DNA of 35,458 nucleotides from Actinomycetota bacterium. Lineage in GTDB: Bacteria; Actinomycetota; AC-67. A program made the translations under genes and the position numbers. The number at the start of each line of letters is the position of its first letter. The first letter of the stretch is position 1. The stretch is taken from contig JBBDRM010000130.1 in the NCBI GenBank assembly GCA_040905475.1, positions 55,579 through 91,036 on the forward strand. The letters run 5' to 3'. Shown here one piece after another: positions 1 through 35,458 of this stretch. The notes below the pieces were generated by a model. That model had not been told where the DNA came from, did not search any database, and worked only from the letters and a program-made list of their open reading frames with translations.

Positions 1-529
1 CTCCGCCGGCTTGGATCGGCCGCGGCACGTTCCGCGCTTCGCGGATCCGGTAGTACCGGCCTTCGAACGACGGCGTCTCCTCGGTGAACATCGAGCGACA
101 GATGTGCGCCGCCTCCTCCAGCCGGTCGATCCGTTCGCCGGCCGAAGGGAAGTCGAAGCCGAGCGCGTCGTGCTCGACGTCGTACCAGGCCGCACCGAGA
201 CCAAGGATGGCGCGTCCTCCCGTGATCACGTCGAGCGTGGTCGCTTCCTTCGCGACGAGCGCAGGGTTCCGGTAGGTGACTCCTCCGACGAGCGCGCCCA
301 GCCGCACCCGCGAGGTGCGCGCGCCGAGCGCACCGAGGAGCGTGTACGCCTCGAGCATCGGACGTTCGGGGCCGCCGAGCGGAGGCAGCTGGTAGAAGTG
401 GTCCATCACCCAGACCGAATCGAATCCGGTCTCCTCCGCGGCGACCGCCATCTCGACCACTTTGCCGAACAGTTCGGTGTCCGGCGCGTCGAACGTGAAG
501 TTCGGGATCTGGAGCCCGATCTTGCTCAT
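1..529 (-). CDS. LLM-class F420-dependent oxidoreductase, 3' end beyond the window
   Basis: The reading frame opens with MSKIGLQIPNF and runs off the left edge after 176 codons. It is a luciferase-like monooxygenase (LLM) barrel of the kind that usually uses coenzyme F420 in actinobacteria. Family marks seen are the N-terminal beta strand, the VAAEETGFDSVWVMDHF segment near residue 30, the RLGALVGGVTYRNPALVAKEA stretch around residues 80-100, and LGLGAAWYDVEHDALGF. The substrate cannot be told. Its ATG overlaps the stop of the selenoprotein-like gene upstream (ATGA, 526-529), so the two are probably translated together. There is no good ribosome binding site of its own apart from an AGGGGG stretch a few bases upstream. 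F420 rather than FMN use is inferred from the family, not proven. Confidence 0.88.
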   Translation of the reverse strand, partial: MSKIGLQIPNFTFDAPDTELFGKVVEMAVAAEETGFDSVWVMDHFYQLPPLGGPERPMLEAYTLLGALGARTSRVRLGALVGGVTYRNPALVAKEATTLDVITGGRAILGLGAAWYDVEHDALGFDFPSAGERIDRLEEAAHICRSMFTEETPSFEGRYYRIREARNVPRPIQAGG

Positions 530-1062
530 GCGTCCCCCTTGTTCAGTGCCGCCATTATCTCCTCGAACGGCGCGTGATCCGAAACGTTGCCGTCCATGTG
601 CTGGTAGCGGATCACATCGCCGGGCCCGATCACGAACGTCGCGCCGAGCTGCTTCGGGCGCTTGCCGAGCCGGTGCTGGCGCTTCCCGGCGGCGGTGGCC
701 TTGAGGACCCCGGCCGCGGTCTTCGGCCCGGCGAGCTCGTACCAGCGTCCGTTGCGGAGCGACGCGATCTCCGCGGCCTCGCCGGCCTCATCGAGGAGGA
801 CGGGGAAGCCGATCCTCTCATCGTCGATGAAGGAGCGCGCGTAGCGGGCGTCCCCTGTGCCGACGGCAACGATCTCCGCCCCTTTCTCTCTGATCTCTTC
901 CTCGTGCCTGCGCAACTGCGAGGCGTGGTACCGGCAATGCAGTCACCCGAAGTGGCGCAGGAACACGACGACGACGGGGCGGTCGGCCCAATAGTCACCG
1001 AGGCGATGCTCCTCGCCGTCGCCGTCGGCGAGCCTGAGTTCGGAGAGGGCTTCGAGATCCAT
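526..1062 (-). CDS. Selenocysteine-containing AhpC/TSA-like (PRXL2/SelU-type) protein, copy B
   Basis: This is a 178-residue thioredoxin-fold protein if the TGA at 943-945 is read as selenocysteine. Residues 1-39 end in VVVVFLRHFG, the strand that leads into the active site of AhpC/TSA-type PRXL2 proteins, where homologues have C-x-x-C. Here the first position is TGA (residue 40), followed by L-H-C43-R. The frame then stays open to the real stop at 526-528, with the family's C-terminal QLGATFVIGPGDVIRYQH block. Copy A just upstream is a diverged paralogue with TGA at the identical position. A hairpin 18 nt after the TGA fits a bacterial SECIS. TGA is an ordinary stop elsewhere in the window (for example lhr), so general reassignment is unlikely. 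A conventional caller would wrongly report two short ORFs. The role is inferred as thiol/peroxide redox chemistry; the substrate is unknown. The selenocysteine machinery is not in this window. Confidence 0.85.
906..942 (-). promoter_or_regulatory. Bacterial SECIS-like hairpin of copy B
   Basis: Eighteen nucleotides after the TGA the mRNA can fold as GCCUCGC-AGUU-GCG(C)AGGC: seven base pairs with one bulged C and an AGUU tetraloop. The loop begins 25 nt after the TGA and has G as its second base. That agrees with the known bacterial SECIS rules (stem-loop directly downstream of UGA, G among the first two loop bases). The stem differs from copy A on both sides while pairing and loop are kept. 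Function is inferred; folding was done by eye. Confidence 0.65.
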
Positions 1063-1071
1063 CGCACGCGA

Positions 1072-1077
1072 AGGATA
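1072..1077 (-). promoter_or_regulatory. Putative -10 box of copy B (TATCCT)
   Basis: GCTATCCT lies 9 nt before the ATG of copy B. The same octamer lies 8 nt before the ATG of copy A. This suggests that the duplicated unit carried its own promoter and that the mRNA is leaderless or nearly so. No convincing -35 box is seen and there is no Shine-Dalgarno sequence. Confidence 0.35.
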
Positions 1078-1091
1078 GCCCTTCGAGTCGT

Positions 1092-1637
1092 TCAGCCGCG
1101 TTCGAGGTCGCGATCGGTCAGGGCTGCGAACACCTCTTCGATCGGCGCGTGGTCCACGGTCGTCACATCGATGTGCTCGTACCGGACGGTGTCGCCCGGC
1201 CCGACGACGAAGGTCGCGCCGAGCTGGAACACACGCTTCCCGGCCATGTGAACCTTGTATCCCGCACGACGCGTCCGCATCGAGGCGCGGTACGTCTTCG
1301 GGCCGAGCACGTTCCACGCGCTCCCGCGCTTGACGCTCGCCGTCTTCGCCGCGACGGCATCGTCATCGACGAGAACCGGGAAAGGGATGCTCTCTTCCTC
1401 GACGAACCCGCGCGCGTAGCGTTGGTTACCCGTGCCGATCGCGACCACGTCGGCGCCCGTCTTCTTGATCTCGTCGTAAGCGTCGCGCAACTGCGCGACA
1501 TGCTGCCGGCAGTGCAGTCAGCCGAAGTGGCGCAGGAAGACGAGAACGACCGTCCGGTCGGCCCAATAGCTGCCGAGGCGATGTTGCTCTCCGTCGGCGC
1601 CGGGCAAGTTGAGGTCAGACAAAGCAGGGAGATCCAT
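1092..1637 (-). CDS. Selenocysteine-containing AhpC/TSA-like (PRXL2/SelU-type) protein, copy A
   Basis: This is a 181-residue thioredoxin-fold protein if the TGA at 1518-1520 is read through. The N-terminal part (MDLPALSDLNL to VLVFLRHFG) ends at residue 39. TGA is residue 40, followed by L-H-C43-R-Q-H-V-A-Q-L, giving a U-x-x-C motif in place of C-x-x-C. The rest carries the family's IGTGN, FPVLVD and QLGATFVVGPGD segments. Copy B lies 29 nt downstream and is clearly homologous along its whole length, at roughly half identity by eye. The duplication is therefore old, and the TGA has been kept in both, which argues against a pseudogene or sequencing error. A perfect 7-bp hairpin follows the TGA. 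Expected role: redox enzyme of the peroxiredoxin-like 2 group in the cytosol (no signal peptide). Peroxidase activity is not established by sequence. Confidence 0.86.
1482..1517 (-). promoter_or_regulatory. Bacterial SECIS-like hairpin of copy A
   Basis: Eighteen nucleotides after the TGA lies GUCGCGC-AGUU-GCGCGAC: a perfect 7-bp stem (1499-1493 with 1488-1482) and an AGUU tetraloop (1492-1489). Distance to the TGA and loop sequence are the same as in copy B, although the stem bases differ. This is the expected place and form for a SelB-binding SECIS element. Not tested by folding software. Confidence 0.68.
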
Positions 1638-1645
1638 CGCGGCGC

Positions 1646-1655
1646 AGGATAGCGT
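1646..1655. promoter_or_regulatory. Compact divergent promoter core between copy A and lhr
   Basis: Only 24 bp separate the ATG of copy A (1637) from the first ATG of lhr (1662). On the minus strand TATCCT (1651-1646) is 8 nt from the copy A start. On the plus strand TAGCGT (1650-1655) is 6 nt from the lhr ATG. The two -10-like boxes overlap by two bases, so the transcripts would be leaderless and would compete for polymerase. No -35 elements are obvious. If lhr instead starts at GTG 1722 the spacing is wider. Confidence 0.3.
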
Positions 1656-1661
1656 CGCCGG

Positions 1662-6122
<4,461 letters not shown>

Positions 6123-6124
6123 CG

Positions 6125-7006
6125 ATGCCGGAGGGCGACACCATCGCGAAAGTGGCCGACACGCTCCACCGAGCGCTCGCCGGTCACGTGATCATCCGAA
6201 GCGATTTCCGCGTCCCCGCCCTCGCGACCGCCGACCTCGCCGGCCAGACGATCACCGAGGTGGCCAGCCGCGGCAAGCATCTATTGATGCGAACCGACGC
6301 CGGCCTGACCGTCCACACGCACCTGAGGATGGATGGCGCCTGGAGGCTCTTGCCCGCCGGCCGCCGCCCTCGCGGCCCGCGGGACGCGATCCGCATGGTG
6401 ATCGAGACGGGCTCCTGCACCGCCGTCGGCTCGGAACTCGGCATCGTCGAGCTCATCGCCACCGCCGAGGAGGGGCGGGTTGTCGGTCACCTCGGACCCG
6501 ACCTGCTCGGCGAGAACTGGGACGGTGCCGAGGCGCTTCGCCGGCTCCGCGCCGACCCCGCTCGTCGCCTCGCCGACGCGCTCCTGGATCAGACGGTGAT
6601 GGCCGGCCTGGGCAACGTCTACAAATCCGAGATCTGCTTCTTGCGCGGCGTGGACCCCGCCACGCCTGTGGGTGAGGTGGACCTCGACGGCATCGTGGCG
6701 CTGGCTCGGCGGCTGCTGCTCGCGAACCGAGCCACCGGCAACCAGGTCACCACGGGCGACCCGCGCCGGGGCAGGCGCCATTGGGTCTACGGGCGGGTAG
6801 GGGAGCCCTGCCGTCGCTGTGGCACCTCGGTTCGCCGCAGGATCGAGCCCGGCGAAGGAGCCGCCGAGGGAGCGGGGGAGCGGGTGACCTACTGGTGCCC
6901 GAGCTGTCAGCCGGGGCCGGGCGTCAGGAAAGCAGATAGGTCGCAGCAGCCTCGAAGCGGCAGGGGCTCGTCCCCGAGGGGGCGCAGCCTCCAACCCAGG
7001 CGGTAA
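6125..7006 (+). CDS. nei2: Fpg/Nei-family DNA glycosylase (Nei2-like)
   Basis: This is a bifunctional base-excision glycosylase/AP lyase of 293 residues. It starts MPEGDTI, so after removal of Met the catalytic Pro2 and Glu3 are in place. The conserved lysine of the beta-turn is in ASRGKHLLM near residue 50. The helix-two-turn-helix has the QTVMAGLGNVYKSEICF signature. A C-terminal zinc finger follows (CRRCG...YWCPSC). Known role: removal of oxidised bases such as damaged pyrimidines. It starts two bases after the lhr stop and must be co-transcribed with it; lhr-nei2 pairing is known in Mycobacterium. The last 28 or so residues after the zinc finger are basic and low-complexity, and overlap the 3' end of the convergent gene (6924-7006). 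They may be a recent extension. Confidence 0.93.
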   Translation: MPEGDTIAKVADTLHRALAGHVIIRSDFRVPALATADLAGQTITEVASRGKHLLMRTDAGLTVHTHLRMDGAWRLLPAGRRPRGPRDAIRMVIETGSCTAVGSELGIVELIATAEEGRVVGHLGPDLLGENWDGAEALRRLRADPARRLADALLDQTVMAGLGNVYKSEICFLRGVDPATPVGEVDLDGIVALARRLLLANRATGNQVTTGDPRRGRRHWVYGRVGEPCRRCGTSVRRRIEPGEGAAEGAGERVTYWCPSCQPGPGVRKADRSQQPRSGRGSSPRGRSLQPRR

Positions 7007-7436
7007 CGGTCAGAACCTGCGGCTTGGAGGTGCTTGCGGTGTAGTAGGTCGTGGATGTCTTACCGTGGCGGGTCGTCGTAACGGTCTTTCTCCACGCCTG
7101 GCAGGTGCGATCGAAGTAGGCGCTGCCTCCAGCGGTCACCGACGAACGTCGGACGACGCACTCCCAGGCGAAATACACCTTGCCCTTGCCGTCCGAGATC
7201 TTCGCGTGGACCTTCCAGCTGTCGGCTTGCGGGGAGACGATCCGCGCGATGAGGGTTTCGTAGTCGATGGCGTCGCCGGGATCGAAGTGTGGGATCCGGA
7301 AGCTGGTGACGCACTGTGCGGTTCCCCCGGCCGGGATGGTCTTCGCACAGCCGACTCCCCGGGAGGTCGAGGCTCCGCTCGGCACGGAAACCGCGAGGAC
7401 GACGAACATCAACGAAAACAGACGGATCCGAGCCAT
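6924..7436 (-). CDS. Secreted protein of unknown function
   Basis: This is a 170-residue protein with a clear signal peptide (MARIRLFSLMFVVLAVSVPSGAS, cleavage near 22-24). The mature part is small and predicted rich in beta strands, with six cysteines (GVGCAKT, AQCVTS, WECVVR, RTCQAW, GGCAPS, SPCRFE), suggesting three disulfides. I do not recognise a family. A strong ribosome binding site AGGAGGGCGC precedes the ATG. Its last 83 bases run antisense to the end of nei2. It could be a cell-surface or envelope protein; nothing more can be said. Confidence 0.72.
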   Translation of the reverse strand: MARIRLFSLMFVVLAVSVPSGASTSRGVGCAKTIPAGGTAQCVTSFRIPHFDPGDAIDYETLIARIVSPQADSWKVHAKISDGKGKVYFAWECVVRRSSVTAGGSAYFDRTCQAWRKTVTTTRHGKTSTTYYTASTSKPQVLTVTAWVGGCAPSGTSPCRFEAAATYLLS

Positions 7437-7562
7437 GCGCCCTCCTGGCCGCCCTGCCGGTTCGTTCCAGGTTCCTCACGAGAACGTAGATTCCTCCTGG
7501 TTCGAGGTGTTCTTTCCGGGCGAATCGGACATCGATCGGGTGCGCTCCGAGGGGCGGAGGAG

Positions 7563-7599
7563 GGAAAAGCAAGAGGGGCGGCTCACAGAGCCGCCCCTC
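7563..7599 (-). terminator. Intrinsic terminator after the 7618-9021 gene
   Basis: A 12-bp perfect stem (7573-7584 with 7588-7599, GAGGGGCGGCTC) has a 3-nt loop. On the minus strand it is followed by TTGCTTTTCCC. It begins 18 bases past the stop codon of the secreted protein gene. Confidence 0.9.
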
Positions 7600-7617
7600 C
7601 GATGCTTGCGACCGAGC

Positions 7618-9021
7618 TTACTTCGACAGCGCGAACCGGCGAACCAGGACCGCCATGCCGATCAGAGCCGGGCCGGCCAACAGGTACGCGTTGGTGGCGA
7701 CGCCGGTGGTCGGGTGTGGCGCCGGCGGGCTGCTCGACCCAGCGATATTGGCCTGTGCGAAGACGTCCGAACCGGGACCGGCGATCGACAGGTCGAACAG
7801 CACGTTACCCGCGATGTTCGGTGCGATGCCGACCTCGATCGTCCGGGCCTTGGCCTGGGACGTGGTCGCGTTGACGGACTTCGACGTGCCCAGCACGTTG
7901 ATCTTCAGGCCGAGGGTGTCGAAGAGGAGACCGTTGAGCTGGTCGAGCACGGCATCGAGGTCGATGCCGGCCAGGTCGGTCAGCGCGATCTCCTTGCCGT
8001 TGACGTTGATCGCGAGCTGGTCGCCCTTGATCAGGCTGATCGTGTTGTTCAGGACGCGGAGGCCGGCGATCTCGTGGATCGCGGTGGCCTTGCGGTCCGC
8101 CGCGTTCACGCCGACCTGAGCGAACGTCTTGGTCGTGAGCGCGTCGATGTGCACGAGCGCGTTCTCGCCCTTGCCGAACAGGTCGATGTCGACCATGCGC
8201 GAGAAGCCCGTCGCGTTACGGACGTTGCTCGCGAAGTCGGTGGCCGACTTGGTCTCGATGAGGCCGATCGAGATGAGCGGCTGGCTCAGCAGCTCGCCGA
8301 TCTTCGGAAGGTCGAGGTTGACCGGAACACCGAGGGTGGTCTCGACGAGCTGCTCAACTGGCGTAAGCAGGCCGTTGAGCGTGTCGACGATGCCGGTGTC
8401 CGGGGCGTCGGTCTCGTTTAGGACGGGCTGGAGGACGCCCTTGAGGGTGTCGACCAGTGCGGGTGTGAGCCCGACGGTGATGCCGGCCAGCTTCGAGTCA
8501 CTGGTGCTCTTGATGGCGCGCGTCCCGTCCGCCAGCTTGTTGAGGGTGCTGGAGGCGTTGACCTCAGAGATGCCGACCTTGACGAGGCCCTGAACGTCGA
8601 GGGCGAGGAGGTCTTCATGGACCACCTTTTCCACGAGCGCGAGAGGAGCGAACGCCTTCGGCAGCTTCTTGCCGAGCAGCGCTGTCGACAGGGTCTCGAG
8701 CGTGGTGTTGAGGGTGCCGTCGAACATCTGGCCGAGGCCATGACCCTTGTCGCCGAGCTTGTCGACCTGGCCGAGCGCCCGGCTGAACGAGATGCTCTGC
8801 TCGATCGGGTTCGCGATGTCCGCGGCACCGAGGACCGTGTTAAGGACCGTCGGCAGGGCCAGCTTCACGTCGAGGACGCTGGCGTTGGCCTGGGCGACGT
8901 AGTTCCGAACGGAAATCGTTGGCAATGCGGCGTTGGCGCCCGTGCCCATCGCGAGCATGGCGACCATCGTTACCGCAACCACCGCCGAAAGGCGGCGGGT
9001 CTTGCTTACCCCTTTGCGCAT
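7618..9021 (-). CDS. Large secreted/wall-associated protein with C-terminal PTTG-TM-Arg tail
   Basis: This 467-residue protein has an N-terminal signal peptide (MRKGVSKTRRLSAVVAVTMVAMLAMGTGANA). The long mid-part is built of leucine/valine/asparagine-rich strands and helices (for example TLNGLLTPVEQLVETTLGV and QLNGLLFDTLGLKINVLG, which look like weak internal repeats). The C-terminus is PTTG, then a hydrophobic span (NAYLLAGPALIGMAVLV), then RRFALSK. That layout is the one of sortase sorting signals, but Leu of LPxTG is replaced (HPTTG). The protein may be sortase-anchored by a variant sortase or simply membrane-anchored. The AGGAGGGCGAG ribosome binding site fits the chosen ATG. A strong terminator follows. 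No enzymatic motif is seen; a structural or S-layer-like role is only a guess. Confidence 0.82.
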   Translation of the reverse strand: MRKGVSKTRRLSAVVAVTMVAMLAMGTGANAALPTISVRNYVAQANASVLDVKLALPTVLNTVLGAADIANPIEQSISFSRALGQVDKLGDKGHGLGQMFDGTLNTTLETLSTALLGKKLPKAFAPLALVEKVVHEDLLALDVQGLVKVGISEVNASSTLNKLADGTRAIKSTSDSKLAGITVGLTPALVDTLKGVLQPVLNETDAPDTGIVDTLNGLLTPVEQLVETTLGVPVNLDLPKIGELLSQPLISIGLIETKSATDFASNVRNATGFSRMVDIDLFGKGENALVHIDALTTKTFAQVGVNAADRKATAIHEIAGLRVLNNTISLIKGDQLAINVNGKEIALTDLAGIDLDAVLDQLNGLLFDTLGLKINVLGTSKSVNATTSQAKARTIEVGIAPNIAGNVLFDLSIAGPGSDVFAQANIAGSSSPPAPHPTTGVATNAYLLAGPALIGMAVLVRRFALSK

Positions 9022-9283
9022 CTCGCCCTCCTGTTGAGGCCCCTACCGAACGACACGGTTCCCTGGCCGCCCGCGCTAGCACCTTCTGGTTCTGGCGACC
9101 GCTCTTTGAACCCTCTAACGCAATTACGGACAACTGCGTCGAGTGGAACCGAGTCGGTGCCCCGAACATCGTGGCGCTTGTCTCGAGCGTCCCCCTGGTA
9201 ACGAGGGACTAGTTACTCAAGTGACGCGAGTATGCCGCGCTTCCTTAGCTTTGACTAGTGGGAGTTTTCAGGTGTGATCAACC
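9022..9283. other. Intergenic leader region of the secreted protein gene
   Basis: There is no credible gene on either strand. It is the long 5' leader/promoter region of the minus-strand gene starting at 9021. It is less GC-rich than the genes, notably around 9105-9130 and 9205-9280. I looked for and did not find a c-di-GMP riboswitch like that at 16.7 kb. No promoter could be fixed. Confidence 0.4.
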
Positions 9284-9303
9284 GTCCCGTAGGCATACGG
9301 GAC
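9284..9303 (-). terminator. Hairpin after the DUF5667-like gene
   Basis: An 8-bp perfect inverted repeat (GTCCCGTA / TACGGGAC) with a 4-nt loop lies about 30 bases beyond the stop codon at 9336. The following minus-strand bases (GGTTGATC) lack a real U-tract, so it is a weak intrinsic terminator or an mRNA 3' end stabiliser. Confidence 0.5.
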
Positions 9304-9335
9304 TTGCGTCCTGGTTGAGGGGGTTCGGGCCCGGC

Positions 9336-10454
9336 TTAGCTGCCGAGATCGAGAGGGAGCGGAGTCAGCGAGATCGTCGGCAACGGAGAAGGGCCGACGA
9401 TCGGTTCGAGCGGCTCGAGCAATTCGTCGATGAGGCCGTTGACGAGATCGTCGGCGTCGTCCCCTACCACCGGGAGTTCCGGGAGATCGATCGGCGCGTC
9501 CGGGTCTTCCGTCGGCGGAGTCGTCGGCGGGGGCGTCGTACTGGGGTCGTTCGGATCGCCTATGGCGCCTGGGTCTTCGTCGGTGGGCTCCTCCCCGCGG
9601 AAGTCGGAGCATGGGCACAGCGGGGCTTGCGGGCCGGCCGTGCCGGTTCCGTCGTCGCCGACTGCCGGCGGATTCTGGCCTGGGAGCAGGGGGTTCGCCG
9701 GGCACAGGCATCCGCCCATGATCCCGGTGACCCGCTCGGACACCCGCTCCAGGATGTCTATGGAGTCACGCGCCTGAGGCCGGGCGCCGGCCGGCAGCCT
9801 GTCGACGAGCACCTCGAGGCCCTGACGCTGAGCGACGGCGAACTTGATCAGCCGGTCCAATGGGATCCGGTCGGACGTGTCGCCGTACACGCCGATGAGG
9901 AGCTTGGTCGCGTCAAGCGTGCGGAAGTCCATGTCGTTGAGCGCCGTCGTGTAATGCTCGACGTTCGTTTCCGACCGGCTGATCAGCTCGCGGACCTCGT
10001 TGAGCCGCGTTCGTGCGAGCTGCATCTGGAGGTCGGCGCGCGGCTCGGGCGCGCGGGTCACCAAAAGCCGAGCGTCCTCATGGAGGCGCTTGGCGAAGTA
10101 GTCCCAGTCGCCGGGAACCGAGTCCTGAGCCACCGCCATGATCGAGCCGCCGGCGAGCAGCATCGCAGCCGCGACCGCGTTTGCGAACACGAAGCGGAAG
10201 GAACGCCGCATCCGCGCGTTCCGCTCGATCCAACCGGCGCGGACGCCCTCGAACCAGGGGCGTCGCACGGCGGTCTCTGCAACGAGCCGGTTACGCAGGG
10301 CGTTGCGGAACGCGGGCGCCGGGCCCATCGTGGGTCTGGCGTGCTGGAGGGCGTCGGCCAAGGCCGCCATGCGGGCAAGCTGCCGCGGTGCCTCGGTCTG
10401 CATACCTTCCAGCAGCTCGGCGAACGCCTGTTCGTCTCTCGTGGGTTTCTTCAT
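9336..10454 (-). CDS. DUF5667-like membrane protein, partner of the ECF sigma factor
   Basis: This 372-residue protein has an N-terminal cytosolic helical part (1-85), one membrane span (about 88-109), and an extracytoplasmic helical domain starting DSVPGDWDYFAKRLHEDARL, the PGD-x-x-Y-x-x-K pattern of DUF5667. A Cys-containing loop (GGCLCP, LCPCSD) follows, then a long acidic, proline/threonine-rich tail ending in LPLPTISLTP-type repeats. I chose Met 10454 because GGAG lies 6 nt before it; an upstream Met would add 15 residues. It follows the sigma factor gene by 84 bases. DUF5667 proteins are commonly encoded next to ECF sigma factors in actinobacteria and may act as anti-sigma or sensor. 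That role is inferred from topology and position. It lacks an HxxxCxxC zinc anti-sigma motif at its N-terminus. Confidence 0.8.
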   Translation of the reverse strand: MKKPTRDEQAFAELLEGMQTEAPRQLARMAALADALQHARPTMGPAPAFRNALRNRLVAETAVRRPWFEGVRAGWIERNARMRRSFRFVFANAVAAAMLLAGGSIMAVAQDSVPGDWDYFAKRLHEDARLLVTRAPEPRADLQMQLARTRLNEVRELISRSETNVEHYTTALNDMDFRTLDATKLLIGVYGDTSDRIPLDRLIKFAVAQRQGLEVLVDRLPAGARPQARDSIDILERVSERVTGIMGGCLCPANPLLPGQNPPAVGDDGTGTAGPQAPLCPCSDFRGEEPTDEDPGAIGDPNDPSTTPPPTTPPTEDPDAPIDLPELPVVGDDADDLVNGLIDELLEPLEPIVGPSPLPTISLTPLPLDLGS

Positions 10455-10538
10455 CGGGTGCTCCACTGAATGCAACGAATCCATGCCCGCCCGGGACACG
10501 ACCGACGAAGGGGTGGTTTTTCGGGTAGTTCGAACGGA

Positions 10539-11213
10539 CTACGCATCTTCGCCCACCACGACCAGCTTGTAGAGCGCTTTGACCGCTCTGTACTGCAACG
10601 CCTTTATCGCCCCATCCGTCTTGCCCATGGCCGCCGCGCTCTCGGCCACGGAGTAGCCCTGGAGGAAGCGCCAGTAGATGACCTCTTGCTGTTCGCTGCC
10701 CAGTTGCTTGATGGCCCTGTAGAGGTCTTGCTGGGAAACCCGGGCGAGAGCCGCATCCTCCGCGTCGACGACGCGGTCGTCGCTGATCGGCGTCTCGATG
10801 CCGAGCATCTCCAGGCGAGCCCGCCCCGACTTGAAGTGGTCCAAGACGAGGTTCCGAGCGATCGTCAGGAACCAAGCCCCGACGTCGCGGCCCTGCCACT
10901 GGAAGCCCTTTATCTTGCGGAGGGCCCGAAGGAAGACCTCGGATGTGATGTCCTCGGCGAGGGCGGAGTCCCCTTGAACCCGGTAGACGACGAAGCGATA
11001 CACCCGTTCGACGTAACGGTCGTAAAGGGCCGCGAAAGCCTCCGGATCCCCTTCGCGGGCTCGGTCGACGAGGGCGACGACCTCGACCTCACCTACGGCG
11101 CCCCCCTCATCTGGGGCACCGGCGTCGGTAACCGCACCGAGGGGTCCGCTCATACGACCTTCCTCGATAGGGTCGGCTTCAGCCATCTGCGGGTTGACCG
11201 CCTCAAGACCCAT
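10539..11213 (-). CDS. ECF-type RNA polymerase sigma factor
   Basis: This 224-residue sigma-70-family factor contains only regions 2 and 4. Region 2 is about residues 54-125 (PEAFAALYDRYVERVYRF, DITSEVFLRALRKI, AWFLTIARNLVLDHF). Region 4 is about 163-216 (QLGSEQQEVIYWRF, helix-turn-helix GYSVAESAAAMGKTDGAIK). It carries an unusual acidic 45-residue N-terminal extension before region 2. AGGAG spaced 4 nt from the ATG fixes the start. It is encoded between a putative 28-residue membrane peptide gene and a DUF5667-like membrane protein, so its activity is probably controlled at the membrane. Target promoters cannot be told. Confidence 0.95.
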   Translation of the reverse strand: MGLEAVNPQMAEADPIEEGRMSGPLGAVTDAGAPDEGGAVGEVEVVALVDRAREGDPEAFAALYDRYVERVYRFVVYRVQGDSALAEDITSEVFLRALRKIKGFQWQGRDVGAWFLTIARNLVLDHFKSGRARLEMLGIETPISDDRVVDAEDAALARVSQQDLYRAIKQLGSEQQEVIYWRFLQGYSVAESAAAMGKTDGAIKALQYRAVKALYKLVVVGEDA

Positions 11214-11246
11214 GTTTCTCCTGGCCGAGCTTCGACGCTCCCGGCC

Positions 11247-11333
11247 TCAGCGGTTCAGCAATAGTTGAAGTGTGACGCCGCCGAGAAGGAGCACCAGCAC
11301 CGCCACCAAGGTGATCGCTGTTCCCCGTCGCAT
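11247..11333 (-). CDS. Putative 28-residue single-span membrane peptide
   Basis: A short frame, MRRGTAITLVAVLVLLLGGV followed by TLQLLLNR, sits 33 bases upstream of the sigma factor start on the same strand. It is almost wholly a membrane span, with two arginines at the N-terminus and one at the C-terminus, as in real small membrane proteins. A GGGG stretch lies 4-5 nt before the ATG. It may help sense or regulate the downstream sigma system, or be a translated leader. At this length chance cannot be excluded. Confidence 0.45.
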   Translation of the reverse strand: MRRGTAITLVAVLVLLLGGVTLQLLLNR

Positions 11334-11805
11334 CGCACCCCGCTCTGACCTGTGACTTTACGTGGCCGGGTCTGGCGCGGGAAAGGGACGTTAGGAGGAT
11401 TTCTGCGTAGTTGAATCGGGCCATTTACCGCGACCGTGACCCGCGCGCCTCTCGGGTCCCGTCCTTTCCCGGTGCATCTCCCAGGTCGGAGCCTCCTTGC
11501 TCCGCGAACCGCTCCTCATCAAGGGTTTACGTTCTATCCGCCTACAACGTACGGTTCGCCGGATCCGATCGATCCGGGCTCGGGCATCGTTTGGGACGGG
11601 CGAACGGCGCGAGGCGGCAGAAAGTGGATGTTTCTTACGTCTGCCCGCTCGGCCGTAGGAAACCGATCGCGCGCTGCGTAGTTATGTAAGTGGTGGCAGC
11701 GCCGCACAAAGTGTTGTGGCTCCAGGTATGAAGCGCCCTGATGCCGGGGCGCGAGGGATGAAGAGTCGGGCAACTGCGCGACCACCTCGACCCAAGGTTT
11801 CGAAC
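11334..11805. other. Long intergenic region upstream of the sigma operon
   Basis: This is about 470 bases with no convincing gene; the open frames here are arginine/serine-rich shadows. It contains the direct repeat CTGCGTAGTT at 11403-11412 and 11674-11683, and an inverted repeat CCGGATC/GATCCGG near 11560-11580. It must hold the promoter of the minus-strand sigma operon. No known riboswitch class was recognised. Confidence 0.4.
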
Positions 11806-11839
11806 GAAAGGCGGACCACACTCCCCAGGTCCGCCTTTC
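11806..11839 (-). terminator. Terminator hairpin after the PfpI-like gene
   Basis: The 12-bp perfect stem GAAAGGCGGACC / GGTCCGCCTTTC (11806-11817 with 11828-11839) has a 10-nt loop. It lies 19 bases past the stop at 11859. U-rich stretches flank it on both sides (CTTTC on the minus strand, TTTCTCCTTTGTT on the plus strand). Confidence 0.75.
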
Positions 11840-11858
11840 TCCTTTGTTCGAGGGCTTG

Positions 11859-12386
11859 TCAGGCGTCCTGGTTCGCGATGGCTTCGATCACGGCCGGAAG
11901 GAAGAGAGGGAGGTCCTCAGGGCGGCGGCTCGTCACGAGGTTTCGGTCCACGACGACCGGCGCGTCCACGTAGTCGGCGCCCGCATTCATCACGTCATCC
12001 TTGATCGCCGGCACGCACGTCATGCGCTTGCCCTTCAGGATCCCGGCCGAGATCGCCACCCAGGGGGCGTGGCAGATCGCCGCAACCGTCTTCCCCTCAT
12101 CGTTGATCTCGCGCACGAGGGAAAGGAGCGCCTCGGAGCGGCGCATGTGGTCCGGGGCGTACCCGCCGGGGATGATCACGGCATCGAAGTCCCGCGCGGC
12201 GAGGTCGGAAACCTGGGCATCCACGGCGATCGGGTAACCCTTCTTCCCCTTGTAGGTCGCCTCGCCGATGCCGGCGACGACGACGTCGGCTCCTTCTTCT
12301 ATCAGCCGGTAGCGGGGGTAGTGGAGCTCCATATCCTCGTAATCGGGTCCGCACAGGATCAGGATGCGCTTTCCGCTCAACCGCAT
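11859..12386 (-). CDS. DJ-1/PfpI-family protein (protease/deglycase-like)
   Basis: This 175-residue single-domain protein of the class I glutamine amidotransferase-like fold spans the usual PfpI length. The nucleophile elbow is AAICHAPW with Cys105-His106. The glutamate that polarises the cysteine is Glu17 in PDYEDME. IIPGGYAPDHMR is the oxyanion-side loop. Family members are described as intracellular proteases or protein/DNA deglycases acting on methylglyoxal damage; which one applies here is unknown. AGGAGG lies 8 nt upstream of the ATG. It is the last gene of a three-gene operon with a response regulator and a TIM-barrel protein, and is followed by a terminator. Confidence 0.93.
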   Translation of the reverse strand: MRLSGKRILILCGPDYEDMELHYPRYRLIEEGADVVVAGIGEATYKGKKGYPIAVDAQVSDLAARDFDAVIIPGGYAPDHMRRSEALLSLVREINDEGKTVAAICHAPWVAISAGILKGKRMTCVPAIKDDVMNAGADYVDAPVVVDRNLVTSRRPEDLPLFLPAVIEAIANQDA

Positions 12387-12408
12387 GAGATCGACCTCCT
12401 CGTTCGGC

Positions 12409-12783
12409 TCAGCCCATCAGCTCGATGCACATCTCGGAGATCTGCCGCTCCAGTTGCTCGAGACCTTCTACCTTGCCCAGACAGAGCGCTGCCCCGGCCT
12501 CGCGAGCGGCGGCTTCGAGAGCGTCGTCGATGTATGCCGTGTACAGGATCACCGGAACCGCCGGGGCGAGCTCTCGGAGCCTCCGCGTCGCGGTGAGCCC
12601 GTCCATACCCGGCATCTTGTAGTCCATCACGACGACGTGCGGATCGCTTCGTTCGACCGCGGCGATGGCTTCGGCGCCCCCCGCGACCTTGGCGACCACA
12701 TCGAACCCGTCCAGCTCGAGCATCGTCGCGAGCATCTCCCGGACGTGTTCGGTGTCGTCGACGACCATGACGCGGATCGTCAC
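12409..12783 (-). CDS. Receiver-only response regulator
   Basis: This is a 124-residue CheY-like receiver domain without output domain. Acidic pair Asp9-Asp10 (MVVDD), phospho-acceptor Asp54 (VVMDYKMPGMDG), Thr in ILYTAY and the conserved Lys in CLGKVEG are all present. I chose GTG 12783, four bases after the stop of the upstream gene, because the receiver fold starts there; an ATG 36 bases further up would only add a non-conserved extension. No histidine kinase is nearby, so it is an orphan in this window. It may pass a signal by protein contact; the partner is unknown. Confidence 0.9.
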   Translation of the reverse strand: MTIRVMVVDDTEHVREMLATMLELDGFDVVAKVAGGAEAIAAVERSDPHVVVMDYKMPGMDGLTATRRLRELAPAVPVILYTAYIDDALEAAAREAGAALCLGKVEGLEQLERQISEMCIELMG

Positions 12784-12787
12784 GGCG

Positions 12788-13621
12788 TCACTTTCCGGCA
12801 GAAGCGCCCAGCTTCTCAAGGCAGTACTCGCGGTTCTCGCGGAGGACCGACGCGAGCTTGAGCGGGTTCGAGGCCCACGGGCGTATGTCGAGCTCGAGCG
12901 TGATCGAACCCGAGTATCCGCTCTCGCCGACCCGCTCGAGGAACGAAGCGATCGGCAGCACGCCCTGTCTGAGTGGGGCGTGCGAGTCCCTGCCGACTCC
13001 GAGGTTGTTCGAAAGATGGATGTGCACCACGCGGTCCTGGAGCTCCTCGTAGGCGCGGATGATATCGATCCCGCTCACAGCCAGGTGGCTGGTGTCGAGC
13101 GTGACCGCACCGAACTTCTTCATGTCCTCGATCCCGGTCGTCGCGTGGGCGGTGATGCCGCGCCCGCGGATCCAAACGGGAAACATGTTTTCCATGGCGA
13201 TCGTGATGCCTTCAGATGCCTGGAATTCGTCGAGCTCTGAACGGAGCCACCGCACGTAGCTCCGCTGCCAGTGGAACGCGGGATGCACGACCACGATCGG
13301 CGCTCCGGCCGCTTGTGCGAGTTCCGTTGAGCGCTTGATCTTCTCGAGGGGATCGGTTGAGAAGACGCGCCTCGTGAGGAGGAGGAAGGGGGCGTGTATC
13401 GCGGCGACCTCGACGCCGAAGTCTTCCGCCAGCGCCTTGAGCGCGACGGGATCCTGGCTCTCCCGTTCACTGGTGACCATGACCTCGACCCCAGGAAAGC
13501 CTGCCTTGCCGATGGCCTCGAAGACCTGGCCGAGCGGCAGCATATAGAAGGGACCCGTCGCGCAAAGGATCCGCGGGCGCGCTTTCAGGATGACCCCCGT
13601 TTTTCGGACTTCCCGCTGCAT
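12788..13621 (-). CDS. Sugar phosphate isomerase/epimerase-like TIM-barrel protein
   Basis: This 277-residue protein belongs to the xylose-isomerase-like/AP endonuclease 2 superfamily. Seen are a first strand (RPRILCATGPF), GFPGVEVMVTSE, the VAAIHAPF and IVVVHPAF strands with metal-site histidines, ENMFP (glutamate ligand), TLDTSHLA (Asp, His) and HIHLSNN, ending with a conserved ITLELDI glutamate. These form a divalent-metal site as in sugar epimerases. The substrate is unknown; endonuclease IV itself is less likely because its diagnostic motifs are missing. It is first in the operon with the response regulator and PfpI protein, and is divergent from the penicillin-binding protein gene with 66 bases between starts. 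Confidence 0.87.
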   Translation of the reverse strand: MQREVRKTGVILKARPRILCATGPFYMLPLGQVFEAIGKAGFPGVEVMVTSERESQDPVALKALAEDFGVEVAAIHAPFLLLTRRVFSTDPLEKIKRSTELAQAAGAPIVVVHPAFHWQRSYVRWLRSELDEFQASEGITIAMENMFPVWIRGRGITAHATTGIEDMKKFGAVTLDTSHLAVSGIDIIRAYEELQDRVVHIHLSNNLGVGRDSHAPLRQGVLPIASFLERVGESGYSGSITLELDIRPWASNPLKLASVLRENREYCLEKLGASAGK

Positions 13622-13687
13622 CCTACCGGGGAAGGGTACGTACTGTTTTGCCAGAACCTACGATGGAGAGATAGGGAGGAACCCCGG

Positions 13688-15805
13688 ATGGCCGATCGAT
13701 CGCTGGGCGGCGCGCTCGCGGATATCGCGGCGCATGGCACGACCCTCGATGGGATCGACGGCTTCCCGCGCGAACCCTCGTTCGGCGTGCGCGCCGAGGA
13801 ACAGATCCGCAGGTGGTGGCGGCGCACCGTGGTTCGGAAACTGCGGAGGGGGCCTTTCCGCAGTATGCGTCGATGGCAGGCCGCCCTCCTCATCGGGTCG
13901 CTACTCTTCGTGAGTGGAGGACTCTCCGTTTATTACGGTCCCGCTACCCTCGGCGCGACGCCGCAACTCCAAACCGCGTTCCTATACGACCGCGACGGGA
14001 GGCCGCTTGCGCAGGTCCGCGCCGAGGAGAACCGCGTCGTCGTGCCGCTTTCGGCCGTCCCGGTGCACGTTCGTCAGGCGTTCATCGCGGTTGAGGATGA
14101 GCGATTCTGGAGCCACCCGGGCGTCGACCCGATCGCGATCGCGCGTGCGATTGCCGCCAACGCACGCGGGGACCGTGAAGGAGCGAGCACGATCACCCAG
14201 CAGGTCGTGAAGAACGCGACGGTTCAGCGGAAGCGTACTCTCTGGCGCAAGCTAACAGAGGCCGTTGCAGCGATCCGCATCGACCGGCGCTACTCGAAGG
14301 ATCAGATCCTCGAGGCGTACTTGAACTCCATCTACCTCGGGCACGGCGCCTACGGGGTCCAGGCGGCGTCGCGACTTTACTTCGACCGGGACGTCGGCTC
14401 GCTGACGCTTTCGCAGGCCGCCTTGCTCGCGGGCATCACCGCCGCACCCCAAGCGTTCTCTCCGCGGAACAACCCCGAGGCTGCCAAGGCGCGTCGCGAC
14501 CGCGCGCTCGATCGGATGGCCGGGCACGGGTTCATCACAGTCGCCGAGCGCGATGCAGCGACCCTCGAGCCGCTGGAGCTCGCCCAACCCCGGCGGGCGA
14601 GGGTCCGCTCGCCTCTGTTCGTGGACTGGGTCCGCGGTGAGATCCTGCGACGTTTCGGCGAGGACGTTTTCTATCGTGGCGGGCTGCGCGTGACGACGAC
14701 GCTCGACCTCGACGTCCAGCGCGCAGCTGAGGAAGCTGTCGCCGACGTGCTCGACCGGCCGGATGACCCCGAGGCTGCCGTGGTCGCTATCGATGTCGCC
14801 ACCGGCGAGGTGCGCGCGATGGTAGGTGGCCGGACGGTGAAAGCCGGCGATTTCAACCTTGCGACGCAGGCCCGCCGCCAGGCCGGGAGCGCCTTCAAGC
14901 CGTTCGTTCTCGCCGCCGCGCTCGACGAGGGCTACAAGCTCTCGAAGTCTTACAGCGCCCCCGGATCGATGCGTGTGCGCTTCGACACAGGCGAGGTGTG
15001 GAACGTCCGCAACTTCGACCGGCGAGGGCGAGGCTGGATCTCGCTCCGCACCGCGACGGCGAACAGCGTCAACACCGTGTTCGCGCAGCTGATCCGCGAT
15101 GTGGGCGCGAAGGAGGTAGTCGAGGTCGCGCACCGGCTGGGCATCACCAGCCGGCTGTCGGCGGTTCCGTCGCTCGCGCTCGGGACCTCGGGGGTCACGG
15201 CCCTGGAGATGGTCTCGGCCTACGCCACCATCGCGAACGACGGTGAGTATCTGACCCCAACGGGGCTCGCGCGAGCAGAGGACTCGTCCGGGAAAGTCCT
15301 CGTCGATGGGGAGCGCATCGGCGATGAAGTCATCGACAAGGACGTCGCCCGAGACGTGAGGGAAGCGCTGCGACGGGTTGTGACTCAAGGCACCGGCTAC
15401 ACCGTGCGCCTTCCGGGCGTCTCCGACATCGCGGGCAAGACCGGAACGACGGAGGATTACCGGGACGCCTGGTTCGTCGGGTTCTCTCGCGGTTACGCGA
15501 TCGCCGTGTGGGTAGGGCATCCGTCGGGGAAGCCGATGGGGCGGGTTCATGGGATCCGCGTGACCGGCAACTCTTTCCCAGCCGAGATCTTCGAACGCGT
15601 CCTTGCCTCTCTGATCGCGCAGGACGTCGTGGAGAAGGCGGACGACCCCGGAGCCGCAAGACAGAAGCCGAAGTCGGACCTCGAGTCGAGCTCACCGAGC
15701 CCTGAGCCTTCGAGCGAGCCAACGCCCGAGCCGGGCGAAGAGCCCAGTTACGAACCGACCCCCGAGCCGCCGGGGCGCTGCGCGATCATCTTCACCTGTC
15801 CTTAG
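13688..15805 (+). CDS. Class A penicillin-binding protein (glycosyltransferase/transpeptidase)
   Basis: This 705-residue bifunctional peptidoglycan synthase has a cytosolic N-terminus (1-62, basic), one membrane span (about 64-82), a GT51 glycosyltransferase domain (catalytic Glu136 in AVEDERFWSHPG, STITQQVVKN at 167-176), and a transpeptidase domain with Ser401-x-x-Lys404 (GSAFKPF), Ser460-Val-Asn462 and Lys584-Thr-Gly. The C-terminal tail is a Pro/Glu/Ser-rich linker ending in GRCAIIFTCP with two cysteines. AGGGAGGA about 8 nt before ATG 13688 fixes the start; the frame is open further upstream but antisense to the isomerase gene. It polymerises and cross-links peptidoglycan outside the membrane. 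A strong terminator follows. Confidence 0.96.
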   Translation: MADRSLGGALADIAAHGTTLDGIDGFPREPSFGVRAEEQIRRWWRRTVVRKLRRGPFRSMRRWQAALLIGSLLFVSGGLSVYYGPATLGATPQLQTAFLYDRDGRPLAQVRAEENRVVVPLSAVPVHVRQAFIAVEDERFWSHPGVDPIAIARAIAANARGDREGASTITQQVVKNATVQRKRTLWRKLTEAVAAIRIDRRYSKDQILEAYLNSIYLGHGAYGVQAASRLYFDRDVGSLTLSQAALLAGITAAPQAFSPRNNPEAAKARRDRALDRMAGHGFITVAERDAATLEPLELAQPRRARVRSPLFVDWVRGEILRRFGEDVFYRGGLRVTTTLDLDVQRAAEEAVADVLDRPDDPEAAVVAIDVATGEVRAMVGGRTVKAGDFNLATQARRQAGSAFKPFVLAAALDEGYKLSKSYSAPGSMRVRFDTGEVWNVRNFDRRGRGWISLRTATANSVNTVFAQLIRDVGAKEVVEVAHRLGITSRLSAVPSLALGTSGVTALEMVSAYATIANDGEYLTPTGLARAEDSSGKVLVDGERIGDEVIDKDVARDVREALRRVVTQGTGYTVRLPGVSDIAGKTGTTEDYRDAWFVGFSRGYAIAVWVGHPSGKPMGRVHGIRVTGNSFPAEIFERVLASLIAQDVVEKADDPGAARQKPKSDLESSSPSPEPSSEPTPEPGEEPSYEPTPEPPGRCAIIFTCP

Positions 15806-15818
15806 TTCGAGCACGCAT

Positions 15819-15848
15819 CAGACGCCGGCTCACCAGAGCCGGCGTCTG
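15819..15848. terminator. Hairpin between convergent PBP and CAP genes
   Basis: A 13-bp perfect stem, CAGACGCCGGCTC / GAGCCGGCGTCTG, has an ACCA loop and starts 13 bases after the PBP stop. No clear U-tract is present on either side. It probably serves both converging transcripts. Confidence 0.75.
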
Positions 15849-15899
15849 AGAGGGGGCCGGCCCCGGGGCCGCAGCCCGGGGGCGCGGAGATGGGCTTAT

Positions 15900-16565
15900 C
15901 TAGACTCCCATCGCGGCGCCGGTCGCAGGATCGACCTGCCGCGCGTCCATGCCCGCCAGCTGGACGAGAACGTCCACCGTCCACGTCGACGCCTTGAACT
16001 CGGGCTTCGGCGCCGGCTTGGGCTTCGGCTTGGGCTGTGGCTTCGGTGCCGGCGCCGAGGAAGTGCTGGGCTTCGGCGCCGACTTCTTCACGACCGGCTT
16101 GGGTGCCGGGCTGGATGAGGAGGGGCGACCGGCGAAGACCTCGGTGACGTAGACCGTTCCGTCGCTGACGACGACGCCGACGCCGATCTGGTTGTAGTCC
16201 TTGTCGAGGATGTTGGCCTTGTGACCCGGCGAGTCCATGAACGCGTTGTGGATGGACGAGCACGACGGGCCCATCCCGACGTTCTCGCCGAGGGCCCACC
16301 AGTTGCCGGAGATCTGATCGCCGAGCTTGCTGTTGTGGTAGATCGTCTCGTCGGCGGCCATGTCTTCACTGTGGTTTCGGGCATTCGCCACGAGGTCGCT
16401 CTTCACGACGAGCTTTGGACGGCCGACGGCCGAACGCTCGGCGTTCAAGGAGTTGACGAAGCAGGATTCGTAGCTAGAGAGTGCGCTCGCCGACGGAGCT
16501 GCGAGGGCGATGAAGGCCGCGGCGAGCGCCGCGACCATCGTTACCGTGATCGTTCGCTTTCCCAT
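15900..16565 (-). CDS. Secreted CAP-domain (SCP-like) protein under c-di-GMP riboswitch
   Basis: This 221-residue protein has a signal peptide (cleavage near residue 28, SASA-LS), a CAP/SCP domain at about 30-146 (LNAERSAVGRP, NHSEDMA, GENVG, FMDSPGHKANIL, YVTEVF), a lysine/proline repeat linker (about 150-190, PKPQPKPKPKPAPKP) and a short C-terminal segment (STWTVDVLVQLAGMDARQV). CAP domains in bacteria are secreted or wall-bound; their biochemical role is mostly unknown. The Lys/Pro linker looks fitted to span the cell wall. A class I c-di-GMP riboswitch lies in its leader about 115 bases before the ATG. A hairpin places the ribosome binding site in its loop right before the ATG, so expression should follow cyclic di-GMP level. 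Confidence 0.93.
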   Translation of the reverse strand: MGKRTITVTMVAALAAAFIALAAPSASALSSYESCFVNSLNAERSAVGRPKLVVKSDLVANARNHSEDMAADETIYHNSKLGDQISGNWWALGENVGMGPSCSSIHNAFMDSPGHKANILDKDYNQIGVGVVVSDGTVYVTEVFAGRPSSSSPAPKPVVKKSAPKPSTSSAPAPKPQPKPKPKPAPKPEFKASTWTVDVLVQLAGMDARQVDPATGAAMGV

Positions 16566-16594
16566 CTGTTCGGCCCCTCTTCCGGCCGGAACAG
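16566..16594 (-). promoter_or_regulatory. Ribosome-binding-site hairpin before the CAP gene
   Basis: In the mRNA, CUGUU-C-CGGCC pairs with GGCCG-AACAG (ten pairs, one bulged C). The loop GGAAGAGG carries the Shine-Dalgarno purines, and the hairpin ends one base before the AUG. It is a likely part of the riboswitch expression platform acting on translation. Confidence 0.5.
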
Positions 16595-16679
16595 ACAGCC
16601 CGTCGTCCCCGAGCTTTCAGCATCCCCAGCTGAAATTCTCATGCCTCGAGGCCAACGGGCCTTGCGAACCCGTCGTCCC

Positions 16680-16765
16680 CATTCGGCAACCCGGCTGGCC
16701 CAGTGGTTCCTAGGGCTCCGTGGCTTTGCGTCCCCGTCTCGCGACGGGTTTGCCTTTGTCGTGGA
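16680..16765 (-). ncRNA. Class I cyclic di-GMP riboswitch (GEMM-I)
   Basis: Minus-strand RNA matches the GEMM-I consensus in order: GGCAAACC; the P2-type hairpin CCCGUC-GCGA-GACGGG with a GNRA tetraloop; GGACGCAAAGCC directly after it; a second hairpin AGCCC...GGGCC; then AGCCGGGUUGCC closing against GGCAAACC. These are the signature parts of the c-di-GMP aptamer. It lies in the leader of the CAP-domain gene. Whether binding turns expression on or off cannot be read by eye. Confidence 0.93.
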
Positions 16766-17041
16766 GACTGACTGTCTTCCGGATATCAATGAACACTTCG
16801 ACTATCGATCAGCACTGTGAGTATCGGGGCCGCGCTCCGATCGCTTGACCACGCATAGTGACTATCCCTCTAGCTCATTGTCGCTACCTCCGCGGCAGTG
16901 GACGCCCGGTTCGCCCCAGGAACGTGCGAACCGAGCGGGGCGGAGCTCGTCCGAGTTGATGGTGTTGGCCCTGCTTCCGGCTCCGGCCGTAGACTGCGCG
17001 CGCGTCGAACACCGGCCGTGAAAAACAGGACCGTGGTCCCG
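16766..17041. other. Intergenic region between riboswitch leader and flavoprotein gene
   Basis: This should contain divergent promoters: one for the riboswitch transcript (minus) and one for the flavoprotein operon (plus). An AT-richer patch lies at 16770-16880. An open frame covers 16898-17041 in frame with the flavoprotein, but its sequence (Arg/Ser-rich) does not resemble the family N-terminus. No promoter could be fixed. Confidence 0.35.
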
Positions 17042-18370
17042 ATGGATGAAAAGGTCGTTCGTCTCGGAGAGCGCACATCGCCCGTTGTTCTCGACGTAGA
17101 CGTGGTCGTCGTCGGCGGGGGATCCGCGGGACTCGCCGCCGCCCTAACGGCGGCTCGGATGGGCGCGCGTACCGCGCTTGTGGAGCGGTACGGGTTCTTC
17201 GGGGGAAACGCCGTGTCCGCCTGGGTGGGTACGGTTTGCGGCCTCTATCGAACAACGGCTGAGGGATTCGACCTCGTTTGCCGGGGCTTCGCCGAAGCCT
17301 GGGCCGAGGAGCTCAAGGCCGCGGGTGCCGGCTTCGGCCCGATCCCCTACAAGGAGACCGCGGTCCTCATCTACGTGCCCTGGGCGTTCAAACGCCAGGC
17401 AGATCGGTGGGTCACCGCCGAGCCGAACCTGACTCCGTTGCTTCACGCGAACGTCACGGAGGTCGTGCGACGAGGCCGCAGGATCGAGGCGGTGATCGTC
17501 GGGTCGAAGCAGGGGCCGCTCGCGATCACCGGCCGGGTGTTCGTGGACGCCTCCGGCGACGCCGACCTCGCCTTCCACGCCGGCTGCCGCGTCGAGAGCG
17601 GCGGGCCCGGTCAGCGCCAGTTCCCGTCCATGCAGTTCTTGATGCACAACGTCGACGTGCAGGCCGCGTACGCTGCAGGGCTGGACCGGCTCAACGAGCT
17701 CCTCGCGACGGAAGGCCAAGCGCCAGAATGGGATCTGTCGCGCTCGGGTGGAGCCGTGCTTCCCACGTTCCGTCAAGGCGAGGTGCTGGGCGCGATGACT
17801 CGCATCGGCGTCGAAGGACACGCGCCCGACATGACCGATCTCTTCGAAGCGACGGCGGCGGAGATCTCCGGCCGCGCGGAGGCCGAGAAGGCCGGCCGGT
17901 TCTTGGTTCAGCACATGCCCGGCTTCGAGCACGCGTTCTTCACCGACACGCCGACCCAGCTCGGCGTGCGGGAGACCCGACGGGCGATGGGGGACTACGT
18001 GCTGACCGGGGAGGATGTGCTCGGCGCCGGGCGGTTCGACGACGCTGTCGCGTGTGGCGCGTGGCCCCAGGAGTTCCACGTCGAAGGAAAAGAGACCCGG
18101 TGGCGCTGGCTCGAACCCGGTGCCTACTACCAGGTTCCGTACCGCTCGCTCGTCGCAGCGGAGGTGGACAACATGCTTCTCGCCGGGCGTTGCATGTCCG
18201 CGACGCACGAGGCGCTCGCATCCTCGCGCGTGATCGCACCGTCGATGGCTCAAGGCGAAGCCGCGGGTGTCGGCGCGGCGCTCGCGGCTCAGAAAGGGCT
18301 TGCCGCGCGGGCGGTCGACGTCGCCGAAGTGCAGCGCGTTCTCCGTGAGCGCGGCGCGTTTCTCGGGTGA
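17042..18370 (+). CDS. FAD-dependent oxidoreductase
   Basis: This 442-residue flavoprotein resembles the FAD_oxidored family. The N-terminal Rossmann motif is VVVGGGSAGLAAALTAARMG (GGGSAG at 25-30), followed by ALVERYGFFGGNAV, where the FFGG loop near the flavin is typical. RVFVDASGDADLAFHAG and a C-terminal VDNMLLAGRCMSATHEALAS/GEAAGVGAALA complete the FAD fold. Start at ATG 17042 is preferred because upstream residues look non-conserved. The stop overlaps the acyl-CoA ligase start, so they form an operon. The electron acceptor and substrate are unknown; a dehydrogenase for a carboxylate or lipid-like compound would suit the neighbour but is only a guess. Confidence 0.9.
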   Translation: MDEKVVRLGERTSPVVLDVDVVVVGGGSAGLAAALTAARMGARTALVERYGFFGGNAVSAWVGTVCGLYRTTAEGFDLVCRGFAEAWAEELKAAGAGFGPIPYKETAVLIYVPWAFKRQADRWVTAEPNLTPLLHANVTEVVRRGRRIEAVIVGSKQGPLAITGRVFVDASGDADLAFHAGCRVESGGPGQRQFPSMQFLMHNVDVQAAYAAGLDRLNELLATEGQAPEWDLSRSGGAVLPTFRQGEVLGAMTRIGVEGHAPDMTDLFEATAAEISGRAEAEKAGRFLVQHMPGFEHAFFTDTPTQLGVRETRRAMGDYVLTGEDVLGAGRFDDAVACGAWPQEFHVEGKETRWRWLEPGAYYQVPYRSLVAAEVDNMLLAGRCMSATHEALASSRVIAPSMAQGEAAGVGAALAAQKGLAARAVDVAEVQRVLRERGAFLG

Positions 18371-19908
18371 TGGATGGGACTCCAAGCGTGAACATCGCGA
18401 ACCTCGTGCGGGAAACGGCGAACCGGCTGGGCAGCAAGCCGGCGCTGATCTTCCACGACCAGGCGATCAGGTACGCGGAGCTGGACCGTGAGATCGAAAG
18501 AGCCGCCGGGGGGTTCGCCGCGCTCGGGATCCGGCCCGGCGATCGCGTCGGTGTGCTGGTCCATAACGTCCCGCAGTTCATCTACGCATACCAAGGGCTT
18601 GCCCGCGCCGGTGCGGTGACCATCCCGCTCAACACCATGTACACCGCCGACGAGGTGTCGTTCATCCTGGCCGACGCCGACGCGCGAGCCGTCGTCGTTT
18701 CCGAGCCGCTGGTCGGCACGGTCGACGGGATCCGCGACACGCTCGCCATGCTCGAGCACGTCGTGGTCGCCGGCTCGGCCGCCCCCGTCGGGGCGATGAC
18801 GTGGGAGCAGATGCTCGGCCGTGCGGCGGGCGACGTTCCCGCGTTCGACCCTTCGCCGGACGACCTCGCGGTGCTGGCGTACACGAGCGGAACGACCGGG
18901 CGGCCCAAGGGCGCGATGCTCACCCACGCGAACCTGCTCGCGAACATGGACCAGATGTCCCAAGCGCAGCTGCTCGCCGAGGCCGAGGACGACGTCGTGC
19001 TCCTCGCGCTCCCGATGTTCCACATCTACGCGCTCAACGTCATCCTCGGACTCACGATGCGGGCGGGAGCGACGGCGGTTCTGATGGAGCGGTTCGACGC
19101 CGTGGGCTCGCTGGAAGCCGTCGAGCGGCACGGCGTCACCGTGCTCTTCGGAGCGCCGCCGATGTTCATCGCCTGGCTCAACACTCCGGGTGTCGAGCGC
19201 TACGACCTGTCGAAGGTACGGCTCGCGGTCTCCGGCGCGGCCCCGCTTCCGGGTGCCGTGCTCGAAGACTTCCGGCGGAAGCTCGGTATCACGATCTGGG
19301 AAGGGTACGGCCTCACCGAAACGGCGCCCGGCGTGACGTCGAATGCGATGGGGGAGGAGGCGAAGCCGGGTTCGATCGGCAAGGCGCTCCCCGGGGTCGA
19401 GGTACGCATCATCGACGCCTCGGGGGACGACGTCGAAGACGGCGACCCCGGTGAGATCCTCGTGCGCGGACCCAACGTCTTCCGGGGGTACTGGCGACAG
19501 GACGAGGCGACGTCGGAGGTGATCCGCGACGGGTGGTTCCACACCGGCGACGTCGGATACGCGGACTCCGACGGGTACATCTTCCTGGTCGACCGGAAGA
19601 AGGATCTCATCATCGTCAGCGGCTTCAACGTCTACCCTCGCGAGGTCGAGGACGCGATCTTCCGTCATCCGAAGGTTGCGGAGGCCGCGGTCGTCGGCAT
19701 CCCGCACCCGTACACGGGGGAGGCCGTGAAGGCCTTCGTGGTCCTGAAGCCCGGCGAGTCCACGACGGAAGAGGAGATCCTCGAGTTCTGCCGCCGCTCG
19801 CTCGCGCGATTCAAGTGTCCTCAGGTCGTCGAGTTCGTGAAGGAGCTGCCGCACCTCCCGACGGGCAAAGTGTTGCGGCGCCTGCTCCGCGACGGCGGGA
19901 AGTCCTGA
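18370..19908 (+). CDS. Long-chain acyl-CoA synthetase (AMP-forming, FadD-like)
   Basis: This 512-residue ANL-superfamily enzyme activates a carboxylic acid with ATP and joins it to CoA. Motifs are YTSGTTGRPKG (171-181, P-loop), LPMFHIYAL, WEGYGLTETAP (A5), GWFHTGDVGY (A7), VDRKKDLIIVSGFNVYPREVE (A8) and the catalytic lysine in LPTGKVLRR at the C-terminus. The fold and length fit medium/long-chain fatty acid ligases; 4-coumarate-type ligases are close alternatives. Its ATG shares one base with the stop codon of the flavoprotein gene. The gene for the membrane-glutaredoxin protein follows after 7 bases. Confidence 0.93.
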   Translation: MDGTPSVNIANLVRETANRLGSKPALIFHDQAIRYAELDREIERAAGGFAALGIRPGDRVGVLVHNVPQFIYAYQGLARAGAVTIPLNTMYTADEVSFILADADARAVVVSEPLVGTVDGIRDTLAMLEHVVVAGSAAPVGAMTWEQMLGRAAGDVPAFDPSPDDLAVLAYTSGTTGRPKGAMLTHANLLANMDQMSQAQLLAEAEDDVVLLALPMFHIYALNVILGLTMRAGATAVLMERFDAVGSLEAVERHGVTVLFGAPPMFIAWLNTPGVERYDLSKVRLAVSGAAPLPGAVLEDFRRKLGITIWEGYGLTETAPGVTSNAMGEEAKPGSIGKALPGVEVRIIDASGDDVEDGDPGEILVRGPNVFRGYWRQDEATSEVIRDGWFHTGDVGYADSDGYIFLVDRKKDLIIVSGFNVYPREVEDAIFRHPKVAEAAVVGIPHPYTGEAVKAFVVLKPGESTTEEEILEFCRRSLARFKCPQVVEFVKELPHLPTGKVLRRLLRDGGKS

Positions 19909-19915
19909 AACTCAC

Positions 19916-20821
19916 GTGATCGTTTTCCCCGCCCTTGCAGCCCTCGTCTCGTCGATCTTCGCCATCCAGCTTCTGCGCCGGTACGCCGGACGGAAACGGC
20001 TGCCGCACCTGGCGTGGGGGATCGCACTGACGATGTACGCGCTCGCCTCGCTGGCGGTAGCCGGAGGGATCAGCGGGGGGTGGGACCCAACGCTGTACCG
20101 GATCTACTACCTGTTCGGTGCGCTCCTGAATGTGCCGTACCTCGCGCTCGGAAGCCTCGCGCTCCTGGGCAAGCGTGCGCTCTCGGCACTGGCGCTGGTC
20201 CTCGTGCTGGCCGCCACCGTGTACGCCGCGGCGAGGGTCGCGAGCACGTCGACGGTCGGGTCGGCGCTCGCGACCGAGCAGATCCCTCGCGGCAAAGACA
20301 CGTGGGCCGACCAGTCGGTGCCCAGGCTGGCGTCCATCTATTCCATCTCGGCGTACATCGTCGTCCTGCTGATCACCCTCGGTACCTCAACCAAGCGCGC
20401 CGCCCGCCGGATCGGCCTCGAGCGCGCCCGCGCGAACCGTCTCATCGCGGCGGGCGTAACGATCGTCGCGGTCGGGAGTACCGCGCTCACCAGGGTCGGG
20501 CGCGGCTCGGCATTCTCGATAGCGCTGGCGGTCGGCGTGGTCGTGATGTTCCTCGGGTTCCGGATGGCGACCCGAGCAACCCGGACGGCGGCCGGCCCGA
20601 TCGTGCTGTATTCGAGCGAGAACTGCGGCCTGTGCGAACACGCCCGCGATGCGCTCGCCGAGCTCGGCGTGTCGTATGAGGAGATCGAGGTGCCGGACGA
20701 CCACCCCTACCGGTTGCGCACCCCGGTTCTGGAGGCGGATGGCGTCGTGGTCGGGGAGGGTGAGATCACGGTGCCCGACCTCCGGCGACGACTCGGGATA
20801 ACAGCACACCCGCAGAGGTAG
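19916..20821 (+). CDS. Seven-span membrane protein fused to a glutaredoxin-like domain
   Basis: This 301-residue protein starts at GTG 19916. By eye it has seven hydrophobic spans (about 4-20, 32-52, 62-85, 88-107, 138-156, 175-193, 198-216). A thioredoxin/glutaredoxin-like domain follows from about 228, with strand IVLYSS, redox pair Cys237-Gly-Leu-Cys240, and RTPVLE, which supplies the cis-proline. The C-terminal domain resembles DUF836-type glutaredoxins. It could pass electrons between cytosolic thiols and something in the membrane; the function is unknown. It is third in an operon with a flavoprotein and an acyl-CoA ligase. Orientation of the C-terminal domain is probably cytosolic if the N-terminus is outside. 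Confidence 0.8.
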   Translation: MIVFPALAALVSSIFAIQLLRRYAGRKRLPHLAWGIALTMYALASLAVAGGISGGWDPTLYRIYYLFGALLNVPYLALGSLALLGKRALSALALVLVLAATVYAAARVASTSTVGSALATEQIPRGKDTWADQSVPRLASIYSISAYIVVLLITLGTSTKRAARRIGLERARANRLIAAGVTIVAVGSTALTRVGRGSAFSIALAVGVVVMFLGFRMATRATRTAAGPIVLYSSENCGLCEHARDALAELGVSYEEIEVPDDHPYRLRTPVLEADGVVVGEGEITVPDLRRRLGITAHPQR

Positions 20822-20891
20822 AGGCAGCACCCTCCGCTTGACTTGCCCACCTTCGGTAGCCTTGGGCGACCGCACGACAAGGGGGAAACCG

Positions 20892-21302
20892 ATGGGAAAG
20901 AAGCTACTCACGACGCTCGCGCTGACCGGCGCCATGCTCGTTCTACCTGCGACCGCCGCGTTCGCGCATGAATGCATCGTGGCCAACCGATCGGCCCAGG
21001 GGGCCATCGGGGCGGGCGGATCCGGTCAATGGTTCTCGATCTCGCTGGAAGACGTTTTCGCCTTCGAGTTCTCGGTCCCTGAAGCGAACGTCGATGACGC
21101 GGTGGCGGAAGCGATCGATGCCGGCATCCCCGAGGTAGTCGCGATATTCGGGAAGTTCACGCTTGCCGGGGGCACCGGGGCCGCGTCGAATGGCGCCCTC
21201 GCCGACGGGAAGGGCCTCGAGCACCTCTCTCAGTCGCCGCTCGCAGCGACGATCGGAGAGATCGCTTTGAAGTGGGGCGGCACGATCCCCGACTTCGAGT
21301 AG
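20892..21302 (+). CDS. Small secreted protein of unknown function
   Basis: This 136-residue protein has a signal peptide (MGKKLLTTLALTGAMLVLPATAAFA, cleavage before HECIVANRS). The mature part is about 110 residues, glycine/alanine-rich and mildly acidic, with one cysteine and a C-terminal WGGTIPDFE. I do not recognise a family. GGGGG about 8 nt before ATG 20892 supports this start over an upstream Met. It stands alone between the FadD operon and a strong terminator. Confidence 0.78.
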   Translation: MGKKLLTTLALTGAMLVLPATAAFAHECIVANRSAQGAIGAGGSGQWFSISLEDVFAFEFSVPEANVDDAVAEAIDAGIPEVVAIFGKFTLAGGTGAASNGALADGKGLEHLSQSPLAATIGEIALKWGGTIPDFE

Positions 21303-21314
21303 AGCCGCACGGAG

Positions 21315-21350
21315 TAAGGGGAGGGGATCGATCCCTCCCCTTATGTTTTC
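21315..21350 (+). terminator. Intrinsic terminator after the small secreted protein
   Basis: An 11-bp perfect stem (TAAGGGGAGGG / CCCTCCCCTTA; 21315-21325 with 21333-21343) has a 7-nt loop. It is followed by TGTTTTC. It lies 12 bases after the stop codon. Confidence 0.93.
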
Positions 21351-21383
21351 CCAGGTCAGCGGTGGTCATCGGCCGGATTCCAT

Positions 21384-21401
21384 TTGAGAATGTGCTCACA
21401 A
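21384..21401 (+). promoter_or_regulatory. Rex operator
   Basis: TTGAGA-ATGTGC-TCACAA matches the Rex consensus TTGTGA-N6-TCACAA at 11 of 12 fixed positions. It covers the -35 box of the rex promoter, so bound Rex would block polymerase; Rex is known to leave DNA when NADH is high. Autoregulation of rex and the hem genes is therefore likely. Confidence 0.82.
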
Positions 21402-21412
21402 GCATCTACAAT
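21384..21412 (+). promoter_or_regulatory. Sigma-A-type promoter of the rex-hem operon
   Basis: The -35 box TTGAGA (21384-21389) is separated by exactly 17 bp from the -10 box TACAAT (21407-21412). It lies about 55 bases upstream of the rex ATG and just after the preceding terminator. Confidence 0.85.
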
Positions 21413-21466
21413 CCGGTTGCAGGTGGCCCGATTTCGGCCCTGTTCGGGATAGCTGGGAGAGCCCCG

Positions 21467-22159
21467 ATGAGAGAGCGCGCGATCCCTGAAGCCACGGTCG
21501 CCCGCCTTCCGCTGTACCTCCGCAGCCTGGTCGAGATGACCGAGCGGGGCACCCACACCGTGTCGAGCGAGTCCCTGGCGCTCGCGGCCGGCGTGAACTC
21601 GGCCAAGGTGCGCAAAGACCTCTCCTACCTCGGGTCCTACGGTACGCGCGGCGTCGGGTACGACGTCGAGTACCTCATCTACCAGATCTCTCGCGAGCTC
21701 GGCCTGACCCAGGACTGGAACGTGATGATCGTCGGCGTCGGAAACCTGGGTCATGCGCTGGCCAACTACAAGGGATTCTCGGCACGCGGGTTCCGCGTGG
21801 TGGCGCTGATCGATGCCGACGAGCGAAAGATCGGCGAGCAGGTCGGCGAGCTGGCGATCGAAGATTTCGAGGATCTCGAGCGGATCGCCAAGGAGCGCCA
21901 GGTTTCCATCGGAGTCGTGGCGACCCCGGCGCCGGCCGCGCAGGATGCGGCCGACCGCCTCGCGGCCGCCGGGGTGAAGAGCATCCTCAACTTCGCCCCC
22001 GCCGTCATCCAGGTTCCCGACGACGTCTCGTTGCGAAAAGTGGACCTGTCGATCGAACTTCAGATCCTCTCCTTCTACGAGCAGCGGAAGTCGGCGCTGG
22101 AGGGCCTCCGGCGCGGCAAGCGATTGACCGGGAGCGCCGCGAAGTCCACGCGTCCATGA
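21467..22159 (+). CDS. rex: Redox-sensing transcriptional repressor Rex
   Basis: This 230-residue protein has an N-terminal winged helix (about 1-80, with SSESLALAAGVNSAKVRKDL and YLGSYGTRGVGYDV) and a Rossmann NAD(H)-binding domain (VGVGNLGHALANY, 89-101). FAPAVIQVP and the C-terminal swapping helix (LSIELQILSFYEQRK) complete the fold. It senses the NADH/NAD+ ratio. GGGAGA about 7 nt before ATG 21467 supports the start; the frame extends upstream but through the promoter. It is the first gene of the rex-hem operon, as in Streptomyces, with its own operator on the promoter. The next gene overlaps its stop (ATGA). Confidence 0.96.
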   Translation: MRERAIPEATVARLPLYLRSLVEMTERGTHTVSSESLALAAGVNSAKVRKDLSYLGSYGTRGVGYDVEYLIYQISRELGLTQDWNVMIVGVGNLGHALANYKGFSARGFRVVALIDADERKIGEQVGELAIEDFEDLERIAKERQVSIGVVATPAPAAQDAADRLAAAGVKSILNFAPAVIQVPDDVSLRKVDLSIELQILSFYEQRKSALEGLRRGKRLTGSAAKSTRP

Positions 22160-22791
22160 CCACCGGATACCCGGCCATCCTCCTCCTCGAAGGCCGCCTC
22201 GCGGTCGTCATCGGCGGCGGGCGGATCGCAGAACGCAAGGTCCGCACGCTCCGCGATGCCGGGGCCAAGGTTCGTCTGATAGCCGACACCGTCACGCCGG
22301 CGCTCCGCGATCTCGCCGAAAGCGGCGAGTTGGAGCTCGTCGGGCGCCGCTACGCGCGAGGGGATCTTGCGGGTGCGGTCGTGGTCGTGGCCTCCACCGA
22401 CGACGAGGAGGTCAACCGGAGTGTGTACGCCGACGCGACCGAAGCGGGGATCCCCGTCAACGTCGTCGACAACACGGCACTCTGCACGTTCATCGCTCCA
22501 TCGATCGTCCGCCGCGGGGACCTCGTCGTCGCGATCTCGACCGGCGGCGCCGCGCCGGCCCTGGCGGTGCGGATCCGCGAGCGCTTGGAGCAGGAGTTCG
22601 GCGACGAGTACGCTCGCTTTCTCGAGCTGACCGCGCAGTTGCGTGAGCAAGTGAAGGTTCCAGGTGACCAGGATGAGCGTGCGAAGGCTTGGTACCGAGT
22701 GATCGACTCCGACGTGATGGACCTCGTTCGCTCGGGGGAGATCGAGCGAGCCCGCGAGCGGGCCACGGCACTGTTGCTCGGGACGGACTAA
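22156..22791 (+). CDS. Precorrin-2 dehydrogenase/sirohydrochlorin ferrochelatase-like protein
   Basis: This 211-residue protein matches the N-terminal half of CysG and yeast Met8. It has a Rossmann NAD-binding motif VVIGGGRIAERKVRTL (near 17-32), VVASTDDEEVNR, NVVDNTALCTFIAPSI and AISTGGAAPALAVRIR, all standard for the family. It oxidises precorrin-2 to sirohydrochlorin and may insert iron, giving sirohaem. Here the methyltransferase partner (CobA) is encoded in the same operon as a fusion with HemD. Its ATG overlaps the rex stop codon. HemA follows after 16 bases. Confidence 0.93.
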   Translation: MTTGYPAILLLEGRLAVVIGGGRIAERKVRTLRDAGAKVRLIADTVTPALRDLAESGELELVGRRYARGDLAGAVVVVASTDDEEVNRSVYADATEAGIPVNVVDNTALCTFIAPSIVRRGDLVVAISTGGAAPALAVRIRERLEQEFGDEYARFLELTAQLREQVKVPGDQDERAKAWYRVIDSDVMDLVRSGEIERARERATALLLGTD

Positions 22792-22807
22792 TCCGGGGGG
22801 AAGAAGC

Positions 22808-24076
22808 GTGTCGGTCCTGGTCGTAGGCCTCACGTACCGCAAGGCGCCGGTCGAGTTGCTGGAGCGCTTCGCCTTCGACCAGTCCGGGTTGCTCAAGGGG
22901 TTGCATCAGCTCGTTTCCGCCGAGCATGTGCGCGAAGGGGTCATCCTTTCGACCTGCAACCGGACCGAGGTCTACGCACTCGTGAGCGGGTTCCACGCCG
23001 GGCTCGCCGAGCTTCGCCGCTTCCTCGCCGAGTTCCACCACGTGCCGGCCGAGGAGTTCGGCGCGTTGCTCGTCTCGCACTACGAGGAGGACGCGGTTTC
23101 GCATCTGTTCTCGGTTGCGAGCGGCATCGACTCCATGGTGGTGGGCGAGCCGCAGATCTTGTCCCAGGTGCGCGAGTCCTACCGGGTCGCCGGCGAGGAA
23201 GGCGCAGCGGGTCCGGTCCTCTCGGCGCTCTTCCGTCAGGCCATCCGTGTCGGCCGTCGCGCCCGCTCGGAGACCGGGATCGGGAGATCGGTCAAGACCT
23301 ACGCCGGAGCCGGGGCGGATCTTGCGCGCGAGGCTCTCGGCACGCTCGACGGGAAGACGGTGCTGGTCGTCGGCGCCGGGAAGATGAGCGACGTCGCCGC
23401 GCGACGCATGGCGCGCGAGGGGGCGACGGTTCTCGTGGCGAACCGCACCACCTCACGCGCGAAGGCGCTCGCAGATCGGATCGGCGGGGAGGAGCTGCCG
23501 ATGACGTCGTTGGACGAAGGGCTGGCGCGCGCCGACCTCGTGCTCTCATCGACCGGAAGCTCCCAGCCGGTGATCACGCGCGAGCTCGTCGCCGGGGCCT
23601 TCGCGACCCGCGTCGACCGGCCGCTCGTGTTTCTCGATCTCGCCGTGCCGCGCGACGTGGAACCGTCCGTCGCCGAGATCGACGGCGTCGTCGTCCGCGA
23701 TCTCGACGATCTCCGCGAAGCGCTCGCGCCCGGGCCCGACCAGCTACGTGAAGTCGGTCGCGTGCGCGACATCATCGAGGAGGAAGTGCCACGTTTCACG
23801 CGGTGGCAGCGATCGCATCATCTCGCCCCGCTCCTCGAAGCGCTGCAGGCGCGCGGTGAGCAAGTGCGCGACCGCGAGGTCAAGCGCGCGATGGGCCGGC
23901 TGGCTCGCTTGAGCGACGCCGAGCGCGAGGCCGTCGAGGCACTCGCCCGCTCCATCGTGGCGAAGCTCTTCCACGGGCCGGTCACCGCGGTGAAGCTGGC
24001 TGCCGGGACGGCAGACGGAGAGGCGCTCGCGCGCGCGCTTCGAGACCTTTTCGACCTGCCGGATATCGAGCGGTAG
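22808..24076 (+). CDS. hemA: Glutamyl-tRNA reductase
   Basis: This 422-residue enzyme makes glutamate-1-semialdehyde from glutamyl-tRNA with NADPH, the first committed step of C5-pathway haem synthesis. Seen are the catalytic Cys50 in LSTCNRTEVYAL, GEPQILSQVR, a Rossmann motif VLVVGAGKMSDVAARR, and a C-terminal dimerisation helix region. It starts with GTG 22808; GGGGGGAAG lies just upstream. Partner hemL is at 30.1 kb. As part of the Rex-controlled operon, its level should rise when NADH accumulates. Confidence 0.97.
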   Translation: MSVLVVGLTYRKAPVELLERFAFDQSGLLKGLHQLVSAEHVREGVILSTCNRTEVYALVSGFHAGLAELRRFLAEFHHVPAEEFGALLVSHYEEDAVSHLFSVASGIDSMVVGEPQILSQVRESYRVAGEEGAAGPVLSALFRQAIRVGRRARSETGIGRSVKTYAGAGADLAREALGTLDGKTVLVVGAGKMSDVAARRMAREGATVLVANRTTSRAKALADRIGGEELPMTSLDEGLARADLVLSSTGSSQPVITRELVAGAFATRVDRPLVFLDLAVPRDVEPSVAEIDGVVVRDLDDLREALAPGPDQLREVGRVRDIIEEEVPRFTRWQRSHHLAPLLEALQARGEQVRDREVKRAMGRLARLSDAEREAVEALARSIVAKLFHGPVTAVKLAAGTADGEALARALRDLFDLPDIER

Positions 24077-24088
24077 GGTTCCCCGCGG

Positions 24089-25012
24089 ATGCCGCGAAGC
24101 GTGCTGCGCGTAGGGACGAGAGGGAGCGCGCTTGCGCTCGCGCAGGCAGAGAACGTTCGCAAGGCCATCTCCCAGGTGATCTCGCACCGCAATTTCGAGC
24201 TCGTGCCGATCACCACGAGCGGCGACACGCATCAGGGACCGCTTCCGGCGATCGGCGGCAAGGGCTTGTTCACCGCAGATATCCAAGAGGCGCTCGCCAC
24301 CGCGAGGATCGACCTCGCGGTGCACAGCGCCAAAGATCTCCCGGCAACAACCCCGGAAGGTCTGGTGCTCGCCGCGATCCCGCCCCGTGAGGATCCGCGG
24401 GACGCGTTGATCACCCGGCACGGTGGAGGGCTCGCGAAGCTCGCCCCGGGAACGACGGTCGGAACATCGTCCCTTCGCCGAAGCGTTCAGCTGCTCGCGC
24501 TCGGCAAGGGGCTGGTTCCCACGTCGATCAGGGGGAACGTCGACACCCGCTTACGTAAGCTCTCGGCGGGCGAGGTGCAGGCGCTCGTCGTCGCACTCGC
24601 CGGTCTCAAGCGCCTGGGCAAGGACGGGCGCGTCGCGGAGGTGCTTCCGACGTCGGTGATGCTTCCCGCTCCGGGACAGGGGGCGCTCGCGGTCGAGTGC
24701 CGGGCCGGCGACAAGGACATGCGCGAGGCGCTCTCCAAGATCGAGGATCCGCTCGCGCGCCGCGCGTTCGAGGCGGAGCGCACGTTCTTGCTGGCGCTCG
24801 GCGGATCGTGCAACGTTCCGCTCGGCGCCCTTGCCACACTCGACGGGAACGAGATCCGGCTGCGCGGGCTGGTCGGAACGCTCGACGGTTCGCGCATCAT
24901 CCGCGACGAGGTCCGTGGAACGGACCCGGCGTCCGTCGGCGAAGCGCTCGCGGACCGGATGCGCGCCGCCGGCGCGGCAGAGATCATCGCCTCGCTCGAG
25001 GCGGAGGCGTGA
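24089..25012 (+). CDS. hemC: Hydroxymethylbilane synthase (porphobilinogen deaminase)
   Basis: This 307-residue enzyme polymerises four porphobilinogens. It has LRVGTRGSALALAQA at the N-terminus, the catalytic Asp83 in VHSAKDLP, TSSLRR (125-131), IRGNVDTRL and the dipyrromethane cofactor cysteine Cys241 in GGSCNVPLG. Full length for the family. It starts 12 bases after hemA; its stop overlaps the GTG start of cobA-hemD. Confidence 0.97.
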   Translation: MPRSVLRVGTRGSALALAQAENVRKAISQVISHRNFELVPITTSGDTHQGPLPAIGGKGLFTADIQEALATARIDLAVHSAKDLPATTPEGLVLAAIPPREDPRDALITRHGGGLAKLAPGTTVGTSSLRRSVQLLALGKGLVPTSIRGNVDTRLRKLSAGEVQALVVALAGLKRLGKDGRVAEVLPTSVMLPAPGQGALAVECRAGDKDMREALSKIEDPLARRAFEAERTFLLALGGSCNVPLGALATLDGNEIRLRGLVGTLDGSRIIRDEVRGTDPASVGEALADRMRAAGAAEIIASLEAEA

Positions 25013-26544
25013 GCCGGAAGAGATCCCCGCGGATCCCCGGGACGGTCTACCTGGTCGGCGCCGGGCCCGGCGATCCGGGATTGATTACCGTTCGAGGGCT
25101 CGCCGCGCTTCGCTCGGCCGACGTGGTGGTGTACGACCGGCTCGGCGTGTCCCCGGCGCTGTTGGATCATGCCCCACGAGCAGCCGAGCGGATCTTCGCC
25201 GGAAAGAGCGCGCGCAAGCACGCGATGACCCAGGCGCAGATCAACCGGCTCCTCGTGTCCAAGGCCCGCGCGGGTGCGTCCGTCGTCCGTCTCAAAGGCG
25301 GCGACCCATTCGTGTTCGGCCGGGGCGGCGAGGAGGCCGAGGCACTCGCGAAGGCCGGCGTCCCGTCCGAGGTCGTTCCCGGCGTCACCTCGGCGACGGC
25401 CGGGCCTGCCGCCGCCGGGATCCCGGTGACGCACCGCGACTGGGCGGCGTCGGTCGCGATCGCGACCGCGCACGAAGCCCCGGGCAAGGCGGGGTCGCGC
25501 CTGGACTGGGAGGCGCTCGCGCGCGCCGACACCGCCGTTCTGCTTATGGGCGTCGAGCGGCTCGCGGACGTCTCGAAGGCGTTTATCGCCGCGGGGAAGC
25601 CGCGCTCGACGCCGGCGGCCGTGATCGCGTCGGCGACGCTGCCCTCGCAGCGGACGGTCACCGCGCCGCTGTCGCGCATCGCGACGGCCGCGAGGCGTGC
25701 GCGGATCGAGCCGCCCGCGATCACCGTGGTCGGCGACGTCGTGCGGTTGCGCGAGCTGCTCGGCGGCTGGGACACTCGTCCGCTTTCCGGCGCGCGCGTG
25801 CTGGTCACCCGTACCCGCGAGCAAGCCGGCGAGCTGTCCGGCGTGCTGCGCGAGCTCGGCGCCGAGGTGATCGAGGCGCCGGCGATCAAGGTCGAGCCGC
25901 CGCGATCCTGGGCGGCCGTCGACCGTTCCGCCCGGAAGCTCGCCGACGGCGCGTACTCGTGGGTCGTCTTCACCAGCGCGAACGGCGTGCGGTTCTTCTT
26001 CGCGCGGCTGCGCGCGGCGCGGCTCGACGCTCGAGCGTTCGGACGCGCACGGGTGGCCGGGGTGGGGACGGGTACGGCGGCGACGTTGCGCGCCTTCGGC
26101 ATCGAGCCCGACCTCGTTCCGCCGACGTTCACGACCGAGGCGATCGGAAAAGCGTTCCCCCGTGGGGCGGGCCGCGTGCTGCTCGCACGAGCCGACAAGA
26201 CGGAGCCCGGCCTCGGAGAGGCGCTTCGCGCGAAGGGTTGGACGCCCGAACGGGTCACCGTCTACCGGCTGCGGCGGGTCGCTCGCTTGGATCCGCCGGT
26301 GCGGCGGGCGGTGCTCGCCGGCGAGATCGACATCCTGACGTTCGCGAGCGGCGGGACCGTTCGCGCGTTCATGGGCCTGCTCCACGGGAAGCCGCCTCGC
26401 CGCGTGCTGGTCGCGTGTATCGGGCCGGTGACCGCGCGCGCCGCCAAACAGGCCGGTCTGCGCGTGGACGTCGTCGCCCGCGAGCACACGATCCCGGGCC
26501 TCGCCGCCGCCGCAGCGCGCGCCTTCGCGAAGCGCCGGCGCTGA
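25009..26544 (+). CDS. cobA-hemD: Fused uroporphyrinogen-III methyltransferase and uroporphyrinogen-III synthase
   Basis: This is a two-domain enzyme of 511 residues. Residues about 10-255 are CobA/SUMT: VYLVGAGPGDPGLITVRG, VVYDRLG, RLKGGDPFVFGRGGEE and VPGVTSATAGPAAAGIPVTHR, with a SAM site. Residues about 260-505 are HemD (VLVTRTREQAGELSGVL, VVFTSANGVRFFF, FASGGTVRAF, CIGPVTARAA). The HemD half makes uroporphyrinogen III; the CobA half diverts it to precorrin-2, so both branches (haem and sirohaem/cobalamin) start from one protein. Such fusions are common in actinobacteria. The start is GTG 25009 in a GTGA overlap with hemC; GGAGG lies just upstream. Confidence 0.95.
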   Translation: MSRKRSPRIPGTVYLVGAGPGDPGLITVRGLAALRSADVVVYDRLGVSPALLDHAPRAAERIFAGKSARKHAMTQAQINRLLVSKARAGASVVRLKGGDPFVFGRGGEEAEALAKAGVPSEVVPGVTSATAGPAAAGIPVTHRDWAASVAIATAHEAPGKAGSRLDWEALARADTAVLLMGVERLADVSKAFIAAGKPRSTPAAVIASATLPSQRTVTAPLSRIATAARRARIEPPAITVVGDVVRLRELLGGWDTRPLSGARVLVTRTREQAGELSGVLRELGAEVIEAPAIKVEPPRSWAAVDRSARKLADGAYSWVVFTSANGVRFFFARLRAARLDARAFGRARVAGVGTGTAATLRAFGIEPDLVPPTFTTEAIGKAFPRGAGRVLLARADKTEPGLGEALRAKGWTPERVTVYRLRRVARLDPPVRRAVLAGEIDILTFASGGTVRAFMGLLHGKPPRRVLVACIGPVTARAAKQAGLRVDVVAREHTIPGLAAAAARAFAKRRR

Positions 26545-26551
26545 GGCAGGA

Positions 26552-27766
26552 TCAGGCTGCCGGAGCCACCGGCTCGTCCGTGCGGGGTGGAGTCATCCGT
26601 CGGACGAAGAAGGCGGCGACGAGCGCCGGGATCGTCAACACCACGACGGCGACATGCGGGTTGAACGCATCGGCAAGCGCCCCATCGATGACGGCGGCGA
26701 GGACTCGCGGCCCGAGGAAGCTCACCGACCATAGGGCCATCACCCGGCCGCGCAACCGCTCCGGTACGTCCTCCTGGATCGCGGTCGTGAAGGCGATCGC
26801 GGCCGTGATGTAGCCCGCGCCGGTCAGCACGCTCGCCGGGATCGCGGCCGCGATGTTCGGTGCAACTCCTAGCGCACCGAGACCGGCGGCTTGCGCGATC
26901 AAGCCCGCCCAACCGAGGCCGTGCTTCGTCGCGTAACGGATCCACGTGCGCCCGAGCGTGATCGCGAGCACCGCGCCGCCGCCCCACGCGGACACGATCC
27001 AGCCGGCGCCTCCCTCGGGGAGCCCGTACACGTCGGCGAGCGCCGGTGAGAGCGTGAGGATCGGGTCGAGAGACATCGCCATCGCCATGACGGCAAGAAG
27101 CATCGTTCGCGTCCGCTTGTGCCGCCACGCGTAGACGAGCCCGTCGCGGATGCGACCCGGTTCGCCGTCCCGCTCGCGCAGATAGGGTGGGCGGCCGATC
27201 ATCACGAGCACCGCGATCAGCGCGATGTACGAGAATGCGTTGACCGCGAACGCGAGCCCGACGCCCGCGCCGGCGATGGTCACCGCCGCCAGGACGGGAC
27301 CCACGGCGCGCGCGAGGTTGAAGGTGAGCGCGTTCAATCCGATCGCCTCGGCCAGCTCGTCTTGCGGGACGAGTGAAGGGATGACGGACTGCATCGCCGG
27401 GAGCCCGATCGCGATCGTGATGCCGAGGCCGAAGGCGATCGCGACGACGGCGTAACGGTTCGCGGCGTTCAGCGCGACCAGGATCGCGAGCACGCCGGCG
27501 AGCGACCCGGCCAGGATCTGTGCACCGGCCAGGAGGCGAAGGCGGTCCGTCCGGTCGGCCCAGGCACCCGCAGGGATCGCGAACAGCAGAACGGGAACGA
27601 AGAGCGCGGCGTTCGTCAGGCCCACCCAAAGCGATGATCCCGTGAGGTCCAGCATGTAGACGCCGAGCGCGACGTTCGCGAGCCACGTCCCCACGTTCGA
27701 CGACACGTTTCCGAGGAAGTACAGGCGAAATTCTCTGCGTGCGAGGGGTCCGGTGAGCTGCCGCAT
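26552..27766 (-). CDS. MFS transporter (MFS_3/EntS-like)
   Basis: This 404-residue integral membrane protein has about 12 spans. GAWADRTDRLRLL between spans 2 and 3 is the MFS signature loop. The N-terminal REFRLYFLGNVSSNVGTWLANVAL is typical of the MFS_3 group (enterobactin exporter EntS relatives). It is inverted within the tetrapyrrole gene run: its stop is 7 bases from the cobA-hemD stop and its start about 30 bases from hemB. It may export a porphyrin, haem precursor or siderophore; this rests on position only. A generic drug exporter is the alternative. Confidence 0.88.
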   Translation of the reverse strand: MRQLTGPLARREFRLYFLGNVSSNVGTWLANVALGVYMLDLTGSSLWVGLTNAALFVPVLLFAIPAGAWADRTDRLRLLAGAQILAGSLAGVLAILVALNAANRYAVVAIAFGLGITIAIGLPAMQSVIPSLVPQDELAEAIGLNALTFNLARAVGPVLAAVTIAGAGVGLAFAVNAFSYIALIAVLVMIGRPPYLRERDGEPGRIRDGLVYAWRHKRTRTMLLAVMAMAMSLDPILTLSPALADVYGLPEGGAGWIVSAWGGGAVLAITLGRTWIRYATKHGLGWAGLIAQAAGLGALGVAPNIAAAIPASVLTGAGYITAAIAFTTAIQEDVPERLRGRVMALWSVSFLGPRVLAAVIDGALADAFNPHVAVVVLTIPALVAAFFVRRMTPPRTDEPVAPAA

Positions 27767-27788
27767 GGTGGCCGGGAGCCTACCGCGA

Positions 27789-27794
27789 TACCCT
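27789..27794 (+). promoter_or_regulatory. Putative -10 box of leaderless hemB (TACCCT)
   Basis: TACCCT ends 7 nt before ATG 27802, the same spacing as TACGCT before the GTG of hemL. There is no Shine-Dalgarno sequence before hemB. This fits a leaderless transcript starting at ATG 27802; no clear -35 is seen. Confidence 0.4.
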
Positions 27795-27801
27795 GATGGC
27801 G

Positions 27802-28794
27802 ATGCCCCGATTCCCGATCGCTCGTTCGCGGCGCCTGCGCGCCACGCCGGCGCTTCGCCGTCTGGTCCGCGAGACGACGCTCGGCGTGAACGACCTCGTC
27901 GCGCCCCTTTTCGTCAAGGAAGGCATCGCCGACCCACAGCCCATCGAGTCGATGCCGGGTCAGTCCCAACACACCCTCGAGTCGCTCCGCAAAGAGGTCT
28001 CGGAGATCGCCGCCCTCGGGATACCGGCCGTGGTTCTGTTCGGTGTTCCCGCGGAGAAGGACGGGCGAGGCTCGGGGGCCGATCGCGAGGACGGGATCGT
28101 TCAACGCTCGCTGCGCGAGCTGCGCTCGGACGTCGGTGACGACGTCGTGCTGATCGCGGATCTTTGCCTCGACGAGTACACCGATCACGGCCACTGCGGC
28201 GTCCTGACCCAAGACGGCCGTGTCGACAACGACGCGACCGTCGAACGGTACCGCTCGATCGCGGCGAGCCAGGCCGCCGCGGGCGCGCACATCGTCGCGC
28301 CGAGCGGGATGATGGACGGACAGGTGGCCGCGATCCGGGACGCGCTCGACATCGCCGGGTTCGCGGAGACCCCGATCATGGCGTACGCGGCGAAGTTCGC
28401 CAGCGCCTTCTACGGTCCGTTCCGAGAGGCGGCCGAGTGCGCGCCGCGGTTCGGCGATCGGGCCGCGTATCAGATGGATCCGCCCAACGCCGATGAAGCC
28501 GTTCGGGAGGCCCTCGCCGACGTGGAGGAGGGTGCCGACATCGTCATGGTGAAGCCGGCACTCCCGTACCTGGACGTGGTGCGGGCGGTGCGCGATGCGA
28601 CGCGCGTGCCGGTGGCCGCCTTTCACGTCTCCGGCGAGTACGCGATGCTCAAGGCGGCAGCCGAACGCGGCTGGCTGGACGAGCGCCGCGCGATCGTCGA
28701 GTCGCTCACCGCGATCCGCCGCGCCGGCGCGGACATCGTCCTCACCTATCTGGCGAAGGAAGCAGCGGCCATCCTCAAGAACGGAGACTACTGA
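27802..28794 (+). CDS. hemB: Delta-aminolevulinic acid dehydratase (porphobilinogen synthase)
   Basis: This enzyme of 330 residues (332 if started at ATG 27796) joins two 5-aminolevulinates to porphobilinogen. The N-terminus MPRFPIARSRRLRATPALRRL is typical. Counting from 27796, the metal site reads LCLDEYTDHGHCG (Cys124, Asp126, Cys134), where the middle cysteine of the three-cysteine zinc site is Asp. The Schiff-base lysines are Lys201 (AYAAKFASAFYGPF) and Lys254 (MVKPALPYLD). Metal use may therefore differ from E. coli. I prefer ATG 27802 because of the -10-like box 7 nt upstream. An aldo/keto reductase gene follows within 2 bases. Confidence 0.96.
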   Translation: MPRFPIARSRRLRATPALRRLVRETTLGVNDLVAPLFVKEGIADPQPIESMPGQSQHTLESLRKEVSEIAALGIPAVVLFGVPAEKDGRGSGADREDGIVQRSLRELRSDVGDDVVLIADLCLDEYTDHGHCGVLTQDGRVDNDATVERYRSIAASQAAAGAHIVAPSGMMDGQVAAIRDALDIAGFAETPIMAYAAKFASAFYGPFREAAECAPRFGDRAAYQMDPPNADEAVREALADVEEGADIVMVKPALPYLDVVRAVRDATRVPVAAFHVSGEYAMLKAAAERGWLDERRAIVESLTAIRRAGADIVLTYLAKEAAAILKNGDY

Positions 28795-28796
28795 GC

Positions 28797-29792
28797 ATGC
28801 GCTACCGAACGTTCCCTGGAACCGACATCACCGCTTCCGAGATCGGCTTCGGTGCGTGGACCGTCACCGCCGGATGGTGGGGCGACTACACCGACGACCA
28901 AGCGACCGCGCTGATCCGCAAGGCGCTCGAGCACGGCATCACGTTCTTCGACACGGCGCCGACATACGGCGCGGACGGCCGCGGCGAAACGATCATCGCC
29001 GAGGCGCTCCGAGACCATCGAGATGAAGTCGTCTACTCGACCAAGGTCGGCTACGACACCGAGATGGAATGGAAGCCGGAAGGACACCAAGAAAGGCCGC
29101 ACAACCTGGACCCGGCCGTGGTTCGGCGCTCGGTCGAGGCCTCGTTGCGCCGTCTCGAGACGGATCGGATCGATCTGCTACAACTCCACAACCCGCGCAT
29201 GGACCACCTCCGGCGCGACGAGGTGTGGGATCTGCTGGAGAACCTGAAGGGCGAGGGGAAGGTGCGCGCATACGGGATCGCGCTCGGTCCCGCGATCGGT
29301 TGGCGCGACGAGGGCGTATGGGGGATCGAGAACCGTCACCTCGACGCGCTGTTCATCATCCACAACCTGCTCGAGCAGGACCCCGGTCGTGAGTTCATCG
29401 ACGAAGCACGCAAACGTGACGTCGGCGTGATGGTCCGGGTTCCGCACTCCAGCGGGTTGCTGGAGGGGAAGTACACCAAGGACACCACGTTCGACGAGAA
29501 CGACCACCGCTCGCATCGCAAGCGCGAATGGCTCGTTAACGGGCTACGGAAGCTCGAAAAACTCGGTTTCCTGACGGATGACCGAGGTATGACCATCGGT
29601 CAGGCCGCGCTCAAATGGCTGCTGGCGGATCCCCTGGTCGTGACGGTGCTTCCGAACATCTATGACGATGCCCAGCTGGTTGAGTTCGCGGACGCGTCCG
29701 GAGCCCCGGACCTCACCGACGACGACCTCAGCCGGATCGCCGATCTCTACGACAACGATTTCTATCTCGCACCGGCAGGCGCCGACGCCTGA
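28797..29792 (+). CDS. Aldo/keto reductase
   Basis: This 331-residue TIM-barrel NADPH-dependent oxidoreductase has FFDTAPTYGADGRGE (catalytic Asp and Tyr), VVYSTKVG (catalytic Lys), RLETDRIDLLQLHNPR (catalytic His) and IGQAALKWLL near the C-terminus. The substrate is unknown. It starts two bases after the hemB stop and GGAG lies about 10 bases before its ATG, so it is co-transcribed with hemB. A link to tetrapyrrole or haem-related redox repair is possible but unproven. Confidence 0.93.
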   Translation: MRYRTFPGTDITASEIGFGAWTVTAGWWGDYTDDQATALIRKALEHGITFFDTAPTYGADGRGETIIAEALRDHRDEVVYSTKVGYDTEMEWKPEGHQERPHNLDPAVVRRSVEASLRRLETDRIDLLQLHNPRMDHLRRDEVWDLLENLKGEGKVRAYGIALGPAIGWRDEGVWGIENRHLDALFIIHNLLEQDPGREFIDEARKRDVGVMVRVPHSSGLLEGKYTKDTTFDENDHRSHRKREWLVNGLRKLEKLGFLTDDRGMTIGQAALKWLLADPLVVTVLPNIYDDAQLVEFADASGAPDLTDDDLSRIADLYDNDFYLAPAGADA

Positions 29793-29796
29793 ATCC

Positions 29797-30045
29797 GTGA
29801 CACGGAGCGAGGCTCGCTGGACACCTCGCGCGCGCAAGCTCGCCGCCGTCGTGTTCCTTTCGTTGGCCTTTGCGGCACTCGTCGCCGGGATCATGGGCGC
29901 CGTCTGCAACGAGCCGTCGCTCGACTGTCTTCGCGATGAGGGTCGGAACGCCGTTCGCATCGCCGTGGTCTCTGTGCCGTTGATCGCCTACGCGACCTAT
30001 CGGTTCACGCGCGGTGGACGTGGAGGGCGCGACGGCCACGCGTAG
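29797..30045 (+). CDS. Small two-span membrane protein, unknown
   Basis: This 82-residue frame starts at GTG 29797, four bases after the aldo/keto reductase stop. It has two hydrophobic spans (about 16-36 and 53-67) separated by a short loop with two cysteines ([15 protein letters not shown]), and a basic Arg/Gly-rich tail. The longer frame starting upstream is antisense-like, out of frame with the reductase and can be ignored. No family recognised. The position suggests it belongs to the hemB operon. Confidence 0.6.
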
Positions 30046-30061
30046 CCGGGCGTTCTCCCGC

Positions 30062-30067
30062 TACGCT
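30062..30067 (+). promoter_or_regulatory. Putative -10 box of leaderless hemL (TACGCT)
   Basis: TACGCT lies 7 nt before the GTG start of hemL. The sequence between has no purine-rich ribosome binding site. This agrees with leaderless initiation, common in actinobacteria. No good -35 box is visible. Confidence 0.4.
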
Positions 30068-30074
30068 TAACCGC

Positions 30075-31358
30075 GTGACCCGTTCCGAAGACCTGTTCGA
30101 CCGCGCGCGCCGTGTCATCCCCGGCGGCGTGAACTCACCGGTCCGCGCGTATCGCGCCGTCGGAGGCGTGCCCCCGTTCCTAATTCGCGGACGGGGCGCC
30201 TCCGTCACCGACGTCGACGGCAACACATACGTCGACTACGTGCAGTCGTGGGGGGCGATGATCCTCGGGCACGCGCACCCGCGAGTGGTTGCGGCCGTGA
30301 AGGATGCCGTCGAGCGGGGGTCGTCGTTCGGGGCGCCCACGCCGGGGGAGGTGGAGCTTGCCGAGCGGCTGAGCGCGGCGGTCCCGAGCATCGAGAAGGT
30401 GCGGCTCGTCTCTAGCGGGACCGAAGCCACCATGAGCGCCGTTCGTCTGGCACGCGGTTTCACCGGCCGGCCGAAGGTGATCAAGTTCTCCGGGTGCTAC
30501 CACGGACACGCCGACGGGCTGCTCGCGCGCGCCGGGTCCGGCGTCGCCACGTTCGGGCTCCCGGACTCGCCCGGGGTGACCCGGGCGCAAGCGTCCGACA
30601 CCCTCGTCGTGCCGTTCAACGACACGGCCGCGGTCGAGACGGCGTTCGACCGTGCGAAGGACGCGATCGCAGCCGTTATCGTCGAGCCGGTGGCGGCGAA
30701 CATGGGCGTCGTCCCCGCCGCGCCGGGCTTCCTGGAAGCCACGCGCAAGCTGGCCGAAGCGAACGGCGCGCTGCTGATCTTCGATGAGGTCATCACCGGC
30801 TTCCGGGTCGGCGCCGGCGGCGCGCAGGAGCGGTTCGGGATCGTTCCCGACCTGACGACGCTCGGGAAGATCATCGGTGGGGGCTTGCCGGTCGGCGCGT
30901 TCGGTGGTCGAGCCGACGTGATGTCGTTCCTCGCTCCCGAAGGGCCGGTGTATCAGGCCGGCACGTTGTCGGGAAACCCGCTCGCCGTGGCGGCCGGGCT
31001 CGCCGCGCTCCAGGAGCTCGCCGACGATCCCCCGTACGCGCGGCTCGAAGCCCTCGCCGAACGGCTGGCCGGCGGTTTGGCTGCGACCGCGCGCGACGCC
31101 GGCGTGCCGGTGACCGTCAATCGCGAGGGGTCGCTCTTCTCGCTGTTCTTCACGGCCGAGCCGGTCTCGGACTTCGAGACCGCGTCACGTCAGGACACGG
31201 TAGGGTTCGCGGCGTTCTTCAACGCCATGCTCCGGCATGGCGTCTGGCTCCCGCCGAGCGCCTTCGAAGGGTGGTTCCTCGGCGCGGCGCACACCGAGGA
31301 GGACGTCGAGCGCACGCTCGAGGCTGCCGGCGAAGCGTTCCGCGGATCGGTCGGCTGA
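30075..31358 (+). CDS. hemL: Glutamate-1-semialdehyde 2,1-aminomutase
   Basis: This 427-residue PLP enzyme of the class III aminotransferase type makes 5-aminolevulinate from the HemA product. Marks are [12 protein letters not shown] at the N-terminus, [38 protein letters not shown] and PLP lysine Lys265 in [17 protein letters not shown]. It starts with GTG 30075 without a Shine-Dalgarno sequence. It ends 10 bases from the convergent cytochrome operon. Confidence 0.97.
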
Positions 31359-31368
31359 GAAAGACCGG

Positions 31369-32199
31369 CTATGCGCTGGTCCCGACCTTGGTAGGAGTGG
31401 TTGCCGTCTCGGCGTCTCGTGCCCGCTGCTTGATCTCGTCGCGGGCCAGCAGCCACAAGTGGAGCGCGAAGAGGAAGATCGATACCACAAGGAAGTAGAG
31501 CGACGGCAGGAAGATGGCTCCCTTGTCGCGGAACGCGAATGCCGTGATCTCCGGATGCTTGCCGTTGACGCCGGGGATCCGGACCCCGACGAGCAGCTCG
31601 CCGCCGCCGGCGTCCTTGAAACGAACCTCCGCGACCGGGATCGCTCGCTCCTCGACGGTGAGCTTCGCCTCATCGGCGGGACTCTTCGAAGGGAGACGGA
31701 AGTCGTAGTCCGCGGGGTCCTCCGACGGGAAGTCTTGTTCCTGGCCGTATCCGGCTAGCGCCGGTAGCAGGATGCCCTTGACGGTGTCGATCTCGCCGAC
31801 CGCGTCGATCGCTCCGGTGTTCGCCTTGTCGCTGTTCCCGAAGTACTTCTTCCCGGGAGCATCCCAGCCCTCGGGGAACTCCTCGGTCAGGTCGCGGAAC
31901 TCCGCCCCGAACTCGCTGTCCGCAAGGAAGGGGATCCAGGTCGGCTCACGTCCGCGCGGGCCGGTTCCGGGAACCGTCCCCGGCGCGCCGGCGAGCCACA
32001 CGAGCGACAGGATGATCATGAACCCCATCAGGCTGACCATCGAGATGTGGAACGCCCGCCGCCAGCCGAAGAGCGTCGTGAGAAGGTAGTAGATCGTCCC
32101 CATGAAGATCACGGCAGCGGTGAGAACGACCGCGACCGCGGCCGCGCCGCTCCACTGACCCTCGAGGGCCAGGGGGATCAGGGTGCCCAGGCTACGCAC
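31369..32199 (-). CDS. Membrane protein of unknown function in the cytochrome bc operon
   Basis: This 276-residue protein has three hydrophobic spans: two at the N-terminus (about 18-40 and 49-71) and one near the C-terminus (about 229-250). Between them is a long loop rich in Asp/Glu/Pro (for example DLTEEFPEGWDAPGKKYFGN, YGQEQDFPSEDPADYDF). The C-terminal tail is charged and cytosolic-looking. No haem or Fe-S motif is seen. Its start overlaps the end of the dihaem cytochrome gene by 8 bases, so it is translationally linked to the complex. It is likely an accessory or extra subunit; I do not recognise a family. Confidence 0.75.
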   Translation of the reverse strand: MRSLGTLIPLALEGQWSGAAAVAVVLTAAVIFMGTIYYLLTTLFGWRRAFHISMVSLMGFMIILSLVWLAGAPGTVPGTGPRGREPTWIPFLADSEFGAEFRDLTEEFPEGWDAPGKKYFGNSDKANTGAIDAVGEIDTVKGILLPALAGYGQEQDFPSEDPADYDFRLPSKSPADEAKLTVEERAIPVAEVRFKDAGGGELLVGVRIPGVNGKHPEITAFAFRDKGAIFLPSLYFLVVSIFLFALHLWLLARDEIKQRARDAETATTPTKVGTSA

Positions 32200-33148
32200 C
32201 GGAACCCCCCGCGCCTGCCTGGATGCTCTTGATGAAGTTCACGAGCGCGCGGATCGCATCGTCGCCGAGGTGTCCCCACGCCGGCATCGAAGGGCGGTCC
32301 AGATTGAGTTTGCCCTTCTTGATGATGTCGAAGATCTGTTGCTCCGTGTTTCGCTGGAACTCGACGGTGAGGTTCGGTCCAACCCCACCAGACGCGTTCG
32401 CGCCGTGGCACACCGCGCAGTTCGCGTCGAAAAGCTCCTGGCCGTTGAGCTCGCCGGTGAGCGGCGCAACAGCGACCTGGATCGACATCAGGTAATTCAT
32501 GATGTCGTCGATCGCCTGTGAGTTGAGCGGCCCGCCGAACTCGAGCGCCCACGTCGGCATCGGAGTGCCCGGCCGGCCGCGCTGGATCGCGTCGCGCAGC
32601 AAGAGCTTGATCTCATCGACGTTCCGTCCTGCGGCCGTGTAGCGGGCCACGGCGAGTCGCAGCGGCGGTTCGGCGTAGATCACCGTCGCCGGCTTGCCGG
32701 TCTCCCGGTCGATGATCGTGAAGTTCCTTCCACCACCCACCGCGCCGATGCCGTGGCAGTCGGCGCAGCCGAGAGCGCGGAGGCTGTCCGGGGTGGCGGG
32801 GCCGAAGATCTCCTCGCCGCGAACGATCGACTCCCGGAGGAACTGGGTCTCCTTCTTCGCGAGGCGCGTGGGCTCGCGAAGCCAGTACACCGGGAAAAAG
32901 ACCGCCATGAACACGGTGCTGACCATGCCGTAGGCGATCCAGCGGTCGAGCACCTTGCGCTCGAGATCCGCGTCCGAGGGGCCGGGCCTGAACCCGGCGG
33001 GTACTTCGCCCTTGCGGGTGCGCGGACCGCCGAGCGCGGTGATGACGATGAACGCGAAGAACGCGAGGATCGCGACGCTGACGATGATCGCGGTTGCTAC
33101 CCGATCGTCTGCCTGCGCGAGCGGTATCAAGCTCCCCCCGTCGATCAT
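32192..33148 (-). CDS. Membrane-anchored dihaem cytochrome c (QcrC-like)
   Basis: This 318-residue protein has two membrane spans (about 18-40 and 71-90) and then two cytochrome c domains. Haem sites are CADCH (128-132) and CAVCH (244-248). Likely axial methionines are Met197 (TPMPTW) and Met288 (SMPAWG). It would take electrons from the Rieske protein and pass them to an oxidase. Encoded immediately after the Rieske gene (3 bases). The double-haem layout resembles the QcrC subunits of actinobacterial bcc complexes, although the topology with two N-terminal spans differs. Confidence 0.9.
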   Translation of the reverse strand: MIDGGSLIPLAQADDRVATAIIVSVAILAFFAFIVITALGGPRTRKGEVPAGFRPGPSDADLERKVLDRWIAYGMVSTVFMAVFFPVYWLREPTRLAKKETQFLRESIVRGEEIFGPATPDSLRALGCADCHGIGAVGGGRNFTIIDRETGKPATVIYAEPPLRLAVARYTAAGRNVDEIKLLLRDAIQRGRPGTPMPTWALEFGGPLNSQAIDDIMNYLMSIQVAVAPLTGELNGQELFDANCAVCHGANASGGVGPNLTVEFQRNTEQQIFDIIKKGKLNLDRPSMPAWGHLGDDAIRALVNFIKSIQAGAGGSGA

Positions 33149-33151
33149 GGT

Positions 33152-33874
33152 CTAGACCGTGTGGACTTCCCTGCGAACCTCGGCGCAGAAAGCGCCTTCG
33201 CGCTCCTGGCCGGTGGTGTTCGTTCCTCGTGACGGGCCGGTGATCACGAAGGTCGTGTCCACGGTCAGGACGTCGCCCTCGACCGTGAGGGGGAAGCGAT
33301 CGAGGCCCCGAGGTGCCGGTCCGAGCCGGTACTCGCCGGCGCGGTTGTACTTGGAACCATGGCACGGGCATTCGAACCACTGTGACGTGATACAGAACGG
33401 CACTTTGCAGCCGAGGTGCACGCAGCGCTGGTACAGCGCCATCAGCCCTCCGGCGACGAGCCCCGCCGTTTCGTACGGCGACCCTGTGACGTCGTAGGGC
33501 ACGAGGTAGAAGCGACCAGGCGCGAAGTAGAACGGCTGATGCGTCGAGGCCATCTGCGCCTTGATCTCTGCAAGCCCGACCGGAACCGCCACCTTTCCGC
33601 CGAACCCTGCGCGCGACGACGGCCACAAGAACGCGAGCGAAAGAGCGCCGAAGTCGAGCAGGGCGATGCCGAACCCGAGGCCCAGCATCCGGCCGAAGAA
33701 TCCGCGACGTGACAGCTGCCTCGGCTTTCCGACCAGCGGGCGGTGACTCTTCGGCCCCTCGCGCTTGGCGCGAAGGATCGCGTAGAGGTTCACCATGATC
33801 AGAGCGCCGCCGGCGAGTCCGATCGCGATCCCGAAACCTATGGCGACCCAGTTCCATGCGCTCAGTGCGAGCAT
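33152..33874 (-). CDS. qcrA: Rieske iron-sulphur protein of the cytochrome bc complex
   Basis: This 240-residue protein has two hydrophobic N-terminal spans (about 8-33 and 63-84), the second preceded by a Tat-like SRRGFFGR. The Rieske domain has box 1 Cys151-x-His153-Leu-Gly-Cys156 and box 2 Cys169-Pro-Cys171-His172-Gly-Ser. These hold the 2Fe-2S cluster (Cys151, His153, Cys169, His172) and the disulfide (Cys156-Cys171). It accepts electrons from menaquinol at cytochrome b. Gene order cyt b, subunit IV, Rieske, cyt c. Confidence 0.95.
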   Translation of the reverse strand: MLALSAWNWVAIGFGIAIGLAGGALIMVNLYAILRAKREGPKSHRPLVGKPRQLSRRGFFGRMLGLGFGIALLDFGALSLAFLWPSSRAGFGGKVAVPVGLAEIKAQMASTHQPFYFAPGRFYLVPYDVTGSPYETAGLVAGGLMALYQRCVHLGCKVPFCITSQWFECPCHGSKYNRAGEYRLGPAPRGLDRFPLTVEGDVLTVDTTFVITGPSRGTNTTGQEREGAFCAEVRREVHTV

Positions 33875-33881
33875 GACGTCC

Positions 33882-34757
33882 TCACAGGTCGAAGAAGAGC
33901 CCGGTCTTCCAGGGCCAGATGAAGTTGAAGCCCGGCCCGCGGAAGAAGGAACCGATGATGACCAGCACAGACCAGAACATGATGAACATCGTGAACGCGA
34001 TGATGGCGAACTTGCGGCGATCCGGCTGGATGCTCGGGTTCTTGTCCGCGTAGGGGAGCGCGAACAGCGCGAAGATCCCGAGGCCCGGCAGCGTCACGCC
34101 CGCGACCATCGGATGGAAGTAGCGGAGCAATTCCTGAAGGCCGAGGAAGTACCACGGTGCTTTCGAAGGGTTCGGAGTGAAGGAGAAGTTCGCCAGCTCG
34201 CGGAACGGCGCGTTGACGAAGGTCGAGAACACCAGCAGCAGCGCCATCACGACGAGCAGCGCCAGGAACTCCTCCGCGAGCAGATGCGGCCAGACGTTGA
34301 CCTTGTCCTCTTGCCGCTTCTCGACCCGCTGGATCCCGCTGGGCGGCACCATCGCGAGCAAACGGTGAGTCTCGCCGACGCCTTTGCCTCGGCCGCCGCC
34401 GTTGCCGACCTTGACGCCGGTGGCCGCCGCGACGCGCGCGGCGCGCTCTTCCGGGGTGAGCCGAGGTACCGCGGCAGCGGCCGGTGCGGCCGCCGGAGCG
34501 GCTGCGGCTGCTGCCGGCTGTGCCGCGGCGGCGGGTACGGCCGGAGCATCGGCGGCGGGTGCGGCCGGAGCTTCGGCGGCCGGCGCCTCTGCTGCGGGCG
34601 CGGCCGCATAGCCCGCCGGAGCCGGAGCGGCCGACGCGGCCGCGGCTTTCTGCTTGCGGACGAATGCAGACTTGGCCAAGGCCCGCGCGACTCGCTCGGG
34701 CTTCCCGGCCGCGATCTCTCGGTCGAATACTTCTTGGTCGATGCCCTCGTCGGCCAT
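33882..34757 (-). CDS. Cytochrome b C-terminal subunit (subunit IV-like) with Ala/Pro-rich extension
   Basis: This is a 291-residue protein. The C-terminal half (about 140-285) is the cytochrome b C-terminal domain with three spans: VWPHLLAEEFLALLVVMALL, then NPSKAPWYFLGLQELLRYFHP (the region of the Q-site motif), then two further spans. The first about 45 residues are a charged helix. Between about 38 and 98 lies an Ala/Pro/Glu-only linker (APAAEAPAAEAPAAPAADA). Such an extension is far longer than in usual subunit IV proteins. AGGAG 6 nt before the ATG fixes the start. It works with the preceding cytochrome b half as one quinol-oxidising core. Confidence 0.92.
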   Translation of the reverse strand: MADEGIDQEVFDREIAAGKPERVARALAKSAFVRKQKAAAASAAPAPAGYAAAPAAEAPAAEAPAAPAADAPAVPAAAAQPAAAAAAPAAAPAAAAVPRLTPEERAARVAAATGVKVGNGGGRGKGVGETHRLLAMVPPSGIQRVEKRQEDKVNVWPHLLAEEFLALLVVMALLLVFSTFVNAPFRELANFSFTPNPSKAPWYFLGLQELLRYFHPMVAGVTLPGLGIFALFALPYADKNPSIQPDRRKFAIIAFTMFIMFWSVLVIIGSFFRGPGFNFIWPWKTGLFFDL

Positions 34758-34766
34758 CGTCGTCTC

Positions 34767-35458
34767 CTAGAGCGGTCCCGAGATGCCGCCGTCCTTGCGG
34801 ATCCGCCAGAAGTGAACCGCCATCAGGATGACGATCACGAACGGCAGAGCGAGGACGTGTAACACATACCATCGGATCAGCGTCGGAGGTCCGACTTCAC
34901 CGCCGGCGACTAAGACGAACTTCACCTGTCTTCCGAACACGGGCGTGTAGCCCATCATGTTGGTGCCGACCGTTACCGCCCAGACCGCGAGCTGATCCCA
35001 CGGCAACAAGTAGCCGGTGAACGAGAGAAGCAGGGTGATCACGAGCAGGTTCACGCCGATCACCCAGTTGAACTCCCGGGGCGGCTTGTACGCGCCGTGG
35101 TAGAAGACCCGGCACATGTGCAGGAACACGGTGATGACCATCAAGTGCGCGGCCCACCGATGCAGGTTGCGCGTCAGCTGCCCGAACGTGATCGCCTGCG
35201 ACAGGTCGGCCATGTCCTTGTACGCGAGCTGCGCCGTGATCTCGGCGGCAGGCCGGTAGAAGAACATCAGGTAGATGCCGGTGATCGTCAGCAGGACGAA
35301 CAGGAAGAACGAAAGGCCGCCGAGGCAGAAGGTGTAGGTCAGCTTCAAGCCGTGCCGCTTCACCTTGGTGGGGTGGAGGTGGTACAGAACGTTGTTCATC
35401 GTGGCGAGCGCACGGTCGCGCGTCGTCGACTTGTAGCCCTTACGGAGGTACGACCCCG
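34767..35458 (-). CDS. qcrB: Cytochrome b N-terminal subunit (b6-like), 5' end beyond the window
   Basis: The frame is open to the right edge: residues [19 protein letters not shown] precede [10 protein letters not shown], so the true start is outside. Four spans are seen. Haem-ligand histidines are H-x13-H in [17 protein letters not shown] and H-x14-H in [19 protein letters not shown], the latter spacing as in cytochrome b6. The C-terminus [11 protein letters not shown] is also b6-like. A Cys in [12 protein letters not shown] lies where cytochrome b6 and Bacillus QcrB attach an extra c-type haem. First seen gene of the operon. Confidence 0.94.

Follow-up and report, generated by a model that had tools for sequence, protein, structure and literature searches.

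Two adjoining genes for predicted UxxC selenoproteins related to PRXL2 and SelL in an actinobacterial genome

Organization of the locus

The window, that is, the whole 35,458-nucleotide stretch of DNA that was analysed, comes from a draft Actinomycetota genome (4.24 Mb, 97% complete, 4.4% contamination). Two adjoining minus-strand genes, here called A and B, are each interrupted by an in-frame TGA and are accompanied by the following features.

1..529, minus strand: 5' part of a gene for an F420-dependent LLM-class oxidoreductase, whose ATG overlaps the stop codon of gene B (ATGA)
526..1062, minus strand: gene B, predicted UxxC PRXL2/SelL-related selenoprotein of 178 amino acids, with U40, C43 and a terminal TGA stop
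905..924, minus strand: bSECIS hairpin of gene B, positioned as in gene A, with an AGUU loop and one stem bulge
943..945, minus strand: putative Sec codon (TGA) of gene B, codon 40
1072..1077, minus strand: TATCCT -10-like box of gene B, 9 nt before the ATG, a putative leaderless-type promoter
1092..1637, minus strand: gene A, predicted UxxC PRXL2/SelL-related selenoprotein of 181 amino acids, with U40, C43 and a terminal TGA stop
1482..1499, minus strand: bSECIS hairpin of gene A, with a 7-bp stem (GUCGCGC/GCGCGAC) and an AGUU loop
1518..1520, minus strand: putative Sec codon (TGA) of gene A, codon 40
1646..1651, minus strand: TATCCT -10-like box of gene A, 8 nt before the ATG, a putative leaderless-type promoter
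1662-6122, plus strand: large helicase gene, Lhr-like as judged from its own sequence alone, divergent from gene A

The two genes are 29 bases apart and their products share 56% identity, the stretch FLRHFG-U-LHCR (TGA read as U) being fully identical. Each contains exactly one internal in-frame TGA, and a scripted examination of the whole window found no further in-frame-TGA site of the A/B type. An earlier, sequence-only reading of this DNA had placed the TGA at residue 40 of both genes, with the second cysteine of the motif (Cys43) kept, and had given joined translations of 178 and 181 residues; all of this was borne out, and the strand, which it had left unstated, is the minus strand. Its further claim that homology to the family extends to both sides of each TGA agrees with the Pfam AhpC-TSA matches (8-153 and 7-153), which exceed the gathering score in A and B and span U.

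Homologues and origin of the pair

Homologues were sought in public genomes and in 397 genomes of the same phylum. Among the fetched loci, TGA occupies codon 40 in 68 distinct sequences, A and B included, which come from many independently assembled genomes of Actinomycetota, Myxococcota, Thermodesulfobacteriota, Acidobacteriota and others; this recurrence goes far beyond chance. Homologues with cysteine in the same column were also recovered, so that the U/C-aligned relatives for which the sequence-only reading had advised a search do exist. A homologue in a Myxococcales metagenome-assembled genome (L114:3947-4540) has two in-frame TGAs in a SelL-like UxxU arrangement (FLRHLR-U-LA-U), and the frame of a Tectomicrobia Sec homologue (L100:2325-2821) is split into two overlapping pieces, through either a frameshift or an assembly error.

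Phylogenetically, B groups with the sole copy of a sister genus (support 100/98) and A with copies from Acidimicrobiia and elsewhere (99/83). A sister relationship of A and B, as expected of a recent tandem duplication, is rejected (AU test, p = 0.0004). Since A and B are not sisters, the pair appears to be old, or A to have been acquired, rather than to stem from a simple recent tandem duplication, and the two genes are likely to represent separate lineages of the family that have both kept Sec. The tandem duplication with retention of both U residues proposed from the sequence alone is therefore upheld as to the retention, but the genes are not closest relatives and a recent duplication is rejected.

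One possible history is that B is the lineage's own gene and that A was gained horizontally beside it from an Acidimicrobiia-like donor. This is a tenable alternative that we do not favour: the best tree, with A among Acidimicrobiia-type copies and B with the sister-genus copy, and the rejected sisterhood both speak for it, but a single clade uniting both genes with the sister-genus copy withstands the test (p = 0.28), and A and B have in common the box GCTATCCT at a near-equal distance from the ATG. The shared box and spacing fit an old tandem duplication after which the sister genus lost A, and the presence of the box ahead of both ATGs leads us to lean towards this old duplication.

Several Cys forms sit inside Sec clades, a nesting that suggests Sec-to-Cys changes within the family. 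A survey for tandem pairs covered 123 loci, 90 of them with at least 1 kb on either side; among these 90, a second adjacent copy was present only in loci holding the window pair, which agrees with the rarity claimed earlier for tandem selenoprotein genes. Two unlinked TGA copies occur in three genomes of the phylum sample (G081, G140 and G236). A genome with two distinct Sec enzymes is a useful starting point for asking why a cell would keep both.

Protein family, fold and redox centre

Both proteins score above the gathering score of 27 bits for PF13911 (AhpC-TSA_2), with 55.6 and 57.2 bits, and their RxxG[CU]xxCR motif and alignment with human prostamide/PGF synthase (PGFS, PRXL2B) likewise place them in the PRXL2/AhpC-TSA_2 group. 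The NCBIfam model NF040769 (SelL-related) matches them over the full length with 117.2 (A) and 107.7 (B) bits, 3-12 bits short of its curated cut-off of 120 bits; two close Sec relatives also fall below this cut-off, and a UGA homologue from another actinobacterium exceeds it (134.9 bits). An AlphaFold2 model of B, computed with 34 homologues, has a mean pLDDT of 95.5. Among PDB entries, human PGFS/PRXL2B ranks first in both the fold comparison (TM 0.80/0.87) and the profile comparison; ResA-type thiol-disulfide oxidoreductases and PrxQ/BCP proteins come next, and structural similarity to AhpE was also seen in the PDB fold search. U40 and C43 align with C44 and C47 of human PGFS. With the model and the profile search both nearest to PRXL2B, and with the redox residues superposed in this way, A and B are predicted to be UxxC PRXL2/SelL-related oxidoreductases and not canonical peroxiredoxins. 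The SelU/PRXL2 type suggested earlier is thus retained as to PRXL2, by profile and fold, but not as to SelU, the nearest curated bacterial model being SelL-related.

It is unlikely, in our judgement, that A and B are strict Sec peroxiredoxins, with U40 as peroxidatic residue and the reduction of H2O2 or alkyl hydroperoxides as main role. The AhpC-TSA match above the gathering score and the structural likeness to PrxQ/BCP proteins and AhpE point in this direction, but the canonical motif PxxxTxxC/U is absent from both proteins, and PGFS and the ResA-type CxxC proteins are equally near or nearer. Moreover, alignment with mycobacterial BcpB pairs C43 with the peroxidatic Cys and U40 with the Thr of TxxC, and this placement of U40 at the Thr position disfavours a canonical peroxidase role. 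Taken with the position of U40 and C43 on C44 and C47 of PGFS, it indicates that U40 is most likely a thioredoxin-like attacking residue. Of the peroxide or thiol redox role put forward in the sequence-only reading, the oxidoreductase type is thus kept as probable, but a canonical peroxidase is disfavoured.

Expression and neighbouring genes

No clear ribosome-binding site was seen upstream of A or B. Of 76 homologues, 26 have a TANNNT element 6-10 nt before the ATG; shuffling predicts 2.7, and none of 2000 shuffles gave more than 9. At other distances before the ATG the element shows no enrichment. This spacing, together with the TATCCT boxes, suggests that A and B have leaderless transcripts. 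The start of A is separated from that of the divergent helicase gene by 24 bases, so that the putative promoter box of A lies inside this gap.

The LLM oxidoreductase gene, which leaves the window toward an assembly gap, is a possible operon partner of B. A conserved operon with an F420 oxidoreductase is absent from the other loci; a different LLM gene, in the opposite orientation, adjoins the sister-genus copy, and the loci compared have no conserved gene neighbourhood around the homologues. We regard as highly speculative, and quite improbable, the idea that A and B are a fixed, non-redundant selenoenzyme pair (as a heterodimer, for example, or with each acting on the other), long adjacent and with separate leaderless promoters, which together with the F420-dependent oxidoreductase of the overlapping gene makes up a selenium redox system linked to F420H2.

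Predicted selenocysteine decoding of the in-frame UGA codons

In both genes, a hairpin lies just 3' of the UGA with a G within the first two loop bases, as expected of a bSECIS element. It starts 21 nt past the first base of the UGA, its stem extending over +22..+39, and most homologues also have an AGUU loop in the hairpin 3' of the TGA. Taken singly, the hairpins of A and B differ from synonymous recodings with p = 0.06 and 0.07 only, so that the case for the hairpin rests on the family, in which a gain in stability over such recodings is seen for 68 Sec sequences (mean z-score -2.15) but not for 25 CxxC sequences (mean z-score -0.005). The loop overlies the codon of Leu50, which is TTG in 55 of the 57 Sec forms with Leu compared with 7 of 22 CxxC forms (Fisher p = 3.5e-9; as related sequences are not independent, p-values of the Sec/Cys comparison are indications only). 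CxxC relatives inside Sec clades (L053, L054, L057 and L156) use CTG or CTT. The Sec/Cys comparison serves as a clear-cut natural experiment on the bSECIS, with UUG fixed under the loop and freed once Sec is replaced by Cys.

The selenocysteine machinery, which the sequence-only reading had put forward as a check, is complete in the source genome: selB (332 bits, cut-off 242) and selA (427 bits, cut-off 268) share one contig, selD (405 bits, cut-off 125) lies on another, and a tRNA-Sec with a UCA anticodon scores 74.7 bits. With an in-frame UGA conserved against Sec and Cys homologues in addition, these hallmarks of a bacterial selenoprotein are present. Downstream of the UGA, purifying selection is seen between A and B (dN 0.47, dS 0.88) and between B and the sister-genus copy (dN 0.29, dS 1.11), and the homologues run on past the TGA site, where the decay that would have spoken against Sec is not found.

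A reading of the TGAs as ordinary stop codons in pseudogenes or split genes is very improbable: the standard code does call these codons stops, but the same TGA recurs in 68 sequences, selection continues downstream, the bSECIS constraint is confined to Sec forms and the Sec machinery is complete. Sequencing error as the source of the TGAs is ruled out by the family-wide TGA, the hairpin, the selection and the machinery, and the earlier contention that neither a pseudogene nor an error accounts for both genes therefore holds. Weaker still is a genome-wide reassignment of UGA to an ordinary amino acid, for which no supporting point was found and against which stand the terminal TGA of A and B themselves and the presence of tRNA-Sec with its machinery.

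The source genome has two tRNA-Sec genes on one contig, 9.2 kb apart (C96:70099-70187, L009, and C96:79295-79385, L010). Their D arm, anticodon arm and 3' end are identical and their variable arms differ; in L010 the first acceptor pair is a C-C mismatch. Only the L009 type occurs in the sister genus, whose second match is a tRNA-Ser. In another genome (G006), which also carries a normal tRNA-Sec, a tRNA (L190) exceeds the Rfam tRNA-Sec cut-off and is called tRNA-Cys (GCA) by ARAGORN. Two further AhpC/TSA-type genes with an in-frame TGA occur in the source genome, one (L021:3-900, contig C42) with an SWUGCR motif, resembling known UGC-containing Prx-like selenoproteins, and the other (L205, contig C109:11300-12400) with an RGDWUPYC motif. 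A search of the source genome for a formate dehydrogenase selenoprotein yielded nothing above the cut-off and no match carrying an in-frame TGA.

Proposed mechanism

The reading of the TGAs of A and B as Sec codons is well supported, and Sec is accordingly expected, by inference from the sequences, in the proteins themselves. In the proposed mechanism, SelB and tRNA-Sec would translate both genes through the UGA, guided by the bSECIS hairpin, to yield thioredoxin-fold oxidoreductases with a U40-x-x-C43 redox centre. The selenolate of Sec40, at the start of helix 41-52, would attack an oxidized substrate such as a peroxide or a disulfide. Cys43 would then resolve the Sec40 intermediate by forming a selenenylsulfide, and the enzyme would be reset by a donor of the thioredoxin type. 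Sec insertion, the fold and the motif position are supported by the comparative evidence above, while the catalytic cycle and the type of substrate are proposed by analogy. To the reading as a whole, namely Sec insertion through SelB, tRNA-Sec and bSECIS into PRXL2/SelL enzymes with a U40-x-x-C43 centre, encoded by an old pair of genes with their own leaderless-type promoters, we assign a probability of roughly 0.87.

Comparison with known systems

The nearest curated bacterial family is the SelL-related redox protein of NF040769, which A and B match over the full length, yet with scores below the cut-off. Among proteins of known structure, human PRXL2B/PGFS (PDB 9us9 and 9usa) aligns with A and B along the motif R-[RH]-x-G-[C/U]-x-x-C-R; it differs in having Cys for Sec, an identity of 21-25% and a eukaryotic lipid substrate. 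Vertebrate SelU/PRXL2A belongs to the same PRXL2 (AhpC-TSA_2) superfamily and, like A and B, has the UxxC arrangement. Sec peroxiredoxins (PxxxTxxU) have the AhpC/TSA fold in common with A and B, but their Sec is at the opposite end of the motif, and A and B lack PxxxTxxU.

Prx-like UxxC/UxxU selenoproteins with the PF00578 domain are among the predicted prokaryotic families in three reports (PMC9312934, PMC13188914 and PMC2398784), the name Prx-like 1 being used in PMC2398784. By description, A and B resemble these Prx-like thiol:disulfide oxidoreductases in domain, in UxxC motif and in having Sec first. The parts of the three reports that were consulted describe no tandem pair of the Prx-like UxxC family, unlike A and B, nor was one reported in the partially covered literature that was searched; marine reads are reported to contain adjoining selenoprotein genes that belong to different families (PMC2398784). 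Standard-code gene calls end at these TGAs, and a selenoprotein family that is widespread in Actinomycetota is thereby easily missed. The general outline of the enzyme family was known before; the unusual feature here is that two old, distinct members adjoin.

Follow-up and report, generated by a model that had tools for sequence, protein, structure and literature searches.

Class-I aptamers for c-di-GMP are known from switches of either sign. In the Cd1 OFF switch of Clostridioides difficile, as described in the portion of PMC9262584 that deals with it, an antiterminator competes with aptamer and terminator, which are themselves compatible; in the pilM ON switch of the same portion, aptamer and terminator are mutually exclusive. 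In Actinobacteria, c-di-AMP riboswitches of the ydaO type are known to precede cell-wall genes, according to the relevant part of PMC9960051, so that control of envelope proteins by a cyclic dinucleotide is a familiar theme. With regard to ligand specificity, part of PMC6274999 deals with a class-I aptamer carrying the G20A mutation and bound to cGAMP, and the label c-di-GMP-I-GGC appears in PMC12452182 and PMC9943018, in the pertinent passages of which the ligand is not tested.

In the window, i.e., the whole stretch of 35,458 nucleotides analyzed here, cmscan returns a single Rfam match above gathering. It is RF03167 (c-di-GMP-I-GGC) at 16763-16681 of the minus strand, covering the full model (1-80) with 72.1 bits against a gathering score of 59 and an E-value of 2.2e-15. 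At the same place, RF01051 (c-di-GMP-I, clan CL00126) reaches 68.7 bits, well beyond its gathering score of 35, and thus passes the class-I threshold. The preliminary description had placed a class-I c-di-GMP (GEMM-I) riboswitch at 16680-16765, which is borne out by both models in the Infernal search, with scores far above threshold and with coordinates that were correct to within two bases. What had to be corrected is the model label, the best model being that of the GGC variant, whose distinguishing base is absent here. A chance aptamer was rejected on the basis of the E-value and of the absence of the riboswitch family from all of the 14 control genomes. The riboswitch is real and of an already known kind.

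The aptamer lies 115 nt upstream of the start codon of a CAP gene (gene start at 16565, same strand), the target that had been named before. The PF00188 match of its product (62.1 bits, cut-off 21.1) comprises residues 38-141 and profile positions 2-114 of 117. The N-terminus is signal-like as judged by eye; the CAP domain is followed by a Pro/Lys/Ser-rich stretch, corresponding to the Lys/Pro-rich stretch of the preliminary description, and then by a short conserved tail. In the CAP proteins of the class this C-terminal tail resembles VLVQLxGMDxxxVDPATG (window 15900-15987, minus strand) and belongs to no Pfam family. With a 34-residue query, the tail was matched in four of five genomes at E-values up to 1, the match in G002 (E 0.6) not being significant; significant matches occur only in CAP proteins, namely, two in G000 and others in G001 and G004, and nothing significant was found outside CAP proteins in the five genomes. 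Named relatives of the CAP protein amount to seven loci, six of them from Streptomyces, and a phmmer search against PDB sequences gave no relative of solved structure at E 0.001. The protein may act at the cell surface; the preliminary description had suggested a surface or adhesion function and a wall-spanning linker. Among the neighboring genes, a divergent FAD-dependent oxidoreductase gene (PF12831; 16898-18370, plus strand) adjoins the riboswitch, and in L013 and L015 a similar frame, judged by eye, lies next to the equivalent leader. Genes of haem synthesis, encoding glutamyl-tRNA reductase, a fused tetrapyrrole methylase/HemD, ALAD, and a class-III aminotransferase, are found at 22808-31358 of the window.

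The pairing of riboswitch and CAP gene is recurrent. The source genome contains two class-I riboswitches, both before CAP genes whose products are 64% identical, and five CAP matches, two of them preceded by a riboswitch. In the five genomes of the class that were covered, for which order and class searches gave the same set as the family search, there are eight riboswitches and 16 CAP matches, and CAP is encoded downstream of seven of the eight riboswitches; the remaining one (L018) is followed by a 422-residue frame unmatched by the CAP profile. In a phylum sample of 396 genomes, the riboswitch was found in 157 (E 0.001) and a CAP match in 261. The 151 riboswitch loci that were examined consist of the eight of the class and the best-scoring 143 others among the matches listed. 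Four of them have no frame of 60 residues within 450 nt downstream; among the longest frames at the other 147, the commonest Pfam matches are the pilin methylation motif (22), CAP (14), subtilases (11), and GH16 (10). A CAP profile built from eight of the downstream proteins and applied to as many as three frames at each locus detects CAP downstream of 17 of the 151 loci, seven in the class and ten elsewhere in seven families, hence in eight families in all. CAP matches number from one to eight per listed genome, and against a background of about one CAP gene in a thousand, as estimated from genome sizes and not from counted genes, the ten CAP loci among the 143 outside the class represent a marked enrichment. 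The link between riboswitch and CAP gene is beyond chance, and the GEMM sites before other CAP genes that the preliminary description had suggested looking for do exist.

Table 1. Elements of the leader and of the CAP gene in the window
Feature	Position	Strand	Basis
c-di-GMP-I aptamer (GEMM-I type), complete, with G20, A47, and C92 equivalents	16681..16763	-	RF03167 72.1 bits, RF01051 68.7 bits
Extended helix P1, 5' strand (GUC.GUCUCCA)	16762..16772	-	MFE and duplex with 16681-16672
P1 3' strand, shared with antiterminator	16672..16681	-	folds and duplex search
Antiterminator 5' strand (strand A), GGGGACGACGGGU, in which a 12-base direct repeat, GGGGACGACGGG, has its first copy	16668..16680	-	pairs with 16660-16648
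Switching strand (strand T), antiterminator 3' and terminator 5' strand, GCCCGUUGGCCUC	16648..16660	-	folds and duplex search
Terminator 3' strand (strand H), holding the second repeat copy (16610-16599)	16598..16614	-	duplex with 16660-16644
U-rich tail, UGUCUGUU, 5 U of 8	16590..16597	-	duplex search output
Hairpin immediately ahead of the start codon, with ribosome-binding site AGAGGGG in loop and 3' stem	16566..16594	-	leader MFE
Gene of CAP-domain protein, 221 aa, predicted secreted, with Pro/Lys-rich stretch and conserved C-terminal tail	15900..16565	-	PF00188 62.1 bits

The leader probably functions as a transcriptional OFF switch. At low c-di-GMP, strand A (16680-16668) would leave P1 and pair with strand T (16660-16648); the antiterminator formed in this way would block the terminator, and the CAP gene would be transcribed. 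Binding of c-di-GMP would hold P1 (16772-16762 with 16681-16672) and free 16660-16644, which would then pair with 16614-16598 and bring transcription to a stop at UGUCUGUU. The antiterminator pairing is present in the MFE structure of a transcript truncated before the terminator 3' strand, and its duplex energy of -19.7 kcal/mol is equaled by 5 of 2000 shuffles. For the terminator duplex (-27.9 kcal/mol), none of 2000 shuffles is as good. The terminator stretch of the window does not stand out from dinucleotide shuffles (z -1.58, with 13 of 200 matching it). A terminator scan, which admits loops of 3-8 bases only, did not report the platform; the loop here exceeds the upper limit. A promoter-like site was looked for in addition, and none was found.

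The same arrangement is found in the five leaders of the class that possess a long platform (the window, L002, L013, L014, and L015). The strands were compared by duplex energy since a MAFFT alignment of the five leaders misaligned the platform. After the aptamer, the order of strands A, T, and H is identical in all of them, and the P1 duplex and the terminator helix are each found in five of five. In the MFE structure of transcripts that end ahead of strand H, the antiterminator is present in every case; forcing 16660-16649 or its counterpart to stay unpaired raises the energy by 8.1-14.1 kcal/mol in the five leaders when no ligand is present. The stretch following the aptamer folds into the terminator in all five; for whole leaders, the MFE structure combines P1 with the terminator in four cases, and in L013 it retains the antiterminator. 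Folded only as far as the U tract, the leaders L002 and L014 adopt the terminator, and those of the window, L013, and L015 retain the antiterminator; this folding was unconstrained and took no account of ligand or tertiary contacts. Across the five leaders, 3 to 104 of 2000 shuffles are as good as the A-T duplex and 0 to 16 as good as the T-H duplex; the P1 duplex is less distinct (0 to 535) and not outstanding in L002 and L013. The z-scores of the terminator stretch in the four relatives are -5.8, -5.7, -3.1, and -2.5, and between 4 and 6 of the 8 bases after the terminator are U in the five leaders. For all three helices, pairings within a leader exceed cross-leader ones in average strength; the margin is small for P1 and the antiterminator, so that covariation support from the five sequences is modest.

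Computation thus yields an aptamer, a gene, an association between the two that is conserved, and, in five leaders, strands that exclude each other. In each of these leaders, P1 and terminator lie on different strands, and both are exclusive with the antiterminator. This is the strand logic of the Cd1 OFF switch, and c-di-GMP is therefore predicted to repress the CAP gene by termination. By analogy, the CAP gene is probably switched off at high c-di-GMP. Against an OFF terminator stand the weak U tract, which in the window is interrupted by G and C, the modest z-score of the window, and the disagreeing folds at the U tract. Terminator-like elements are seen in further leaders: the CAP leader L017 of the class has a terminator-like stem of -28.1 kcal/mol with a U run, and in L128, L141, and L152, outside the class, aptamer and gene are separated by strong hairpins followed by U-rich tails. 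In the class CAP leader L016, a terminator-like stem with a U run was not found.

It is conceivable, but unlikely, that control is translational, with the SD hairpin at 16594-16566 opening or not according to the state of the aptamer and without any termination. The folds of the leaders contain a hairpin whose base carries the SD (the SD duplex of the window leader amounts to -7.4 kcal/mol), and the poor U tract of the window would fit such a mode. CAP leaders from other families point in the same direction. In L045, L113, L144, and L112, the start codon follows the aptamer by 9-16 nt, and the SD would lie in or beside the P1 3' strand; because the unconstrained folds of these four leaders show a short P1 in L045 only, control by overlap of SD and P1 is something we infer. 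The CAP leaders outside the class also include L111, L165, and L166. In the window, however, no alternative pairing was seen by which the aptamer could act on the SD hairpin, this hairpin overlaps the U tract of the terminator with its 5' half, and the strand exclusivity that was found concerns the terminator. Repression by termination remains the preferred reading, and the SD hairpin before the start codon leaves room for a translational component.

An ON switch, by which c-di-GMP would raise CAP expression, is improbable. Switches of the pilM type exist on a highly similar aptamer, as stated in the portion of PMC9262584 devoted to them, and induction would suit a CAP protein acting as an adhesin; yet in pilM aptamer and terminator exclude each other, while here they occupy different strands and both exclude the antiterminator. 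If repression occurs as predicted, CAP would be a protein of the low-c-di-GMP state; this speaks against reading it simply as a biofilm adhesin whose expression c-di-GMP induces.

The ligand itself has to be considered in view of the Rfam label. The pocket positions, which we take to be numbered 20, 47, and 92, with A47 and C92 as pocket bases, are presumably also what the letters GGC stand for. The window aptamer has canonical pocket bases, i.e., G at 20 and A at 47 by pattern check and the C92 equivalent by eye. Where the consensus of RF03167 has a G at the position numbered 47, the alignment shows an A in the window, so that the variant type is unsupported for this aptamer, and c-di-GMP is the ligand predicted from the sequence. 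Among the 151 riboswitch loci of the phylum, the pattern gives A at position 47 in 150, and in L121, the only other, A was read by eye. Therefore, the GGC label reflects general sequence similarity and not a change in the pocket. A GGC-type variant that senses something other than c-di-GMP, for which the lead of 3.4 bits of RF03167 over RF01051 could be quoted, is most improbable in the face of this A47, and an altered ligand deduced from the Rfam label was rejected as unsupported.

At position 20, G is found by pattern in 138 of the 151 loci. In most of the 13 others the pattern itself failed; in L016 a T is inserted, and L118 and L120 have a true A. The latter two are near-identical riboswitches from one genus (L118:845-921 and L120:1501-1577, both on the minus strand; AAAGAGCAAACC). 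An A at this position is the change favoring 3',3'-cGAMP in class-I aptamers, and the pair would represent a possible cGAMP riboswitch in the phylum; the gene downstream appears by eye to encode a secreted glycosyl hydrolase.

Synthases of c-di-GMP, whose absence would have spoken against the riboswitch, are predicted in the source genome from six GGDEF matches above cut-off, one of them partial. Just upstream of the second CAP riboswitch of this genome, a partial EAL-domain frame (L002:180-830, plus strand, 117 bits) is found, the match ending at 153 of 236 profile positions, perhaps due to a frameshift or a degenerate gene. It is accompanied by a response-regulator receiver-domain frame (L002:856-1227, plus strand). 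EAL and receiver domains are parts that occur in c-di-GMP signaling.

CAP proteins are widespread among bacteria, and for most of them no role is known. A direct and recurrent c-di-GMP switch on their genes provides a handle on when CAP proteins are used, and the question of their timing becomes testable by a simple reporter. CAP as a target of class-I c-di-GMP riboswitches was not found in the literature searched, the scope of which excludes most subscription journals; the recurrent CAP target is apparently unreported and, along with the predicted OFF sign, constitutes the new part. The misleading variant label of RF03167 is new information as well, and RF03167 labels in the phylum are not to be taken as a sign of changed ligand specificity. 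As a more tentative generalization, somewhat short of an even chance, secreted CAP proteins might form a widespread c-di-GMP-repressed module in the phylum, extending over at least eight families with differing platforms (terminators; SD/P1 overlap) and comprising surface proteins of the low-c-di-GMP state.

Comparing the locus with known systems, RF03167 is the best-scoring model for the window aptamer but differs from it in the consensus G at 47, where the window RNA has A. Cd1, to the extent covered by the source portion cited above, shares with the window the class-I aptamer and a P1 3' strand that also takes part in an antiterminator with the terminator-forming strand; the ligand favors the terminator in Cd1, and the same sign is predicted for the window. 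Cd1, however, controls flagellar genes instead of a CAP gene, and the window platform differs by being GC-rich, with a long terminator stem containing internal loops and a weak U tract. The ydaO-type riboswitches, as presented in part of PMC9960051, likewise respond to a cyclic dinucleotide, precede genes of secreted envelope proteins, and are repressive, as is predicted here; they differ in aptamer and ligand, and their targets are NlpC/P60 and Rpf proteins and not CAP proteins.
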